DNA of 64,000 nucleotides from Bacteroidaceae bacterium (GTDB taxonomy: Bacteria > Bacteroidota > Bacteroidia > Bacteroidales > Bacteroidaceae), in assembly GCA_017451645.1 (NCBI GenBank), contig JAFTNZ010000024.1, positions 51,452 to 115,451 of the forward strand, written 5' to 3'. The notes below the pieces were generated by a model. That model was given only the letters and a program-made list of their open reading frames with translations, ran no database searches and was not told the DNA's origin. Shown piece by piece: positions 1-64,000 of the stretch (its first letter is position 1; each line of letters begins with the position of its first letter). Made by a program: the position numbers and the translations under genes.

Positions 1-733
1 TTCCGAGGGCATTACCTATGGCTATGCCCGGATTCTTCTTCAATGCGGCAGAAACCGAAGTGGCCAATTCTGGCAGGGATGTACCACCGGCTACCAATGT
101 AAGGCCAATGACAGATTCGCTCACCCCTAACGTACGGGCAATTCCGGAAGCTCCATTCACAAACAATTGTCCGCCACCGATAAGGGCACCAAGACCAAGT
201 AAAATGAAAAGAATGGATTTCCACATGGGGATGTCTCGAGTTTCTTCTCCTCCTTCGTTCTCGCCATTTTTGGCTATGGCAAAGGTATAGCCGAGGAATA
301 TGGCAAAGAAACAGAGTAGCATCAGTCCGTCGCTGCGGCTGATGACATTGGCCGTCCCACCATCCAACAGAATGTCGTTGGCACAGAGAAACAGCACGAT
401 GGATGAGAGGACACATAAAGGTATTTCCTTGGATAACGTACCTTTTCCCACGGGGATGGGAGCCACGATGGCCGTCATGCCCATGATCATCAGGCCATTG
501 AATATATTGCTTCCTATAACGTTGCCTATAGAAAGTTCTGCACTTCCGCTTAAGGAAGAAAGAAAACTGATGATAAATTCAGGTGCAGATGTGCCGAATG
601 CCACAATTGTTAATCCGATGACCAAATTTGAAATCTTGAAGCGACGTGCTACAGCAGCGGCACCATCTGTCAAGGCATTGGCACCCCAAAGGATGAGCAA
701 CAGACCTCCGATAAGCAGTAATGTATCAATCAT
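1..733 (-). CDS. CaCA-family sodium/calcium antiporter (3' end beyond window)
   Basis: Inner-membrane cation antiporter of the CaCA family (YrbG-like), exchanging Ca2+ for Na+ or H+. The ATG lies at 733-731 and the frame stays open to the left edge, giving 244 residues without a stop, so the C-terminus is missing. The two hallmark alpha repeats are visible: GTSAPEF near residues 47-53 followed by a GNVIGSN motif, and GGTSLPEL near residue 216 followed by a GIAIGNALG motif. Hydrophobic segments alternate with short loops, and an acidic stretch (NGENEGGEE) marks the cytoplasmic loop between the halves. It starts 42 bp after the methyltransferase gene on the same strand, so the two may be cotranscribed. 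Family call is firm; ion specificity is not readable from the sequence. Confidence 0.88.
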   Translation of the reverse strand, partial: MIDTLLLIGGLLLILWGANALTDGAAAVARRFKISNLVIGLTIVAFGTSAPEFIISFLSSLSGSAELSIGNVIGSNIFNGLMIMGMTAIVAPIPVGKGTLSKEIPLCVLSSIVLFLCANDILLDGGTANVISRSDGLMLLCFFAIFLGYTFAIAKNGENEGGEETRDIPMWKSILFILLGLGALIGGGQLFVNGASGIARTLGVSESVIGLTLVAGGTSLPELATSVSAALKKNPGIAIGNALG

Positions 734-775
734 GATTTTCTAATTCTTTGATGTGCTATAATAATTAAGAGTACC

Positions 776-1996
776 TTATTCTTTTGAAAGCCATTTTCTT
801 CCCCAAATCCAGCGTTTTTCACCGCCGGCGAATGTGGTGGCAAAAAGATAGTCATCTCCTCCATCAGCCAATTTCATCCGTTTGCGTAAATCTTCCGTGC
901 TGGAGGGGAAGTTACGTAAGGTCAGGTTTGCTTTAGGCAGTTGTTTCTGGAGATCGCGCAATTCCCGTTTGCCGAATCCGCCGTGAGCAATGACCTCGAA
1001 GCATCTTCCGGGAAAATTCTCTACGGGTTTCTCACTGGTGTACAGGTGGCTGTTCGGATGTAGCTTTTTCAGTCCATAGCGGTGGGCCACAATACGGAAA
1101 GCACCGGCCTTCAGAATAGAAGCGTTCGGCTCGTATAGGCAGAACTCCGGTGAGGCAGCAAACAGGCAAGGACAATTGGCCTCTTCCTCTCGCGTGAAAC
1201 TGAGTTCTTCTTCCGGTTTCCCTGTCGTAGCCGATAGGTTTACACTATGTATGCGAGCATTCTGGGAAGAAACTTCTGCATCCATCACTACGAGCAACTC
1301 TTTGCACTCTCCACCCAAAGCCACTATATAGATGTCGCAGATGTGTGGCAACTGCTCAAGAGCCAAATTTATGTCCAACATTGGAGACAGTTTGATCATT
1401 ACCCGTTGGGCCTTTTCGGTCAGTAGCGTGTGTATCTTCATCAGGTCAGGGTCGCAGTCGCTGATGGCCACAGTTTTCTTTCCGCGTGAATCACGTCTGG
1501 CCGGATCGATATAGATGAGCCCTTGCTTGGGCATCTGTTTCAGGTAATCTACCGCATCGCTGTTGATTATTTCAGCTTCAGGGAATCCCAATAGTGGAAA
1601 ATTCTGTTCGGCCAATTCGCAGAGTATTGTTTGTCGTTCCACATAGGTAGCGTGGGAGAATCCTTCAGCCATGCAGCAAAAATCCACGCCGAATCCTCCG
1701 GTAAGGTCGGTCATTCCCTGATTTTTCAATGTGGGTGGGATGAGCGAAGCCTTGTAGCGTGCTGTGATTTCAGATGAACATTGCTCCATAGAGAGGTAAT
1801 GGGGATAGCGCAGACCATTGGTTTTCCACCAAGTGGGCAACTTGCTGCGTGCCTTTTGGCGTGCGGCAATCTGTATGATAGCAGCGGCCATATCAACATG
1901 CGGATAACGCGCGGCCTGCAAAGCCAACCTTTGCACGTTGTCTTCGGCATGTGTGTCAATGAATGACCGTGTTTCTGGTGACAGTTCCTTTCCCAT
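776..1996 (-). CDS. Class I SAM-dependent methyltransferase with THUMP-like domain
   Basis: A 406-residue protein of a Bacteroidetes family that joins a Rossmann methyltransferase core to a ferredoxin-like and a C-terminal THUMP-like domain (the PG_1098 type). The SAM motif I reads DLTGGFGVDF near residue 95, and motif IV reads YIDPARRD near residue 162, like the DPPY/DPPR loop of RNA and DNA methyltransferases. The THUMP-like part suggests an RNA substrate, but which RNA is unknown. The gene lies just downstream of tRNA-Met on the same strand, beyond a terminator hairpin, and I see no clear promoter of its own in the 30 bp before the ATG, so it may depend on read-through. It is followed by the antiporter gene. 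Confidence 0.8.
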   Translation of the reverse strand: MGKELSPETRSFIDTHAEDNVQRLALQAARYPHVDMAAAIIQIAARQKARSKLPTWWKTNGLRYPHYLSMEQCSSEITARYKASLIPPTLKNQGMTDLTGGFGVDFCCMAEGFSHATYVERQTILCELAEQNFPLLGFPEAEIINSDAVDYLKQMPKQGLIYIDPARRDSRGKKTVAISDCDPDLMKIHTLLTEKAQRVMIKLSPMLDINLALEQLPHICDIYIVALGGECKELLVVMDAEVSSQNARIHSVNLSATTGKPEEELSFTREEEANCPCLFAASPEFCLYEPNASILKAGAFRIVAHRYGLKKLHPNSHLYTSEKPVENFPGRCFEVIAHGGFGKRELRDLQKQLPKANLTLRNFPSSTEDLRKRMKLADGGDDYLFATTFAGGEKRWIWGRKWLSKE

Positions 1997-2025
1997 TTGT
2001 TGTCTCTTTCGTGGCTTAGTGATTG

Positions 2026-2060
2026 AAAAAGAGCCGCTACAATACGACTTGTAACGGCTC
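2026..2060 (-). terminator. Terminator after tRNA-Met
   Basis: On the minus strand a stem GAGCCGTTACAA / TTGTAGCGGCTC (one G-T pair) with a short loop is followed by TTTTT. It sits between the tRNA 3' end and the methyltransferase start, so it would end most tRNA transcripts. Confidence 0.75.
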
Positions 2061-2084
2061 GGTTCTTTGTTTCCTCTTTAGAGG

Positions 2085-2158
2085 TGGGCCATCTAGGGCT
2101 TGAACCTAGGACCTCCAGATTATGAGTCTGTTGCTCTAACCAACTGAGCTAAAAGCCC
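2085..2158 (-). tRNA. tRNA-Met (CAU anticodon)
   Basis: Minus-strand cloverleaf: acceptor arm GGGCTTT pairing with ATGGCCC, D stem GCTC/GAGC, anticodon loop CTCATAA giving CAU, and T arm around GGTTCAAGCC. The discriminator is A; CCA is not fully encoded. CAU can be elongator Met or a lysidine-modified Ile tRNA; the D-arm and loop resemble elongator tRNA-Met, but I cannot separate them with certainty. Confidence 0.85.
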
Positions 2159-2188
2159 GTGCGCAATACCTCAACCGGAATTGCAATG

Positions 2189-2220
2189 CAAAGGTAGTGC
2201 TTCCTGCTGATATATGCAAA
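2189..2220 (-). promoter_or_regulatory. Promoter of tRNA-Met
   Basis: Minus-strand TACCTTTG (+ coordinates 2189-2196) with TTTG at 2217-2220, a 20-bp gap: a very good match to the Bacteroides housekeeping promoter (-33 TTTG, -7 TAnnTTTG). The tRNA starts about 30 bp downstream. Confidence 0.8.
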
Positions 2221-2241
2221 TTATTTAATACTTTTTTTTAG

Positions 2242-2275
2242 AAAAAAGGGGCTGCGTCAGTCAAGACACAGCCCC
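2242..2275 (-). terminator. Terminator of the 2030-aa secreted protein gene
   Basis: Minus-strand hairpin with arms GGGGCTG and CAGCCCC (stem extends with TGTC/GACG) followed directly by TTTTTT, 25 bp after the stop codon of the large gene. Confidence 0.85.
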
Positions 2276-2300
2276 TCAATTCAATTATCAGATAAAATCA

Positions 2301-5300
2301 TCATTTGATGACCAGCTTCTTACCATTGACGATATAGAGTCCCTTGGTCAGGGTCTTCAGTACCTCAGAAGCCTTGCCGTTGCCTACCATGACACCGGTC
2401 ACATCGTAAACAGTCACCTCTGCATCAGCATCGATACGGATGCCACGGATGGCTGTTACATTTCCGGTCACATTGATAGTCACTACAGTCTCCTTACTGT
2501 TCTGGATTTGTCCCTGAGTACTGCCGATGTTGAAGTAGCCGGCAGGGATAGTCAGCGTATAAGTGCCAACGGTTGTCAGTTCTTCTTGCAATGACACGGT
2601 CCATTCTGTCGGAGTGGCATAAACGTCAGCAGTTTCAACAGCTTCAGGTTCATTCAAAGCTATCGCATTTCCGTTAGCATCGGTCAATGTGATGTTACCT
2701 GCTGTGTATGACGGAATGATACCGCTTTCGCACTTGATGGAGATAACAGAGAGTTCCTCTACATCACCGCTTGTTACTGTCAGGTCGGGAACACCGATAG
2801 TTGTAGTGTAGTAGTAAGCGAATGTGCTGTACTCGCCCTCGCCATTGTTGCCCTGCAGACGCAGACCATCAAGATCGTTGGCAGCGAACACGATGTTTAC
2901 TGTACCACGGATAGCGGCCAACACACTCTCGGCAATAGTCAAGGTGTATTCGGTCTTGCCATCGTTGGCTACAACGCTTTCGAATGCTTGAGTAGCACCC
3001 TGACCCATGTTGATGTAAGTCAGTGACTCTACCAGTTCAACAGGACCGCTGAACTTCACAACGAACTTGTTCTGAGACTTGTCAGAGATAATGAAGTCCT
3101 CGGCAGGAGTGATGCTTTCCAATGTGATGGCACTGTACTGGAAGCCTTCGCTGGCACCTACGTAAGTAAGTGTCACTGTTTCAGACTTGCCTTGTCCATA
3201 GTTGCAAGCCTCCTCAGAAGCCCAAGAGGTCAAAGTCATTGTGTAAGTCACACCCTTCTTCAGTTCAATATTCTCATAGAGACCATCGTAAGTGAAGTCA
3301 AGTGTATAGACTGTAGGATCATCAGCAGACTGAGTGAGAGTTGCACCGTGGGCATCCTCGCCATTGTCGCCAATCAACATGGTCTTGTCGAGGTAGCCAA
3401 CTTCCTTGTTCAGTTTGAACTCTACCTTAGTCAGAGTCTCTACTGTAGCACCATTTTCGGGAGTAGCGCTGACGATAGCCAATTCTGCAGGAGCCTCGTC
3501 ACCTACGGTCACATACAAGTTGATTTCATTATTGGAAGTCCAACTTTCATCGCAGATGATTTCCGCAGGCACATACACGATGTACTCACCCTTAGTGGTT
3601 ACAGGTTCGGTCAGAGTCAGAGTCACTTCGTTTCCTTCGAAACTGTAAGCCAAATCTGCTACCTTATCCCAATTACCATCAAATATGCATGGGAATTCGT
3701 ACATTGCATCAATCTCTGCAATTGTGTTGTCGAATGTCAGTTTGATTGTGCTCAATTCACTTACTGTTGCACCATCAGCCGGAACAGACTCAACCAGCTG
3801 AAGAGTCTTGTAAACATAATATGCAAATGTAATATTCTCTGCATAGGGATCGTCAATAGAACCAATAGGTTTACCATCTTCACCGATAGCATTTACTGTG
3901 ATATTGAATTCGCCAAAAGTGATTTCAGAAATCACTTCAGCAGGAATTGTCACGATGACTTTGTTGTCAACCAACTTGGTCTCAAACTGGATTGCATCTT
4001 CAGGAACTTCTGTGCTACGGGTTGACCACATGGCTCTTTCACCATAAGCATTGACCACTTCCTTCACATTACCCTCGAACTCGATCACCACTTCAGCGGG
4101 CAAACTGTTGACTGGTTCCCAAGTCTCTCCATAAGAAGCAGGAGTGATAGAAGCCACAGTTGTAGCAGATACATCAGCGGTGATGTAGTACTCAAGGGAG
4201 ATGTAGGGGTTGTAACCGGCGCCGTCTGCCAATCCGTAGTCTTCCTTAGAGGCATCGAACTTGCTGTTGTAGATAGCACCTGAAGGTATTGTAGGATAGT
4301 AAGCACCTGCAGCCGTTACCTCTTCGCTCCAAGTGATGATTACACTATTTTCGTCAGTGGGGTCAATCTCCATGGTTCCTGTAATTTCGGCATCATCAGT
4401 CCAGAAGTAAGGAGCCTCGGCATCGGGAGCGAGATATACCTTTTCACCGAATGTCAGCTTGATGCTCTTCATGGAAGCCACGTTACTCTCATTTTCAGGG
4501 TCAATTGATACATACTTGAAGTTGTCGTCGCGGATAGCGTAGTCGATGGTGAACTTGCCCACTTCGTCGCCATAAGAGAGCACATTGCCAGCCTCATCCA
4601 CAAGACCTTCCAACTGGATGGCAAACTTTTTGGATGTCAGCTCTATCGTTGCCTCAGGCAGAGTCAGCGTACCGTCGTGAACGATTCCACTCCATGTCTC
4701 CACTTCTTCGGTTGCAAAGTTTTCAATGGCAAATTCCTGCTTGTTGCCACTCTTCACGTCGATAATCCATCCCTTGCCATTAGCGCAAGAAACAGCGCCA
4801 TCGAAGCGCAATGAAAGTTCAGTGGGGACACCATCAACTCCGTATGAAGGATTGGGATTGATTGATGTACATACCGTAGCGGCCAATGTCAGGTTCAGTG
4901 TCAGAGGCTCTGCCAATGCGTTCGAAGCAAAGTTGAGGTCCTGTACATTCTCCACCACCACTTGCATGGCGTCACCGGCCTTCAGACCGTTTTCTGTCTT
5001 GATGTCATCGATGATGTTGGCCAGCACGATGCCTAAATAGGCAGGTTGTTTGCCGTAATCGATGTTGCCCTGAAGCAAAGAAACATCTTCAGTCACATCA
5101 ATCTTCTTATTGTTCTTGGAAGGAAGTACGATGGATACTTTTACTTCATCGATGTTGATTTTGGTGTTGAAGTAGAATTCTACCGCACCATTTTCCCAAC
5201 TTTCGGGAGCTTCAGTTGACTTGCTGTACAGTCCGCCATCAACAGGGAATGAGCCGGTGTATTCAAGTGCATCGTAGGGAGAACCGGCCTCGAAAGAAAC

Positions 5301-8300
5301 CTGATACAGGCGGCTTCCGAATCCATAATCATTCATATAGACAGACTGTCCGGCTCCGACACCAACCCAATACAAACCTTCTTCATTCTTGGCCAAGTCG
5401 CCCAAGTTGTACCAGGTGTCATCTGTAAGCCAGAGGTCCGGATAACTTCTGTCGTCCAAAACTTGGAGGTAGAGGCGTCCGTCTTCTGTCGCTGTATAAG
5501 TCATGTAGGCATACATATCGCTGAACGAATATTTGCGTCCGGCAACCAGCTCTACAGGCGATTCCTTTGAAGTGCCGCTGACTTCCACCACCCACTCAGG
5601 ATCCCAATAGTCGGGGTCAACATCGTAAGTGTAAGTCCACTCACCAATCTTTCTGCTCTCATCGTCAAAAGCCCAAATGGCTCCTTCGGGGATAACGACA
5701 GAATAAGTTCCGACAGAATCGATGTTGCCCAAATCTACCGTAGCGCTTTTGCCATCAAAATTGAGGGCGAGGAAGGCCGTGGCGATGGTGTCTGTAGAAA
5801 CGATGGGCCATCCGTACTCGTCTTCTGTGTTTGTCAGTTTCAATACGGCCACTTCTGCTTCATCATCCACTTCGATATCTTCGTTGAAGGCCAGTACAAT
5901 CTGTTTCAGTTCGTTCAGTGTTGCACCGTCTGCGGGAGTTACGGTCGCCGGGCCGTAAGGCAGGATGGTACAGCTGATGTTCTGCGAAGTCACATAGTAG
6001 CAAGTTTGGTCTGACAGGTTTTCTGCATCATAAAAATCCTTTGACCAGAAGAGTTTGCCGGGAACCTGCAACATATAATCACCGGGAGTCGTAATCTCCT
6101 CACTCAGTGTAAAGGTTATCACATTGGGAGTCTCTTCGCTGATAGCGTATGAAATGGTGATATTCTCCATTTCTGTCCATCCGGTCGTCTCTGACAACTT
6201 GTTGATGACGATATTCTTGGAAGTAGCCTTGCTGTCATCGTAAACCACAGCTCCGGGGAGAGTGACAGTGTAAGTCTTCAAGCTGCTTACTTCTGCGTAG
6301 TTGGCAGGCTCTGTGGTAGCTTTGAAGTATCCGTTGGCCGTTCCGTAACTTGCAGTCAGCTGGCCGGCAGTCTCACCATAAGTGATGACTTTGCCGTTGG
6401 CATCGGTCACGCCCTTGGCTACGATGTCGTAGAGTTTGGGCAATATTCCATCAATGGCAGGTATGGCAATCTTCACGCTGTTGCCATCCACTGTGCCGGT
6501 CAATGCGGTCTGCTCGTTGGTGTTCTTGTTTACAAAGTAGAACTCGGCATTGTCTGTCAGCACCTCTCCATCGAATGAGAATACCACCTCTTCAGGCAAT
6601 ACCGTGCGACTGGTGCTGGCTGCAGGAGTTACTCCTGTGCAAGCAGTAGAAGCCAATGTGTAGGTGAAAGTCTGGTCGGCGAGGGTGTTGACTGCAAATT
6701 TCACATCTTCAAGACCGGACAGAGTCACGGTGAATTGACCACCGGCGCTGATGAGCCCTTCCTCTTTGGCTACGGCAAGGGTGTCGCCGAGGTTCTTGAT
6801 CAGAATGTAGTCACCTGATACGGTCAGCTTCATCGGACCATACACCTTCTCTCCAACCTGTACCATAGCCTGAGGCTTGGTGGTGTTCAGCTTAGTGGAG
6901 AACTTATAGTAGGGCTGTCCCTTGTAAGTGGAGTAGGTAGTGTAGTAGATGGCTGCTGCAGAATACTCGCCTCCGTCTGCCGGATTGGCAGTATCCAAAG
7001 TCAAAGTCGTGTAAGGAACACACTCTTCAAAAGTAGCCATGATTCCGTAAGGACCGGTAGCCTCAATGTCGCTGTATGTGTAGTACTTCACAGAGAATAC
7101 AGCATCTTTTGCCATTGCGACCTTGATGCTTCCACCACCCAACTTCTCGTAGTCAGAAGTAGAGGTGCCATTGTACTTGGCACTTGTCAGACTGGTTGTC
7201 TTAGAGCAAGTGATGGTCAGATAACCATCAGCCGCAGCAGTGTAGGTTACAGTGTGCTGGCCGGTTACTCCTAAAATATAAGACTTGCCCAATTCCAATG
7301 CGTTCTCTTCTGTTGGAGACAACACGGTCGGAGCATCATAGCGGGTGAGTGTAAAGTTGTTGAAGCATACCCAGTTGTCACCCACGTGTGAATTCTTGGC
7401 CAAATTTATTTTCAATTCACCTTTGGCATCCACATAAACATAAACTTCGTTCAGGTAGTTGCCAGCTTCAAATTTGGCTACAGCCTGAGTGGTGTTGTTC
7501 GGGTCGTTGGTTTCGGTTTTGCTGCTATACCATGACTTGAGGGCTACCTGCTCGTCGTTAGCCATCAAAGAGGCTGTCACGATTTCGTAGCCACTCTCGG
7601 CCAAAGTGTTGCACTTGACATACCCCCCGGCACGTTCGAAACCATTCACAGTCACCTTGTAGATGCCTTCGGGAAGGCCGGTGATGGTCTGTGTATGGCA
7701 TCCGGTGTATTGCCACTGTTCACAGTAGTTGGCACCGTAGGCAAGGGCTCCTCCATTTGAATTCCTGCCTGCTGTATAAGTCCAATCCCCTACACTGCCA
7801 TTGAATTTGGCAGTACCGATGGAGGAAGTCACATCCACCGGAGTGTAGGATGCCAACACTGCGAGGAAGTTGTCGGCTGTGGCCGAAATGCCGGAAGCTG
7901 CAATCACATGCTCGTAATTTTCGTTTGCGTAAGTTGCAACGATGGCATCGCGTTCAGCTTTGCTCTTCAACTGCCATACTGTGGCAGCTGCCTGATCTGC
8001 TGTAGGCATTAAAATCTTCAGGAGTCCCAATTTGGTTCCTTCCTGCAATGTGATGTACGAACCTGAAGCCGTTGACTTCAGATAGTAACCGTCTGTGGCT
8101 TCTTCAAAAGAGAAACCGGTAGAGTTGTTGTCTGTGTAGAACGTGCCGTTCGTCTCGAACAGACACAAGCTGTTGTCCAAGAACTTCAACGAGCCTTCAG
8201 TGGAATTCCATGTGAATGGAACTCCATACTTGTCTACGCAGGCGCGAGTTCCCCAATCCTCTCCGCGAGAAAGGAACTGCTTGGCTTCCGCATTGTACAG

Positions 8301-8393
8301 ATAGTAGTCACCGTCTGCAACCTGCGCGAAACCACTGACTGCCAAACACATCAAGATGGCGGCCAGCATTGATTTTAGCGTAAATTTACTCAT
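2301..8393 (-). CDS. Giant secreted multi-domain protein with Big_5-type Ig-like repeats and C-terminal tail
   Basis: A 2030-residue exported protein. Residues 1-23 form a signal peptide ending SGFAQ. The N-terminal ~110 residues (GDYYLYNAEAKQFLSRG start) look like a beta-trefoil or ricin-like domain. Residues ~200-350 form a galactose-binding-like module (QTITGLPEGIYKVTVNGF, then DNWVCFNNFTL). The rest is a string of Ig-like units, many opening with the SbsA/Big_5 signature, for example PADGATVSELSTIKLTFD and PADGATLNELKQIVLAF. The last ~50 residues (VTVYDVTGVMVGNGK...GLYIVNGKKLVIK) resemble a Por/T9SS-type sorting tail. Likely a surface adhesin or carbohydrate-binding scaffold; no catalytic site is visible. 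It has its own promoter and terminator and is monocistronic. Substrate and localisation beyond export are inference. Confidence 0.82.
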   Translation of the reverse strand: MSKFTLKSMLAAILMCLAVSGFAQVADGDYYLYNAEAKQFLSRGEDWGTRACVDKYGVPFTWNSTEGSLKFLDNSLCLFETNGTFYTDNNSTGFSFEEATDGYYLKSTASGSYITLQEGTKLGLLKILMPTADQAAATVWQLKSKAERDAIVATYANENYEHVIAASGISATADNFLAVLASYTPVDVTSSIGTAKFNGSVGDWTYTAGRNSNGGALAYGANYCEQWQYTGCHTQTITGLPEGIYKVTVNGFERAGGYVKCNTLAESGYEIVTASLMANDEQVALKSWYSSKTETNDPNNTTQAVAKFEAGNYLNEVYVYVDAKGELKINLAKNSHVGDNWVCFNNFTLTRYDAPTVLSPTEENALELGKSYILGVTGQHTVTYTAAADGYLTITCSKTTSLTSAKYNGTSTSDYEKLGGGSIKVAMAKDAVFSVKYYTYSDIEATGPYGIMATFEECVPYTTLTLDTANPADGGEYSAAAIYYTTYSTYKGQPYYKFSTKLNTTKPQAMVQVGEKVYGPMKLTVSGDYILIKNLGDTLAVAKEEGLISAGGQFTVTLSGLEDVKFAVNTLADQTFTYTLASTACTGVTPAASTSRTVLPEEVVFSFDGEVLTDNAEFYFVNKNTNEQTALTGTVDGNSVKIAIPAIDGILPKLYDIVAKGVTDANGKVITYGETAGQLTASYGTANGYFKATTEPANYAEVSSLKTYTVTLPGAVVYDDSKATSKNIVINKLSETTGWTEMENITISYAISEETPNVITFTLSEEITTPGDYMLQVPGKLFWSKDFYDAENLSDQTCYYVTSQNISCTILPYGPATVTPADGATLNELKQIVLAFNEDIEVDDEAEVAVLKLTNTEDEYGWPIVSTDTIATAFLALNFDGKSATVDLGNIDSVGTYSVVIPEGAIWAFDDESRKIGEWTYTYDVDPDYWDPEWVVEVSGTSKESPVELVAGRKYSFSDMYAYMTYTATEDGRLYLQVLDDRSYPDLWLTDDTWYNLGDLAKNEEGLYWVGVGAGQSVYMNDYGFGSRLYQVSFEAGSPYDALEYTGSFPVDGGLYSKSTEAPESWENGAVEFYFNTKINIDEVKVSIVLPSKNNKKIDVTEDVSLLQGNIDYGKQPAYLGIVLANIIDDIKTENGLKAGDAMQVVVENVQDLNFASNALAEPLTLNLTLAATVCTSINPNPSYGVDGVPTELSLRFDGAVSCANGKGWIIDVKSGNKQEFAIENFATEEVETWSGIVHDGTLTLPEATIELTSKKFAIQLEGLVDEAGNVLSYGDEVGKFTIDYAIRDDNFKYVSIDPENESNVASMKSIKLTFGEKVYLAPDAEAPYFWTDDAEITGTMEIDPTDENSVIITWSEEVTAAGAYYPTIPSGAIYNSKFDASKEDYGLADGAGYNPYISLEYYITADVSATTVASITPASYGETWEPVNSLPAEVVIEFEGNVKEVVNAYGERAMWSTRSTEVPEDAIQFETKLVDNKVIVTIPAEVISEITFGEFNITVNAIGEDGKPIGSIDDPYAENITFAYYVYKTLQLVESVPADGATVSELSTIKLTFDNTIAEIDAMYEFPCIFDGNWDKVADLAYSFEGNEVTLTLTEPVTTKGEYIVYVPAEIICDESWTSNNEINLYVTVGDEAPAELAIVSATPENGATVETLTKVEFKLNKEVGYLDKTMLIGDNGEDAHGATLTQSADDPTVYTLDFTYDGLYENIELKKGVTYTMTLTSWASEEACNYGQGKSETVTLTYVGASEGFQYSAITLESITPAEDFIISDKSQNKFVVKFSGPVELVESLTYINMGQGATQAFESVVANDGKTEYTLTIAESVLAAIRGTVNIVFAANDLDGLRLQGNNGEGEYSTFAYYYTTTIGVPDLTVTSGDVEELSVISIKCESGIIPSYTAGNITLTDANGNAIALNEPEAVETADVYATPTEWTVSLQEELTTVGTYTLTIPAGYFNIGSTQGQIQNSKETVVTINVTGNVTAIRGIRIDADAEVTVYDVTGVMVGNGKASEVLKTLTKGLYIVNGKKLVIK

Positions 8394-8425
8394 AAAACAT
8401 TAATTTAGTTAAAAGATACTTGGGT

Positions 8426-8434
8426 GCAAAATTA
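8426..8434 (-). promoter_or_regulatory. -7 element of the giant secreted protein gene
   Basis: Minus-strand TAATTTTGC matches TAnnTTTG and lies 33 bp before the ATG. The -33 side (CTTGG around 8453-8459) is a weak match. Confidence 0.6.
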
Positions 8435-8616
8435 CTCATTTTTGGTGAGTGCACCAAGAAAAAAAGCAATAAAGTGCATTAATAGGTGGAAAGCCAACGA
8501 GTTGGATGCATGAAGATCTCCTGTCCTTCCCCCGTCCCAAAAAGTCGGTACACAAAATCTCTCATGCCCGGGGATAATCTCTTTCAGTCGGTCGGTTTAA
8601 TGGAAATGCCCCTTCT

Positions 8617-8710
8617 ATTCTATAATCTGAATCACGGATTATATAATCTGAATCACGGAATATATAATCTGAAGCTTGGAATATATAATCTGTGATTCAG
8701 ATTATAGAAT
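8617..8710. repeat. 21-bp periodic palindromic repeat array, copy 1
   Basis: Four units of exactly 21 bp begin at 8621, 8642, 8663 and 8684, each starting TATAATCTG. The outer ends form a perfect 19-bp inverted repeat (8617-8635 with 8692-8710, arm ATTCTATAATCTGAATCAC). The third unit holds AAGCTT at its centre. The same layout recurs at 39999-40166. Both copies lie between divergently transcribed genes. Nothing here codes for protein. Confidence 0.85.
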
Positions 8711-8893
8711 AATGACGTATTTTGTTGATTTTGGAGCGGTCTCTTTGTGAATTGTAGCAGGTTTCTTTATTGATGGAAGACAGACAAAGAGAAAATTGGC
8801 AAGGAAAAGGGCATCGCCATGCCATTATCAGGAAAACAGCCTTTCCCTGTAGGTTTTTTATCGGAAAATATGCCTTGCATCAAAATAAAGCAT

Positions 8894-8901
8894 TATATTT
8901 G
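8894..8901 (+). promoter_or_regulatory. -7 element upstream of the leader ORF and GH43 gene
   Basis: TATATTTG matches TAnnTTTG; transcription would start near 8908, 14 bp before the small ORF at 8922 and about 120 bp before the GH43 start. The -33 side is poor. Confidence 0.5.
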
Positions 8902-8921
8902 CGGCTACAAACAAACACCCC

Positions 8922-9017
8922 ATGGAATTGAAGGTGGGTTCTGTAACATCCCACAGATTATTAACAATGGTGAGTACTCTGATTCCCCGACAAAGCGGAT
9001 TGGTAGAACCCACTTGA
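8922..9017 (+). CDS. Small upstream ORF (31 aa) in the leader of the GH43 gene
   Basis: ATG at 8922, stop at 9015-9017, 13 bp before the GH43 start. It begins MELKVGSVTSH and ends QSGLVEPT. No signal peptide or known motif is seen. Its two ends overlap the arms of a perfect 9-bp inverted repeat, GTGGGTTCT at 8934-8942 and AGAACCCAC at 9005-9013, so translation of the ORF would compete with folding of the leader. It sits between a plausible -7 element and the gene, which is what a regulatory leader peptide would do, but it could equally be chance. No other gene lies in the 637 bp between the two divergent genes. Confidence 0.35.
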   Translation: MELKVGSVTSHRLLTMVSTLIPRQSGLVEPT

Positions 9018-9030
9018 AAAAAACAATATC

Positions 9031-10272
9031 ATGAACAAAAAAAGATTCTTGCGGGCGGGTGTCCTGTGTCTGATGCTGGCTGCACCGCTCCTTTCTCCGG
9101 CACAGAAGCAGGCGGCTGTGCCCCAGTGTGAAAGTTATCTGTTTGCTTTCTTTTCAGACAACACCCCCTACGGTGAGCAGATACGCTATGCCCTCAGTGA
9201 TGACGGATTCAACTATCGTGCCTTGAACGATGGTCGTCCGGTGGTGGCATCGGATTCCATCAGCCGCAAGCGGAGCATACGCGATCCGCACATCCTGCGG
9301 GCACAGGATGGCAAGACATTCTATATGGTGCTGACCGACATGCGCTCGAGTCAGGGCTGGCAGAGCAACGACGGACTGGTGCTGATGAAGAGTACCGATT
9401 TGCTGCACTGGGAACACACGGCTATCCACTTCCCCGAGCGCTTCCCCAATTTGGAAGGATTCGACGAAAAGAATCTGCATGCCGTGTGGGCACCACAGAC
9501 CATTTGGGACGAAGCGGCACAGAAGTATATGATTTACTATTCTATCGGCAGGCATGATTGGGAGTATCCCACGGATGACCCGAACTTCAAGCAGCCTTAT
9601 TTCAAGATTTTCTATTCGTATGCCAACGAAGACTTTACAGATATTACAGAACCCCAATTGCTGTTTGACTTTGGTACGGCATCGATTGACGGAGACATTG
9701 TTTATGACCGGAAGAACGGTGAGTATGTGCTCTTTTTCAAGGATGAGGGTCGCCCGGTGATGAATCCGAAGGGTAACTTCCGTACCCGCCAAGGGGTGAT
9801 GCGTGCCACGAGCAAGAGCCTTACGGGGCCTTATACCGTGGAATACCGTCACCTGCAGAAGCCGGGACAATACCCCGTGGAAGGTTCCAGTGTGTTCCCG
9901 CTTATCCATAGTGATGAGTATATACTGATGTATGATTGCTATGCCAACGGACACTACCAGTTCTGTAAATCGGCAGACTTGAAGAACTTTGTCTATATAC
10001 AGGACACACCGACGCGGGGAAATTTCACTCCACGTCACGGGTCGGTGATGCACATCACTCGCGAAGAATGCGAACGTCTGGAAGCATGGGACGACCTCTG
10101 TCTGGCTCTGGATGAACTCCGCCGTATTCCTGTGCCGGCCTTTACATTGGCAGAATTGGCTGACCGTAAGGAGGTAATGGATGCTGCAAAGCGGACATTG
10201 GCCACGGAAAGTGATGCGGATGCTTTCGCCCGTGTGGCCAAGAAAGTCAGAAAGTTTGCCGGGAAGTTCTGA
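9031..10272 (+). CDS. Secreted glycoside hydrolase, family 43
   Basis: A 413-residue exported glycosidase of family GH43, which cleaves arabinose- or xylose-containing side chains of plant polysaccharides. A signal peptide spans residues 1-25 (hydrophobic VLCLMLAAPLL, then SPAQ). The five-bladed propeller residues expected of the family are visible: the base Asp in SIRDPHILR (D85), the pKa-modulating Asp in ASIDGDIVYD (D220 or D222) and the acid Glu in YPVEGSSVF (E284). Repeated WEHT, YMIYYS and YILMYDCY strands fit the blades. The C-terminal ~60 residues are a helical extension. No SusC/SusD pair is adjacent, so the exact substrate is not suggested by context. The short leader ORF ends 13 bp upstream. 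Confidence 0.87.
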   Translation: MNKKRFLRAGVLCLMLAAPLLSPAQKQAAVPQCESYLFAFFSDNTPYGEQIRYALSDDGFNYRALNDGRPVVASDSISRKRSIRDPHILRAQDGKTFYMVLTDMRSSQGWQSNDGLVLMKSTDLLHWEHTAIHFPERFPNLEGFDEKNLHAVWAPQTIWDEAAQKYMIYYSIGRHDWEYPTDDPNFKQPYFKIFYSYANEDFTDITEPQLLFDFGTASIDGDIVYDRKNGEYVLFFKDEGRPVMNPKGNFRTRQGVMRATSKSLTGPYTVEYRHLQKPGQYPVEGSSVFPLIHSDEYILMYDCYANGHYQFCKSADLKNFVYIQDTPTRGNFTPRHGSVMHITREECERLEAWDDLCLALDELRRIPVPAFTLAELADRKEVMDAAKRTLATESDADAFARVAKKVRKFAGKF

Positions 10273-10275
10273 CAG

Positions 10276-11208
10276 TCAGGATAATATCCTCTCGGTCTCC
10301 AACGCATCGTTCCTGAGTTGTGCAGCCAAGGCTTCACGGCTCAGGAACTTTTTTTCGTTTCTCAGTCGGGCAACAAACTCAAGGCGGATGGGCTGATTGT
10401 ATAGATTGTTGTTGAAGCCTAACAAATGGACTTCAATGGTGCGTTCCTCTCCTTGCCCGATGGTGGGGCGGAGTCCGATGTTCAACATCCCTTTGTAAGA
10501 GGCTGTACCGGTGTGTACCCATACAGCATACACACCGTCTGCAGGGATAACTTTCTCCAGGCTGTCGGGAATCAGGTTGGCTGTAGGGTATCCCAATGTA
10601 CGCCCTATTTGGTGTCCGCCGGTGACGTGTCCCTCCAAGAAATAACGGTATCCCAGGCATTGGCGGGCCAAATCGACTTCTCCCTCCTTGAGCAGCAGGC
10701 GGATGACGGAGGAACTGATACTGGTCTCGTCTTTCTGATAAGCCTCGGCTTGTATCACTTCCATACCCATGTCTTTGCCATAGCGGACGTAGTCCTCGAA
10801 ACTCTCGCTGCGGTTGTGTCCGAAGCGATGGTCGTGTCCGATGACCAATGTGCGCACCTGCAGGCGTTCGTAGAGCACCTGCTGCATGAAGTCGTGAGCC
10901 GAAAACGAAGCCAGTTCGCGGGTGAAGGGGAGGACGAGGCAGTTGTCGGCCTGAGTGGTGGAGAGCAGCCGGCACTTTTCCGCAAAGGTGGAAAGGAGTT
11001 GTGGCTGATAATTGCTCTGCATCACCCGACGGGGATGGACGGGGAAGGTAATCAGCAAGGAGGCAAGCGAACGGGCTGTGGCCGCTTCGGCCACTTGCCG
11101 GATGAGGTAGCGGTGTCCCAAATGTACTCCATCGAAGAAACCGATGGTGGCAGTGCATGGATGGAGTTGCATGAGATGTTCGTCCGAAAGCCCGTTGATG
11201 AACGTCAT
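10276..11208 (-). CDS. ribF: Bifunctional riboflavin kinase / FAD synthetase
   Basis: Makes FMN from riboflavin and then FAD from FMN, in the cytoplasm. The 310 residues match the family length. The N-terminal adenylyltransferase half shows GFFDGVHLGHR near residue 24, HDHRFGHNR near 125, and the TSISSSVIR loop near 163. The C-terminal flavokinase half begins around GHQIGRTLGYPTANL and includes GMLNIGLRPTIG. The gene starts 16 bp after the HAD phosphatase gene on the same strand, suggesting one transcript; a flavin phosphatase role for that neighbour is possible but not shown. It ends 3 bp from the convergent GH43 stop, with no obvious terminator between them. Confidence 0.95.
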   Translation of the reverse strand: MTFINGLSDEHLMQLHPCTATIGFFDGVHLGHRYLIRQVAEAATARSLASLLITFPVHPRRVMQSNYQPQLLSTFAEKCRLLSTTQADNCLVLPFTRELASFSAHDFMQQVLYERLQVRTLVIGHDHRFGHNRSESFEDYVRYGKDMGMEVIQAEAYQKDETSISSSVIRLLLKEGEVDLARQCLGYRYFLEGHVTGGHQIGRTLGYPTANLIPDSLEKVIPADGVYAVWVHTGTASYKGMLNIGLRPTIGQGEERTIEVHLLGFNNNLYNQPIRLEFVARLRNEKKFLSREALAAQLRNDALETERILS

Positions 11209-11224
11209 ATACCTTATTATATTA

Positions 11225-11881
11225 TTATAGTATAAAGTTTGTGCCGCAATTGTCCGATACCGTCAGTCCTAAAACTTTACGCCAATCTTCTCCCGGAGCC
11301 GGACAATAGGTGTGTATGCCCAACGACTGGGCTGTATGGCAATTGGCCGCAGAGTCGTCTATGAAGAGGGTTTCATCAGGAACGACTCCCGTCCGCTGCA
11401 GCACGGTGCGAAATATATCCTCAGAAGGTTTTGTCTGATGCAATTGGTAGGAGAGGAACATCTCTTCAAAATAGTCTTCAGCCTGAAATCCCTTGTACGG
11501 AAAAAAGTGTGAACAGGCATATTCCCAATGTGGGGCATTGGTGTTGCTCAACAGATAGACCACATAATGTTTGCGCAGTTCCATCAATGCTTCGATGCGC
11601 CACTGTGGGATGCCTGCAAGAAAAAGATTCCATGCCTCCCAAAGTTGGGTGTCTGAGGCTTGGCAGGCTGTGAGGTGGCGTACTTCGTCGCAGAATGATT
11701 CGGGAGTGATTTCTCCTGTTTCCAACTTCCCGAATATGCCTTGTTGGCAATAAGCGTCAATCCATTGTGAAGCCTCCGGAAATCCCAGACGGTTGAAGGC
11801 TTCCAGGCAGCGTGACTTGTCCAAATCGACAAGGATGCCGCCAAAGTCGAAAATGATGTTTTTTATCTGTTTCTGAACCAT
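11225..11881 (-). CDS. HAD-superfamily hydrolase (subfamily IA, YihX-like)
   Basis: A 218-residue cytoplasmic phosphatase-like protein. HAD motif I is IIFDFGGILVDLD at residues 9-21, motif II LLSNTNAPHW near 115, motif III Lys in HQTKPSEDIF near 150, and motif IV LFIDDSAANC near 172. The long helical cap between motifs I and II (residues ~25-95) is the C1 type of YihX/GPH phosphatases, which act on small sugar phosphates or FMN. The true substrate is unknown. It leads a two-gene operon with ribF from a promoter at 11901-11908. Confidence 0.85.
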   Translation of the reverse strand: MVQKQIKNIIFDFGGILVDLDKSRCLEAFNRLGFPEASQWIDAYCQQGIFGKLETGEITPESFCDEVRHLTACQASDTQLWEAWNLFLAGIPQWRIEALMELRKHYVVYLLSNTNAPHWEYACSHFFPYKGFQAEDYFEEMFLSYQLHQTKPSEDIFRTVLQRTGVVPDETLFIDDSAANCHTAQSLGIHTYCPAPGEDWRKVLGLTVSDNCGTNFIL

Positions 11882-11900
11882 GACAGTCGTTTTGCAGTTG

Positions 11901-11908
11901 CAAAGGTA
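11901..11908 (-). promoter_or_regulatory. -7 element of the HAD-ribF operon
   Basis: Minus-strand TACCTTTG exactly matches TAnnTTTG, 20 bp before the ATG. No good -33 TTTG at the usual distance. Confidence 0.6.
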
Positions 11909-12022
11909 GCTATTTTCGACGACTTTCCTTTATAAAAATGGGAAAGAATATGATACCTCCCTTCATAAAAGTACCCATTCAGAACTTTTTTTAGCGGATG
12001 GAAGAAAAAATAGCTCAAAAAG

Positions 12023-12053
12023 TTTGCAGGGAAAGAAAAAAGCAGTACCTTTG
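12023..12053 (+). promoter_or_regulatory. Promoter of tRNA-Leu
   Basis: TTTG at 12023-12026 and TACCTTTG at 12046-12053 with a 19-bp gap: a textbook Bacteroides housekeeping promoter, ending 24 bp before the tRNA. Confidence 0.88.
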
Positions 12054-12077
12054 CACCCGCAATCGAGAAACATCGAT

Positions 12078-12161
12078 GCCCAGATGGCGGAATCGGTAGA
12101 CGCGCTGGTCTCAAACACCAGTGGGGTAACTCCCATCCCGGTTCGACCCCGGGTCTGGGTA
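12078..12161 (+). tRNA. tRNA-Leu (CAA anticodon)
   Basis: Class II tRNA with long variable arm. Acceptor GCCCAGA pairs with TCTGGGT (terminal G-T), anticodon stem CTGGT/ACCAG encloses CTCAAAC giving CAA, variable arm TGGGGTAACTCCCA, T arm GGTTCGACCCC. Discriminator A; CCA not encoded. Confidence 0.95.
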
Positions 12162-12165
12162 CAAG

Positions 12166-12206
12166 AATCGGTCGAGAATCGTTATGGTTCTCGACCGATT
12201 TTTTTT
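12166..12206 (+). terminator. Terminator of tRNA-Leu
   Basis: Perfect 13-bp stem AATCGGTCGAGAA / TTCTCGACCGATT with a 9-nt loop, followed by a run of T. Confidence 0.92.
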
Positions 12207-12301
12207 ACCTGTTTCAATCTTATCAAAAAAAAGACAGCCAGCTGCGACAATGAACGCGGCTGGCTGTAAACTAAGAATTCCTTATGTTATCGGATGAAGA
12301 A

Positions 12302-13657
12302 TCAGAAGAAACTTCGGAGAATGTCGTTGAAGTTGGCCCAAAGCATCAGGGCGAGCAGCAAGAACATGCCAATCATCTGCGCACGCTCCATGAAGCGGTC
12401 GCTCGGCTTGCGGCGGGCAATGATTTCATAGAGTAAGAAAAGCACGTGTCCGCCATCGAGTGCGGGGATGGGGAGGATGTTCATGAATGCCAGAATGATG
12501 GAAAGAAAGGCTGTCATCTTCCAGAAGAGATACCAGTCCCATGCTTCGGGGAAGAGGCTTCCGATGGTGCCGAAGCCGCCGAGGTTGCTGACTCCCTCCT
12601 TGGTGAAGACATACTTCAAGTCTTCAATATAGCCCTTCAGTACATTCACACCGTAGGCTGCACCGGCTGGAAACGATTCCCAGAATCCGTAGGAAACATG
12701 GACTGGCTCGTAACCTTGGGCAGGGTAGAAACCTAACTTGAAGTCTTTGTCCAATTGGGTGGTGAGGGTGTCTTGTCGTCCGGCTCTCTCTACTACTAAC
12801 GTGATGTTTCGTAGGGCATCCACCTTTTCCTGTGCCGTAATGGAGTCGGATTTGGCTCTGAGCGCAGCTACATATCCGGCAAAATCCTGGTATGAATTGA
12901 CAGGCTTCCCGTTGAATGCCGTGAATCTGTCACCGCTTTGCAGGCCGGCAACGGCTGCCGGAGTCTCAGGAAGTACGGAGTCTATCACAGCGGGAATCAT
13001 GATGGAAACAAACGGGGTACTCTCCTTTCCCATGTCGAGCAGGCCGAACTCTTCGGGGATGGCTATGTCGGTCTCTACCCCATTGCGGCTGACGGTTACA
13101 GTCTGTGCATCGGCAATGGCACGGAGCATGTCGCTGTCGTATTTGTTGAAAATGGTGGCATCGGTACGCAATAAGATGTCTCCGTCCTGAAAGCCCATTG
13201 AGTGAGCCTGTTCGTTGAATTTCATTCCATTCTTCAAGTCGGGAACAGATACATAGCTTTCTCCCCATGTGAACATAATCATGGAGTAAATGAAGAGAGC
13301 CAACAGGAAGTTCATCATTACACCGCCTATCATGATAAACAGACGTTGCCATGCCGGCTTGGCACGGAATTCCCATGGCTCTACCGGATGGTCAAGCGAT
13401 TTGGCATCCTGTGATTCATCCACCATGCCAGCTATCTGTACATAGCCGCCGAAAGGAAGCCAGCCTATACCATACTCGGTTTCGCTGTTTTTAGGCTTCC
13501 ATTTGAATAGGGAGAACCAGGGGTCGAAAAAAAGATAGAACTTGGTTACGCGTACTTTGAATAATTTGGCGAAGAGGAAGTGACCTCCTTCGTGAATAAT
13601 AATGAGAAGGGCCAAAGAAATGACCAACTGCAGACCTTTAATGAGATATGTTTCCAC
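12302..13657 (-). CDS. rseP: RIP site-2 metalloprotease
   Basis: Inner-membrane zinc protease that cuts membrane-embedded substrates such as anti-sigma factors. The 451 residues carry the zinc motif HEGGH at 22-26 in the first membrane helix, a second helix after AKPAWQRLFIMIGG, a PDZ-like region around residues 200-290 (PAAVAGLQSGDRFTAFNG), and the C-terminal NILPIPALDGGH motif that gives the third zinc ligand. The last helix ends near LRSFF. It follows dxr by 27 bp in the order M23 peptidase, dxr, rseP, all on the minus strand; dxr next to rseP is a conserved pairing in bacteria. Regulated substrates in this genome cannot be read from the window. Confidence 0.95.
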   Translation of the reverse strand: METYLIKGLQLVISLALLIIIHEGGHFLFAKLFKVRVTKFYLFFDPWFSLFKWKPKNSETEYGIGWLPFGGYVQIAGMVDESQDAKSLDHPVEPWEFRAKPAWQRLFIMIGGVMMNFLLALFIYSMIMFTWGESYVSVPDLKNGMKFNEQAHSMGFQDGDILLRTDATIFNKYDSDMLRAIADAQTVTVSRNGVETDIAIPEEFGLLDMGKESTPFVSIMIPAVIDSVLPETPAAVAGLQSGDRFTAFNGKPVNSYQDFAGYVAALRAKSDSITAQEKVDALRNITLVVERAGRQDTLTTQLDKDFKLGFYPAQGYEPVHVSYGFWESFPAGAAYGVNVLKGYIEDLKYVFTKEGVSNLGGFGTIGSLFPEAWDWYLFWKMTAFLSIILAFMNILPIPALDGGHVLFLLYEIIARRKPSDRFMERAQMIGMFLLLALMLWANFNDILRSFF

Positions 13658-13684
13658 TATTTAAAATATGTTTTTAATTATTTC

Positions 13685-14848
13685 TTAATTGATTTTCTCC
13701 TCCGCAATGCGCCGTGCTTCCATGTCGGAGGCCACGTAATCTTCGTAGGTAGGGGATGCTATGAACTGCGCTTGCCGCATGGTCTCTTCTATGACCCGGC
13801 TCATGCCCAAAAAAGAGATACGGTCTTGCAAGAAGGCTGCATTGACCACTTCGTTGGCCGCATTGAGGATACAGGCCATGTTGCCACCTTGGTGCAGGGC
13901 TTCGTAGGCCAAAGCCAAGTTGCGGAAACGCTCTGTATCAGGCTGTTCGAAGGTCAGGTGGTTGCATCGGGTAAAGTCCAACCGGTCGAAAGATGCTTTC
14001 AGCCGGAATGGATATGAGAAAGCGTATTGGATGGGCAGGCGCATATCCGGAATTCCTAATTGGGCTTTGACTGCTCCATCCTCGAATTGCACCATGGAAT
14101 GGATAACGGATTGGGGATGCACCACTACCTCTATCTGTTCGGGATGTACCCCGAAAAGCCATTTGGCTTCAATGACTTCAAACCCTTTGTTCATCATGGA
14201 GGCAGAATCGATTGTAATCTTGGCTCCCATCTCCCAATTGGGGTGTTTCAAGGCTTCGGTTTTTGTCACGTGTGCGAGTTCATCTAACGTACAATGCAGG
14301 AAGGGACCACCGGAAGCGGTAAGCAGAATCTTCTCTATCGGGTTGTCCGGTTCGCCGGCCAGACATTGGAAAATGGCCGAATGTTCTGAATCTACAGGCA
14401 GGATAGGCACCCGGTTTTTCAAAGCCAATGCAGTAATCAGTTCCCCTGCCACCACCAGTGTTTCCTTATTGGCCAATGCTATGGGCTTGCCTGCTTGTAT
14501 GGCACGCATCGTAGGGCGTAGTCCGGCATAACCCACCATGGCTGCCAATACCATATCTACAGGGGCTGCTTCTGCCACTTCACACAAGGCATCGGCACCT
14601 GCATACACTTTGATGGGAAGGTCTGCCAACGCTTGCTTCAACTCTTTATACTTCGCCTCGTTGGCTATCACTACAGCGTCGGGCATATATTGCCGGGCTT
14701 GTCTGATGAGTAAATCGACCCGGTTGTTGGCTGTCAAAGCGTATGCTTCGTAGCGGTCGGGGTGTTCGGCTATCACCTCCAGTGCCTGAGTACCGATAGA
14801 TCCGGTAGAGCCTAATATTGCAATTCTTTTTTTTGTACTTTTTTCCAT
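13685..14848 (-). CDS. dxr: 1-deoxy-D-xylulose-5-phosphate reductoisomerase
   Basis: Second enzyme of the MEP isoprenoid pathway: converts DXP to MEP with NADPH. At 387 residues it has the normal family length. Visible signatures are the NADPH loop ILGSTGSIGTQALEVI near residue 10, ALANKETLVVAG near 120, the metal-binding PVDSEHSAIFQCL near 150, LLTASGGPF near 175, and ITIDSASMMNKGFEVIEAKWLF near 210 (given here as position only in spirit; key residues S, N, K, E). It lies between the M23 peptidase gene (12 bp upstream) and rseP (27 bp downstream) and is probably cotranscribed with both. Confidence 0.96.
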   Translation of the reverse strand: MEKSTKKRIAILGSTGSIGTQALEVIAEHPDRYEAYALTANNRVDLLIRQARQYMPDAVVIANEAKYKELKQALADLPIKVYAGADALCEVAEAAPVDMVLAAMVGYAGLRPTMRAIQAGKPIALANKETLVVAGELITALALKNRVPILPVDSEHSAIFQCLAGEPDNPIEKILLTASGGPFLHCTLDELAHVTKTEALKHPNWEMGAKITIDSASMMNKGFEVIEAKWLFGVHPEQIEVVVHPQSVIHSMVQFEDGAVKAQLGIPDMRLPIQYAFSYPFRLKASFDRLDFTRCNHLTFEQPDTERFRNLALAYEALHQGGNMACILNAANEVVNAAFLQDRISFLGMSRVIEETMRQAQFIASPTYEDYVASDMEARRIAEEKIN

Positions 14849-14860
14849 TCTTTCTTTTTA

Positions 14861-15730
14861 TCAAAACATAATGTATCTCTCCGGATTCAGAGCTGTTCCT
14901 TTGCTCCATAGCTCGAAATGGAGGTGTGGTCCGGTAGTTTCTGTCCCGGAGTTCCCTACCAATGCGATGGCTTCGCCTGCTCTGACATGGTCTCCCTCCT
15001 TTTTCAGTAACGATCCGCAATGTTTATAAATAGATATCAACCCTCTGTTGTGTTGCAGCGCAATGACGTAGCCCGTCTTTGTTGTATAGGAACTCCAAAT
15101 GACAGTGCCTTCCAAGGTTGCCAATACACTCTCGTTAGGGTTGGCTGCAATGTCAACTCCAAAATGGCGTTGGTCGGGGTCGAATGATGATGAGAGTATG
15201 CCTCGTGTCGGTCGGAAGAAATCCAATCCGGCAGCCTCTTTATTGGTCCTGTCGGATGCCGTCAGATTATATCGTTCGTCCTCTTCATATTGTTTCCTGA
15301 AAACTTCTTCACGCTCTGTGGCTGCCATTAATTCGTCTGTCCGTATGGCTGTCAGTGAATCTATGGACTGCACAGAATCGCTATTAATCTTCCCGGCAAG
15401 GATGTCTTGTATATTCTGTATGTAAAGATGGTGTCTGTTGAGAATCTCGTCTAATGAGTCGGCCTGTAGCGTGTTATTTACAATGGTTGACCGTAATTGG
15501 TTGCTCATGTATCCGGGCAAATAGTTTCTCAATGGGGTATAAATCATCAGTAAGGCTGTCAATAGGAATAAGATGGTGAGAGTAGAGAATAGGACAGACA
15601 AGCCGTTGAGTTTGGATACATACAGTGTGAGTACCTCTTCCAACGTATTTTCGTTGACAATGGTCAGACGATATTTGAATTTTATATTTTGCCACCAGGG
15701 CTTTCTCTTTTTTTTGTTTCTCATCATCAT
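14861..15730 (-). CDS. M23-family metallopeptidase (envelope, DD-endopeptidase-like)
   Basis: Membrane-anchored peptidoglycan hydrolase of the LytM/M23 type, 289 residues from the chosen start. A membrane helix lies near residues 48-70 (LFSTLTILFLLTALLMIY), a helical stalk follows, and the LytM domain fills the C-terminal half with HFGVDIAA (zinc His/Asp) and GPHLHFELW (HxH). Both metal motifs are intact, so it should be active. The frame opens upstream at a TTG (15790), but a good -7 TATCTTTG at 15749-15756 lies inside that extension, so the ATG at 15730 (MMMRNKKKRKPWW) is preferred. First gene of the dxr-rseP operon. Confidence 0.88.
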   Translation of the reverse strand: MMMRNKKKRKPWWQNIKFKYRLTIVNENTLEEVLTLYVSKLNGLSVLFSTLTILFLLTALLMIYTPLRNYLPGYMSNQLRSTIVNNTLQADSLDEILNRHHLYIQNIQDILAGKINSDSVQSIDSLTAIRTDELMAATEREEVFRKQYEEDERYNLTASDRTNKEAAGLDFFRPTRGILSSSFDPDQRHFGVDIAANPNESVLATLEGTVIWSSYTTKTGYVIALQHNRGLISIYKHCGSLLKKEGDHVRAGEAIALVGNSGTETTGPHLHFELWSKGTALNPERYIMF

Positions 15731-15748
15731 GCTGGCATAATACCGTGA

Positions 15749-15756
15749 CAAAGATA
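15749..15756 (-). promoter_or_regulatory. -7 element of the M23-dxr-rseP operon
   Basis: Minus-strand TATCTTTG, 18 bp before the ATG at 15730. It argues against the longer TTG start at 15790. The rest of 15757-16011 shows no gene. Confidence 0.65.
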
Positions 15757-16011
15757 CACAAAACCTTTTAAGAAAAGTGCTTTTCTTCAAGCTATTTAAC
15801 GGATTGGGAATGTTATTCTGTTTTATCCGATGAAATAACAGAACAAATAAGAAGTCTTTTTCAAGTAGATGGCTCGCTGGGAAAAAAACGATGGAATGTA
15901 GTACCTTGAGCGGTGTGGAATGTAACCGTTATGGAATTTTAACTATTTTATAAATAATTGTGCTTCTTAGGCTTATCGCTTTATAGCTGATGGTTTGCAA
16001 AGAGAATTTCT

Positions 16012-16043
16012 TTTGCCTTATTCGTTATTTTTTGCTATCTTTA
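16012..16043 (+). promoter_or_regulatory. Promoter of the 103-aa coiled-coil protein
   Basis: TTTG at 16012-16015 and TATCTTTA at 16036-16043 with a 20-bp gap; the ATG follows at 16088. Confidence 0.6.
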
Positions 16044-16087
16044 CCTCTGTAAATAGTTTATTAACGATTAAAAAAGTAGAGAAAATC

Positions 16088-16399
16088 ATGTCAAAAACTT
16101 ATTCAATTCAAGTGGAGAAAGCCCGTGTGTTGGCAAAAGGACTTCGTGAGAATCTGGAGCAGGTAAAAGCCTACGGGGTTACTTCGGATGCATTGGACGC
16201 ATTGGAACGCGATGCAGAGGAGACAGAACAGGCTGACAATGAACTGGACACCCTGCGCGCAGAGGTGAGTGAGAAAGCTTCGGTGGCCAATCAGAAATTG
16301 AACGGACTCCGTGAGCAGATACAATCATTGAAGCAAATAGTGAAAAAGAACTTCGACCAACCCCGTTGGGAAGCTCTCGGGGTGCCGGACAAACGGTAA
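16088..16399 (+). CDS. Small coiled-coil protein of unknown function
   Basis: 103 residues starting MSKTYSIQVEKARVL. The frame extends upstream to a TTG at 15995, but that part overlaps the promoter, so the ATG at 16088 is chosen. The sequence is charged and helical throughout, with heptad-like spacing of Leu/Ala/Val from about residue 20 to 90 (for example ALDALERDAEETEQADNEL and LREQIQSLKQIVKK), and no signal peptide, cysteine or membrane segment. It could be a small cytoplasmic scaffold. I do not recognise the family. It converges on the lolD-like gene, leaving 13 bp between the stops. Confidence 0.7.
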   Translation: MSKTYSIQVEKARVLAKGLRENLEQVKAYGVTSDALDALERDAEETEQADNELDTLRAEVSEKASVANQKLNGLREQIQSLKQIVKKNFDQPRWEALGVPDKR

Positions 16400-16412
16400 T
16401 CCGCTCTGTCCG

Positions 16413-17063
16413 TTAATGGATAATGCCGTCAATAATGTGTATCGTACGGTCTGTGATTGAAGCCAAACTTTCGTCGTGGGTGACTATGACGAAAGTTTGT
16501 TGTAATTGCTCGCGCAGGTCGAAAAACAGTTTGTGAAGTTCTTCCTTGTTATGTGTGTCGAGGCTGCCGGATGGTTCGTCTGCCAGAATGACGGAAGGAC
16601 GGTTAATCAATGCACGTGCTACCGCAACTCGTTGTTTTTCGCCTCCGGAAAGTTCGTTGGGCTTGTGGGTGGCCCGACTATGGAGTCCGAGCATGTCCAG
16701 TATTTCCATGGAACGTTGCTTTGCTTCTTTGGGAGGAGTGCCTGCAATGAAGGCTGGTATCATGACATTCTCCATAGCTGTAAACTCCGGTAGCAGTTGG
16801 TGAAACTGGAAGACAAAACCGATATGCCTGTTCCGGAATGCTGACAACTTCCGCTCATTCAACTGGGAGGTCTCTACACCATCGATAATCAAAGAACCGC
16901 TGTCCGGACGGTCTAATGTTCCCATTATTTGGAGTAGAGTGGTCTTTCCTGCACCGCTGGGTCCTACGATACTTACTACTTCTCCCTTAGTAATGTCAAG
17001 GTCTATACCTTTCAATACTTGCAATTGTCCGAAACTCTTGGTAATACCTCTTAATGTAATCAT
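16413..17063 (-). CDS. ABC transporter ATP-binding protein, LolD-like
   Basis: 216-residue ATPase of the MacB/LolD group. Walker A is GPSGAGKT near residue 34, the Q loop [16 protein letters not shown] near 88, the signature [15 protein letters not shown] near 138, Walker [13 protein letters not shown] near 158 and the switch His in VTHDESLA near 195. In the LolCDE system this ATPase drives release of lipoproteins from the inner membrane; the FTAMENV motif and lack of a fused permease fit LolD. No permease is adjacent, so the partner is elsewhere. It is the last gene of a minus-strand run after the KefB-like and TcdA-like genes, 58 bp from the latter. Confidence 0.85.
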
Positions 17064-17121
17064 GATTTCATTTGTAATTTAACGCGCAATTTATTCTTTC
17101 TCCCTCTGGCTTGTCATAATT

Positions 17122-17865
17122 TCATTCTCTTTCACCCTTCTCCCTTGTCAGTTCTTTAATGACATAAGCGGCCAAATGACAGCCGAAGACAGCTGGCATA
17201 TAACTGATGGTTCCGGTTGTGGATTTCTTATTGCGTTCATTCTCTACAGTCAGAATGGCCTGAGGGTTGGCTTGTTCACTGCTGAATACTACAGGCAGGT
17301 TCCGTCGCATTCCCATCCGTTTCAGTCCGTTGCGTACGGCTTTGCTGAGTCCGCAGTGATAAGTCTCCCATAAATCAGCCAATTGTATTTTGCTAATGTC
17401 GCTTTTGGCTCCGGCTCCCATACTTGAGACAATCTTTATCCGTTGTTTCCAAGCTTCGGCTATCAGGTGACACTTGGGCATGATGGTGTCTATAGCATCT
17501 ACGATGAAATCGGGATGCAGTTTTGTCAGAATGGACGGGATATTTGATTCGTCCAGAAACAGTGTCATGACATTTACTCCTATCTCAGGATTGATGTCCT
17601 TGAACCTTTCGGCCAACAATTCTGCCTTCATTTCACCGATGGTAGAATGCAGAGCCGGCAGTTGCCGGTTGATGTTGGAAGACTGTATGGCGTCTGCGTC
17701 TATCAGCGTCAGCTTTCCTATTCCTGCCCGGCAGAGCATTTCGGCAGCATAAGCTCCTACACCTCCCGTACCGGCTATCAGAACATGGGCGTTCAGTAGT
17801 CTCTCTATTCCTTCAATGCCTAAAAGAAGGCTTGTGCGTTGTTGCCACTCGGATGCTGTGCTCAT
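17122..17865 (-). CDS. tcdA: tRNA threonylcarbamoyladenosine dehydratase (TcdA/CsdL, ThiF fold)
   Basis: E1-like enzyme that uses ATP to cyclise t6A37 of tRNAs to ct6A. The ThiF/MoeB nucleotide loop is LIAGTGGVGAYAAEML near residue 30, the adenylating Asp is in LTLIDADAIQSSNINRQL, and VSSMGAGAKSDISKIQ plus the C-terminal GTISYMPAVFGCHLAAYVI segment match the TcdA branch. 247 residues is normal. The ATG overlaps the stop of the KefB-like gene by 4 bp (ATGA), so the two are translationally coupled, though no functional link is obvious. Confidence 0.9.
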   Translation of the reverse strand: MSTASEWQQRTSLLLGIEGIERLLNAHVLIAGTGGVGAYAAEMLCRAGIGKLTLIDADAIQSSNINRQLPALHSTIGEMKAELLAERFKDINPEIGVNVMTLFLDESNIPSILTKLHPDFIVDAIDTIMPKCHLIAEAWKQRIKIVSSMGAGAKSDISKIQLADLWETYHCGLSKAVRNGLKRMGMRRNLPVVFSSEQANPQAILTVENERNKKSTTGTISYMPAVFGCHLAAYVIKELTREKGERE

Positions 17866-20006
17866 CGCTTGTTCTTTTCTTTTTTGTTACGGAATTGTTG
17901 GAAACAAGTGAGCAGTTCTGAAATCCATCCGCGTTGCGGCTCATATCCCTTTCGTACAGATGTAGTGCGTGCATCGAACAAACTTGGAGCCTGTTTGTCT
18001 TCTGCATATTGGTCGGGGAAAATCATCATCAGACTTACCGAAGGGAAGTACTGCTCGACTTGTTCCGGAATGTGCTCAAATGAGGGACGATAGGATACAC
18101 TGTCTTTGCGTGCGCAGACAATAATCAGCAGATGGTCATCATTGACTTGATCTGCTATTTTTGCCAAATCCTTGTTGCCTTGTGTCTGTTCGTTGCTGAT
18201 GCGCAAATTGGAGTGATATTCTGTCAAATAGCGTGAAATGACGGCCCAGGTGCGTGCATGTGCATAGAAGACAATCCGACATCCCAATATACCCGCCATG
18301 CGTGCAAGGCGGTCGAGCCAACGATAAAAGCCCGCTTCAAATTCAGCCTTGGCCGGCACCCATACGTGGATGCGCCGCAATGTATTCATAGGCATAGTGG
18401 GACGCACCAAAATGATTTGGCGTGATGTTCCGGCCAACAACCCCAAGGTGACGGGACCGAAGAAAGAACCTCCGTCTCCAGTCTCCCGTTTGTGCATGCC
18501 CAATATCAACTCTGAGGCATCATTCTCGCGCAAAGCATGCAGAATACCGTTGGACAAGTTGGTGGCCAATCGGCTTTGTGTCTGCATACGCACATCTGCT
18601 GAATGGGCTATCTTTTCGGCCCGTTGTAAACATTTGCGTCCTTCTTCTATCTGCTTTTGACTGCTGTTGTCATACACAACGTTGAGTCCGATGAGGCCTC
18701 TGTTCAGCTTGGGATTACGCATCATCATGGCCACTTGTACCAAGTTCTCCACATTTTGGTTGGCTACCATGGGTATCATGATCTTCTCGTCGTCCCCTTT
18801 GTTTGTGTGTGGCAACGAAAGGTCATCATTCAGCACCAGCTGGCGTGAAGCCTTCTCCACTGCCAATGAACTGATGATACACGTCACTAAAATGAACACC
18901 AGTGTAGCATTCAATATCGTTTCGTTGAACAGACCCAACTCATATCCTACCATCACTACGGCCAAAGTGCCTGCCGCATGTGCTTCGCTCAGGCCAAAGA
19001 GCATCATTCCCTCATCTTTATGGAGGCCAAACATCTTTTGGGGAATCCAAGCGGCCAAGTATTTTCCTAAAGTTCCTCCTATCACCATCACGAGAGCCAC
19101 GATAATGGTGTTGATACCTTTTATAAATACACTCACGTCGATGAGCATACCTACTCCTATTAGAAAATAAGGTATGAAAATGGCATTCCCTACAAACTCT
19201 ATACGCCCCATCAGAGGTGAACCGGCTGGAATAAGTCTGTTCAGCACAATGCCTGCAAAAAAGGCCCCTAAGATACCTTCCAGACCGGCTATATGCGCAC
19301 CGATAGCAGCCAGGAAAAGCATTGCCATCACAAAGATGAATTGTTGTACCGGGTCATTGAATGTACGAAAGAAATAGCGGGCCACCCGTGGAAACAGATA
19401 GATGATTCCTGTGATGAAAAGTATCACTCCAACGGCCATCATCACCCAAAATTCTGGTTCGTTGTGTCCATGTACCAATTGGGAAATGACGGCCAGTACA
19501 ATGAGCGAAAGAGTGTCTGTGATGATGGTTCCCCCTACGGCCATATTTACAGAACGGTTGTGACTCAACCCGTAGCGGCTCACGATGGCATACGACACCA
19601 ACGTGTGTGATGAGAACATCGAAGCCACCAGCAACGATCCAGCCCAATCCATGTGCAGGAAATAATGGCACAGCAATCCACCGAGACCGAAGGGGAAGAG
19701 AAAAGTTGTCAATCCAAATGCCAGACTCTTGTGCTTGTTCTTGTTGAAATCCGCCAAGTCTATTTCCACTCCGGCCAAAAACATGATGTAGAGCAAACCT
19801 ACGTTGCCGAATATCTCGAAACTGCTGTCTCGCTGCAATAGGTCCAATCCATGTGGCCCAATCAGAACACCGGCCAACAACATCCCTACAATATGTGGTA
19901 TATGCAACCGGTTGAGCAGAATGGGAGCAAAGAGGATGACACAGAGCACGAGGAAGAATATCCACGTAGGGTCTGTGATGGGAAAAATAGAAGTCATTAA
20001 TGCCAT
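17862..20006 (-). CDS. Cation:proton antiporter (KefB/CPA2-like) with C-terminal USP-like region
   Basis: A 714-residue inner-membrane monovalent cation/proton antiporter. About 12 membrane segments fill residues 1-400, with the CPA2 signatures VGMLLAGVLIGPHG, the antiporter-type NVGLLYIMFLAGVEIDL and GLEGILGAFFAGIVLNRLIP. The C-terminal 300 residues are soluble and resemble tandem universal-stress-like domains (ENLVQVAMMMRNP, ELILGMHKRE, IIVCARKDSV) rather than the TrkA-N domain of KefB. The frame opens at a GTG at 20072, but the -7 element at 20034-20041 lies within that stretch, so ATG 20006 (or 19997) is likelier. It overlaps tcdA by 4 bp. Confidence 0.87.
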   Translation of the reverse strand: MALMTSIFPITDPTWIFFLVLCVILFAPILLNRLHIPHIVGMLLAGVLIGPHGLDLLQRDSSFEIFGNVGLLYIMFLAGVEIDLADFNKNKHKSLAFGLTTFLFPFGLGGLLCHYFLHMDWAGSLLVASMFSSHTLVSYAIVSRYGLSHNRSVNMAVGGTIITDTLSLIVLAVISQLVHGHNEPEFWVMMAVGVILFITGIIYLFPRVARYFFRTFNDPVQQFIFVMAMLFLAAIGAHIAGLEGILGAFFAGIVLNRLIPAGSPLMGRIEFVGNAIFIPYFLIGVGMLIDVSVFIKGINTIIVALVMVIGGTLGKYLAAWIPQKMFGLHKDEGMMLFGLSEAHAAGTLAVVMVGYELGLFNETILNATLVFILVTCIISSLAVEKASRQLVLNDDLSLPHTNKGDDEKIMIPMVANQNVENLVQVAMMMRNPKLNRGLIGLNVVYDNSSQKQIEEGRKCLQRAEKIAHSADVRMQTQSRLATNLSNGILHALRENDASELILGMHKRETGDGGSFFGPVTLGLLAGTSRQIILVRPTMPMNTLRRIHVWVPAKAEFEAGFYRWLDRLARMAGILGCRIVFYAHARTWAVISRYLTEYHSNLRISNEQTQGNKDLAKIADQVNDDHLLIIVCARKDSVSYRPSFEHIPEQVEQYFPSVSLMMIFPDQYAEDKQAPSLFDARTTSVRKGYEPQRGWISELLTCFQQFRNKKEKNKR

Positions 20007-20033
20007 GCGCCGCTCAAAATCATGATTTGGGTG

Positions 20034-20041
20034 CAAAAGTA
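20034..20041 (-). promoter_or_regulatory. -7 element of the KefB-like/tcdA operon
   Basis: Minus-strand TACTTTTG, followed by GCACCCAAATCATGATTT. A near copy of the adjoining 25 bp lies 60 bp upstream (20077-20100), suggesting a duplicated promoter region. The rest of the 446-bp gap to lysS (20101-20370) shows no gene or repeat that I can support. Confidence 0.55.
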
Positions 20042-20390
20042 TCAAAAAAAAAGGGAATGACTCTATCTCCACTCTTCAAATCATGTTTTGGATGCAAAAA
20101 TTAACCTTTCATGACGTTTGAGATGAAAGAAAACAAAGAAGACCAGCCCGCAGACATCTACATCTATATCTATGGGGAATGGTTCTGTTCAGGAGAAATA
20201 GGTGATGAAACAGAACATTCACCAGCGCCCAAACAGCCTTTACTTTTTCCCCTGCCTGAAAGTTCTTTTTCTCAGGTACTCCCGAAAAAATGTACGTGCA
20301 TAATCAAAAAAAACATCTTTGCCGCAAAGAAAGAAAACTGCGTAAATGCATTTAATGTCTTCAAAATTGTGTGGTTTACGAAATCTTTCT

Positions 20391-20398
20391 TACTTTTG
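20391..20398 (+). promoter_or_regulatory. -7 element of lysS
   Basis: TACTTTTG matches TAnnTTTG; GTTTACG near 20374 is a partial -33 match. Transcription would start near 20405. Confidence 0.6.
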
Positions 20399-20452
20399 CA
20401 CCAAATTAGGGAATTGTGCCCTGACTGAATGTGTAAATACATCAAAACAGAT

Positions 20453-22183
20453 ATGAATATATTAGAGCTGAGTGAACAAGAGATTGTCAGACGCCAGAGT
20501 CTGGCCGAGTTGCGCAACATGGGCATCGACCCTTATCCCGCAGCTGAGTATGTAACCAATGCCTTTTCCACCGACATCCGCGAAGAGTTCAAGGATGACG
20601 CCGAGCCACGTCAGGTATCTATCGCCGGACGTATCATGAGCCGCCGTGTGATGGGAAAGGCATCGTTCGTTGAATTGCAAGACTCCAAAGGCCGCATCCA
20701 GGTATATATCACCCGCGATGACATCTGCCCGGAGGAGAACAAGGATATGTACAATGTGGTGTTCAAACGCTTGCTGGACTTGGGCGACTTCATCGGTATC
20801 GAGGGTACGGTGTTCCGCACACAGACGGGTGAAATCAGCGTACACGCCCGCAAGCTGACCGTGTTGGCCAAGAGCCTGAAGCCCCTGCCTATCGTGAAGT
20901 ACAAGGACGGTGTGGCCTACGACAAGTTTGAAGACCCTGAGCTCCGCTACCGCCAGCGCTATGTGGACCTCATCGTGAACGATGGCATCAAGGAGACCTT
21001 CTTGAAACGTTCGACCATCGTGAAGACCATGCGTGCCGTGATGGACGAGGCCGGCTATACAGAGGTGGAGACTCCCATCCTGCAGAGCATTGCCGGTGGT
21101 GCCAGCGCGCGCCCCTTCATCACTCATCACAACTCACTCGACATTGACCTCTACATGCGTATCGCCACTGAGCTTTACCTGAAGCGTCTTATCGTGGGCG
21201 GTTTCGAAGGTGTGTATGAAATCGGCAAGAACTTCCGCAACGAGGGAATGGACAAGACCCACAACCCGGAGTTCACCTGCATGGAGCTGTACGTCCAGTA
21301 CAAGGACTATAACTGGATGATGGACTTCACCGAGAAAATGCTCGAGCGCATCTGTATCGCCGTGAACGGATGCCCTGAGACGGTAATTGATGGAAAGACC
21401 ATCAGCTTCAAGGCTCCCTATCGCCGCCTGCCCATCCTGGATGCCATCAAGGAGAAGACCGGCTACGACCTCAATGGCAAGAGCGAAGAGGAGATCCGCG
21501 AAGTGTGCAAGGCACTGAACATGGAAATTGACGACACCATGGGCAAGGGCAAGCTGATTGACGAAATATTCGGTGAGTTCTGCGAAGGCACCTTCATCCA
21601 ACCGACCTTCATCACCGACTATCCTGTAGAGATGTCGCCCCTGACCAAGATGCACCGTAGCAAACCGGGCCTTACCGAGCGCTTCGAACTGATGGTGAAC
21701 GGCAAGGAGCTGGCCAATGCATACAGTGAGCTGAACGACCCCATTGACCAGGAAGAGCGCTTCAAAGAACAGATGCGTCTGGCCGACAAGGGCGACGACG
21801 AGGCTATGATTATCGACCAGGACTTCCTGCGTGCCCTGCAATACGGTATGCCTCCCACTTCGGGTATCGGCATCGGTATCGACCGTCTGGTGATGCTGCT
21901 CACCGGCAATGCCTTCATTCAGGAAGTACTTTTCTTCCCACAGATGCGTCCCGAAAAGGTGGCTCCCAAGGACAAGGCCGAGAAATATATGGAATTGGAT
22001 ATCCCCGAAGAATGGGTTCCCCTTATCCAAAAGGCCGGATATAACCTGGTGGCCGACATGCAGGGGGTCAACCCGCAGAAGGTGCATCAGGACATCTGTG
22101 GCATTAACAAGAAATACAAGCTGGAGCTGAAGAATCCTACAGTGGATGAGGTGACAGCGTGGATAAATTCAATTACAATTTGA
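20453..22183 (+). CDS. lysS: Lysyl-tRNA synthetase, class II
   Basis: Charges tRNA-Lys. 576 residues from [15 protein letters not shown]; an earlier ATG at 20429 would add 8 residues but the shorter form matches the usual N-terminus. The OB-fold anticodon domain covers residues ~50-150 ([21 protein letters not shown]). Class II motif 1 is near [17 protein letters not shown], motif 2 is [20 protein letters not shown], and motif 3 is [15 protein letters not shown]. Past the normal end near FFPQMRPEK there is a further ~70-residue tail (from [15 protein letters not shown] to WINSITI), as is known for Bacteroidetes LysS; its role is unknown. Followed by gpsA after a heptamer repeat region. Confidence 0.96.
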
Positions 22184-22317
22184 CAATTTACAAAGTACAA
22201 TTCACCATGCGGATATTGTCACATCAGAATGGTGGATTGTACTTGAATAAGTTTGTCCATTGTAAATTGTACGTGAATCAGATTGTACATTGTAAATTGT
22301 AAATTGTACATGTAATT
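22180..22317. repeat. Heptamer-rich intergenic repeat between lysS and gpsA
   Basis: The gap is built largely from 7-bp units of the type TGTAAAT/TGTACAT (clearest at 22284-22310, four units in a row). Near its left end AAGTACAATTCACCAT (22194-22209) pairs with ATGGTGGATTGTACTT (22230-22245) at 15 of 16 positions. The array runs to within a few bases of the gpsA start codon, so it forms its ribosome-binding region. Confidence 0.7.
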
Positions 22318-23319
22318 ATGAAACTCCCTGACGGAAAGATTGCAATCATGGGTGGTGGCAGTTGGGCCACTGCTATCGCAAAGATGGTGATGAGCCATGA
22401 GGACGAAACCATCAATTGGTACATGCGCCGCGATGACCGCATCGAAGACTTCAAACGCTTGGGCCACAATCCGGCCTACCTGACAAGTGTCCGTTTCGAT
22501 ATCAAGCGCATCAATTTCTCATCAGACATCAACAAGATTGTACGCGAGTCGGACATACTGATATTCGTCACTCCCTCGCCTTACTTGAAGAGCCATCTGA
22601 AGAAACTGAAGACCAAGCTCAAGGACAAGTTCATCATTACGGCTATCAAGGGTATCGTACCCGATGAGAACCTCATCGTATCGGAATATTTCCATCAGGA
22701 GTATGGGGTGCCCGAAGATAATATTGCCGTCCTGGCCGGTCCGTGCCATGCCGAGGAGGTTGCCTTGGAACGTCTCTCCTACCTTACCATCGGATGTGCC
22801 AGCCGCGACAAAGCCAAATACCTGACCAAGCGGTTTGCCAACCATTTCATAAAGACCTCTGTCAGCGAAGATGTACCCGGTATTGAATACAGCTCGGTAT
22901 TGAAGAATGTATATGCCATCGCGGCAGGAATCTGTAGTGGTCTGAAGTACGGAGACAACTTCCAGGCCGTATTGATGGCCAATGCCGTACAGGAGATGAA
23001 CCGGTTCCTGGAAACAGTGCATCCCATATCCCGAAAGATTGATGATTCGGTATATTTGGGTGACCTGCTGGTGACAGGATACTCCAAATTCAGCCGCAAC
23101 CGTGTCTTCGGCTCCATGATTGGTAAAGGATACTCCGTAAAGAGTGCGCAGATAGAGATGGAAATGATTGCAGAAGGGTACTATGGTACCAAGTGTATCA
23201 AGGAACTGAACAAGCATCATCACGTAAACATGCCTATATTGGATGCCGTCTATAACATACTGTACGAACGGATTTCGCCCATGATTGAAATCAAATTGCT
23301 GACGGATTCGTTCAGGTAG
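22318..23319 (+). CDS. gpsA: Glycerol-3-phosphate dehydrogenase [NAD(P)+]
   Basis: Makes sn-glycerol 3-phosphate from dihydroxyacetone phosphate for phospholipid synthesis. The 333-residue protein has the Rossmann loop IAIMGGGSWATAIAKMV at the N-terminus, the FVTPSPYL and IKGIVPDENLIVSEYF segments, AVLAGPCHAEEVA, and the catalytic Lys in SVLKNVYAIAAGICSGLKYG. The GGGSWATA variant replaces the more common GxGxxGxA with Trp-Ala, as seen in this family. It lies between lysS and pgi on the same strand, separated from both by repeat elements, so cotranscription is uncertain. Confidence 0.95.
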   Translation: MKLPDGKIAIMGGGSWATAIAKMVMSHEDETINWYMRRDDRIEDFKRLGHNPAYLTSVRFDIKRINFSSDINKIVRESDILIFVTPSPYLKSHLKKLKTKLKDKFIITAIKGIVPDENLIVSEYFHQEYGVPEDNIAVLAGPCHAEEVALERLSYLTIGCASRDKAKYLTKRFANHFIKTSVSEDVPGIEYSSVLKNVYAIAAGICSGLKYGDNFQAVLMANAVQEMNRFLETVHPISRKIDDSVYLGDLLVTGYSKFSRNRVFGSMIGKGYSVKSAQIEMEMIAEGYYGTKCIKELNKHHHVNMPILDAVYNILYERISPMIEIKLLTDSFR

Positions 23320-23323
23320 GATT

Positions 23324-23421
23324 TTAGGCACAGATTACACGGTTTTCTGTGCTTTGTCGTATAAAAATAAAGAAGAAAAGAACCCGCATGGTATCGCGTA
23401 ATCCGTGTAATCCGTGCCTAA
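23324..23421. repeat. TTAGGCAC palindromic element, copy 1 (between gpsA and pgi)
   Basis: TTAGGCACAGATTACACGG (23324-23342) and CCGTGTAATCCGTGCCTAA (23403-23421) are inverted repeats identical at 18 of 19 positions, 60 bp apart. A related element lies on the other side of pgi. Confidence 0.8.
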
Positions 23422-23437
23422 TAAATAATCATAAATT

Positions 23438-24772
23438 ATGAAACTTAATATTACAAAGGCTGAGCAATTCCTTCAAGCAGGAGCAGTGGCCGCTTATGAG
23501 TCTCAAGTAAAAGCCGCCATGGACACCTTGGAGAAAGGCACTGGCGCTGGTAATGATTTCCTCGGATGGCTGCATTTGCCCTCCAGCATCACCACAGAAC
23601 ATTTGGCTGACCTGAAAGCTACAGCACAGGTGTTGCGCGAAAACTGTGAAGTGGTCATTGTGGCCGGTATCGGTGGCAGCTACCTCGGAGCACGTGCTGT
23701 TATCGAAGCTCTCTCCAATACCTTCGAATGGTTGAAAGAGAAAAAGGAAAACCCTGTCATCATCTATGCAGGAAACAATATCGGTGAAGACTATCTGGCT
23801 GAATTGACCGAGTTCTTGAAAGACAAGAAGTTTGGTGTCATCAACATCTCCAAGTCTGGTACAACGACAGAGACAGCTCTCGCATTCCGTCTGTTGAAGA
23901 AGCAGTGCGAGGACCAACGTGGCAAAGAGATGGCCCGCAAGGTTATCGTAGCCGTTACCGATGCCAAGAAGGGAGCAGCCCGTGTGACCGCAGACAAAGA
24001 AGGATACAAGTCATTCATCATCCCCGACAATGTGGGCGGACGTTTCAGCGTGCTCACTCCTGTAGGCTTGCTACCCATTGCTGTGGCAGGATATGACATC
24101 GAGCAACTGGTACAGGGTGCCCGCGATATGGAAGCACAAACAGCAGAGAACGTTCCTTTCATGGAGAACCCCTCAGCTGTATATGCCGCTGTGCGTAACC
24201 TGTTGTATGCCGAGGGAAAGAAGATTGAAATCCTAGTGAACTACCAGCCCAAGCTGCATTACGTGATGGAATGGTGGAAGCAGCTCTATGGCGAGAGTGA
24301 AGGTAAGGATGGAAAGGGAATCTTCCCCGCATCTGTTGACTTCAGTACCGACCTTCATTCTATGGGACAATGGATTCAAGAGGGTGAACGCACTATCTTT
24401 GAGACTGTCATCTCTGTAGAGAATGCCAATAAGACAATGGCCGTACCTACTGACGAGGAGAATCTCGACGGTTTGAACTTCCTGGCTGGCAAGCGCGTGG
24501 ATGAAGTGAACAAGATGGCCGAACTCGGCACACAATTGGCCCATGTGGATGGTGGTGTACCCAATCTGCGTATCACTGTTCCCCAATTGGACGAATACAA
24601 CATCGGCCAACTCATCTACTTCTTCGAGAAAGCTTGCGGTATCAGCGGTTATCTGTTAGGCGTCAACCCCTTCAACCAACCGGGTGTAGAAGCCTACAAG
24701 AAGAATATGTTTGCCCTCCTTGGCAAACCCGGATACGAAGAAGAGACAAAAGCCATCCAGGCAAAACTCTGA
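23438..24772 (+). CDS. pgi: Glucose-6-phosphate isomerase
   Basis: Interconverts glucose 6-phosphate and fructose 6-phosphate in glycolysis. 444 residues, the length of the shorter bacterial/archaeal-type PGI. Visible signatures are [20 protein letters not shown] near residue 70, [17 protein letters not shown] near 135, [21 protein letters not shown] near 195, the catalytic Glu/His region ending [18 protein letters not shown] near 300, and [18 protein letters not shown] near the C-terminus. The gene is framed on both sides by TTAGGCAC palindromes, which may act as transcript ends or processing sites. Confidence 0.96.
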
Positions 24773-24808
24773 TACTTGGGCATAGAATTGTGTCCTGAAT
24801 ATCCTTTT

Positions 24809-24883
24809 CTTAGGCACGGATTACGCGAATTGTGCAGGGAATATACAATATTTCCCGAGGGCTATGCGTAATTCGTGCCTAAG
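24809..24883. repeat. TTAGGCAC palindromic element, copy 2 (after pgi)
   Basis: CTTAGGCACGGATTACGCG (24809-24827) and TGCGTAATTCGTGCCTAAG (24865-24883) form an imperfect inverted repeat with 17 of 19 matching, closing a 37-bp spacer that itself contains GGGAATAT/ATATTTCCC. Same family as the element before pgi, but with a different spacer. Confidence 0.8.
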
Positions 24884-24974
24884 ATTCAAAATAGAAGGGG
24901 AACAAATGGCTATAGCCGATGTTATATAACATGTAATTAAGGTAAGGGGATAAAGTTTGTCAATGTGAGAAATT

Positions 24975-27005
24975 ATGAAAAAGTGGCTGATTCTATTTTT
25001 GTCATTTCTGTGTGTATGTTCCATTCAAGCCGTAGAGGGACGTAAGAAAGTGGCAGTAGTCTTGAGTGGTGGAGGAGCTAAAGGCATGGCACATATCCGT
25101 GCTCTGAAAGTAATAGAAGAGGCGGGTATACCGATAGATTATGTCGTGGGTACCAGTATGGGAGCCATTGTTGGCGGACTTTATTCCATTGGTTTTACTA
25201 CAGCTCAAATAGATACGTTGGCGCGTACACAAGATTGGAAATATTTGCTTTCCGATGCCAAAGATCGTAAGGAACAGCCATTGGCAAGTCGTGAGCGTAC
25301 AGAACAATATGTGCTTTCTGTTCCTTTTGACAAAAAAGCGAAAGAAACTCTGAGTGGTGGAGTTATCAAGGGACGCAATTTGGCCATTCTATTCTCTAAA
25401 CTTACCGAAGGGTATCATGATTCTATCGACTTTAATACATTGCCCATACCTTTTGCTTGTGTGGCTTATAATTTAGTTAATGGCAAGGAGGTGGTGTTCC
25501 ATAGTGGTGTGTTGGCTGCGGCTATTCGTGCCAGTATGTCTATTCCTGGGGCTTTCACTCCTGTGCGTCTGAATGATATGGTGTTGGTGGATGGAGGTAT
25601 GGCCAACAATTATCCGGTGGATGTGGCTCGTAGTATGGGAGCCGATGTTGTGATAGGGGTAGATGTACAGGATACGCTGAAAAGTGCAGATAATCTCACC
25701 TCACTTTCCCAAGTTGTGGGGCAGATTGTCAATTTGATTGTGGAAAACAAATATCACGAGAACGTTCTTCATAGCGATGTTCACATCAAGGTGGATGTCA
25801 GTGGCTATTCGTCCACCAGTTTCACTCCCGTATCAATAGATACTTTATTGGCACGTGGTGAGCAGGCCGCCCGTTCTCAATGGAATAGATTGGTCTATGT
25901 GAGAGATAGCTTACTGCATTTGAATCCTTCAGATACATTACCTGTCCGTCCGGAGCATTTGGTCAGTATGAGTGACAGTGTACCGTTGATTGCGTCTATC
26001 ATGCCAGAAGAACGCAAAACTGACAATGTCTTTCGTTTAGGAGTCCGTTTCGACAGTGAAAAATTGGCTTCACTCATCTTCAATGCTCATATGTTGTTGG
26101 GCGAAGAGCATCGTTCATTGGCCGATTTTACCCTCCGTTTGGGTAAAACCGGATTTGGCCGTTTGGACTATACTTTTGGTATCGACCGGCGTCAGAATTG
26201 GCAGAGTCTCCTTTCTTATCAATTCAGTTACAATGATATTGATCTTTACAACAAAGGACATCGTATCAGCAATTATTCCTTTTTGCGTCATCATGCAGGA
26301 GTCGCCTTTCAGCGCAATTGGCATGATATCCGTTGTACATTGGGTGTAGCCTATGATTTGTATCACTTCAATGACATGTTGGTTGCACCAGAAATGAATA
26401 TTCCGGACAGCGATTCGGAAGAATCTTTCTTCTCCTATTATTATGATATGTATTTTGAAAATTTCAACAAGCGTGTTTATCCCACACAAGGAATGAAGTG
26501 GAATGCTTGCATTGGTTTCTATACTACCGATATGTGGCGGTACAAAGGGAAAACTGCCATTCCTATTGCCAATTTCTCATGGGAGGCTGCGCTTTCACCG
26601 CGTAGCCGTTTTACGGTGTTACCTGCTGTCTATGGTCGTATTATTTGGAGGAAAAATCCACCTTATTCGCTCTATAACAGTGTGGGAGGTACATCGTTTA
26701 GTCGTTATACAGAGCAACAACTGCCATTTATGGGCATCAGTTATATGGAAATGACTGCTCCTAATACAGTGGTTGGTGCCATCAAGTTACGCCAGCGTAT
26801 GGGTAGTAACCAATATATCACCCTTACCAATAATATTGCCTTTTCCAGTGGGCAATTAAAAAAACTGTTCAATGAAGACCATTTCTATGGTTGCGGACTT
26901 ACTTATGGATACAACAGTATTATTGGACCACTTGAAGGTTCTGTCTATTGGAGTGACCGTACGGACAAGTTGGGATTCCTTATTAATTTAGGGTATGAAT
27001 TTTAA
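24975..27005 (+). CDS. Patatin-like phospholipase fused to an outer-membrane barrel (PlpD-type)
   Basis: 676 residues. Signal peptide at 1-22 (FLSFLCVCSIQAVEG). Residues 25-300 are a patatin hydrolase: oxyanion loop VLSGGGAKGMAHIRAL, nucleophile Ser in YVVGTSMGAIVGG and catalytic Asp in LVDGGMANNYP. After a linker, residues ~370-676 are beta-rich with repeated aromatic-ending strands (TFGIDRRQNWQSLLSYQFSYN, GLTYGYNSIIGPLEGSVYWS) and end in LINLGYEF, typical of a BamA/TpsB-like barrel. Such type Vd proteins carry a lipolytic passenger at the surface. Substrate is unknown. The next gene (HAD) follows by 13 bp. Confidence 0.88.
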   Translation: MKKWLILFLSFLCVCSIQAVEGRKKVAVVLSGGGAKGMAHIRALKVIEEAGIPIDYVVGTSMGAIVGGLYSIGFTTAQIDTLARTQDWKYLLSDAKDRKEQPLASRERTEQYVLSVPFDKKAKETLSGGVIKGRNLAILFSKLTEGYHDSIDFNTLPIPFACVAYNLVNGKEVVFHSGVLAAAIRASMSIPGAFTPVRLNDMVLVDGGMANNYPVDVARSMGADVVIGVDVQDTLKSADNLTSLSQVVGQIVNLIVENKYHENVLHSDVHIKVDVSGYSSTSFTPVSIDTLLARGEQAARSQWNRLVYVRDSLLHLNPSDTLPVRPEHLVSMSDSVPLIASIMPEERKTDNVFRLGVRFDSEKLASLIFNAHMLLGEEHRSLADFTLRLGKTGFGRLDYTFGIDRRQNWQSLLSYQFSYNDIDLYNKGHRISNYSFLRHHAGVAFQRNWHDIRCTLGVAYDLYHFNDMLVAPEMNIPDSDSEESFFSYYYDMYFENFNKRVYPTQGMKWNACIGFYTTDMWRYKGKTAIPIANFSWEAALSPRSRFTVLPAVYGRIIWRKNPPYSLYNSVGGTSFSRYTEQQLPFMGISYMEMTAPNTVVGAIKLRQRMGSNQYITLTNNIAFSSGQLKKLFNEDHFYGCGLTYGYNSIIGPLEGSVYWSDRTDKLGFLINLGYEF

Positions 27006-27018
27006 TTAAAGAGAAAAC

Positions 27019-27759
27019 ATGGATAAAGCTATTAGAAACTACTTGAGAACTCATCATTATCGTGCTATACGTTTGAAAGCCGTGCTTTTTGATATGGATG
27101 GTGTGTTGTTTGATTCCATGCCCTATCATGCTGAGGCTTGGAATCAGGCTATGTCTCATTTCAATATGAACCTCAGTCGTGAAGAAGCCTATATGCACGA
27201 AGGGCGTACAGGGGCATCAACCATCAATATCGTCAGTCAACGCGAGCGTGGTTGTGAGGCGGAATCAACAGAGATAGAGGCTATTTATGCCGAAAAGTGT
27301 AGAATATTCAATCAATTCCCTCCTGCGGTGCGTATGCCTGGTGCTTGGGAAGTATTGCAGCAAGTGCGTGATGCCGGACTGACAGCCATGGTTGTCACCG
27401 GATCTGGTCAGCATTCGTTGCTTGACCGGTTGAATAGTAATTTCCCAGGGATTTTTCATCGAGAATTGATGGTGACAGCTTTTGACGTGAAATATGGCAA
27501 GCCGAATCCGGAGCCTTATCTGATGGCATTGCAGAAAGGAGAATTCAGTCCTGAAGAGGCTCTCATAGTGGAAAATGCTCCTTTGGGTGTACGAGCCGGA
27601 TCTGCATCGGGCGTTTTCACTGTAGCAGTCAATACGGGACCATTACCTGATGATGTATTGCTTTCAGAAGGCGCTGATTATCTCTTCCCTTCTATGCAGG
27701 CTTTGGCCAACGGATGGCCTTGTCTGTTGCAATTGCTTAAAGATACAGTGGCGGATTAG
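27019..27759 (+). CDS. HAD-superfamily sugar phosphatase / beta-phosphoglucomutase-like
   Basis: 246 residues, cytoplasmic. HAD motif I is AVLFDMDGVLFDSMPYHAEAW near residue 22 (DxD nucleophile pair), the C1 cap follows with the EGRTGASTINI loop typical of PGM-type enzymes, motif II is AMVVTGSGQHSLLDRL, motif III the Lys in KYGKPNPEPYL, and motif IV LIVENAPLGVRAG with Glu then Asn in place of the usual Asp-Ser. The last change is common among sugar phosphatases. It is likely cotranscribed with the patatin gene. Either phosphatase or mutase activity is possible; the substrate cannot be told. Confidence 0.83.
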   Translation: MDKAIRNYLRTHHYRAIRLKAVLFDMDGVLFDSMPYHAEAWNQAMSHFNMNLSREEAYMHEGRTGASTINIVSQRERGCEAESTEIEAIYAEKCRIFNQFPPAVRMPGAWEVLQQVRDAGLTAMVVTGSGQHSLLDRLNSNFPGIFHRELMVTAFDVKYGKPNPEPYLMALQKGEFSPEEALIVENAPLGVRAGSASGVFTVAVNTGPLPDDVLLSEGADYLFPSMQALANGWPCLLQLLKDTVAD

Positions 27760-27814
27760 TCCCTTCCTTTTTATCGGGATATAACTTTATCTTCCTTATT
27801 ATATATACTTCAAG

Positions 27815-27841
27815 TGCCAACGGATATATACTCCGTTGGCA
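27815..27841. terminator. Hairpin between convergent HAD and phosphoesterase genes
   Basis: Perfect 10-bp stem TGCCAACGGA / TCCGTTGGCA with a 7-nt loop, in the 101-bp gap between convergent genes. No T-run follows on either strand, so termination is likely but not certain. Confidence 0.5.
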
Positions 27842-27860
27842 GAGTAAGTGCAATTACTTT

Positions 27861-28364
27861 TTACCCTCCTTTCTTATCACTGAGTTCAATAATCTCCAAA
27901 TCTTCGAAATGGTCTTCCTTGATAGAAAAGCGGACAAGGGTGCGTACTTTGTGAAAGCCATAATTTCCTGCTGCTCCAGGGTTGATGTGCAGGATGCCCA
28001 AAGTCTTGTCATACATTACTTTCAGTATATGAGAATGTCCGCTGATAAAAAGTTTGGGTGGACGTACCAGTAGAATTGGTGCTATGGATTTGTCGTATCT
28101 GCCGGGATACCCTCCTATGTGTTTCATCACTATCTCTGCTTTTTCGATGGTGAAGCGGAGTGTCTGTGGGTAGCGTTGGCGGATATCCTGTCCGTCGATG
28201 TTACCATATACGGCTCGCAAAGGGCGGAAGGCGGCCAGACGTTCGGCTACTTCTAACGAACCAATGTCCCCTGCATGCCAGATTTCATCACAACTTTCGA
28301 AGTATTTCAAGTATTTTTCGTCCCAAAATGCGTGTGTATCTGATAATAATCCTATTCTTTTCAT
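27861..28364 (-). CDS. YfcE/MJ0936-type metallophosphoesterase
   Basis: Phosphodiesterase of the calcineurin-like fold, 167 residues from MKRIGLLSDTHAFWDEK. The frame opens 8 codons earlier at a TTG, but the ATG at 28364 gives the family start. Metal-binding motifs are all present: SDTH near residue 7, WHAGDIGS (GD) near 30, YGNID (GN.D) near 55, KHIGGYPG near 82 in place of the usual HG, and SGHSH near 110, with NPGAAG after it. Role in the cell unknown; homologues hydrolyse phosphodiesters in vitro. It is divergent from ppk1, and the two promoters sit almost back to back. Confidence 0.85.
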   Translation of the reverse strand: MKRIGLLSDTHAFWDEKYLKYFESCDEIWHAGDIGSLEVAERLAAFRPLRAVYGNIDGQDIRQRYPQTLRFTIEKAEIVMKHIGGYPGRYDKSIAPILLVRPPKLFISGHSHILKVMYDKTLGILHINPGAAGNYGFHKVRTLVRFSIKEDHFEDLEIIELSDKKGG

Positions 28365-28370
28365 CTTTTT

Positions 28371-28402
28371 TTTGGCTTTGTGCTGCAAATGTACTACTTT
28401 TG
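28371..28402. promoter_or_regulatory. Back-to-back promoters for the phosphoesterase gene and ppk1
   Basis: Plus strand: TTTG 28371-28374 and TACTTTTG 28395-28402 (20-bp gap) for ppk1. Minus strand: TACATTTG at 28386-28393. The two -7 elements are one base apart, so both promoters cannot be bound by RNA polymerase at once. Confidence 0.6.
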
Positions 28403-28443
28403 ACGAAAAATAGGGTATAAAGGAACTTTAAATCTTGAAAATA

Positions 28444-30516
28444 ATGGCAGAGGATAGAGGGATATCGGGACCGTTTCGTTACTTCAATCGCGATATGAGT
28501 TGGTTGTCGTTCAATTACCGCGTCTTGCTTGAGGCAGCCGATGATTCTCTACCATTGTATGAACGCATCAATTTTATAGCTATCTTTACTTCCAATCTGG
28601 AAGAGTTCTACAAGGTACGTGTGGCAGAGCATCGTGCAGTAGCTTCGGGGCTAAAAGAGGTGGAGGACACGACGCGTGAAGAGGCTTTGCTTCTACTTGA
28701 GCAACTGACTACTGAAACCAATCGCCAATTGGCAGAACGGACACGTATCTTTGAGCAATTGATTGTGCCTGAACTCAGGCGCGTAGGTATCATATTTCAT
28801 CAAGATCCTTCAGAAGTGGAAGAGGCTCATCTGTCATTTTTACATCGCTATTTCTCTGATGAAATTTTTCCTTATCTGCAACCTGTCTTGGTAAAGAAAG
28901 GGCTTGTACATACTTTTTTGAGAGCTGATCGTCTCTACATGGCTGTACGTTTGCGAAGAAGAGGACGGTATGACTATTATCTGCTTAAGCTGCCTTACAG
29001 TAAAGTACCACGTTTTGTGGAATTGCCACGCATGAATGGTTATGATTACATCATGTACATGGAGGATATTATCCAGATGTATGTTCCGCTGATGTTCCCT
29101 GGATATGAATGGGATAGTGGTTACTGTTTTAAAATCTCGCGGGATGCCGACATTTATGTTGACGATATTGGTACAACAGAACTTTTGGCACAGCTCAAGG
29201 AAAAAGTAAAATGCCGCAAGAATGGAGCTATCAGTCGTTTCCTTTATGACAGGCAGATGCCGGATGACTTTTTGGCTTATATGATGGATGCTTTCTCCAT
29301 TGATCCTGACGAATTGATGGTGGGAGACCGCCACCTCAATCTGGAAGATTTGCGTCACTTACCTTGTCCAAATAATCGTTTGAGGCAGGAGGAAGAGCGA
29401 CCGGCAACAATGTTGTTCAAACCATTGTTGGAAATGAAAGAATCGGTATTCCGTTATGTAGCCAAACGTGATTTGATGCTTTTTTATCCATATCATTCAT
29501 TCGGCCATTTTATCCACTTCTTGTACGAGGCTGTGCACGACCCCCAGTGCACTGAAATCATGATAACCCAATATCGTGTGGCAGAAAATTCAGCCGTTAT
29601 CAATACATTGATTGCAGCTGCGCAGAATGGAAAACGAGTGACAGTCTTTGTAGAGTTGAAGGCGCGGTTCGATGAAGAAAATAATTTGGAAACGGCCAAT
29701 CTGATGCGTGCTGCAGGCATCGATATCATTTATAGTATCAAGGGGTTGAAGGTACATGCCAAAGTAGCATTGGTGCTTCGTAAGGGCCGTAGGGGAGGTG
29801 CCGGGCGCAGCTTTGCTTATGTCAGCACTGGCAATTTCAATGAGAAGACAGCGCGCCAATATGCAGACATCGGATACTTCACTTGCCGGAAAGGGATAGT
29901 GGAGGATTTGAAACGTCTTTTTTCAGTGTTGAGGCAAGAAGCTAAGGAAATAAGTTTTCAGCATTTATTGGTGGCCAAGTATAATCTTGTAGATAGCCTT
30001 AAACAGTTGATATCAAATGAAATATCCCTTGCTAAGCAGGGGAAGGACGGACATATTATACTCAAAATGAATGCTCTGCAAGATCCTTTGATGATTGATG
30101 AACTCTATAGGGCCAGCATGGCAGGTGTGCAGGTGGATCTTATTGTACGAGGTATCTGTTGTCTGATTCCTGGGGAGGAGTTTAGTCGTAATATTCGTAT
30201 AACTCGTATCGTTGACAGTTTCCTCGAGCATGCCCGTGTATGGTTTTTTTCCAATGGTGGAAAACCGAAGCTTTTTATTGGTTCTCCTGATTGGATGCGG
30301 CGCAATCTTTACAAACGTATAGAAGCTGTCACTCCCGTTTTTGACGAAACTCTCAAGCAACAATTGATCGATATGCTCCACATACAACTTACAGATAATT
30401 GCAAGGCGTGTCGGGTGGACGGACACCTGCAGAATATCTTTCAGATGGCACCAGAAGAAAAATCTATCCGTTCACAATATGCTTTTTATGATTATTTGCT
30501 GCGGAATAATACCTGA
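28444..30516 (+). CDS. ppk1: Polyphosphate kinase 1
   Basis: Polymerises the gamma phosphate of ATP into polyphosphate. 690 residues from MAEDRGISGPFRYFNRDMSWL; a TTG three codons earlier opens the frame. The N-terminal domain has SWLSFNYRVLLEAAD and FTSNLEEFYKVRVAEH. The PLD-like catalytic part shows FYPYHSFGHFIHFLYEAVHD, VELKARFDEENNLETANLM, the phosphohistidine region GLKVHAKVALVLRK and YVSTGNFNEKTARQYADIGY. The second His domain includes IVRGICCLIPG and FFSNGGKPKLFIGSPDWM. Length and motifs are complete. Monocistronic, divergent from the phosphoesterase gene. Confidence 0.95.
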   Translation: MAEDRGISGPFRYFNRDMSWLSFNYRVLLEAADDSLPLYERINFIAIFTSNLEEFYKVRVAEHRAVASGLKEVEDTTREEALLLLEQLTTETNRQLAERTRIFEQLIVPELRRVGIIFHQDPSEVEEAHLSFLHRYFSDEIFPYLQPVLVKKGLVHTFLRADRLYMAVRLRRRGRYDYYLLKLPYSKVPRFVELPRMNGYDYIMYMEDIIQMYVPLMFPGYEWDSGYCFKISRDADIYVDDIGTTELLAQLKEKVKCRKNGAISRFLYDRQMPDDFLAYMMDAFSIDPDELMVGDRHLNLEDLRHLPCPNNRLRQEEERPATMLFKPLLEMKESVFRYVAKRDLMLFYPYHSFGHFIHFLYEAVHDPQCTEIMITQYRVAENSAVINTLIAAAQNGKRVTVFVELKARFDEENNLETANLMRAAGIDIIYSIKGLKVHAKVALVLRKGRRGGAGRSFAYVSTGNFNEKTARQYADIGYFTCRKGIVEDLKRLFSVLRQEAKEISFQHLLVAKYNLVDSLKQLISNEISLAKQGKDGHIILKMNALQDPLMIDELYRASMAGVQVDLIVRGICCLIPGEEFSRNIRITRIVDSFLEHARVWFFSNGGKPKLFIGSPDWMRRNLYKRIEAVTPVFDETLKQQLIDMLHIQLTDNCKACRVDGHLQNIFQMAPEEKSIRSQYAFYDYLLRNNT

Positions 30517-30761
30517 TTTTCTTTTGATTGATGGCCTTAATAAGTTGATTCGCAGTTTGTTGAATATTGTATTCTTGATGTAAAGGTTTTGATTTACTTA
30601 TTGTATTCTGTATGAAATAATAGTATGTTTAATTTCTTTTAAATGTGCGAAGTACAATAAGTGTGTCGGAAAATCCTTTGTTAATGCATGATGCAACATT
30701 TTGGCCATATAAAATAGAGAAAAAACATCTCAAAATATTTTCAAGAAAGATGGAGAATGCC

Positions 30762-30769
30762 TACCTTTG
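30762..30769 (+). promoter_or_regulatory. Promoter of candidate small RNA
   Basis: TACCTTTG, an exact TAnnTTTG match, in the gap after ppk1. The -33 side is TTTTC near 30738. No credible coding frame follows before a terminator at 30883-30921. The 245 bp before it (30517-30761) show nothing else. Confidence 0.6.
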
Positions 30770-30775
30770 CATTGT

Positions 30776-30921
30776 CAGAGCGCGGGAAAGCCGCTTTTGT
30801 AGCAGAAGTGGGCATTGCGATTCTGATTGTTTTTTGAAATTAATAAGATTCTGTTTTTAAAGTTTTGATGGTAATTTTGTGGCTGTCCATTCTTCGGGGG
30901 GAAGAGTGGACAGTCTTTTTT
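30776..30921 (+). ncRNA. Candidate small RNA (~145 nt), unknown family
   Basis: A promoter-like TACCTTTG ends 6 bp upstream and a strong terminator closes the unit: stem CTGTCCA / TGGACAG with a further TTCTTC/GGAAGAG pairing, then TCTTTTTT. Near the 5' end GCGGGAAAGCCGC could form a short hairpin. The next gene, mrp, has its own promoter 12-50 bp further on, so this is unlikely to be the mrp leader. I do not recognise the family; a 6S-type RNA is conceivable by size but the expected long open stem is not clear. Confidence 0.5.
30883..30921 (+). terminator. Terminator of the candidate small RNA
   Basis: Arms CTGTCCA (30883-30889) and TGGACAG (30907-30913), loop pairing TTCTTC with GAAGAG, followed by TCTTTTTT. 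Confidence 0.85.
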
Positions 30922-30933
30922 ATGGTAGCTTTG

Positions 30934-30965
30934 TTTGGCAGCTGCCAAAAAATGGTGTACCTTTG
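30934..30965 (+). promoter_or_regulatory. Promoter of mrp
   Basis: TTTG at 30934-30937 and TACCTTTG at 30958-30965, 20-bp gap. TTGGCAGCTGCCAA, a palindrome, overlaps the spacer and could be an operator. Confidence 0.75.
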
Positions 30966-31008
30966 CACATGAATAATGTATAACTTAAAAAGAGAGGAGA
31001 AGAAGAGA

Positions 31009-32118
31009 ATGACGATATATCCCAAACTCATTTTGGATGCCTTGTCAACAGTACGCTATCCGGGTTCAGGCAAGAATATTGTAGAAGCCGGCATGGTAGA
31101 AGATAATATTCGCATTGAAGGCAATAAGGTTTCCTTTTCGTTGATATTCGAGAAACCTACAGACCCTTTTATGAAGTCAATAATCAAGGCTTCCGAGACG
31201 GCTATACTCACCTATGTGGGGCGTGAAGTGGAGATTGCAGGTAACATTTCTGTGAAAACAGTCCAGCAGGCTCGTCCGGAGGCTGGCAAGATGTTGCCTC
31301 ATGTGAAAAATGTGATAGCCGTTTCTTCTGGAAAAGGTGGAGTCGGTAAGAGTACTGTTGCTGCCAACTTGGCGGTGGCTCTTGCTAAAGCCGGTTATAA
31401 GGTTGGGTTGCTGGATGCTGATATATTTGGTCCCAGCATGCCCAAAATGTTTCAGGTGGAAGACGCACGTCCTTATGCTGAGACCATTGATGGACGCGAT
31501 TTGATAATTCCTGTGGAGAAATATGGGCTGAAATTACTTTCGATTGGCTTCTTTGTCGATCCGGAACAGGCTACATTGTGGCGTGGAGGCATGGCCAGCA
31601 ATGCATTGAAGCAGCTGATTGCTGATGCCAATTGGGGGGAATTGGACTATTTCCTCATTGATTTGCCCCCCGGAACCAGTGACATACACTTGACCATTGT
31701 GCAGAATCTTGCCATTACAGGAGCCGTGGTGGTAAGTACTCCCCAACAGGTTGCTTTGGCTGATGCCCGCAAGGGAATCAACATGTTTACGAATGACAAG
31801 GTGAACGTGCCTATTCTCGGACTGGTGGAGAACATGGCTTGGTTTACTCCGGCAGAACTTCCTGAAAACAAGTATTACATTTTCGGTCGCGAGGGAGCCA
31901 AGCGTCTGGCGGAGGAGATGAAGGTTCCTTTGTTGGGACAGATACCTTTGGTGCAGAGCATCTGTGAAGGTGGAGACAACGGACTGCCTGTGGCGTTGGA
32001 CGAGTATAGCATCACAGGGCGTGCCTTTATCCAGTTGGCGGCCAATGTGGTGGAGCAGACTGAATTGCGCAATGCAACAATGGCACCGACGCAAATTGTG
32101 GAGGTGAAAAAGGATTGA
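31009..32118 (+). CDS. Mrp/NBP35-type Fe-S cluster carrier ATPase (ApbC)
   Basis: Carries and inserts iron-sulfur clusters. 369 residues from MTIYPKLILDALSTVRYPG, with an AG-rich ribosome-binding region before this ATG; an earlier in-frame ATG at 30976 lies only ~5 nt after the predicted transcript start. The N-terminal MIP18-like domain (residues 1-95) is fused to a P-loop domain with the deviant Walker A SSGKGGVGKSTVAANLAVAL, switch I LLDADIFGPSMPKMF and DLPPGTSDIHL. The usual C-terminal CxxC is not seen; the LVENMAWFTPAELPENKYYIFG stretch has no Cys, as in Bacteroidetes members with altered cluster sites. It converges on the MsbA-like gene, 3 bp apart. Confidence 0.9.
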   Translation: MTIYPKLILDALSTVRYPGSGKNIVEAGMVEDNIRIEGNKVSFSLIFEKPTDPFMKSIIKASETAILTYVGREVEIAGNISVKTVQQARPEAGKMLPHVKNVIAVSSGKGGVGKSTVAANLAVALAKAGYKVGLLDADIFGPSMPKMFQVEDARPYAETIDGRDLIIPVEKYGLKLLSIGFFVDPEQATLWRGGMASNALKQLIADANWGELDYFLIDLPPGTSDIHLTIVQNLAITGAVVVSTPQQVALADARKGINMFTNDKVNVPILGLVENMAWFTPAELPENKYYIFGREGAKRLAEEMKVPLLGQIPLVQSICEGGDNGLPVALDEYSITGRAFIQLAANVVEQTELRNATMAPTQIVEVKKD

Positions 32119-32121
32119 ACT

Positions 32122-33954
32122 TTATACTTGCTGCATATCGCATAGTTTTTTGTAGTATCCGTTGAGGGCGAGGAGCTGTTCATGGGTTCCTCTCTCAACG
32201 ATGCGTCCTTCGTGAAGCACGCAGATTTCATCGGCATTGCGGATGGTGCTCAACCGATGGGCAATGGCTATGGTAGTACGGCTTTTCATCAGTCGTTCCA
32301 GGGCTTCTTGTACCAGCCGTTCAGATTCGGTGTCGAGTGCTGAGGTGGCTTCATCAAGGATTAGGATCGGCGGATTCTTGAGGATGGCTCTGGCGATGCT
32401 GATACGTTGGCGTTGTCCTCCGGAAAGTTTGCCTCCCCGGTCTCCAATCAGTGTGTCATATCCTTGTTCGCTGGCCATGATGAAGTCATGCGCATTGGCT
32501 ATTTTGGCAGCTTCGACGACTTGTTCCATTGTTGCATCCTTCACTCCGAAAGTGATGTTGTTGTAGAACGTGTCGTTGAAGAGGATGGCTTCCTGATTCA
32601 CATTTCCCATGATTCCGCGTAATCCATGCAGAGTGGCTTCCCTTACATCAATGCCATCAATTGTCACAGCCCCCTCTTGTACATCATAGAAACGTGGAAG
32701 CAGATCTACCAATGTTGACTTTCCCGAACCGGACTGCCCTACAAGAGCCACAGTTTTTCCCTTTTCTATTTTCAGGTTAATGTTGCGGAGCACCCATTTG
32801 TTATCATATCGGAACGAGACGTCATGATATTCGATACACCTCTCCATAGTCTTTATCTCCTTCGGATGTTCGGGGTTTGTGAGATTGTTTTCTGCCATCA
32901 GGATTTTGTCCACACGTTCCATTGAAGCAAGTCCTTTAGGCACATTGTAACTTGCTTTAGAGAAATCTTTCAGCGGGTTGACCAGACTATAGAGTATCAC
33001 CAGATAATATATGAATGACGGGGCATCAATCGAACTGTCTCCACTGAGAATGAGTGTCCCACCGAACCAAAGAACGATGACTATCAGTATCGTCCCTAAA
33101 AATTCAGACATCGGATGTGCCAGTTGCTGGCGTGTGTTTACGCGGTTTACAGTCGAACGGTAAGCATTGTTGGCTGCGATGAACCGGCGGTCCATTTTCT
33201 CTTCTGCATTGAAAGCCTTGATTACTCTCAGTCCTCCTAAGGTCTCCTCCAACTGGCTCATCAGGTCAGCCAGTTGGCTTTGTGCGATGAGCGACTTCCG
33301 CTTGAGTTGTTTCCCGACAAAGCCCATGAACCATCCCATCAAAGGCAATACGGCCAGCGTAAAGAGGGTGAGTTGCCAACTGATCATCAGTAGGGTAGAG
33401 AAGTAAGCTATAATGAGTATGGGATTCTTGAAGAGCATATCGAGCGAAGCCATGATGGAGTTTTCGATTTCTTGCACATCACCACTCATGCGTGCAATGA
33501 TGTCGCCTTTGCGTTCTTCGCTGAAGAATGAGAGTGGCAGATTGACTATCTTGTGGTAGAGTTGGATGCGGATATCTCTGACAATACCGGTCCGTATGGG
33601 GATGATGGTAGCCGATGACAGGAAATAGGCTCCAGTCTTGAGCATTGTCATCACAGCCAGAAAGATGCCCAGCACCAATAGGGTGAGGCTGGCTCCTTGC
33701 GAAGCTATCATTTCCGACACATAATAGTAGAAATTGTTGATGGCCAGATCCTTCAGTCCTATATCCGGCGTATCCCATGGTATGAATGAGTACACCTTGT
33801 CGTCCATCTTGAAAAGAATCTGCAAGATGGGCACAATGAACATAAAGGAGAAGATGTTGAGGATTGCCGACAGCAGGTTGAACACTACAGTCAGCACCAA
33901 ATATTTTTTGTAGGGTGGCACGAATCTGGCCAATATGCGGAAGAACTCTTTCAT
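32122..33954 (-). CDS. ABC exporter, MsbA-like (fused membrane and ATPase domains)
   Basis: 610-residue half-transporter. Six membrane helices span residues ~15-330, starting FVPPYKKYLVLTVVFNLLS. The C-terminal ATPase has Walker A GQSGSGKSTLVDLLPRFYD, signature LSGGQRQRISIARAI, Walker B ILILDEATSALDTESE and switch His in IAHRLSTI. This architecture flips lipids or exports drugs as a homodimer; MsbA moves lipid A, and the sequence fits that group, though multidrug export cannot be excluded. Own promoter at 34009-34016; no partner gene adjacent. Confidence 0.9.
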   Translation of the reverse strand: MKEFFRILARFVPPYKKYLVLTVVFNLLSAILNIFSFMFIVPILQILFKMDDKVYSFIPWDTPDIGLKDLAINNFYYYVSEMIASQGASLTLLVLGIFLAVMTMLKTGAYFLSSATIIPIRTGIVRDIRIQLYHKIVNLPLSFFSEERKGDIIARMSGDVQEIENSIMASLDMLFKNPILIIAYFSTLLMISWQLTLFTLAVLPLMGWFMGFVGKQLKRKSLIAQSQLADLMSQLEETLGGLRVIKAFNAEEKMDRRFIAANNAYRSTVNRVNTRQQLAHPMSEFLGTILIVIVLWFGGTLILSGDSSIDAPSFIYYLVILYSLVNPLKDFSKASYNVPKGLASMERVDKILMAENNLTNPEHPKEIKTMERCIEYHDVSFRYDNKWVLRNINLKIEKGKTVALVGQSGSGKSTLVDLLPRFYDVQEGAVTIDGIDVREATLHGLRGIMGNVNQEAILFNDTFYNNITFGVKDATMEQVVEAAKIANAHDFIMASEQGYDTLIGDRGGKLSGGQRQRISIARAILKNPPILILDEATSALDTESERLVQEALERLMKSRTTIAIAHRLSTIRNADEICVLHEGRIVERGTHEQLLALNGYYKKLCDMQQV

Positions 33955-34008
33955 TTCGCGATGTGTCTTTAGTTTGTGTGAACGATTTCACAAAAGTGAT
34001 TTCGTTTG

Positions 34009-34016
34009 CAAAGATA
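34009..34016 (-). promoter_or_regulatory. -7 element of the MsbA-like gene
   Basis: Minus-strand TATCTTTG, 54 bp before the ATG. The leader contains a dyad, TCACTTTTGTGA, overlapping 33988-34000. Confidence 0.6.
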
Positions 34017-34080
34017 CACATTTGCTGTTTACAAACCGCATTTTTGTACAGTTTTTGCTTCTTATTGGCCGACTTTTATT

Positions 34081-34113
34081 CCCCTGATGCCCTTATCATA
34101 CGGTCATCAGGGG
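34081..34113 (-). terminator. Terminator-like hairpin after the FtsX/MacB operon
   Basis: CCCCTGATG (34081-34089) and CATCAGGGG (34105-34113) form a perfect 9-bp stem 44 bp beyond the ATPase stop. On the minus strand it is followed by AATAAAAG, not a clean T-run, so intrinsic termination is moderate. Confidence 0.5.
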
Positions 34114-34156
34114 ACTTTAGGGAGGTTCTATAAATTAGTCTCTTCGTTTATTCAGG

Positions 34157-34831
34157 TCAGTAGTGAGCCTCATTCACCACTTGTCCGTCGAAGAGGTTGA
34201 TGATGCGGTCAGCATAGCCGGCATCGTGCCGCGAGTGGGTCACCATCACTACGGTGCATCCCTCTTCATGCAGTTGGGTGAGTAGCGACATCACTTCCTT
34301 GCCATTTTTCGAATCGAGGTTACCGGTCGGCTCGTCGGCCAGAATCAACTTGGGGCCTGCCACTACGGCACGGGCAATGGCTACACGTTGTTGCTGGCCA
34401 CCGGAGAGTTGCTTGGGGAAGTGCTTTGTGCGGTGCGATATGTTCATGCGCTCCATAACCTCTTCTATACGTTTCTTTCTCTCTTCCTTGGGCACACCCA
34501 TGTAGAGCAGGGGCAGCTCGATGTTCTCATATACATTCAGTTCCTCAATGAGATTGAAACTCTGGAACACAAAGCCGATGACACCTTTGCGTAACTCGGT
34601 GCGGCGGCCTTCATTGAACTCTTCCACATTGGTGCCCAGCAGTTCGTACGTACCGTTCGTGGGGTTGTCCAGCAGGCCCAAGATATTCAGCAAGGTGGAT
34701 TTTCCACAACCCGAAGGTCCCATGATGGCCACGAATTCACCTTCTTTCACTTCCAGGCTCACGTTGTGTAAAGCCCAGGTTTCCACTTCTTCCGTACGGA
34801 ATACTTTCTGCAAATTGTTTGTCTTTATCAT
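34157..34831 (-). CDS. ABC exporter ATP-binding protein (MacB/LolD group)
   Basis: 224-residue ATPase paired with the two FtsX-type permeases upstream. Walker A GPSGCGKSTLLNILG near residue 38, Q loop FQSFNLIEELNVYENIELP, signature LSGGQQQRVAIARAV, Walker B LILADEPTGNLDSKNG and switch His VTHSRHDAGYAD are all intact. Such MacB-type systems act as mechanotransmitters for peptides, lipoproteins or toxins rather than moving solute through the membrane. It is the last of three genes on the minus strand, divergent from a two-component system that probably controls it. Confidence 0.9.
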   Translation of the reverse strand: MIKTNNLQKVFRTEEVETWALHNVSLEVKEGEFVAIMGPSGCGKSTLLNILGLLDNPTNGTYELLGTNVEEFNEGRRTELRKGVIGFVFQSFNLIEELNVYENIELPLLYMGVPKEERKKRIEEVMERMNISHRTKHFPKQLSGGQQQRVAIARAVVAGPKLILADEPTGNLDSKNGKEVMSLLTQLHEEGCTVVMVTHSRHDAGYADRIINLFDGQVVNEAHY

Positions 34832-34858
34832 ATGTTTGAGTTTTTAAGAAGAAATCCT

Positions 34859-34972
34859 TCTCCTTGCTCCTCCACAAGGGAGGGGAGTGGATAGCCTTTA
34901 ATCTATAAATTATTTATCTTCAATCGTTTGTCTATTAATAAAACATTCTACTCCTCCTTCACAGGGAGGGTC
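34859..34972. repeat. Degenerate C-rich palindrome pair between ATPase and permease genes
   Basis: Left copy ends CACAAGGGAGGGGAGTGGAT (34873-34892); right copy starts ATTCTACTCC and ends CACAGGGAGGGTC (34945-34972). Same family as the leu-operon palindromes, with several base changes, 52-bp spacer. Confidence 0.65.
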
Positions 34973-34984
34973 AGCATGGGTCTT

Positions 34985-37420
34985 TCACTCTCTCTTCATT
35001 GCCTCCGCCGGAGGGATGTGTGCCGCCCGGCGTACCTGCACGTAGAGGGCACCGATGGAGATGCCGCCGGTGAGCAGGGCTGCGGCCAGGAAGAGCCACA
35101 CGGTGATGGGGACACGAGTGGCAAAATCGGCCGTATAGAGGTGGATGATCCAGAGCGTGAGCGGGATGCTGACGGCAAAGGCCGCGGCCATGATGGCCAC
35201 GTAGCGGTTCATCAGCAGGCCGAAGATCTGGTGGACGGTGGCACCATGCACCTTGCGCAGGGCTATCTCGCGGCGACGGCGCTGGATGTCGAAGAGCGAG
35301 AGTCCCAGCAGCCCCAGACACGAGATGACGATGGCCACCACGCTGAAGGTGGTGTAGATGTGCACCGTGCGGCGGTCGTCGTCAAACACGGCGGCCAGCT
35401 CGTCCTCGATGAAGCTGTACTTCAGTTCACCGTTGCCCACTTCGGCATGCAGTTTTACCAGAAAATCGACCACATCGGCCCGTCGTCCCTCGGGGTACGA
35501 GGCATAGAAGGCGAAGGGGTGACGGCCGAAGCCGTCCTTGTCGGGCGTGAAGAAGAGGGGGCGTGTGGGGCTTGTCGGGTGTCCCGTCTTGAAGTCCTTG
35601 ATGATGCCCACCACGCGGTAGGGCGGGTTGGTCTTCATCTCCTCTTGCTCTGAACCGTTGGTGGACCAGGTGAACCACAGGCGACGGGCTGGTTGCACGT
35701 AGGCATCGGACAGGTCGGTGATGCCCAACAGACGGGCCATCGATTCGTTGATGATGCAGATGTAGGAGCCCCATTCTGCGTATTCCTCGTCGGTGAACAG
35801 GCGGCCGGCCGCTAATTCGTAACCCATGATGGCTTGGTATCCCTTGGTGAGGTCGCCCTTGAGCACTTCGATAGTCTGTCCGTCGTGGATGATGTCTGTA
35901 CCACCGCGTCCTTCCGTCATCTGATAAGGCATTCCCTGTGGGTTACACCAGTGGGTGATGAGGAGCGACTCGTTCAGACGGATGGGCAACAGGCGGGCCT
36001 TGTGGATCATCTCTTTATGCATTCTGTCCCACTCCTCTTTGTTGCGGATGTTGTTGATTCCATCCTCGCTGCTGAGGGTGGCGGTGACGATGTTCCGTGT
36101 GTTGTACCCCATGTCGGTGTCGAGGATGTAGTTCAGGTGACTGATGAAATAGAGGGCAAAGACGGCCAGTGTAGAGGTGATGATGTATTGCAGAAAGAGG
36201 AAGACGTCGCGCGACACTCCCGGCCGGCTCATGGCTCCCACCGATTGCATGGAGGTGATGGGTGCCTTGTGGACATGCGTCCAGAAGGGGTAGATCGTAG
36301 TGATGAAGGGCAATCCCACGAGCAGAGCCAGCGAAGCCTGCCAGTCGAACGCCTTGTAGGCCATCTGTGGAATGCCCAAGTAGCGCTCCATCAGCGGTTG
36401 CGATGCGTCGATGAACATCCAGGCGAAGAAGAGGCCTGCGGCCACTTGCACCAGATTTTCCACAAACAGGCAGGCAAAGATGTGGCTGCGCGTGGCACCG
36501 TAGATTCGGCGGATATTCATCTCCTTGCCCCGTCGGAGCAGGATGGCGGTATAGACATTCACAAAGTTGAAGATGCCGATGAAAAGCAGGATAGCTGCCG
36601 CGATACTGAGTATACGCACATTGCTGGCATTGCCCTTGCAAGTTTGTTCATCCATCCAAAGGCCGTAGGTGGGGTGGAAGTACAGCTCCTTCATGGGGAA
36701 GAGCAGGTAGCGCAGGTTGTACTTCCACAGTTTGCTGTAGAAAAACTGTCCGTTGCGCTCGTTGAAGTCGTCGATGTCGGTGCCCGGCCGCAGGTGGAGC
36801 ATCTTCAAGGGAATGTAGCTCCAATCGCTGTGGTGGTAATTGAATACGATGTCGAACATGAAGGTGCTCTTGCACGCGGGTTTGCCTACGATGCCCTTCA
36901 CCGTGAATATATCACCGCGCAGCGCTTTGATGGTTTTACCCAGTGGGTCACCGTCGGGGAACAGTCGGCGGGCAGCCTCGTCGGTCAGGATGATGTCGTT
37001 GGGGCCCTCCAACCGGTTGCTTCCGGCCAACAGGGGGAAGCGGGCGATGTGGAAGAACACACTGTCGGCTGCCATGGCGTTGAGGGAGAACTCCTGGTTC
37101 TCCGTCTCGACCATGAGCTGCTGGAGGATGCAGAACTCGGCCACCTCCTCCACTTCGGGAGCACGGCTGGGATAGACCCAACCCTCTTCTTTGTTGGGGT
37201 TATCATCGCAACCGAGGCTGGGACTGGAATCCCCCTCCCGCTCGGAGAGCATGATATAGGTGTTTGCCAAGTCGGCATAGTGGCTATCGACCGTCAGCTC
37301 CTGATGGACATACCTCAGGATGGTGAGGGCACAGGTCAGTCCCAGTGCGAGGCTGGCCACATTGATGGCCGTGTGGGCCTTGAAGCGGGACATGGCCCGC
37401 AAGGTTTGAAAGATGTTCAT
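34985..37420 (-). CDS. FtsX/MacB-type ABC permease
   Basis: 811 residues. A first membrane helix (SRFKAHTAINVASLALGLTCAL) precedes a large MacB-type periplasmic domain (to ~residue 285), then helices near ILSIAAAILLFIGIFNFVNVYT, SLALLVGLPFITTIYP and IITSTLAVFALYFIS, a second periplasmic domain, and a C-terminal FtsX core (FSVVAIVISCLGLLGLSLF ... RREIALRKVHGATVHQIFGLL). This is the eight-helix Bacteroidetes version with duplicated FtsX halves. It pairs with the ATPase at 34157 and the permease at 37590. Very high GC in places makes long antisense frames, which are not genes. Confidence 0.87.
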   Translation of the reverse strand: MNIFQTLRAMSRFKAHTAINVASLALGLTCALTILRYVHQELTVDSHYADLANTYIMLSEREGDSSPSLGCDDNPNKEEGWVYPSRAPEVEEVAEFCILQQLMVETENQEFSLNAMAADSVFFHIARFPLLAGSNRLEGPNDIILTDEAARRLFPDGDPLGKTIKALRGDIFTVKGIVGKPACKSTFMFDIVFNYHHSDWSYIPLKMLHLRPGTDIDDFNERNGQFFYSKLWKYNLRYLLFPMKELYFHPTYGLWMDEQTCKGNASNVRILSIAAAILLFIGIFNFVNVYTAILLRRGKEMNIRRIYGATRSHIFACLFVENLVQVAAGLFFAWMFIDASQPLMERYLGIPQMAYKAFDWQASLALLVGLPFITTIYPFWTHVHKAPITSMQSVGAMSRPGVSRDVFLFLQYIITSTLAVFALYFISHLNYILDTDMGYNTRNIVTATLSSEDGINNIRNKEEWDRMHKEMIHKARLLPIRLNESLLITHWCNPQGMPYQMTEGRGGTDIIHDGQTIEVLKGDLTKGYQAIMGYELAAGRLFTDEEYAEWGSYICIINESMARLLGITDLSDAYVQPARRLWFTWSTNGSEQEEMKTNPPYRVVGIIKDFKTGHPTSPTRPLFFTPDKDGFGRHPFAFYASYPEGRRADVVDFLVKLHAEVGNGELKYSFIEDELAAVFDDDRRTVHIYTTFSVVAIVISCLGLLGLSLFDIQRRRREIALRKVHGATVHQIFGLLMNRYVAIMAAAFAVSIPLTLWIIHLYTADFATRVPITVWLFLAAALLTGGISIGALYVQVRRAAHIPPAEAMKRE

Positions 37421-37429
37421 AATAAGAGT

Positions 37430-37468
37430 GGACCCCCTCTAACTCCCCCTGTGAGGGGGAGGATTCAG
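37430..37468. repeat. Single degenerate C-rich palindrome between the two permease genes
   Basis: GGACCCCCTCTAACTCCCCC, then TGTGAGGGGGAGGATTCAG. It keeps the outline of the leu-operon palindrome; no inverted partner is found before the next gene. Further on, GTCACTAGTAG occurs twice (37550-37585). Confidence 0.55.
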
Positions 37469-37589
37469 AGATTTGTTTTGATTTACTCTTTGGTTGTTTA
37501 CTATTTACTGTTTATTTGCGATTTGGCTATTTGACCATTTAGCGCCGCATGGTCACTAGTAGATAGTAGCTCGTCACTAGTAGCTGTTC

Positions 37590-39938
37590 TCACCCCTTCG
37601 CTATCTCATCCGCCGGATGGGCATGAGCCGTTTTCCACACGCGCCAACCGATGCAGAGGTTGACCAGCAGGGCGACAAGGAGAAAGATGCCCACGTAAAT
37701 CCACCACGAGATTTCGGTCTGTAGCACGTACTGCTCCACCCATGGTTTCATGCAGACATAGCCGATGGGGAAGGCCACGAGGGCGGCAATGACGAGGAGC
37801 AGCATGTACTCGCTGAAGAACTGCCACAGCACCTGTCCGGCCGTAGCGCCGAACACTTTGCGCACGGCTATCTCCTTGCGGCGCTGCTCGCAGTTGAGCA
37901 TAATCATCGACCAGATGCCGAAGAGCGAGATGAGGATGCACACCAGTGACACGGCAGCCATCAGTTGGCGCAGCGTCAGCTCCGAGAGGATAATCTTGTC
38001 GTACTCCTCTTCGCAATTCTGCAGGCGGTAGGTTACCTTGCCCGTCTCAGGATTGTCCAGCAGGTCGGTCAGTTTCTTGCGCAGGCTTGCCCATGTGCCG
38101 GGGTGGTATTTGATGAGGTAGTCCCCATCCCCGTAGCTGCTTCTGTACAGGTCGTTGCAGAAGATATGGTTCTCCGCCTTGTCGGTCGGTCCCCGGTAGT
38201 AGATGTCCTCCACCACACCCACGATGGTGTAGCCTTCCTCCTTGTTCAGTTCCAATCGGATGCCGATGGGGTTCTCCACGTCCAATTCCTTGACTACCGA
38301 TTCGGTCACCACGGCACCGTCCTTGTCGCCCTCCTCTATCCAGCGTCCCTCCTTCAGCCGCAGGCCGTAGAACTGCTGGAAGTCTTTGGCTCCCAGCACC
38401 ATGATGCTATTGATGCGCTTCTCCATGGAGGTGCCTCCCACGCCCAATCCGAAGCCTATCATGTCGCTTCGGGGGAAGAGGGAGTACCCCTCGTGCCACT
38501 CCTTGATTTCGGGCATTTCGTTCAAGTGTTGGGCCATGGCTTGGCGGTCGTTGTCGTTGTAGAGGTGAAGCACAGCCATATTCTGCCGCTCGAAGCCCGG
38601 GTTGGTGTGGCGAAGCTTCTCCAGTTGCATCATCATCACCGCCGTGCAGAAGATGAAGCTGATGCTGATAATCATCTGCACCACCACACTCACCTTGCGG
38701 AAGTTCTGATAGGTGTGCTGTGCCCCGCGCCCTTGCAGGGAGTGTTGCACCGACCGGCGGCGGAAGTACCCGATGACCGGGGCCGACAGCAGGAAACCGG
38801 CCACCATCACGACGGCCGAGTAGATGAGCGTCTCGGCATAGATGGCCGGGCGGGCGGTGGCTATGCCCGTCAGTCCGCGGAACCAGGGGAGCAATGCCTC
38901 CATGAAGAACAGACCGCACCCCAGGGCAATGACCAGCAGCAGGGCATATTCGGTGAAGAGCATGGTCATGATGTTGCGTGTGGTGGCTCCGAACACTGTG
39001 CGCAGCACCACTTCGCGTTGGCGGATGAAGATGCGGTTGAGGAACAGCGTCAGGTAGTTCAGCAGTCCCGACAGGATGAGCAGTATGCCCGCCAAGGCAA
39101 TCAGCCGGATGTGGCGGAACTGCACGAGTCCTGTAGCCGCACTCAGCGAAGCCGTTTCGCCCGAGTCGCTCAGCACTTGGCGGAACTCAGTGATGGGTAC
39201 AGCCCCCAGTCCGCTGTAGTCGAATGCCCCGCTTTTGCCCCAATCGTGCACCGTATCCGGCACCTTCACCACGAAAGTGTCCATCTTCTGCATGAAAGCC
39301 TCGCCGTCCACATTGGGCCGCAGGCGGGCAAGGACATAGCCACGGATGTGGTACCAGTTGTCGTCCCCCTCTTTCCCATAGAGCATCTCGAAGGGGACAT
39401 TACTGTGTCTGCCATAGCCGCGCACCACGGCGGTGATAGTCTTCTCACGGTCGCTCCACACGGTGGTGAACTTTTTCCCTATGGGACTTTCCGCGCCCCA
39501 CACCTGTGTGGCGAACTCTTGGGTGACGGCGTACTGACCCTTCTGCATCCAGAAGTTTCTGTCTCCCTCTATCACCTCGATGCCCATCAGTTCCATAAGG
39601 GTGCTGTCGCATTCCATATCCTTGATTTCGTGCTTCACACCCTCTATCAGGATGTGTTCGTCCGACTGAAAGAGCTTCGTGCTCGTCTCTACCTCGGGCA
39701 GGATGGTTGCCAGGTGCTCACCGAGCGGCTCGCGCACGCTCAGTCCCTTCTTCTGATAGACCACATACAGCCTGTCCGCCTCGGGGTGCTGTGTGTCAAA
39801 TGTCCGTTCATACCTTATCCATAGCATAGCCAAGGCAAAGCAGGCGAAGCCGATGCCCAAGCTGATAATACTGACCACCGATTGCAGGCGGTACTTTGCC
39901 AGTTGCCGCCAGGCAAGAGTCACGTTGTGTAGTACCAT
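37590..39938 (-). CDS. FtsX/MacB-type ABC permease
   Basis: 782 residues, same layout as the 811-residue neighbour but clearly diverged. N-terminal helix YRLQSVVSIISLGIGFACFALAML, MacB-type periplasmic domain, helices near HIRLIALAGILLILSGLLNYLTLF and ALLLVIALGCGLFFMEALLPWF, then a second half with LMAAVSLVCILISLFGIWSMIML, the RRKEIAVRKVFGATAGQVLWQFF motif and WWIYVGIFLLVALLVNLCIGW. First gene of the exporter operon, divergent from the response regulator across a 637-bp region that holds a repeat array and a palindromic operator-like site. Confidence 0.87.
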   Translation of the reverse strand: MVLHNVTLAWRQLAKYRLQSVVSIISLGIGFACFALAMLWIRYERTFDTQHPEADRLYVVYQKKGLSVREPLGEHLATILPEVETSTKLFQSDEHILIEGVKHEIKDMECDSTLMELMGIEVIEGDRNFWMQKGQYAVTQEFATQVWGAESPIGKKFTTVWSDREKTITAVVRGYGRHSNVPFEMLYGKEGDDNWYHIRGYVLARLRPNVDGEAFMQKMDTFVVKVPDTVHDWGKSGAFDYSGLGAVPITEFRQVLSDSGETASLSAATGLVQFRHIRLIALAGILLILSGLLNYLTLFLNRIFIRQREVVLRTVFGATTRNIMTMLFTEYALLLVIALGCGLFFMEALLPWFRGLTGIATARPAIYAETLIYSAVVMVAGFLLSAPVIGYFRRRSVQHSLQGRGAQHTYQNFRKVSVVVQMIISISFIFCTAVMMMQLEKLRHTNPGFERQNMAVLHLYNDNDRQAMAQHLNEMPEIKEWHEGYSLFPRSDMIGFGLGVGGTSMEKRINSIMVLGAKDFQQFYGLRLKEGRWIEEGDKDGAVVTESVVKELDVENPIGIRLELNKEEGYTIVGVVEDIYYRGPTDKAENHIFCNDLYRSSYGDGDYLIKYHPGTWASLRKKLTDLLDNPETGKVTYRLQNCEEEYDKIILSELTLRQLMAAVSLVCILISLFGIWSMIMLNCEQRRKEIAVRKVFGATAGQVLWQFFSEYMLLLVIAALVAFPIGYVCMKPWVEQYVLQTEISWWIYVGIFLLVALLVNLCIGWRVWKTAHAHPADEIAKG

Positions 39939-39998
39939 AATCCTTTAATAGTTCTTGGTTTGATGTTTTTTTATTTGTTACGTTAATTGTTAGTCGCT

Positions 39999-40166
39999 GC
40001 TTCATATCGTACAATCACGGCTTTATATCTTATAGAACAAGCTTCATGTTTTACGATGAAAGCTTTATATTCCATAATCTGAATCACGGATTATATAATC
40101 CAAATCACAGATTATATAATCCAAGCTTCAGATTATATAATCCGTGATTCAGATTATAGAATAGAA
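39999..40166. repeat. 21-bp periodic palindromic repeat array, copy 2
   Basis: Eight units of exactly 21 bp begin at 39999, 40020, 40041, 40062, 40083, 40104, 40125 and 40146; most open with GCTTYA or ATCAC and the last five carry ATTATATAATC-type cores. Inside it, 40074-40100 and 40131-40157 form a perfect 27-bp inverted repeat (arm begins ATAATCTGAATCACGG). The array shares both units and central AAGCTT with the copy at 8617-8710. Confidence 0.85.
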
Positions 40167-40450
40167 GGCTTCTGAACAGAGATGTTTTTGTCGCTTTGCA
40201 GCTATTATTCGGCACTTCCTTCATTTTCTTTCTTGGTATTTTTATTGTTCTTCTTTTATCTTCTATTTTTTCTTACACTCTTTTGGTGCTTCAGTCAAAG
40301 AGGCATGTGCTGTGCGGAGCTCCGTTGCGCCGGTGAATCCGATGGGAATGCCGCTTGCCAAAGCTGTCTGTCGTTTTCGTGTCACAAAAATAGGGAAGTA
40401 TGCAAGAAATGGATGCTTAAATTCTGTTAATTCGTAATTTGGGGATGAAA

Positions 40451-40471
40451 AGTGTCCAATAATTGGACACT
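40451..40471. promoter_or_regulatory. Perfect 21-bp palindrome upstream of the response-regulator promoter
   Basis: Half-site AGTGTCCAAT, one central base, then the exact reverse complement ATTGGACACT. It lies 46 bp before the -33 TTTG of the regulator gene. A Fis-type helix-turn-helix regulator would bind such a dyad, so autoregulation or control of the divergent exporter is plausible. Confidence 0.6.
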
Positions 40472-40516
40472 CTAATCTGCTGTTCGTAGAAAAAAGGTTG
40501 GAAAATGGCATGAACA

Positions 40517-40548
40517 TTTGTATGAACCAAAGGTTTGCACTACTTTTG
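40517..40548 (+). promoter_or_regulatory. Promoter of the two-component operon
   Basis: TTTG 40517-40520 and TACTTTTG 40541-40548, 20-bp gap; ATG at 40576. Confidence 0.7.
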
Positions 40549-40575
40549 TATGCAGAAAAATGAATTGCCAAGATT

Positions 40576-41175
40576 ATGTATCCTTACAAGATAGCTGTCA
40601 TCGATGACAATCAGGCGGTGTTGAAATCGCTGAAGTTGGTGCTGAAAAGAGTCTTCGTTTCGGTGGTGACTCTGCCCAATCCCAATTCGTTGCCCTCGCT
40701 GCTGGAAAGTGAGGAGATAGATGTCATTCTGCTCGACATGAACTTCAATGCACAACGGCTGGATGGCGAGGAGGGCATTTCCTGGTTGAAGTATATCAAG
40801 CAGCAGCCCAATCCGCCGGCTGTGGTACTGATAACTGCTTTTGGAGACATTGGTCTGGCAGTACAGTCGCTGAAGGAGGGAGCCGAAGACTTCGTGTCAA
40901 AACCTTGGGACAACGACGAACTGGTAGAAAAACTGCTTGCTGCTATAGAGAAAAGAGAGACCCGACAAAGGCTGGACAGCACCCTGCGCGAAGCACGTCA
41001 GCTGAAAGCCCGTTGGGAGACTACACGGCAGATGACACTCTACGAGGTGGAGAACAGGCATATATTGGAAGTGTTGAATGAATGTGGCGGGAATCTGGCC
41101 GAAGCAGCCGTGCGGCTGAACATCAGCAGGCAGACCCTCTATAACCGCCTGAAGAAGTACGGAATCATGATATGA
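40576..41175 (+). CDS. Response regulator: receiver plus Fis-type HTH, no AAA+ domain
   Basis: 199 residues. The receiver domain (1-125) has acidic pocket IDDN at 10-12, phospho-acceptor D54 in VILLDMNF, Thr in LITAFGD and Lys in VSKPWDN. A short linker leads to a Fis-type HTH at 155-199 (ILEVLNECGGNLAEAAVRL then ISRQTLYNRLKKYGI). NtrC-type regulators normally have a sigma-54 AAA+ domain between these parts; here it is absent, as in the RegA/ActR layout, so it should act on ordinary promoters. Its stop overlaps the kinase start by 4 bp. Confidence 0.9.
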   Translation: MYPYKIAVIDDNQAVLKSLKLVLKRVFVSVVTLPNPNSLPSLLESEEIDVILLDMNFNAQRLDGEEGISWLKYIKQQPNPPAVVLITAFGDIGLAVQSLKEGAEDFVSKPWDNDELVEKLLAAIEKRETRQRLDSTLREARQLKARWETTRQMTLYEVENRHILEVLNECGGNLAEAAVRLNISRQTLYNRLKKYGIMI

Positions 41176-42137
41176 AAATCACTCATGCCTACACCCTGCG
41201 TTTCCTCTTTATGGCTCTGGCCCTTATGTTCACAAGCGGACTGTGGGTGTGGGGCTGGTTGGAAGAGTGGCCTCCCATCTGCAACCATCTGTTTGTCATC
41301 GTTGCCGTGGTGTTGGTGATTTATTTGTTAAAACAGGCTCATGTGATACCCGGGCAGGTGAAATATTTCCTCAGCTCGCTGCTCCGGCAGGACTATATGA
41401 TGCACTTTCCACAGACAAAGGACGAAGGGATAAACCGGATGTATGCCGACATGAACCGTATCACGGCTCTCTTCAGAGACCGGTTGATGGACATCGAGTA
41501 CAAACAACTCTACTACGACCGTCTGCTACGCATCATGACGCACGAACTGCGCAATCACATCACTCCCGTTATCAGCTTGTCGAGCGACTTGTTGGCACAT
41601 GCCGAAAGCTATTCCCCCGAAGATATGCGTGAGGGCATGGAGGTAATTCTCTCCCAGTGTGTCGGGGCAAAGTCCTTTCTCGACTCGTACAGCCGGCTGG
41701 CACACCTGTCTGCACCTGTCAAAAGGGAGGTGGAGGTGGAACATTTGTTTGCACAGTTGCAGGCTCTGATGCCGCATCCTTCGCTACACTTTGTGTATGG
41801 GCAGGGGATGAAGTTGTTTGCTGATGTTGAACAACTGAATCAGGTATTGACCAACTTGATAAAGAATGCTTTTGAAGCCACTGACGGACAACCTGACGCA
41901 TACATCGAAGTGATGGCATCGGAATCCGGCAACCGGCCCTACATACAGGTGAGAGACAATGGACCGGGAATCCCCGAAGAAAGCCAAGAGGAGATATTCC
42001 TGCCTTTCTATACCACCAAGTCGTCCGGAACCGGCATCGGGCTTTGTCTGAGTCGGCAGATCATGCGCCAACATGGAGGAGACTTGAAACTTATCGCGCC
42101 GTATGGACGTGGTGCAACCTTTATGCTGACACTGTAG
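41172..42137 (+). CDS. Sensor histidine kinase
   Basis: 321 residues, inner membrane. Two membrane helices (residues ~10-30 and 38-55) with almost no periplasmic loop between them suggest sensing in or near the membrane. The HisKA region has the phospho-His in LRIMTHELRNHITPVISL near residue 125, and the ATPase domain shows N box LTNLIKNAFEA, G1 DNGPGIPEE, F box FLPFYTTKS and G2 GTGIGLCLSRQIM. It overlaps the regulator gene (ATGA). The divergent MacB-type exporter is the likely target and may also supply the signal, as in Bce-type modules, although the permeases here lack the BceB-specific loop as far as I can see. Confidence 0.9.
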   Translation: MKITHAYTLRFLFMALALMFTSGLWVWGWLEEWPPICNHLFVIVAVVLVIYLLKQAHVIPGQVKYFLSSLLRQDYMMHFPQTKDEGINRMYADMNRITALFRDRLMDIEYKQLYYDRLLRIMTHELRNHITPVISLSSDLLAHAESYSPEDMREGMEVILSQCVGAKSFLDSYSRLAHLSAPVKREVEVEHLFAQLQALMPHPSLHFVYGQGMKLFADVEQLNQVLTNLIKNAFEATDGQPDAYIEVMASESGNRPYIQVRDNGPGIPEESQEEIFLPFYTTKSSGTGIGLCLSRQIMRQHGGDLKLIAPYGRGATFMLTL

Positions 42138-42235
42138 CGACAGATTATGTGGCAAGACGGATTGTTTTACTGCAACGATGGATGAAGATGAGATAATTTG
42201 TGCAGAGAAAAGTGGTGTAGGATGAGAAAAAGACG

Positions 42236-42243
42236 TATCTTTG
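42236..42243 (+). promoter_or_regulatory. -7 element of the SGNH hydrolase gene
   Basis: TATCTTTG, 31 bp before the ATG; no clear -33. Confidence 0.6.
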
Positions 42244-42274
42244 CCCAAGAAATACGTTAAAACCAATAGAATAT

Positions 42275-42979
42275 ATGAGAAAATATGGCATTTTATTGCT
42301 TGTAGCCCTACTTCATTGGGCAGGCAGCAGCCTTTGGGCACAAAAGAAAGTTTCCATCTTGGGTGATTCCTATTCAACATTCAAAGACTATGTACAACCC
42401 GACACCAATGCTGTATGGTATCCCTCTGCGGACCATCGGAACGATGTGGTGAAAGTGGAACAGACATGGTGGTACCAGTTCATCAACGACTATGGTTACC
42501 AATTGGAAGTGAACAATTCGTTCAGCGGTTCTACCATCTGCCACACCGGCTATCGCAAAGCCGACTACAGCGACCGTTCTTTCATCACCCGTATGGACAA
42601 GTTGGGTGATCCTGACATTATCTTCATTTTCGGAGCCACTAACGACAGTTGGGCCGGTGCACCCATTGGAGATTATTGCTACAGTGATTGGAGTAAGGAT
42701 ACACTTTACAGTTTCCGTCCGGCATTGGCCTATCTGTTGGAGGGTATCGGGCGTCTCTATCCTCGCGCGTGTACCTATTATATATTAAACAGCGAATTGA
42801 AGGCAAGCATCAACGAGTCGGTCTATACCATTTGTGCCCGTTATGGAGTGCCCGTTGTCACTCTCTACGACATCGACAAGCAGCGTAGTCATCCCTCGGT
42901 AGCCGGTATGAAGAGCATCAGCGTACAGTTGCACGAATATCTGGAGCATGAAGCTGAGCGGGTGGAGAGGCGAAAATGA
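42275..42979 (+). CDS. Secreted SGNH/GDSL-type hydrolase
   Basis: 234 residues with a signal peptide (residues 1-22, ending SLWAQ). Block I holds the nucleophile Ser in SILGDSYSTF near 30, block III GATNDSWAG supplies the Asn, and block V the Asp/His pair in DKQRSHPSVAG near 213. The family removes acyl or acetyl groups from polysaccharides or lipids. No sugar-degradation genes are adjacent, so the ester substrate is unknown. Single gene, ending at a bidirectional terminator shared with leuB. Confidence 0.85.
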   Translation: MRKYGILLLVALLHWAGSSLWAQKKVSILGDSYSTFKDYVQPDTNAVWYPSADHRNDVVKVEQTWWYQFINDYGYQLEVNNSFSGSTICHTGYRKADYSDRSFITRMDKLGDPDIIFIFGATNDSWAGAPIGDYCYSDWSKDTLYSFRPALAYLLEGIGRLYPRACTYYILNSELKASINESVYTICARYGVPVVTLYDIDKQRSHPSVAGMKSISVQLHEYLEHEAERVERRK

Positions 42980-43005
42980 TGCAGTGTCCTTCACTTGACT
43001 ATACG

Positions 43006-43066
43006 AAAAAAGGTGTGCATGCTTGTGTCCGATTTACATAAACACACAGCATGCACACCTTTTTTT
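43006..43066. terminator. Bidirectional terminator between SGNH hydrolase and leuB
   Basis: AAAAAAGGTGTGCATGC (43006-43022) and GCATGCACACCTTTTTT (43050-43066) are perfect complements; the loop adds TGTGT/ACACA pairing. A-run and T-run on opposite sides make it work for both convergent genes, closing the leu operon. Confidence 0.9.
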
Positions 43067-43077
43067 GAACAGAATCG

Positions 43078-44139
43078 TCAGGCTTTACGGATGTACTCCA
43101 CCAGCCATCCGCCAATCTCTTTGGTGCCATACTTCTCTCCACCTTCCACTTGTATCTCTGGTGTGCGCACATTGGCATCGAGCGAAGCGTCCACGGCCTT
43201 GCGGATGAGGGCACCCTCTTCCTTCAGATTGAAGTATTCGAAGAGCATGGCTACGGAGAGCACTTGTGCCAACGGATTGGCAATGTTCAGCCCTTTTGCT
43301 TGTGGCCAACTTCCATGAATAGGCTCGAACACAGGTGTACTTTCGCCTGTTGATGCAGAAGGGAGAAGGCCCATTGAGCCGCTGATGACTGAGCCTTCGT
43401 CGGTGAGGATGTCACCGAAAGTGTTTTCTGTCACCATCACGTCAAAGAAGGTCGGCTCCTGAATCATACGCATGGCGGCATTATCGACATACATATAGTC
43501 GGTTGTCACTTCGGGGTATTGCGGAGCCATCTCTTGTGCAATCTTGCGCCACAGACGCGACGAGGCGAGCACATTGGCCTTATCGACTACGGTGAGGTGC
43601 TTGCGGCGCTTCATGGCGTACTCGAATCCGACCTTCAGAATACGTTCAATCTCCGGACGGGTATAGTAATTGGTGTCGTAAGCCTTTTCGTCATCCTGAT
43701 ACTTCTCGCCGAAGTACATGCCACCCGTCAGTTCGCGGATGCAGATGAAGTCGGCATTCTCAACCAGCTCGGCGCGTAGAGGAGACTTGTGGATAAGGCA
43801 CTTGAATGTCTGTACGGGGCGGATGTTGGCAAAGAGCCCTAATTTCTTACGCATGGCCAACAGCCCCTGTTCAGGACGCACTTTGGCCGTCGGGTCATTA
43901 TCGAACTTCGGGTCGCCTACGGCTGAGAAGAGCACTGCATCAGCATTCTTACATATCTGAAATGTCTCTTCGGGGAAGGGGTCGCCCACTTCGTCAATGG
44001 CATGTGCACCACAAAGAGCGTATTCGTAGTTCACTTGGTGTCCGAACTTCTCACAAACGGCGGTCATTACATCCACACCTACGGCGGATATTTCGGGGCC
44101 GATACCGTCACCGGCCAACACTGCAATTTTGAAATCCAT
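43078..44139 (-). CDS. leuB: 3-isopropylmalate dehydrogenase
   Basis: Oxidative decarboxylation of 3-isopropylmalate in leucine synthesis. 353 residues. N-terminal [21 protein letters not shown], substrate loop [22 protein letters not shown], conserved [15 protein letters not shown], the NAD/Mg region [16 protein letters not shown] and [21 protein letters not shown], and [22 protein letters not shown]. Last gene of the operon leuA-DUF559-leuC-leuD-cimA-leuB. Its start is native: the flanking palindrome ends 10 bp upstream and does not enter the frame. Confidence 0.96.
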
Positions 44140-44148
44140 AAAATTAGA

Positions 44149-44308
44149 GGACCCTCCCCCTCGCCCCTCCCAAGGGAGGGGAGTAGGATGTATGGGTCAT
44201 GTTTTTATTTGTTATACATCTGTTATTAATCACTTTTGCTTTAAGAGCTCAGATTTGATTGTCTGACTATCTACTCCCCTCCCTTGTGGAGGGGCAAGGG
44301 GGAGGGTC
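44149..44308. repeat. C-rich palindrome pair, cimA-like/leuB junction
   Basis: Left copy 44149-44190 starts GGACCCTCCCCCTCGCCCC; right copy 44271-44308 is its inverse, ending AAGGGGGAGGGTC. The pair can form a ~38-bp hairpin in the transcript. The right copy encodes the last ~13 residues and the stop of the cimA-like gene. Confidence 0.88.
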
Positions 44309-45910
44309 TTTTGTGGGTATAGTCTCTTCTATCAGATTCAGCATCTTCATCGTGGCCTTGATGGCTGCTTCCGTCTGGTCGGCATCAAGCCCTCGGGTGC
44401 GGATGACTTTACCGTCGAAACTCCAGGTGATGACCGTCTGCACGAAGGCATCGGTGCGTCCTCCGGGCGGGATGGTGACGGCATAGTTGGTCAGCATGGG
44501 GAAGGGACGGTTCAGTGTCACTTTATAGATTTTACGCAATGCCCTTACAAAGGCATCATATTGTCCGTCACCGCTGGAGTTCTCTTCGTACTCCTGCCCG
44601 TTGATTTCTACCTTCACCGTAGCCATGGGTTTGAGTCCGTATGCCAGATTGACGAAGTAGCTCTTCAGCCGTACGCGGTCTTCCTGAATGTCGTGCTTCA
44701 GTACGTCGCTTATGATATAAGGCAAGTCCTCTTGCGTCACCAGTTCCTTCTTGTCGCCCAATTCGATGATGCGGTTGGTCACCTTTTTCATTGCCTCTTC
44801 GCTCAGTTCAAGGCCCAGTTCCTCCAGATTCTTTCGGATGTTAGCCTTTCCGCTGGCTTTGCCGAGGGCATATTCGCGTTTGCGTCCGAAGCGTTCGGGT
44901 AGGAGGTCGTTGCAATAGAGGTTGTCCTTGTTATCGCCGTCGGCATGTACACCCGCCACTTGGGTGAAGACACTTTCGCCTACGATGGGCTTGTTTGTGG
45001 GGATGCTTACACCACTGTACGACTCCACGATGCGGCTCACTTCGTTCAGCTTGCTCTCATCGATGGATGTCTGGGCATTGAAGTGATCCTTCAGAATCGC
45101 TTGTACGCTGGCCAATGGAGCATTACCGCATCGCTCACCAAGGCCATTCACCGAGGCATGTATGCCTTGACAACCGCTGAGCACGGCGGCCAACACGTTG
45201 CTGATGGCCAGATCGTAGTCGTTGTGCGCATGGAAGTCGAAGTGCAGGGTGGGGTATCGCTTCTTCATCTTACGCATGAATTCAATGACTTGCAAGGGGT
45301 TGAGTACCCCCAACGTGTCAGGTAACATGAATCGGCGAATGGGCAAGTCCTTCAGTGCATCCATCAGTTGGAAGACGTATTCGGGCGAACTCTTCATGCC
45401 GTTGCTCCAATCCTCCAGATAAAGATTGACGGTGATATCCATTGCTTCAGCCTTCTCCACTGTGCGGATGATGTCGGCAATATGTTCCTCGGGAGTCTTC
45501 TTCAACTGATGTTGGCAATGGCGGAGCGAACCTTTTGTCAATAAATTTATCACTCGTCCACCCGCTTGGTGAATCCATTCCAGCGAGGTCCCACCGTCAA
45601 CAAAACCCAATACCTCCACGCGGTCAATCATGCCGCGCCGTGCCGCCCAGTCGCATATCATTCGGACAGCCTCCAACTCTCCGTCTGACACACGGGCCGA
45701 TGCCACCTCTATACGGTCAACCTTCACCTCTTCCAGCAGCAGGCGGGCAATCATCAGTTTCTCGTGTGGTACAAAGCTCACACCGCTTGTTTGCTCCCCG
45801 TCGCGCAGGGTGGTGTCCATAATTTCGATATAGCGTCCGGCAGACCCTCCCCTCTGCCCCTCCCAAGGGAGGGGAGTGGAATGCCTCGCTCTGTAACCGT
45901 TTTCTATCAT
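44267..45910 (-). CDS. Citramalate / isopropylmalate synthase homologue (CimA-like), both ends built from repeats
   Basis: 547 residues. HMGL-like aldolase core from [18 protein letters not shown] (metal Asp and Arg), HFDFHAHNDYDLAI (HxH), GLGERCGNAPLASV; linker with VGESVFTQVAGVHADGD; C-terminal LeuA allosteric domain ending near LNLIEET. It condenses acetyl-CoA with an oxoacid: pyruvate if citramalate synthase, 2-oxoisovalerate if a second LeuA. Since leuA is present in the same operon, CimA feeding isoleucine synthesis is favoured. The first ~24 residues (with [15 protein letters not shown]) and last ~13 (DPPPCPSTREGSR) are translated palindrome. An internal ATG just at the core Met would drop the conserved residues before it. 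Confidence 0.85.
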   Translation of the reverse strand: MIENGYRARHSTPLPWEGQRGGSAGRYIEIMDTTLRDGEQTSGVSFVPHEKLMIARLLLEEVKVDRIEVASARVSDGELEAVRMICDWAARRGMIDRVEVLGFVDGGTSLEWIHQAGGRVINLLTKGSLRHCQHQLKKTPEEHIADIIRTVEKAEAMDITVNLYLEDWSNGMKSSPEYVFQLMDALKDLPIRRFMLPDTLGVLNPLQVIEFMRKMKKRYPTLHFDFHAHNDYDLAISNVLAAVLSGCQGIHASVNGLGERCGNAPLASVQAILKDHFNAQTSIDESKLNEVSRIVESYSGVSIPTNKPIVGESVFTQVAGVHADGDNKDNLYCNDLLPERFGRKREYALGKASGKANIRKNLEELGLELSEEAMKKVTNRIIELGDKKELVTQEDLPYIISDVLKHDIQEDRVRLKSYFVNLAYGLKPMATVKVEINGQEYEENSSGDGQYDAFVRALRKIYKVTLNRPFPMLTNYAVTIPPGGRTDAFVQTVITWSFDGKVIRTRGLDADQTEAAIKATMKMLNLIEETIPTKDPPPCPSTREGSR

Positions 45911-45959
45911 GTTTCGGAGTATTTACTTCCCTCCCTTGGGAGGGGTTTGGGGGAAGGTC
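45843..45959. repeat. C-rich palindrome pair, leuD/cimA-like junction
   Basis: Left copy 45843-45883, right copy 45921-45959, inverted, 37-bp spacer. The left copy is read in frame as the N-terminus of the cimA-like protein; the right copy provides the last residues (TFPQTPPKGGK) and the stop of leuD. Confidence 0.88.
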
Positions 45960-46570
45960 CCCTCTTTTTCGTATTCTTCTATCTTCTCTTTATTCTCCAA
46001 CAGGAAATCAATGTCGTCCAATGCATTCATCAGACAATATTTCTTATAACCATTGATTTCGAATGTTTCACTATGGCCTGTGGCAAGGTTGGTGACGGTC
46101 TGGTTGGGCACGTCCACTTTTACTTCTGCCTGCGGGTTGGCTGATACGGTGTCGAACAGCTCTTGTTGGAATTCGCGGCTCACGATGACAGGCAATACAA
46201 AGCAGTTGAGCAGGTTATTGCGGTGGATGTCGGCAAACGAACTGCTGATGACCACACGCACACCATAACCGGCGATAGCCCAAGCGGCATGTTCACGACT
46301 GGAGCCTGAACCCCAGTTTTGTCCGCCGATGATAATTTCGTGTACACCTTGGCGCGGTGTTTCGCTGTACTCGGGGCGGTTCATCACAAAGTCCGCTACG
46401 GGCTTTCCGTCTGCATTATAGCGTAGGTCATGCATGAAGGCATCACCGAAAAATTTCGGGTCGCGTGTGGTACTGGCCAGATAGCGGGCCGGTATGATGA
46501 GGTCTGTATTACAGTTGTCAATCTGAATGGGTATGCAGGTTGACTGTATGATGTCAAATTTCTGTTTCAT
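45923..46570 (-). CDS. leuD: 3-isopropylmalate dehydratase small subunit
   Basis: Small subunit of the Fe-S isomerase that turns 2- into 3-isopropylmalate with LeuC. 215 residues. Characteristic segments: IDNCNTDLIIPARYL at the N-terminus, IIIGGQNWGSGSSREHAAWAI (the SSREHA motif), VVISSSFADIHRNNLLNCFVLP. The native protein should end near residue 200 (ENKEKIEEYEKE); the extra tail TFPQTPPKGGK is encoded by the adjacent palindrome, whose insertion replaced the stop. The tail is probably harmless. Start codon is native. Confidence 0.95.
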   Translation of the reverse strand: MKQKFDIIQSTCIPIQIDNCNTDLIIPARYLASTTRDPKFFGDAFMHDLRYNADGKPVADFVMNRPEYSETPRQGVHEIIIGGQNWGSGSSREHAAWAIAGYGVRVVISSSFADIHRNNLLNCFVLPVIVSREFQQELFDTVSANPQAEVKVDVPNQTVTNLATGHSETFEINGYKKYCLMNALDDIDFLLENKEKIEEYEKEGTFPQTPPKGGK

Positions 46571-46579
46571 AATGATAAT

Positions 46580-46711
46580 GGACCCTCCCCCTTACCCCTC
46601 CCAAGGGAGGGGAGTAAATACTTAGGGCTGCAGGTCTGTTTGTATATTGGTTTATATTAATTAGGTGACACATTTCACTCCCCTCCCTTGGGAGGGGTAA
46701 GGGGGAGGGTC
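46580..46711. repeat. C-rich palindrome pair, leuC/leuD junction
   Basis: Left copy 46580-46620, right copy 46671-46711, inverted, 50-bp spacer. The right copy encodes [10 protein letters not shown] and the stop of leuC. Confidence 0.88.
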
Positions 46712-48168
46712 CCCCTCGGATCAGTCACTACTCCCGTTATCGCACTTGCCGCCACTACAAGCGGAGAGGCAAGGATAGTGCGTGCACCGGGCCCCTGCCG
46801 ACCTACAAAGTTACGGTTACTGGTAGAGATGGAGAGTTTGCCTGTAGGCACTTTGTCGGGATTCATGGCCAAGCACGATGAACATGAGGGCAGGCGCAAT
46901 TCAAAGCCTGCTTCCTCTAATATCTTGTCAATGCCTTCGTCGATAATCTGTTGGCGTACGAGCCATGAGCCGGGCACGAGCCAAGCCACCACATTGGGAG
47001 CCTTCTTCTTACCCTTTACTACAGAAGCGAAGGCGCGGAAATCCTCAATGCGTCCGTTGGTGCAAGCACCGAGGAAGCAATAATCGACGGGAGTACCTTC
47101 AAGTTTTTGCCCAGGCTTGAATTGCATATAATCAAGCATGGCAAGGAATTGGTCTTTGTCGGCTTCGGCCACTTCATCCAATGTAGGGATGCACTCGTCA
47201 ATGGCAATACCTGCACCGGGGTTAGTACCGTAGGTGATGCGCGGTGCAATGTCCTCGGCACGATAGGTAACTTCCTTGTCGAACACTGCGTCGGGGTCGG
47301 AGTAGAGCTTCTTCCACTCCTCCACGGCTTTGTCCCAGGCCTCGCCTTTGGGGGCATATTCGCGTCCCTTGAGGTATTCGAAGGTTATTTCATCGGGAGC
47401 GATGAGGCCGGCACGACTACCCATCTCGATGCTGAGGTTCGAGAGGGTAAGGCGTCCCTCCATACTCATGTTGCGCACGGTGGAGCCTGCATACTCTACG
47501 GCATAACCTGTTGCACCTGAAGTGGTCATCTGTGCCATGATGTAGAGTGCCACATCTTTGGCGGTAGTGCCCTCGGGCAGTGCGCCTTCGATATTGATGC
47601 GCATCGTCTTGGGTTTGCTTTGCAGGATGGTTTGCGAAGCCAATACCTGAGCCACCTCGCTGGTGCCTATACCCATGGCAATGGCGCCCACGGCTCCGTG
47701 TGTAGAGGTATGTGAATCACCGCACACGATGGTCATACCCGGCAACGAAAGTGCTTTTTCGGGGCCTACCACATGGATGATGCCATTGTCCTTGCTTCCC
47801 ATAGCAAAGTGTCGGATGCCAAACTCGGTGCAATTCTTTGCCAATGTCTCCACCTGCTTGCGTCCTACGGGATCGTCGATGCGCTCCTGTTGGTCGCTCG
47901 GTGTGTTATGGTCGGGCATAGCCACTACCTGTTCGGGACGGAACACACGTATGTTCTTGTCTCTCAATGTGTCGAATGCCTGTGGTGTTGTCACCTCGTG
48001 GCAATAGAGGCGGTCAATGTAAAGTTGGGTAGGGCCGTCCTCCACCTTCTGCACTACGTGTGCGTCCCATATTTTATCAAATAAAGTAGACCCACTGGAC
48101 CCTCCCCCTTGCCCCTCCCAAGGGAGGGGAGTGGATACATTTTTCATTCCTATTTCTCCGTTATTCAT
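46675..48168 (-). CDS. leuC: 3-isopropylmalate dehydratase large subunit, start supplied by a repeat unit
   Basis: Large, Fe-S-bearing subunit of isopropylmalate isomerase. 497 residues against ~465 usual. Conserved parts: [13 protein letters not shown] near residue 28, [25 protein letters not shown], the cluster Cys in [18 protein letters not shown] and [15 protein letters not shown]. No ATG, GTG or TTG exists in frame between the palindrome and TLFDKIW, so the start must be upstream, at 48168 (overlapping the DUF559 stop by 8 bp) or 48147 (MKNVSTPL). The first ~26 residues, including [15 protein letters not shown], are translated repeat. The C-terminus also ends in repeat code. Enzyme core is intact. 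Confidence 0.93.
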
Positions 48169-48587
48169 AACTTTCTATTTCTTTTGTAATTGTTTCTAAT
48201 GTTTCTTCTATGTTGTATAATACCTCTTCGTTTGTAAAACGGATAACCCGATAACCCATATCATTCAAAGTTGATTCACGAATTTCATCGCTTTCTGCCT
48301 GTTTGCGTTCTGCATGATAGGCGCCATCAACTTCAATGACAAGATTTATGGTTGGCAACAGAAAATCGACGATGTAATCGCCAATAATGTGTTGACGAAG
48401 GACCTTTACCCCTAATTGTTCGGCCTTGATGGATTGCCAAAGTACATGCTCTGCAAGAGTCTGGTTCTTCCGATTCTCCAAAGCGAAAGCTTTCAGCAAT
48501 TTATATCTGTCAGGTGATGCAGTCTTATAATCCATAATTGTTTGTTACATTCTACTCCCCTCCCTTGGGAGGGGCAGGGGGAGGGTC
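48097..48587 (-). mobile_element. Palindrome-bracketed DUF559 unit inside the leu operon
   Basis: Left palindrome 48097-48140 and inverted right palindrome 48548-48587 enclose a single gene for a small DUF559 nuclease-like protein. The other inverted pairs in the window have only 13-80 bp in the same position. Immediately outside the right copy, GGTCCGCTGGTTG is repeated twice (48584-48610). The unit splits leuA from leuC and provides the leuC start. Confidence 0.6.
48161..48535 (-). CDS. DUF559 (Vsr-like endonuclease fold) protein
   Basis: 124 residues, cytoplasmic, no signal. DUF559 proteins share the PD-(D/E)xK/Vsr fold. The expected core is visible: [21 protein letters not shown] (helix that starts the fold), then [22 protein letters not shown] with the Asp and E-x-D acidic residues, followed by [22 protein letters not shown]. 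All catalytic-type positions are kept, so nicking or cleavage is plausible, though activity for this family is poorly known. It has no evident role in leucine synthesis. It sits between inverted palindromes and its stop overlaps the leuC start, so leuC translation is coupled to it. Confidence 0.8.
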
Positions 48588-48615
48588 CGCTGGTTGGGTC
48601 CGCTGGTTGGATCTC

Positions 48616-50109
48616 CTATTTGAACTTGTTTATACAATCAATATACGCTTCCACCGAGGCAGCGATAATGTCTGTGTTGGCACCGAATCCGTAGTAGATA
48701 TGTCCGTCGTATTCCACCTGCATATGCACTTTTCCCATGTCGTCCGATCCTTTACTGATGGCTTGGATGGTGAACTCCTTCAAAATCATGTGGCGGTCAA
48801 TAATCTTTTTCAGTGCCTTGATGGCTGCATCCACCGGGCCGTTTCCACTGGCGCAGGCTTCGAACTTCTCGCCACTGATGCTGATGCCGAGGCTGGCTAC
48901 CGACTGGACACCCACACCGCTGGTCACTTGCAGGAATTCCAACTTGATGCGGTGGTTTTGTGTGCGGTCGGCACCAGCAAGGAGCATGATGTCGTCATCG
49001 TTGATATCCTTCTTCTTGTCGGCCAGTTTGAGGAATTCCTCATACACCTTGTCCAGCTTCTCTTGCTCGAGTTCGATGCCGAGAGCGTGCAGGCGGTTCT
49101 TCAGGGCGGCACGTCCCGAGCGGGCGGTCAGTACGATGCTGTTGTCATCGATGCCCACATCCTTCGGGTCTATGATTTCATACGTCTGTACGTTTTTCAG
49201 TACACCGTCCTGATGGATGCCGCTTGAGTGGGCAAAAGCATTGCGTCCGACGATGGCTTTGTTTGGTTGCACAGGCATGTTCATCAGTGAACTGACCATG
49301 CGGCTTGTAGGGTAAATCTTCTGGGTGTTGATGTTGGTCTCGATATCAATGTCTTTATGACACTTGATAATCATAGCCACCTCTTCAAGACTGGTGTTTC
49401 CGGCCCGTTCGCCGATACCGTTGATGGTCACTTCCACTTGGCGGGCACCGTTCAGAATACCGCTCATGGTGTTGGCTGTGGCCATACCCAAGTCGTTATG
49501 GCAATGGGTAGAGATGATTGCCTTGTGGATGCCATCCACATGCTCCATCAGGTACTTTATCTTTGCACCATATTCAGCTGGCAGGCAATAACCCGTCGTG
49601 TCGGGGATGTTCACCACTGTAGCACCTGCTTTGATGACGGCTTCGATGACACGCGACAGGTATTCATTGTCCGTTCGTCCCGCATCTTCGGCATAAAACT
49701 CCACGTCTCCTACATAACGGCGGGCATACTTTACCGCAGCTACAGCACGTTCGATAATTTCTTCGCGATTTGAGTTGAATTTGTATTTGATGTGCGAGTC
49801 ACTTGTGCCTATACCTGTATGGATACGCTTGTGCTTGGCATACTTCAGGGCTTCTGCAGCCACATCAATGTCCTTTTCTACGGCACGTGTCAGGGCACAA
49901 ATGGTGGGCCATGTCACCGCTTTTGAAATCTCGATGACCGAATTGAAGTCTCCAGGGCTTGACACAGGGAATCCTGCTTCAATGACATCCACACCCAACA
50001 ACTCCAGTTGTTTGGCCACTTGAATCTTTTCTACCGTGTTCAATTGGCATCCGGGCACCTGCTCTCCATCGCGCAGTGTGGTGTCGAAAATGAATAATCT
50101 GTCGCTCAT
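48616..50109 (-). CDS. leuA: 2-isopropylmalate synthase
   Basis: First committed step of leucine synthesis: acetyl-CoA plus 2-oxoisovalerate. 497 residues. Core starts [20 protein letters not shown]; HxH metal motif in [55 protein letters not shown] marks the linker; the C-terminal LeuA dimer domain (from ~residue 385, [15 protein letters not shown]) binds leucine for feedback. N- and C-termini are native, with no repeat code. First structural gene of the operon, 213 bp after the leader peptide start, downstream of the attenuator. Confidence 0.95.
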
Positions 50110-50164
50110 AGTTCTTTTCCTTGTGATATATGTGATTTATTTTTTGCTTTGCTTTTATTAAAAC

Positions 50165-50198
50165 GAAAAAACCTTTCGCACTGGGAAGTGAGAAAGGC
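50165..50198 (-). terminator. Attenuator terminator of the leu operon
   Basis: Minus-strand stem CCTTTC-T-CACT / AGTG-C-GAAAGG followed by TTTTTT, 55 bp before the leuA ATG. Its 5' arm and loop (50182-50192, CTCACTTCCCA) are perfectly complementary to TGGGAAGTGAG in the leader ORF. Confidence 0.88.
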
Positions 50199-50281
50199 TT
50201 TTCTTTACTGTTCTTGTATTTTGTACCTATCGTCAGGTTCAACATACCGCATAGCACTCACTTCCCACCAGACTTCCCAGT
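50182..50281 (-). promoter_or_regulatory. Antiterminator pairing region of the leu attenuator
   Basis: TGGGAAGTGAG at 50257-50267 pairs over 11 bp with 50182-50192. A second segment, ACTGGGAAGT at 50272-50281, pairs over 10 bp with ACTTCCCAGT at 50180-50189. Both lie after the Leu/Ile codon run of the leader ORF, so a ribosome stalled there would leave them free to block the terminator. Confidence 0.8.
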
Positions 50282-50325
50282 AGAATAATAATGCTTAGTA
50301 GGTTGATGTTGAATGTCTGCTTCAT
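50239..50325 (-). CDS. Leu operon leader peptide (28 aa)
   Basis: ATG at 50325-50323, TGA at 50241-50239. The peptide begins MKQTFNINLLSIIILL and continues GSLVGSECYAVC: 13 of 28 residues are Leu, Ile or Val, with CTA CTA AGC ATT ATT ATT CTA CTG in a row. This is the signature of a branched-chain amino-acid attenuator. It lies between a good promoter and a terminator/antiterminator pair, directly before leuA. It may also look like a short signal peptide, but the context supports a regulatory role. Confidence 0.85.
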   Translation of the reverse strand: MKQTFNINLLSIIILLGSLVGSECYAVC

Positions 50326-50358
50326 TGTCTTTTTTCTTCTTTTTTGTTTTTAACGGTG

Positions 50359-50366
50359 CAAAGATA
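50359..50366 (-). promoter_or_regulatory. Promoter (-7) of the leu operon
   Basis: Minus-strand TATCTTTG, 33 bp before the leader ATG. Just upstream of the -33 region lies an inverted repeat AAAATGTCAG / CTGACATTTT (50392-50427). Confidence 0.72.
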
Positions 50367-50391
50367 GAAATATTTTCTCGAATGAAAAAGA

Positions 50392-50427
50392 AAAATGTCA
50401 GTTTTTTCAATAAAAAGCTGACATTTT
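50392..50427. repeat. Inverted repeat upstream of the leu promoter
   Basis: AAAATGTCAG (50392-50401) and CTGACATTTT (50418-50427), perfect 10-bp arms; the spacer TTTTTTCAATAAAAAG extends the pairing. Either an operator for the leu promoter or a hairpin; it faces the DUF4738 gene on the other side. Confidence 0.55.
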
Positions 50428-50575
50428 ATAAGATTTTTATCCCGGGTGGTTGATTTTGTCTTGCTCTTTTGGCTTTGTTTTTATGGCAGACACAGATTTG
50501 AAGGCTATTTTGTTGGCAGTTTCATCTTTTTTGTGTTTCTTTGCAGAAACGAAATCTTATATCTTTTTTACATAG

Positions 50576-51139
50576 ATGAAAAGAATCAGAAACTTTTGGA
50601 TGCCACTTGTTGTGGGGCTGTTGTTTTCTTGTGGTGGAAAGCAGGAACAAAAGGAGAGTCTCGAGGGACGTATCTATCAGATGGAGGCAGATAAAGGTAC
50701 GGGTGTACAGCGTATGCAACCTTCGACTTCACAGGGAAATGCAGTGATAGCAGGGGCTGAATATCATTACAAAGTGCACCGTAGTCCGTGTGATTCGCTC
50801 AAATTGGTGAGCGACGAGCAGGGTACACAGTTTGTTGACAATGTGATTGAACTTAAAATCTTGCGTAATGGGAATCAGAAGGTTCTTCACAAGCGTTTTA
50901 CCAAACACTTTTTTGCTCAGCAGACAGGCCCCGACTTTATGAAAAACGGAATCCTTGAAGGATTGGTTTTCGATAAGGTAGAAGAGGGTCGTCTGTGCTT
51001 TGCTGCCAGTGTGTGTTATCCACAGACTGACTTGTTTATTCCACTGAGTGTCCGGATTTCACCCAAAGGGGATATTTCTGTTGAGCGTATATCCATGATG
51101 GATGAGCATCCGGAGCAGGCGGAAGAGTCTTTGGATTAG
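50576..51139 (+). CDS. DUF4738-type lipoprotein
   Basis: 187 residues. A lipoprotein signal (residues 1-20, LVVGLLFSCGGK) places Cys19 or so as the lipidated residue, with Gly-Gly after it, suiting outer-membrane retention. The rest is soluble beta-type sequence (EYHYKVHRSPCDSLKLVSDE, LKILRNGNQKVLHKRFTKH, LCFAASVCYPQTDLFIPLSVRI), matching my recollection of the DUF4738 family of Bacteroidales. Function unknown. A -7-like TATCTTTT lies 9-16 bp before the ATG. The next small exported gene follows on the same strand. Confidence 0.72.
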   Translation: MKRIRNFWMPLVVGLLFSCGGKQEQKESLEGRIYQMEADKGTGVQRMQPSTSQGNAVIAGAEYHYKVHRSPCDSLKLVSDEQGTQFVDNVIELKILRNGNQKVLHKRFTKHFFAQQTGPDFMKNGILEGLVFDKVEEGRLCFAASVCYPQTDLFIPLSVRISPKGDISVERISMMDEHPEQAEESLD

Positions 51140-51213
51140 TCGTACGGTGGGCTGAACCTTTTCAGACATTGGTTTGTTGGTATGGCGTTAGTTATTCAAC
51201 AAATAAGAGTAAT

Positions 51214-51654
51214 ATGAAAAGGTTAATGTTAATGATGGTGCTGGTGCTGTCGGTAATGATGATGGCATCGGCAAGGGGTAGGGTAACGCGTGATACGTCA
51301 GTGTTACCGGCAGAAGCTCGTGAGTTTATAAAGACACAGTTTCCTTCGACTTCCATTTCTTATCTGAAGGTGGATAAGGGGATGTTCAATGGAAACAGTT
51401 ACGAAGTTCGCTTGGCTGATGGCACAGAACTGGATTTCAACAGCAAAGGGGAGTGGACAGAGATTGACTGTGAACCGCGTGCAGTTCCTTCAACGGTGAT
51501 TCCGGAGACCATTTCCCAATATATGAAGCAGCACTATGCCCGCCAGCGGATAGTGAAGATTGAGCGTAGTCGGAAAGGGTACGAGTTGAAATTGGAGAAT
51601 GATCTTGAGGTGGATTTTGATACCTATGGCAATTTTCTGCATTTGAGCAGATAG
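51214..51654 (+). CDS. PepSY-like periplasmic protein
   Basis: 146 residues from MKRLMLMMVLVLSVMMM; the frame opens at a TTG 15 codons earlier but the signal peptide (cut near ASARG) marks this start. Two tandem ~55-residue units follow: LPAEAREFIKTQFPSTSISYLKVDK with GNSYEVRLADGTELDFNSKGEW, then IPETISQYMKQHYARQRIVKIE with KGYELKLENDLEVDFDTYGNF. This duplicated helix-plus-three-strand pattern is the putative PepSY-like (DUF2874) family, secreted and of unknown function. It ends 4 bp before the convergent mutS2. Confidence 0.8.
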   Translation: MKRLMLMMVLVLSVMMMASARGRVTRDTSVLPAEAREFIKTQFPSTSISYLKVDKGMFNGNSYEVRLADGTELDFNSKGEWTEIDCEPRAVPSTVIPETISQYMKQHYARQRIVKIERSRKGYELKLENDLEVDFDTYGNFLHLSR

Positions 51655-51658
51655 TCTG

Positions 51659-54163
51659 CTAATCCAAATCAACTATGGTGATTCCGGCTCCGCCGAATTG
51701 TACATGCTCGTCCCGGAAATCAGCTACTCCAGGCACTCCTGAAAGGTAATTGCGTATGAGTGTGCGTAAGATACCGTTCCCAGTGCCGTGGAGTATGCGT
51801 ACCCGGCTTATTCCCAACAAGATGGCATCATCGATAAAGTAAGTTACAGCCTGTAGGGCTTCGTCTCCCCGCATGCCTCGTACATCAATGTCTTGTTTGA
51901 AATTCAGTTTCTTCTCATAGACGTTGTCCTGAGTCTGTTTGCTGACGAATGTGACGGCTTGGGCTTTTTGCTCTTTAGGGGCATCGCTCCGTTCCAATCG
52001 GTCTGTCTTGACAGATGATTTCAACATACCAAAGATGACCGTTGCATTTTTGCCATTCACTTCCACCACTTGGCCGATGGAAGTCTGTCCCTTCAATCTT
52101 ACATAGGTTCCCGGGGTGATAGATTCCTCTTTGCGGACAGGCGGTGTGGCCATTGCACGGGCAGTTTGTGCGGCCGGTTGTCTCTTCTTTTCCTTTTTGC
52201 GGTTTTGTTTTTCGCGTAACCGTTCCATCTTGCGTTCGATGGCGGCTTCCCGTTCAGCCTTTTCTTTTTCTGCCAGCGATTCTCTGAAGTCGGTCAGTTC
52301 CTGTCTCGCCTGTCGTGTGCGTTCTTTTTCGGCTTGACTTTCTTTGATGCTCCGTATGGTATTCTCGATTTTTGCATTGGACTCTTGCAGCAGTTGCTCG
52401 GCCCGTTGTTTGGCCGTGTCCAGAATAGTCTTCCGATTCTTTTCCAGTTCCTGCAACTTTGTTTCATACCGGTTGATGGATTCTTCCATCTTTTTCTCCT
52501 GTTGTCGGATGGCCTGTCGTTTGCTTTCCCAGTAGCGTTTGTCCCTCACGATGTCCTGCAGATACTTGTCTGCATTGATGTATTCGCTGCCTACAATTTC
52601 TGAAGCATCGGCTATCACCTCTTCCGGAAGTCCTATTTTTCGTGCAATCTCTACGGCAAACGAGCTGCCCGGATTGCCTATTTGCAGTTGGAAGAGCGGC
52701 TGCATCCTGTGCCTGTCGTATAGCATAGCTCCATTGGTCACCCCTTCGTTCTCGTCTGCAAAGTGCTTCAGGTTCTGGTAGTGAGTGGTAATTACTCCGT
52801 AGCACTTCCGTTGGTTGAAGCGTTTCAGTATAGCTTCTGCCATAGCTCCTCCTATCTGTGGCTCAGTGCCACTGCCGAATTCGTCGATGAGCAAGAGGCT
52901 CCGGTGGTTGCTGTGGCGGAGCATCTGCTTCATGTTCATCAGGTGCGACGAATAGGTGCTGAGGTCATCCTCAATGCTTTGTTCGTCGCCTATGTCTATG
53001 AATAGACTGCTGAATATGCCGGCATGACTCCGTTCGTGCATCGGGACGAGCAGTCCGCATTGCAGCATATATTGCAATAGCCCTACGGTTTTCAGGCATA
53101 CCGACTTTCCTCCGGCATTCGGTCCGCTGATGAGTAGGATACGTTGTCGGCTGTCCAGTTCGATGTCCAGCGGCACCACCTTCTTTCCTTGTTTCGCCAA
53201 CGAGCGTTGGAGTAGAGGATGTATGGCCATGGTCCAGTCGATAATCTGTTTCTGCTCTATAGAAGGTTTGATGGACTGTGTTTCCTTTGCAAACGAAGCC
53301 TTTGCACGCACAAAGTCGATGTCTGCCAGAAATTCGTATGCCGGCAGCAATTCAGGAATCAGCGGACGCAGGGCATCCGAGAACAGTGTGAGTATGCGTA
53401 TGACTTCCCTTCTCTCTTCACTTTCCAGTTCGCGTATCCGGTTGTTGGCCTCTACCACTTCGGTAGGTTCTATGAATACAGTCCTTCCCGTAGCCGACTC
53501 ATCGTGTACGATGCCTCGTATTTTCCTTTTCAGTCCGGGTGCTACGGGTATCACCAGTCTGCCGTCACGCAGTGTAGGGGTTACATCTTTCTCTACCACC
53601 CCTTCTGATTGTGCGTTGCGCAGAATGTTGTTCAGGCTGCGCGAGATGCTGTTGGCCGTTTGAGCCAGTTCCCTTCGGATGCGCAGCAGTTCGGCAGAAG
53701 CATTGTCTTTGATTTTTCCGAACTTGTCGAGTATATTGTCAATGTTTCGGGTCACTTGAGGATATACTCCCACCTCTCCGGCCATTCTTTTTAGGGCAGG
53801 GTAGAGTGGGACTTCCGTTTCGTCAGGTGTCCGTTGCAGGAAGCGGATGATTCCGTTCAAGGTTTCCAGCGAACGTCGCAGGTCGAACAACTCCTGTTCG
53901 TTCATATAGAGTCCCTCTATACGTATCCGTTGCAGCGAAGGGCGGAGGTCGTAGAAATATTGGTCGGGGAAATCGTCCTCCGTTTCCATGATGCGCATGA
54001 ATTCGCATGTCCGGTCCAACCGTTCATGTATCTCTTCATAGATGTCAGTGAAGTCCATTTGCTCCACTCGCTCGATACCGAGTGTGCCCATGCATTTTTC
54101 TTTCAACAGTTGGCGTATCTGGTCGAAACCTATTTTTTGTTCCAAGTTCAGTGGATAAATCAT
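51659..54163 (-). CDS. mutS2: MutS2 endonuclease/ATPase
   Basis: 834 residues from MIYPLNLEQKIGFDQIRQLL. The frame runs on upstream through the tRNA-Ser gene (giving a spurious REGFEPPVPL stretch), so the ATG at 54163 is chosen. Helical lever domain, then the ABC-type ATPase with Walker A LISGPNAGGKSVCLKTVGLL, LSTYSSHLMNMKQML and Walker B LLLIDEFGSGTEPQIG; a long coiled coil (residues ~520-640); KOW-like segment; and C-terminal Smr domain DVRGMRGDEALQAVTYF with HGTGNGIL. MutS2 acts in ribosome rescue/collision splitting or suppresses recombination, depending on species. Confidence 0.95.
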   Translation of the reverse strand: MIYPLNLEQKIGFDQIRQLLKEKCMGTLGIERVEQMDFTDIYEEIHERLDRTCEFMRIMETEDDFPDQYFYDLRPSLQRIRIEGLYMNEQELFDLRRSLETLNGIIRFLQRTPDETEVPLYPALKRMAGEVGVYPQVTRNIDNILDKFGKIKDNASAELLRIRRELAQTANSISRSLNNILRNAQSEGVVEKDVTPTLRDGRLVIPVAPGLKRKIRGIVHDESATGRTVFIEPTEVVEANNRIRELESEERREVIRILTLFSDALRPLIPELLPAYEFLADIDFVRAKASFAKETQSIKPSIEQKQIIDWTMAIHPLLQRSLAKQGKKVVPLDIELDSRQRILLISGPNAGGKSVCLKTVGLLQYMLQCGLLVPMHERSHAGIFSSLFIDIGDEQSIEDDLSTYSSHLMNMKQMLRHSNHRSLLLIDEFGSGTEPQIGGAMAEAILKRFNQRKCYGVITTHYQNLKHFADENEGVTNGAMLYDRHRMQPLFQLQIGNPGSSFAVEIARKIGLPEEVIADASEIVGSEYINADKYLQDIVRDKRYWESKRQAIRQQEKKMEESINRYETKLQELEKNRKTILDTAKQRAEQLLQESNAKIENTIRSIKESQAEKERTRQARQELTDFRESLAEKEKAEREAAIERKMERLREKQNRKKEKKRQPAAQTARAMATPPVRKEESITPGTYVRLKGQTSIGQVVEVNGKNATVIFGMLKSSVKTDRLERSDAPKEQKAQAVTFVSKQTQDNVYEKKLNFKQDIDVRGMRGDEALQAVTYFIDDAILLGISRVRILHGTGNGILRTLIRNYLSGVPGVADFRDEHVQFGGAGITIVDLD

Positions 54164-54254
54164 TCCCTTATACCTTATATAATATATATAGCACTCAATT
54201 TTCGAGGCAAAATTACGATTTTTACCTTTTTTGAGCAAAAAAAAGGTCGGATAA

Positions 54255-54285
54255 TTTGCAGATTCAGAAAAAAGCTGTACCTTTG
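54255..54285 (+). promoter_or_regulatory. Promoter of tRNA-Ser
   Basis: TTTG 54255-54258 and TACCTTTG 54278-54285, 19-bp gap. Confidence 0.85.
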
Positions 54286-54323
54286 CATCGCTTTTGAAAG
54301 GAAGCCCTCCTCCTAAGGAGTTT

Positions 54324-54408
54324 GGAAAGGTGGTAGAGTGGTCGATTACAGCGGTCTTGAAAACCGCCGTGCTGAGAGGCACCGGGGGTTCGAATCCCTC
54401 CCTTTCCG
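54324..54408 (+). tRNA. tRNA-Ser (UGA anticodon)
   Basis: Class II tRNA: acceptor GGAAAGG/CCTTTCC, anticodon stem GCGGT/ACCGC around CTTGAAA (UGA), long variable arm CGTGCTGAGAGGCACCG, T arm GGTTCGAATCC, discriminator G. CCA not encoded. Confidence 0.95.
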
Positions 54409-54418
54409 CGGTAGTATG

Positions 54419-54455
54419 AGATGTTGTCATCATGTGATGGCGACATCTTTTTTTT
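54419..54455 (+). terminator. Terminator of tRNA-Ser
   Basis: AGATGTTGTC / GGCGACATCT stem (two G-T pairs), 10-nt loop, then TTTTTTT. Confidence 0.85.
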
Positions 54456-54528
54456 ATCTCTCAAATCGGTAAATAGATAAAGAAAGATAATTTTTCCCAA
54501 TTCAGTGTGTAGATTCGTGAATTTTACC

Positions 54529-54536
54529 TATTTTTG
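54529..54536 (+). promoter_or_regulatory. -7 element of proB
   Basis: TATTTTTG, 57 bp before the ATG at 54594; -33 weak. Confidence 0.5.
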
Positions 54537-54593
54537 CAAAAATATTCCCATTTTTTTTGAGAATAGTTCAGAGTGAATGATAGTGGAAACAGT

Positions 54594-55685
54594 ATGACGA
54601 ATCGCTTTACAAGGATAGCAGTAAAGATAGGCAGCAATGTATTGACCCGTCGGGACGGTACATTGGATGTCACCCGTATGTCGGCATTGGTGGATCAGAT
54701 TGCCGAATTGCGGAAGGAGGGGGTAGAGATTATTCTCGTTTCTTCAGGTGCCGTAGCTTCGGGGCGTAGCGAATTGTCTTTGTCTGCCGGTCGGAAGATG
54801 GACAGCGTAGATCAGCGCCAGCTCTATTCGGCTGTAGGACAGGCAAAGCTTATCAATCGTTATTACGAACTTTTCCGTGAACACCATATTCCCGTCGGTC
54901 AGGTGTTGACCATGAAGGAGAACTTCTCCACCCGCAGACATTATCTGAATCAGCGCAACTGCATGACCGTCATGTTGGAAAACGGAGTGATTCCCATTGT
55001 GAATGAGAATGACACCATCTCGGTGACCGAACTGATGTTTACCGATAACGACGAACTTTCAGGTCTGATAGCCTCGATGATGGATGCACAGGCGCTGGTT
55101 ATACTCTCCAATATCGACGGCATCTTCGACGGTGCCCCAAGCGATCCGGAGAGTAAAGTCATCCGCACGGTAGAACTTGGTCGCGACCTTTCTGAATATA
55201 TCCGTACAGAAAAGTCAGGCTTTGGTCGTGGAGGGATGACCACAAAGTGCAACATTGCCCGCAAGGTGGCCGATGAGGGTATCACCGTCTTCATAGCCAA
55301 CGGCAAACGGGACAATGTGCTGGTCGATTTGATGCATGCTCCGGAAGAGATGCTCTGCACCCGGTTCGAACCTAATCGCGAAGCCATGCCCAGCGTGAAG
55401 AAATGGATTGCCCACTCCGAGGGGTTTGCCAAGGGAGAACTTCATCTGACGCAACCTGCGGTGCAGGCTCTGACGGGCGAGCAGGCTGTCAGTCTGCTTC
55501 CTGTGGGGGTAGAAGCCGTAGTGGGAGACTTCGAGAAGGACGACATTGTCCTGTTGGTGGATGCCGAGGGGACACGCATCGGTGTCGGGCGCATTTCGTG
55601 CGATGCTTCCGAGGCACGTAGCGTCATCGGCAAGCATGGTCAGCGTCCGATAGTCCATTACGACTATCTTTATTTGGAATCTTAG
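54594..55685 (+). CDS. proB: Glutamate 5-kinase
   Basis: First step of proline synthesis: phosphorylates glutamate. 363 residues from MTNRFTRIAVKIGSNVLTRRD; a GTG 7 codons earlier also opens the frame. The amino-acid kinase domain shows KIGSNVLT, EIILVSSGAVASGRSEL, GQVLTMKENF, IPIVNENDTIS and the nucleotide segment GFGRGGMTTKCNIARKVADEG. The C-terminal PUA domain covers residues ~275-360 (GELHLTQPAVQAL to RIGVGRISCDASEARSVIG). ProA is not next to it here: the next gene is the CotH-type surface protein, 21 bp on, which is an unexpected neighbour. Confidence 0.94.
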   Translation: MTNRFTRIAVKIGSNVLTRRDGTLDVTRMSALVDQIAELRKEGVEIILVSSGAVASGRSELSLSAGRKMDSVDQRQLYSAVGQAKLINRYYELFREHHIPVGQVLTMKENFSTRRHYLNQRNCMTVMLENGVIPIVNENDTISVTELMFTDNDELSGLIASMMDAQALVILSNIDGIFDGAPSDPESKVIRTVELGRDLSEYIRTEKSGFGRGGMTTKCNIARKVADEGITVFIANGKRDNVLVDLMHAPEEMLCTRFEPNREAMPSVKKWIAHSEGFAKGELHLTQPAVQALTGEQAVSLLPVGVEAVVGDFEKDDIVLLVDAEGTRIGVGRISCDASEARSVIGKHGQRPIVHYDYLYLES

Positions 55686-55706
55686 CATAACAATATAATA
55701 AGGAGT

Positions 55707-58700
55707 ATGAAATCAGGTATCATGAAACGTTTAACTGCTTTTATTGTGTCATTGTTGTCTTTGCCCATGCTGTATGCGGCAAAGAGTTGGATAGATGTCA
55801 CAGAAACCTATCTGGTCAATCCCGGATTTGATAACGATCTGACTACTGGCTGGAAGTGGACAAGTGACGCCGGCAGCCAGAAGACAGGTTACGGATGTAT
55901 GGAGTTCTGGAACGGTACGTTCGATTTTTATCAGACAATCAGCGGCCTGCCTGATGGCAAGTACCGTCTTTCGGTGCAGGGTTATCATCGAGCAATGGAT
56001 AACCAGCAGGGATACAGCAATTACCAGCAGGGGCTGGAGACCATCTCTTCTGTGCTTTATGCCAACGAGGTAACCCAACCGTTGGTCAGCGTCTATTCAG
56101 CATCGTTGACGGAAAACTATGCTGGCGGATGTTGGGGTACGGGCACCCGTTTTGAGTACATCTATTTCCCCAACACCATGCAGACGGCATCCTATTGCTT
56201 TTCTTTGGGGTATTATCAGAACCAGTTGGAGCTGGACGTCACGGGAGGAACACTCACTATCGGTCTGAGGAATCAGGATTGGGTAGCCAACAACTGGTGT
56301 ATCTTTGACAATTTCAAATTGGAATATTATGGAGAATACGTTTCGGTGACGGATGTCACATTGTCGGCCACTTCAGTCGAGCTGATTTGTGGTGAAGTGC
56401 GTCAGCTGAAGGCCACAGTCGTACCGGCCAATGCCACGGTCCGCAAGTTGGAGTGGAGCTCATCAGACCCCTCTGTGGTGACGTGCGATGGCAACGGACT
56501 TCTGCAAGCCTTGACTGAAGGTACGGCTGTAATCCGTGCTACTGCTACCGATGGAAGTGGCATCTATGCCCAATGCAACGTCAAGGTAGGACGTCGCGAA
56601 GCTACTTCCGGCACCATCGTCATCAACGAGTTGCAGGCCGCCAACATTGACATGTTCGTCGATCCTTCGTTCAACTACGGCACTTGGATTGAACTCTACA
56701 ATCCCACCGATTTGGCCGTCAGCCTGAACAATTGCTATGTCAGCGACGACCCTTCTGATTTGAAGAAGTATCCCTTGCGTCAGTATGGAGGGGCTGTGCC
56801 GGCACGTGGTTTCCACACACTTTGGTTCGATCATTACAGCCAGTGGGCACCCTCTCAGATTGATGCCAAGCTCGATTGCGAAGGCGGCACCATCTATCTG
56901 TCCAACAGTTCGGGTGAACTCATCTGTAGTCAGGAATATCCGGCGGCCATAGGTCGCACCTCGTATGCCCGCACTGCCGATGGAGGCAGCGAGTGGGGTG
57001 TTACAGCCAATCCCACACCGGGCAAGAGCAATGCCGCCAGCCGTTTTGCCGGAACCCGCTTGGAGGCTCCCGTAGTCGATAAGGATGCTTGCCTCTTCAC
57101 CTCGCCGTTTACAGTGCAGGTTGAGATTCCGTCAGGAGCCACCCTACGATATACTACCGATGGCACCACACCTACCGAACAGAACGGAGCAGTCAGTGCT
57201 GACGGACGCTTCACGGTCGAATCTACCACCATCTACCGCTTCCGTCTTTTTGCCGAAGGCAGCTTGCCCAGTACGGTGGTCACCCGTTCTTATCTTTATC
57301 AGGACAAGGAGTACACCCTTCCGGTAGTGTCTGTCGTGACCGATCCCGTGAACCTCTACGACGACAGTTTGGGTATCTATGTGCGTGGAGTGAACGGACG
57401 TCCCGGTAACGGACAAAGTTCTCCCTGCAATTGGAACATGGACTGGGACCGTCCGGTGAACTTCGAGTACATCACACCCGAAGGAGAGATGGTCATCAAT
57501 CAGGAGGCCAACATGGAGATGTGCGGTGGTTGGAGCCGTGCATGGACTCCCCATTCCTTCAAGATCAAGGCCAATAAGGTTTACGAAGGACTCAATTATA
57601 TACCCTATCCCGTCTTCACTGAAAAGCCTCACCTCAAGCACAAGACACTCCAGATACGCAACGGTGGAAATGATACCGGATCGCGTATCAAGGATGCTGC
57701 ACTGCAGGCGGTTGTCCATTCGTCCGGATTGGATATCGATGGACAGGCTTGCCAGCCGGTGGTGCATTTCATCAATGGCGAGTACATAGGTCTGCTCAAT
57801 GTCCGCGAGCCGAACAACAAGCACTTTGTAGAGGCCAACTATGGGTGGGATGAGGAGGAGATAGACCAGTTCGAGATGAGTCCCGACTCCGGCTATTGCC
57901 AGAAGTGCGGCACCGACGAGGCATTCCTCCAGTGGTACACGCTCTCCGCTACAGCAGACAATGCAGCCACTTACGAGGAAATATGCAATCTGGTGGACAT
58001 TGATGAGTATATCAACTACATGGCTGTAGAGATGTACCTTGGTGGTACCGACTGGCCGCAGAACAATGTCAAGGGATTCCGTCCCCGTTGGGATGGAGGC
58101 AAGTTCCGGTTCGTACTTTTCGATCTCGACGGCACCTTTGCCACTACCAGTCCTTTCACCACTTTCGAGGGTAAGCAGATTTATGAGTTCGATTACCTTT
58201 ATGGTCAAGACACACATTACATTACAGAGGAGATAAAGTTTGTCACTATCTTCCTGAATATGCTGCAGAACGAGACTTTCCGCAAACAGTTCATCGATAC
58301 CTACTGTCTGGTGACCGGTTCGGTATTCACCCCCGGCCGCAGCGAGCAGATTATCACTGAGATGGCGCAGCGCACCGAAGCCATGTTGGCTTACGAGTAC
58401 AAATCTCCTTGGGGTACAGCCAATTCGCTGATCAGTTCGTTGCACAACCGTCAGCAGACCATGATTAATGCACTCAAGGGATACAGCCGCATGGAACTTT
58501 CATCCACAGCCAGCACTGCAGTGAAGTTCTCGGCCAATCTCCCCGAAGCCCGTCTGACCCTCAACGGACTGCCGGTGCCTACCAATGCATTTGATGGCAT
58601 CCTCTTTGCACCTGCCACACTCAAGGCAGAGGCTCCTGCCGGTTATCGCTTTGCCGGATGGGCCACTGAGAATGGCGGAAATGCAGTGTCCCTTCTTGCA

Positions 58701-60065
58701 GCGGGGGCAGCATGGAACTATTACGACCAGGGTTCACTCGATGCATCAGACTGGACGGCTGTCTCTTTCGACGATTCATCATGGGGCGATGGACAGGCTC
58801 CGTTGGGATACTACACGGGCGACTCAGGCAATGGTCGTGGATACAACACCTTCTTGGATTATGGCGACGATGCCTCGGCCAAACGTCCCACTTATTATTT
58901 CCGTACCGAGGTGCAGCTTTCCCACACCCCGCTTTCATCAGATGTCTATACCCTCTCTTACACTGTAGATGATGGCATGATTGTCTATGTCAACGGACAA
59001 GAGGCCGCGCGTTATCAGATGCCGTCGGGTACAGTGGGATTTGACACCTACGCTTCCACCTATGCCAATGGCAATCCCGATTCAGGTACACTCACGCTTC
59101 CGGCTTCGCTCTTCAAGAAAGGCAGCAACCTGATAGCCGTAGAGGTGCACAACAACAATGCCAGTTCTACAGACATCTATTTCGATGCGTCCTTGTCGGT
59201 CACTACCTCTTCCGTTACCGGGCAGACAAATTATCTCTGCACTACCGAGGAGTATGAATTGCCGTTCGATGGTTCTGTCACTTCATTGGTAGCTTGCTAC
59301 GAGCCGCTCTCCGGAGAAGCACTTGCCGGTATCCCTTCATTGCCGGTGCGTATCAACGAAGTGAGTGCCGACAACAGCATCTACATCAACGAGTTTTATA
59401 AGAAGAACGATTGGATAGAACTTTACAACACCACCGACGAACCGATAGACGTTGCCGGTATGTATATCAGCGACAATGCACAGAAGCCGGAGAAATATCA
59501 GATTCCCGCCTCGGATGCAGTCAACACAGTGATTCCCGCTCATGGCTATCTGATTCTTTGGGCAGACAAACTGGAGGCTGTCAGCCAGCTGCATACCACC
59601 TTCAAGCTCGATGCTGACGGTGGCGATGTCTTGCTCTCTGCTGCTGATGGTTCTTGGAAAGACCAGCTCAGCTATCCTCTGCACAGTGGTGAAGAGAGTG
59701 TGGGTCTCTATCCGGATGGTGGCACTTCCATCTATCTGATGAACACACCTACCTTTGGACGAAGCAACCGCTTGAGTGCCTCTTATGCTCTTTATATCGA
59801 AGAATCGCCCGATGGTGTCGGCACACTCGAAGCCGATGGAGGCGATGGCACATCGTTGCTCATCAGTTGCCGCGACCGTCAGTTGGAGATTCTTGGCACT
59901 GCTGTAGCCGGAGTGTCACTCTACAATTTGGCCGGACAACTCTGTCTCACTCCGCAGCCTGCTTCAGTCATCAGTCTGCCGGCCTCTCTGGCAACCGGAG
60001 TCTATATTGTGAAGGTGACGGATGCCACCGGTGGTATATACACTGCCAAGATAGCTGTCAGATAA
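55707..60065 (+). CDS. Giant secreted CotH-kinase-domain protein with lamin-tail, Ig-like and chitobiase-type modules
   Basis: 1452 residues. Signal peptide to ~residue 25 (start at 55707, or the ATG at 55722). Order: galactose-binding-like module (25-215; QTISGLPDGKYRLSVQGY, WVANNWCIFDNFKLEYYG), Big_2 Ig-like (218-295; TDVTLSATSVELICGEV), lamin-tail domain (TIVINELQAANIDMFVD), chitobiase-type C-terminal unit (RYTTDGTTPTEQNGAV), CotH kinase region (~540-940; LQIRNGGNDTGSRIKDA, VHFINGEYIGLLNVREPNNKHF, FRFVLFDLDGTFA), a beta-sandwich of the beta-galactosidase type, a second lamin-tail domain (VRINEVSADNSIYINEFY) and a Por-type tail (SLYNLAGQLCLTP ... GVYIVKVTD). CotH kinases phosphorylate secreted proteins; targets here are unknown. 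Confidence 0.87.
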   Translation: MKSGIMKRLTAFIVSLLSLPMLYAAKSWIDVTETYLVNPGFDNDLTTGWKWTSDAGSQKTGYGCMEFWNGTFDFYQTISGLPDGKYRLSVQGYHRAMDNQQGYSNYQQGLETISSVLYANEVTQPLVSVYSASLTENYAGGCWGTGTRFEYIYFPNTMQTASYCFSLGYYQNQLELDVTGGTLTIGLRNQDWVANNWCIFDNFKLEYYGEYVSVTDVTLSATSVELICGEVRQLKATVVPANATVRKLEWSSSDPSVVTCDGNGLLQALTEGTAVIRATATDGSGIYAQCNVKVGRREATSGTIVINELQAANIDMFVDPSFNYGTWIELYNPTDLAVSLNNCYVSDDPSDLKKYPLRQYGGAVPARGFHTLWFDHYSQWAPSQIDAKLDCEGGTIYLSNSSGELICSQEYPAAIGRTSYARTADGGSEWGVTANPTPGKSNAASRFAGTRLEAPVVDKDACLFTSPFTVQVEIPSGATLRYTTDGTTPTEQNGAVSADGRFTVESTTIYRFRLFAEGSLPSTVVTRSYLYQDKEYTLPVVSVVTDPVNLYDDSLGIYVRGVNGRPGNGQSSPCNWNMDWDRPVNFEYITPEGEMVINQEANMEMCGGWSRAWTPHSFKIKANKVYEGLNYIPYPVFTEKPHLKHKTLQIRNGGNDTGSRIKDAALQAVVHSSGLDIDGQACQPVVHFINGEYIGLLNVREPNNKHFVEANYGWDEEEIDQFEMSPDSGYCQKCGTDEAFLQWYTLSATADNAATYEEICNLVDIDEYINYMAVEMYLGGTDWPQNNVKGFRPRWDGGKFRFVLFDLDGTFATTSPFTTFEGKQIYEFDYLYGQDTHYITEEIKFVTIFLNMLQNETFRKQFIDTYCLVTGSVFTPGRSEQIITEMAQRTEAMLAYEYKSPWGTANSLISSLHNRQQTMINALKGYSRMELSSTASTAVKFSANLPEARLTLNGLPVPTNAFDGILFAPATLKAEAPAGYRFAGWATENGGNAVSLLAAGAAWNYYDQGSLDASDWTAVSFDDSSWGDGQAPLGYYTGDSGNGRGYNTFLDYGDDASAKRPTYYFRTEVQLSHTPLSSDVYTLSYTVDDGMIVYVNGQEAARYQMPSGTVGFDTYASTYANGNPDSGTLTLPASLFKKGSNLIAVEVHNNNASSTDIYFDASLSVTTSSVTGQTNYLCTTEEYELPFDGSVTSLVACYEPLSGEALAGIPSLPVRINEVSADNSIYINEFYKKNDWIELYNTTDEPIDVAGMYISDNAQKPEKYQIPASDAVNTVIPAHGYLILWADKLEAVSQLHTTFKLDADGGDVLLSAADGSWKDQLSYPLHSGEESVGLYPDGGTSIYLMNTPTFGRSNRLSASYALYIEESPDGVGTLEADGGDGTSLLISCRDRQLEILGTAVAGVSLYNLAGQLCLTPQPASVISLPASLATGVYIVKVTDATGGIYTAKIAVR

Positions 60066-60093
60066 AGAACATCAGTTGAAGTGTATTTAAAAC

Positions 60094-60133
60094 AAAAGTC
60101 CGTCCGGCATGATGTCATGCCGGACGGACTTTT
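60094..60133. terminator. Bidirectional terminator between CotH gene and DUF3109 gene
   Basis: Perfect 19-bp arms AAAAGTCCGTCCGGCATGA and its reverse complement around a 2-bp centre (effective loop ~4 nt), A-run on one side and T-run on the other; serves both convergent genes. Confidence 0.93.
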
Positions 60134-60147
60134 GTTTGTCATTGTCA

Positions 60148-60729
60148 TCAGATGTACTTTTGCTGTTTCAACTCTTCGACAGCGATTTCCAGTTCTTTGT
60201 ACCACTCCTCACCAAATTTGCGGATGAGGGGTTCGCGCAAGAACTTATAGACAGGCACATCTTTGGCTTTGCCTAATACGACAGCCGCCTTGCAGACATC
60301 CCAACGATGGTAGTTCACCGCCTTGTAGGGTCCGTAGTCACCGATGCGGATGGGATAGAGATGACACGACACGGGCTTGTAAAACTTGGTCTTCCCGGCC
60401 CTGTATGCCTTCTCGATGGCACAATAGCAACTGCCATTCTCACCGTAGCAGGTGAAGACACAGTCCTTACCATTCACAATAGAGGTCACAAGGTCTCCCT
60501 CCTCATCGGTATAGGCCACACCCTGTCTGTCAATGACTGCACGTGCTTCGGGCGAAAGGTCGTCCCATATCTCGGGAAGCACCTCTTCTATCTCGGCCAC
60601 CTCGTCCAGCTCCAACGGAGCACCGGCATCACCTTCGATACAACACTCTCCCTTGCAGGCCGAGAGGTCGCAAAAGAATTTCTCTTTCAGCACATCGAGG
60701 CTGACAACTACATCATCTATCTGTATCAT
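60148..60729 (-). CDS. DUF3109 family protein (cysteine-rich)
   Basis: 193 residues from MIQIDDVVVSLDVLKEKFFC; a GTG one codon earlier is possible. Eight or so cysteines in DLSACKGECCIEGD, CVFTCYGENGSCYCAIEKAY, PVSCHLYPIRI and WDVCKAA resemble the zinc/iron-sulfur CxxxCC-type cluster of YkgJ/DUF3109 proteins. Likely a small metal-binding cytoplasmic protein; function unknown. It follows gpmI on the same strand with a palindrome pair between, so it may be cotranscribed. Confidence 0.82.
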   Translation of the reverse strand: MIQIDDVVVSLDVLKEKFFCDLSACKGECCIEGDAGAPLELDEVAEIEEVLPEIWDDLSPEARAVIDRQGVAYTDEEGDLVTSIVNGKDCVFTCYGENGSCYCAIEKAYRAGKTKFYKPVSCHLYPIRIGDYGPYKAVNYHRWDVCKAAVVLGKAKDVPVYKFLREPLIRKFGEEWYKELEIAVEELKQQKYI

Positions 60730-60747
60730 CACAAAAAAGGCCCTACA

Positions 60748-60838
60748 GACCCCATCCCAGCCTTCCCCAAGGGGAAGGAGTGAAATGCTTTGCAGAACAA
60801 TTCACTCCCCTCTCTTGGGAGGGGTAAGGGGGAGGGTC
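60748..60838. repeat. C-rich palindrome pair, gpmI/DUF3109 junction
   Basis: Left copy 60748-60787 (diverged: GACCCCATCCCAGCCTTCCC) and right copy 60801-60838 (ending AAGGGGGAGGGTC), inverted, with only 13 bp between. Shortest spacer of the family in this window. Confidence 0.82.
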
Positions 60839-60857
60839 CGTGGGGCCGTCTTTTATT

Positions 60858-62372
60858 TTACTTAATCAGACACTTTCCATTCATCTCTGCCGGTTGGGGC
60901 AAGCCCATGATGTGCAGGATAGAGGGAGCCACATCGGCCAATACACCATCCTCGACCTTGGCATCCTTGTTCTCGGTCACGTAGATGAAGGGTACAGGAT
61001 TCAAAGAGTGGGCGGTATTGACAGAGCCATCACTGTTCACTGCATTGTCGGCATTTCCGTGGTCAGCAATGATGATAGCCTCGTAGTCGGCCGCCTTGGC
61101 AGCTTCGATAACATCCTTCACACAAGCATCCACAGCCTTCACAGCTGTCTCGATGGCGCTATAGACGCCGGTATGTCCCACCATATCGCCATTGGCAAAG
61201 TTTACGACAATGAAGTCGAACTTCTCTGAACGGATAGCCTCCACCAACTTGTCCTTCACTTCGAAAGCGCTCATCTCGGGCTGCAGGTCATAGGTTGCCA
61301 CCTTGGGTGAAGCCACCAGGATACGCTCTTCACCTTCATAAGGTGTCTCGCGTCCACCATTGAAGAAGAAGGTCACATGGGCATATTTCTCTGTCTCGGC
61401 AATGTGCAGCTGGCTCTTGCCCTGAGTGCTCAGGTATTCGCCCAAGGTGTTCTGTACATTCTCCTTGTCAAAGAGGATATGTACACCGGTGAACGAAGCA
61501 TCGTACGGAGTCATGCAGTAGTATTGGAGACCGGGGATGGTGTGCATACCGGCCTCAGGCATATCCTGTTGGGTCAATACCACGGTCAACTCCTTGGCAC
61601 GGTCGTTGCGGTAGTTGAAGAAGATGACCACATCGCCCTCCTTGATGGTGCCGTCAACTGTGGCATTGTGGATGGGTTTCACGAACTCGTCGGTCACACC
61701 TTCGTCATAACTTTCCTGCATGGCCTGTACCATGTCTGTAGCCTGTTTGCCCTCGCCACTCACGAGCAGGTCATAGGCCACCTTCACACGTTCCCAACGC
61801 TTGTCGCGGTCCATAGCGTAGTAACGGCCCACGATAGAGGCTACATGTCCGGCACTCTTGGCACAGTGGGCTGTCAGTTCCTCGATGAATCCCTTACCGC
61901 TCTTGGGGTCAGTGTCGCGACCATCCATGAAGCAGTGGATGAAAGTATTCTCTATGCCATACTCCTTAGAGATGTCGCAGAGTTTGTAGAGATGGTCAAG
62001 CGAACTGTGTACGCCGCCATTGGAGGTCAGTCCCATCAGGTGTACACTCTTGCCATTCTCCTTGGCGTAAGAGTAAGCGGCCACCACCTCCTTGTTCTGC
62101 AGGATGCTGCCATCTGCACAGGCACGGTTGATCTTCACCAGGTCCTGATATACGATACGTCCGGCACCAATGTTGAGGTGTCCCACTTCAGAGTTACCCA
62201 TCTGTCCGTCGGGCAACCCCACATTCTCGCCACTGGCCTGCAACTGTGAGTTAGGATATGTCTCAGCCAGATAGTCCATGTAGGGAGTTGCGGTGTTGAA
62301 GATAACATCACCTTTACCGTGATTGCCGATTCCCCATCCGTCGAGAATCATCAAAAGAGCTTTCTTTGCCAT
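60858..62372 (-). CDS. gpmI: 2,3-bisphosphoglycerate-independent phosphoglycerate mutase
   Basis: Glycolysis: 3-phosphoglycerate to 2-phosphoglycerate, Mn2+-dependent. 504 residues. N-terminal [18 protein letters not shown] (metal Asp), catalytic Ser in [20 protein letters not shown] near residue 62, phosphotransferase domain [52 protein letters not shown]-terminal metal motifs [17 protein letters not shown] and [13 protein letters not shown], then NPVPFIYV. Own promoter-like TAAATTTG at 62441-62448 on the minus strand. Confidence 0.97.
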
Positions 62373-62440
62373 AATCTTTTCTTATTCGTTAAACGGTTTA
62401 TTTCTTAATTGTCAAATGGTTTATTTCCTTAATTTGGCTG

Positions 62441-62448
62441 CAAATTTA
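62441..62448 (-). promoter_or_regulatory. -7 element of gpmI
   Basis: Minus-strand TAAATTTG, 68 bp before the ATG; -33 not clear. Confidence 0.45.
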
Positions 62449-62522
62449 GGTATAAATTTCGACTTATATGCCTGTAGAATAAGAAAAAATGTCAAGACTA
62501 CTCTTATTAAAACACAATTCTT

Positions 62523-63488
62523 ATGACAACCATCAATTTAAACTTCAGACTCTCCCCTTCGGGCGAATTGCTTCCCTCCTTCCGTTGTCAGGCGGAAGAA
62601 ACCACCCTGTTCAACTACATGGAGAGACAAGTCACCACGTTGCTGCACCATGGGCAATCCCGTACAGCCGAGACCTATCATGCTACGCTCGTCAGTTTCC
62701 GCCGCTTCCGCCGCTGTGTGGATATCACCTTCGAAGAGTTGGATGCCGACCTGCTGGCCGACTACGAATGCCATCTGAAAAACAGCCGGCTTGTCCCCAA
62801 TTCCATTTCATTTTATATGAAACGGTTGCGGGCCGTCTATAACAAGGCTGTATCCGAAGGGATTACAGAAGACCGTCATCCTTTCCGGAAAGTGTTCACT
62901 TCCTCCGAGAAGACGGTCAAAAGGGCCATACCCTTGAAAGCCATCCGCCGGTTGAGGGCGATGGATTTGTCCCATGACCCCTCTTTATGCTTTGCCCGCG
63001 ACATGTTTCTGTTCAGTTTCTACACCCGTGGCATGTCTTTTGTGGATATGTCCTATCTGCAGAAGACTGACCTGAAGAACGGTCTGCTCTCTTACCGTCG
63101 CAAGAAGACGGGCCAGCTGCTGACCTTACGTTGGGAATCCTGTATGGATGAGATTGTCGGACGCTATGCCGCCTCTCCCTCTTCACCCTATCTGTTTGCC
63201 ATCATCAGAGATTCTCATGGAGACTGCCGCAAGCAATACAGCAGTGCCCTTACCCTGATAAACCGCAAACTGAAGAGGTTGGGGAAGAGCATCGGACTTC
63301 CCCGGCCACTCACCATGTATGTGGCCCGCCACTCTTGGGCGAGCATTGCCCGCAGCGAAGGCATTCCCTTGTCTGTCATCAGCGAAGGCATGGGGCATGA
63401 GTCCGAAAGGACCACCCGCATCTATTTGTCCTCATTGGAAACGCAAGTGATTGATAAGGCAAACCGCAAAATATTGGAAAAATTGTAA
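62523..63488 (+). CDS. Tyrosine recombinase (Tsr/Mpi-like DNA invertase candidate)
   Basis: 321 residues. N-terminal SAM-like core-binding domain (residues 20-115; TAETYHATLVSFRRFRR). Catalytic domain: Arg I in FSFYTRGMSFVDMSYL, Lys in SYRRKKTGQLLTL, box II YVARHSWASIARSEG (Tyr where HxxR usually has His), then His in GMGHESERTTRIYLSSL with the nucleophile Tyr in RIYLSS. This is the phage_int_SAM_5 group common in Bacteroidales. It ends 170 bp before a 31-bp inverted-repeat pair that flanks a promoter, so it is the likely invertase for that segment. Confidence 0.9.
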   Translation: MTTINLNFRLSPSGELLPSFRCQAEETTLFNYMERQVTTLLHHGQSRTAETYHATLVSFRRFRRCVDITFEELDADLLADYECHLKNSRLVPNSISFYMKRLRAVYNKAVSEGITEDRHPFRKVFTSSEKTVKRAIPLKAIRRLRAMDLSHDPSLCFARDMFLFSFYTRGMSFVDMSYLQKTDLKNGLLSYRRKKTGQLLTLRWESCMDEIVGRYAASPSSPYLFAIIRDSHGDCRKQYSSALTLINRKLKRLGKSIGLPRPLTMYVARHSWASIARSEGIPLSVISEGMGHESERTTRIYLSSLETQVIDKANRKILEKL

Positions 63489-63658
63489 AAGAAGGGTGGG
63501 GGAGTCTTCTGCTTCAAGAACAATCTCACCAGACAAGAGAGTGCGGCAAAATCAGATAGTAGGATGATGATATACCTCTATACCCGAATATGAATGCTAA
63601 TTCGTTGAAAATAAGCGCGTAATATTTCTTCCTTCGGAGCAGATAAAGCCAAAAAAAC

Positions 63659-63872
63659 AGTCTATCTCCTAGTAGGAGACGGACTGTTTGCCATTCATCT
63701 GATTAACAGAGGATTATCATTTTCCGCAAGGAGATTTTACATAGAAAAAAGGCCAAAATGCCTCAAAAAGGACTTTTTCATTCCTAATTTTTTTAATCGA
63801 AAAGTGCTAATAATCAGAAAAAAACTGTACCTTTGCGCCATAAACAGTCCGTCTCCTACTAGGAGATCGACT
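63659..63872. repeat. Invertible promoter segment with 31-bp inverted repeats
   Basis: Arms at 63659-63689 and 63842-63872 are inverted and match at 30 of 31 positions; each holds a near-perfect dyad TCTCCTA-G/C-TAGGAGA. The 152 bp between carry TACCTTTG (63828-63835) on the plus strand and no gene. The rest of the 399-bp gap (63489-63658) shows nothing else. Confidence 0.88.
63828..63835 (+). promoter_or_regulatory. Invertible promoter, now facing the UpxY-like gene
   Basis: TACCTTTG matches TAnnTTTG; no good -33 TTTG. It lies 6 bp inside the right inverted repeat and would drive the gene at 63888 (ON). Inversion would point it at the recombinase gene's 3' end. Confidence 0.75.
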
Positions 63873-63887
63873 ATCAAGTGAGCCATT

Positions 63888-64000
63888 ATGGAGGTAAAAA
63901 GCGCTGCTGCACAGACCATTTCCGTACCGGTTGTCAATGGGACAACCGACCGCGAAGCGCTTCCCAAACATTGGATAGCCGCCCTCGTGCAGATGTGTTG
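63888..64000 (+). CDS. UpxY-like NusG-family antiterminator (N-terminus only)
   Basis: 37 residues are visible before the window ends: MEVKSAAAQTISVPV, then LPKHWIAALVQMC, the first strand of a NusG N-terminal domain as found in UpxY proteins. In Bacteroides these open capsule loci and keep RNA polymerase going through long operons. The position just after an invertible promoter fits exactly. Call rests on a short stretch plus context. Confidence 0.72.
   Translation, partial: MEVKSAAAQTISVPVVNGTTDREALPKHWIAALVQMC

Follow-up and report, generated by a model that had tools for sequence, protein, structure and literature searches.

A DUF559 nuclease gene enclosed by inverted palindromes: a probable nuclease-carrying mobile element with short non-autonomous derivatives

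Among the systems described so far, REPIN/RAYT (REPtron) comes closest to the locus reported here. As described in two reports (PMC3116915, PMC3733652), its repeat unit consists of two short palindromes in inverted orientation, separated by a short spacer; such units form hairpins and are dispersed as non-autonomous copies, and the system includes one gene that is flanked by its cognate palindromes and covaries with the repeats. In this study, we analyzed a stretch of 64,000 nucleotides from a Bacteroidaceae bacterium (hereafter the window), as well as its relatives, and found the same features around a different gene. First, this gene encodes a PF04480 nuclease of the PD-(D/E)XK/Vsr-like type, in contrast with the HUH/Y1 tyrosine transposase (PF01797) of REPIN/RAYT. 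Second, the palindromes have C-rich outer heads (GGACCC/AGACCC or similar) without the GTAG (or CGTC) end tag; AGTAG was seen only in part of the arms, on their inner side. Third, DUF559 units occur in frame inside genes. The DUF559 elements are therefore REPIN/RAYT-like in logic, without the defining transposase and tag of that system, and both the pair architecture and the cognate flanking agree with the first-pass annotation of this DNA, which had proposed a REP/RAYT-like logic with a nuclease instead.

Vsr-fold homing endonucleases are another related group. The profile of the DUF559 protein matched PDB 3r3p ('Mobile intron protein'; E 8e-8), which we take to be the Vsr-fold homing endonuclease I-Bth0305I, a homing endonuclease was the second match in PADLOC (1.6e-6), and both occupied and empty sites exist. 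In contrast with 3r3p, no intron or intein was recognized here by eye, and the unit is bounded by palindromes and accompanied by dispersed non-autonomous copies. The closest solved structure by sequence was PDB 3hrl (E 2e-24), which is listed only as 'endonuclease-like' and presumably comes from Neisseria gonorrhoeae. Finally, Rickettsia palindromic elements share the in-frame translation of palindromic repeats in unrelated protein genes, whereas no nuclease partner is mentioned for them in the description consulted (PMC10969869) and an apparent autonomous copy is found here. No report of a link between DUF559 and palindromes was found in the open-access literature searched, a coverage outside which most subscription journals fall.

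The nuclease unit of the window lies between leuA and leuC, two leucine-synthesis genes. Its gene (48161-48535, minus strand) encodes a 124-aa Vsr-like nuclease that matched DUF559 (PF04480) with an E-value of 2e-31 (108.5 bits against a cut-off of 20.6), and was the sole PF04480 match in the window genome (G000; 2.5 Mb assembled, completeness 73%). Two C-rich palindromes enclose it with their heads outward: a left arm on the plus strand (48097-48138), which starts at 48097 with GGACCCTCCCCCTTGCCCCTCCCAAGGGAGGGGAGTG and has GGACCC as its head, and a right arm on the minus strand (48547-48588; 48547-48589 according to the repeat tool), an inverted copy of the left that finishes with CTCCCCTCCCTTGGGAGGGGCAGGGGGAGGGTCC, its last base being 48588. 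The upstream neighbor is leuA (48616-50109, minus strand), a member of the 2-isopropylmalate synthase family, and the leuC reading frame spans 46675-48168 on the same strand. Frames around the unit matched 2-isopropylmalate synthase as well as the large and small subunits of 3-isopropylmalate dehydratase, and a further neighboring frame matched citramalate synthase below the cut-off of that family. With at most one mismatch, GACCCTCCCCC was found nine times in the window against 0.92 expected, a number that none of 100 shuffles attained; thus, the claimed enclosure of a DUF559 gene by inverted palindromes is real and far above chance. The core CCCTCCCAAGGGAGGG with at most three mismatches gave 18 matches against 0.54 expected, counted on both strands so that one palindrome may score twice, and a strict arm pattern occurred 19 times in the window genome (reversed control: 0).

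The first-pass annotation had listed five well-kept and two worn palindrome sites in the window, with a gene at the DUF559 site only. The dispersed pairs were confirmed, but six sites were found, a tally that may miss further worn pairs: four well-kept pairs (that of the DUF559 unit included), a fifth pair whose left arm is worn and a sixth, worn pair. The other five pairs were all gene-free, as claimed. The well-kept ones among them are 44149-44191/44266-44309, 45842-45883/45918-45960 and, at the leuC-leuD junction, 46580-46622/46670-46712; the pair with a worn left arm (60748-60787) has a well-kept right arm (60797-60839), and the worn pair lies at approximately 34859-34894/34944-34980, left arms being on the plus strand and right arms on the minus strand throughout. 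Two gene-free pairs were folded, and each formed one hairpin over its full length (z = -8.5 and -6.2). Folded singly, the two arms that bound the nuclease gene were similar to shuffles or little better (z = 0.1 and -1.1), and single arms were therefore rejected as stable hairpins. A known RNA family for the repeats was rejected as well, since the region 43500-50500 contained no Rfam match at the gathering score.

To score bracketing in relatives, we took 300-base flanks on both sides of each gene and compared the upstream flank with the reverse-complemented downstream flank, a score of 27 being a pass (shuffle maximum 26 in up to 800 shuffles of a first run with 250-base flanks). After loci with short flanks had been dropped, 78 of 80 close relatives, 60 of 60 family loci and 29 of 30 phylum loci were testable. 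Inverted palindromes bracketed 77 of the 78 DUF559 genes at related loci in named assemblies (9 of 238 other ORFs there), 50 of 60 in the family sample (0 of 34) and 20 of 29 in the phylum sample (0 of 16), counts that are not independent because all locus sets hold relatives, some of them repeated; at least five of the 60 family loci had gene DNA identical to that of one of the 80 named loci. The enrichment of DUF559 genes at palindromes, on which the earlier proposal had been staked, thus held in each set. The family sample consisted of the best match from each of 56 genomes of the same bacterial family plus four extra matches from genome G130, five further family genomes with a strong DUF559 match being represented by loci of the genus set, and the phylum sample of the 30 top-scoring matches, one per genome, out of 296 genomes. 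No clear inverted pair was present at 10 of 60 family loci and 9 of 29 phylum loci. In the phylum sample the arms were often direct copies: the direct score was at least 36 at 18 of 29 loci, and the inverted score exceeded the direct one at only 9 of 29.

Outside Bacteroidota, 17 of 43 plasmid records were taken, and 8 of the 17 loci scored above their own shuffle maximum. These came from Pseudanabaena, Picosynechococcus, Deinococcus (two loci, one of them passing narrowly with 41 against 37), Sphingomonas (two loci), Qipengyuania and Sphingobium. Two Synechocystis loci appeared degenerate by eye and fell below the pass, and the plasmid-record loci of E. coli, Streptomyces, Thioalkalivibrio, Shinella, Azospirillum, Sinorhizobium and Methylobacterium did not exceed the shuffle maximum. 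Close distinct pairs in the analyzed loci were oriented head-outward in 17 cases, head-inward in none and in the same direction in four (25, 0 and 4 with repeats counted). The 80 close-relative loci showed 46 distinct neighbor contexts for DUF559. Three relatives were found on viral contigs in the close-relative scan, and phage records yielded 11 partial matches, none reaching 80% coverage.

Palindrome sequences differed widely from locus to locus, and they did so together with the nuclease. Comparing the left arm of one locus with the right arm of another in 112 of 178 loci (arm score of at least 40, arm of 28-70 nt, distinct protein), we obtained a Mantel correlation of 0.70 between nuclease similarity and arm similarity, which none of 1000 permutations reached (maximum 0.23) and which is inflated by the shared descent of linked DNA, so that the covariation partly reflects joint inheritance. 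The own right arm ranked first for 51 of 112 loci and among the top five for 91 of 112, the former number being low because relatives have similar arms. Paralogues within one genome are a better test of cognate pairing than the correlation over all loci. There were nine paralogue groups, one of which had no usable member, and in all eight genomes with at least two usable paralogues the left arm best matched its own right arm. The four usable nucleases of G130 scored 0.86-1.0 with their own partner arm and 0.17-0.51 with those of the others; the seven further genomes, each with two or three usable paralogues, agreed, one of them narrowly (0.66 versus 0.59). Dispersed copies in G130 were numerous for three of five paralogue arm types and few for the other two, as judged from the 40 candidates scored out of 169 at first look.

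Copy number pointed in the same direction. Among 201 family genomes, 61 had a strong DUF559 match and nine more a weak PF04480 match, the latter being treated as lacking the gene. Strong DUF559 was present in 31 of the 38 genomes in which the window repeat variant occurs three or more times versus 30 of the 163 others (Fisher p = 2.9e-13), and the gene and the repeat were also linked within genera (Mantel-Haenszel odds ratio 8.5; 0 of 20000 permutations reached the observed joint count), so that repeat copy number is related to the gene, as the proposal demanded. The seven repeat-bearing genomes without strong DUF559 (G003, G007, G076, G079, G099, G121 and G151; one of them 98% complete) are what would be expected of relics but also of independence. 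Among the 30 strong-DUF559 genomes with fewer than three copies of the variant, other inverted arms scored at least 27 in 23 and at least 36 in 15, and seven showed none at a score of 27.

Enrichment, covariation and copy number together support the claim that the window holds one nuclease-carrying copy and short non-autonomous copies. We consider it probable, at odds of roughly three in four, that a DUF559 gene and its cognate inverted palindromes form a nuclease-carrying mobile element of which the other pairs are short non-autonomous derivatives.

The comparison of occupied and empty sites bears on how such a unit spreads; it was made among different species, whose empty sites have diverged at leuA-leuC, leuC-leuD and the SpoIID-like position alike. 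This divergence obscures any target duplication as well as the precise limits of the insertions, and no insertion polymorphism at strain level was seen. The empty leu-operon sites that had been called for were found: nine relatives (G001, G002, G005, G006, G007, G008, G011, G012 and G014) have only a short spacer between leuA and leuC. G010 and G013 have longer, unrelated spacers, and no leuC match was found in G003. The window's nuclease unit is present at this position in G000 and G004, and a different DUF559 gene with different palindromes in G009. In these three genomes leuC has lost its native start, and its frame instead opens at a start codon inside the unit and continues across the palindrome into the LeuC sequence; in the window, this adds a linker of 19 residues read through 48097-48138, the leuC family profiles beginning only at residues 26-27 of the ORF, and unit-free relatives use the native ATG. 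The leuC-leuD junction carries three types of palindrome pair (G000/G004, G006/G008 and G009). In one genus, a SpoIID-like gene, matched in 16 of 19 genomes, has at one position nuclease type A (G141, G167, G497 and G503), type B (G499), a nuclease-free palindrome remnant (G065) or other inserts. The reuse of one junction or loop by unrelated units suggests a target preference or merely tolerant places. It is also what would be seen if the nuclease were only homing, that is, if DUF559 copied its unit into relatives that lack it, always at the same site, while the palindromes were incidental hairpins and the dispersed pairs dead relics. Different units do recolonize the same places and the profile is similar to that of 3r3p; however, 46 contexts in 80 loci and the many dispersed copies indicate spread to new places, and the arms covary with the nuclease, which makes this reading unlikely.

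The leuC-leuD junction and the SpoIID-like position also host palindrome-pair families without a visible nuclease, so that hot spots or another mover are possible. Accordingly, DUF559 might be a passenger that was captured between two palindromes, the pairs having been spread by a different enzyme, for example a RAYT, or through errors of replication. Besides the nuclease-less families at these junctions and loops, one member of the genus (G001) has a Y1 transposase with inverted flanks of its own (locus L113; score 88), and a mover could have been missed in the incomplete window genome. On the other side, each nuclease type has its own arm type, same-genome paralogues included, and other genes are seldom bracketed (9 of 238). 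A RAYT as hidden partner was rejected: no RAYT-type/Y1 transposase (PF01797) was detected in the window genome, an absence that is weak evidence at 73% completeness, and five Y1 loci of the genus lacked any C-rich arms. We therefore regard a passenger role as improbable, and a nuclease that moves its own unit remains the preferred explanation.

In the protein itself, seven residues (D57, E68, D70, H74, Q79, D83 and R86) were invariant across 51 sequences and mark a candidate catalytic region. The dN/dS ratio had a median of 0.10 and a maximum of 0.23 in 12 pairs limited to a synonymous difference of 0.1-0.6, and was 0.07 for the window gene against locus L029; seven of 80 relatives had a stop codon inside the match. 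No recombinase family in Pfam or NCBIfam matched the gene, whereas an insertion sequence with MITEs would have a recombinase of the DDE, serine or tyrosine type. The best PADLOC match was a methyl-directed restriction enzyme model (5e-8), several units lie within restriction-modification genes and DUF559 is a relative of Vsr, all of which would fit a Vsr-type repair or restriction enzyme acting on methylation-related sites, with the palindromes as unrelated terminators. In Caulobacter, a role as nuclease in mismatch repair has been proposed for VsrA, a DUF559 protein (PMC12907096); according to that report, a DNA-damage response of cells without a cytosine methyltransferase requires the DUF559 protein, and a cognate C5-methyltransferase may be unlinked. 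That requirement is compatible with a DUF559 nuclease activity in vivo. However, a crude scan of 3 kb on either side found C5-methyltransferase motifs in no ORF at any of the 80 loci, and repair does not predict the bracketing, the covariation, the changing contexts or the positions in LeuRS and MetH; a repair or restriction role as the whole explanation is thus very improbable.

Those positions are part of a wider pattern, in which units lie in frame within LeuRS, HsdR, MetH and SpoIID-like proteins and their palindromes are translated. At 12 of 30 phylum loci and 13 of 60 family loci, DUF559 was part of an open frame 300 or more codons long, and Pfam confirmed all 10 fusions submitted, whose hosts were leucyl-tRNA synthetase, HsdR, methionine synthase, HsdM, a SpoIID-domain protein, LeuC, LeuB, two polysaccharide-synthesis proteins with epimerase domains and one dehydratase/epimerase-type protein. 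The interrupted domain was matched as two stretches in the SpoIID protein and in one polysaccharide protein, and in G193 (L200) one open frame spans DUF559 and LeuC. Translated in six frames, the arms contained 39% Pro plus Gly. Selection for open frames in the palindromes found no support: 457 of 672 frames of the left arms were open versus 474 (s.d. 11.6) after shuffling, and since left arms are no more open than shuffles, the openness is a consequence of composition. That the pairs at operon junctions are selected terminators or mRNA processing sites, with the nuclease gene there by chance, is hardly credible in spite of their strong folding and of the four well-kept window sites flanking leuA, leuC, leuD and the citramalate-synthase-like gene, because they occur in frame inside proteins and their presence or absence is species-specific.

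For the mobile-element reading, we propose the following course of events. The nuclease would recognize its own palindromes, probably as a hairpin, cruciform or dyad, and would nick or break the palindrome or the target; host repair or recombination might then finish the copying to a new place, in a way similar to homing endonucleases and presumably without the covalent tyrosine intermediate of RAYTs. PD-(D/E)XK nucleases hydrolyze DNA, which favors cut-and-repair over tyrosine strand transfer. Non-autonomous derivatives would consist of the two ends of the element with a few dozen bases between them. Units would survive where the frame downstream of or around them stays open; their C/G-rich ends read chiefly as Pro, Gly, Leu, Arg and Ser. 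A broader proposal is that these elements represent an undescribed class of bacterial mobile DNA in several phyla, namely single-gene PD-(D/E)XK elements that recognize their own palindromic ends, mobilize themselves and two-ended miniatures by cut-and-repair, have ends readable as linkers and carry the nuclease domain inside essential host proteins. For this full set of properties we see the arguments as evenly balanced, and there is a fair chance that DUF559 elements merit a class of their own.

In our view, no mover has been assigned to many of the C-rich palindromic repeats of Bacteroidota or to some of those found in Cyanobacteria, Deinococcus and sphingomonads. DUF559 is a widespread family whose function is still listed as unknown in Pfam, and tying the C-rich repeats to it gives a testable role to each. 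DUF559 elements would add a nuclease-based counterpart of REPIN/RAYT and, if the proposal is true, would account for the unusual Pro/Gly-rich extensions, and for the nuclease domains, of enzymes such as leucyl-tRNA synthetase; the units also provide naturally occurring cases in which a domain has been inserted into an essential protein.

Several additional observations were made on neighboring loci and other repeats. The RAYT-like Y1 transposase at L113, with its strong inverted flanks, indicates that both kinds of system occur in one genus. In two Deinococcus species (L222 and L233), DUF559 was found at differing junctions beside the same hydroxyphenylacetate genes. At the leuC-leuD junction, which is occupied by C-rich pairs in relatives, G002 (L117) has an inverted pair of yet another type (CACAGATGACGCAGAT-like, by eye). 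AT-rich in-frame inserts (KLKIENSKLKV...FSTFNSQ-like) were present at L270, L273 and L277 at the SpoIID-like position of DUF559 units, hinting at a different translatable pair-type element. Within the window, AT-rich inverted pairs (TATTCTATAATCTGAATCACGGATTAT...) at 8616-8711 and 40060-40171 represent a second repeat family, whose spacings are too short to enclose a gene, and the inverted pair TTAGGCACAGATTACACGG/CCGTGTAATCCGTGCCTAA at 23324-23421 a third pair-type repeat. Finally, inverted arms of 31 nt that are 97% complementary, with 152 bases between them, lie at 63659-63872 and are perhaps a further pair-type element.
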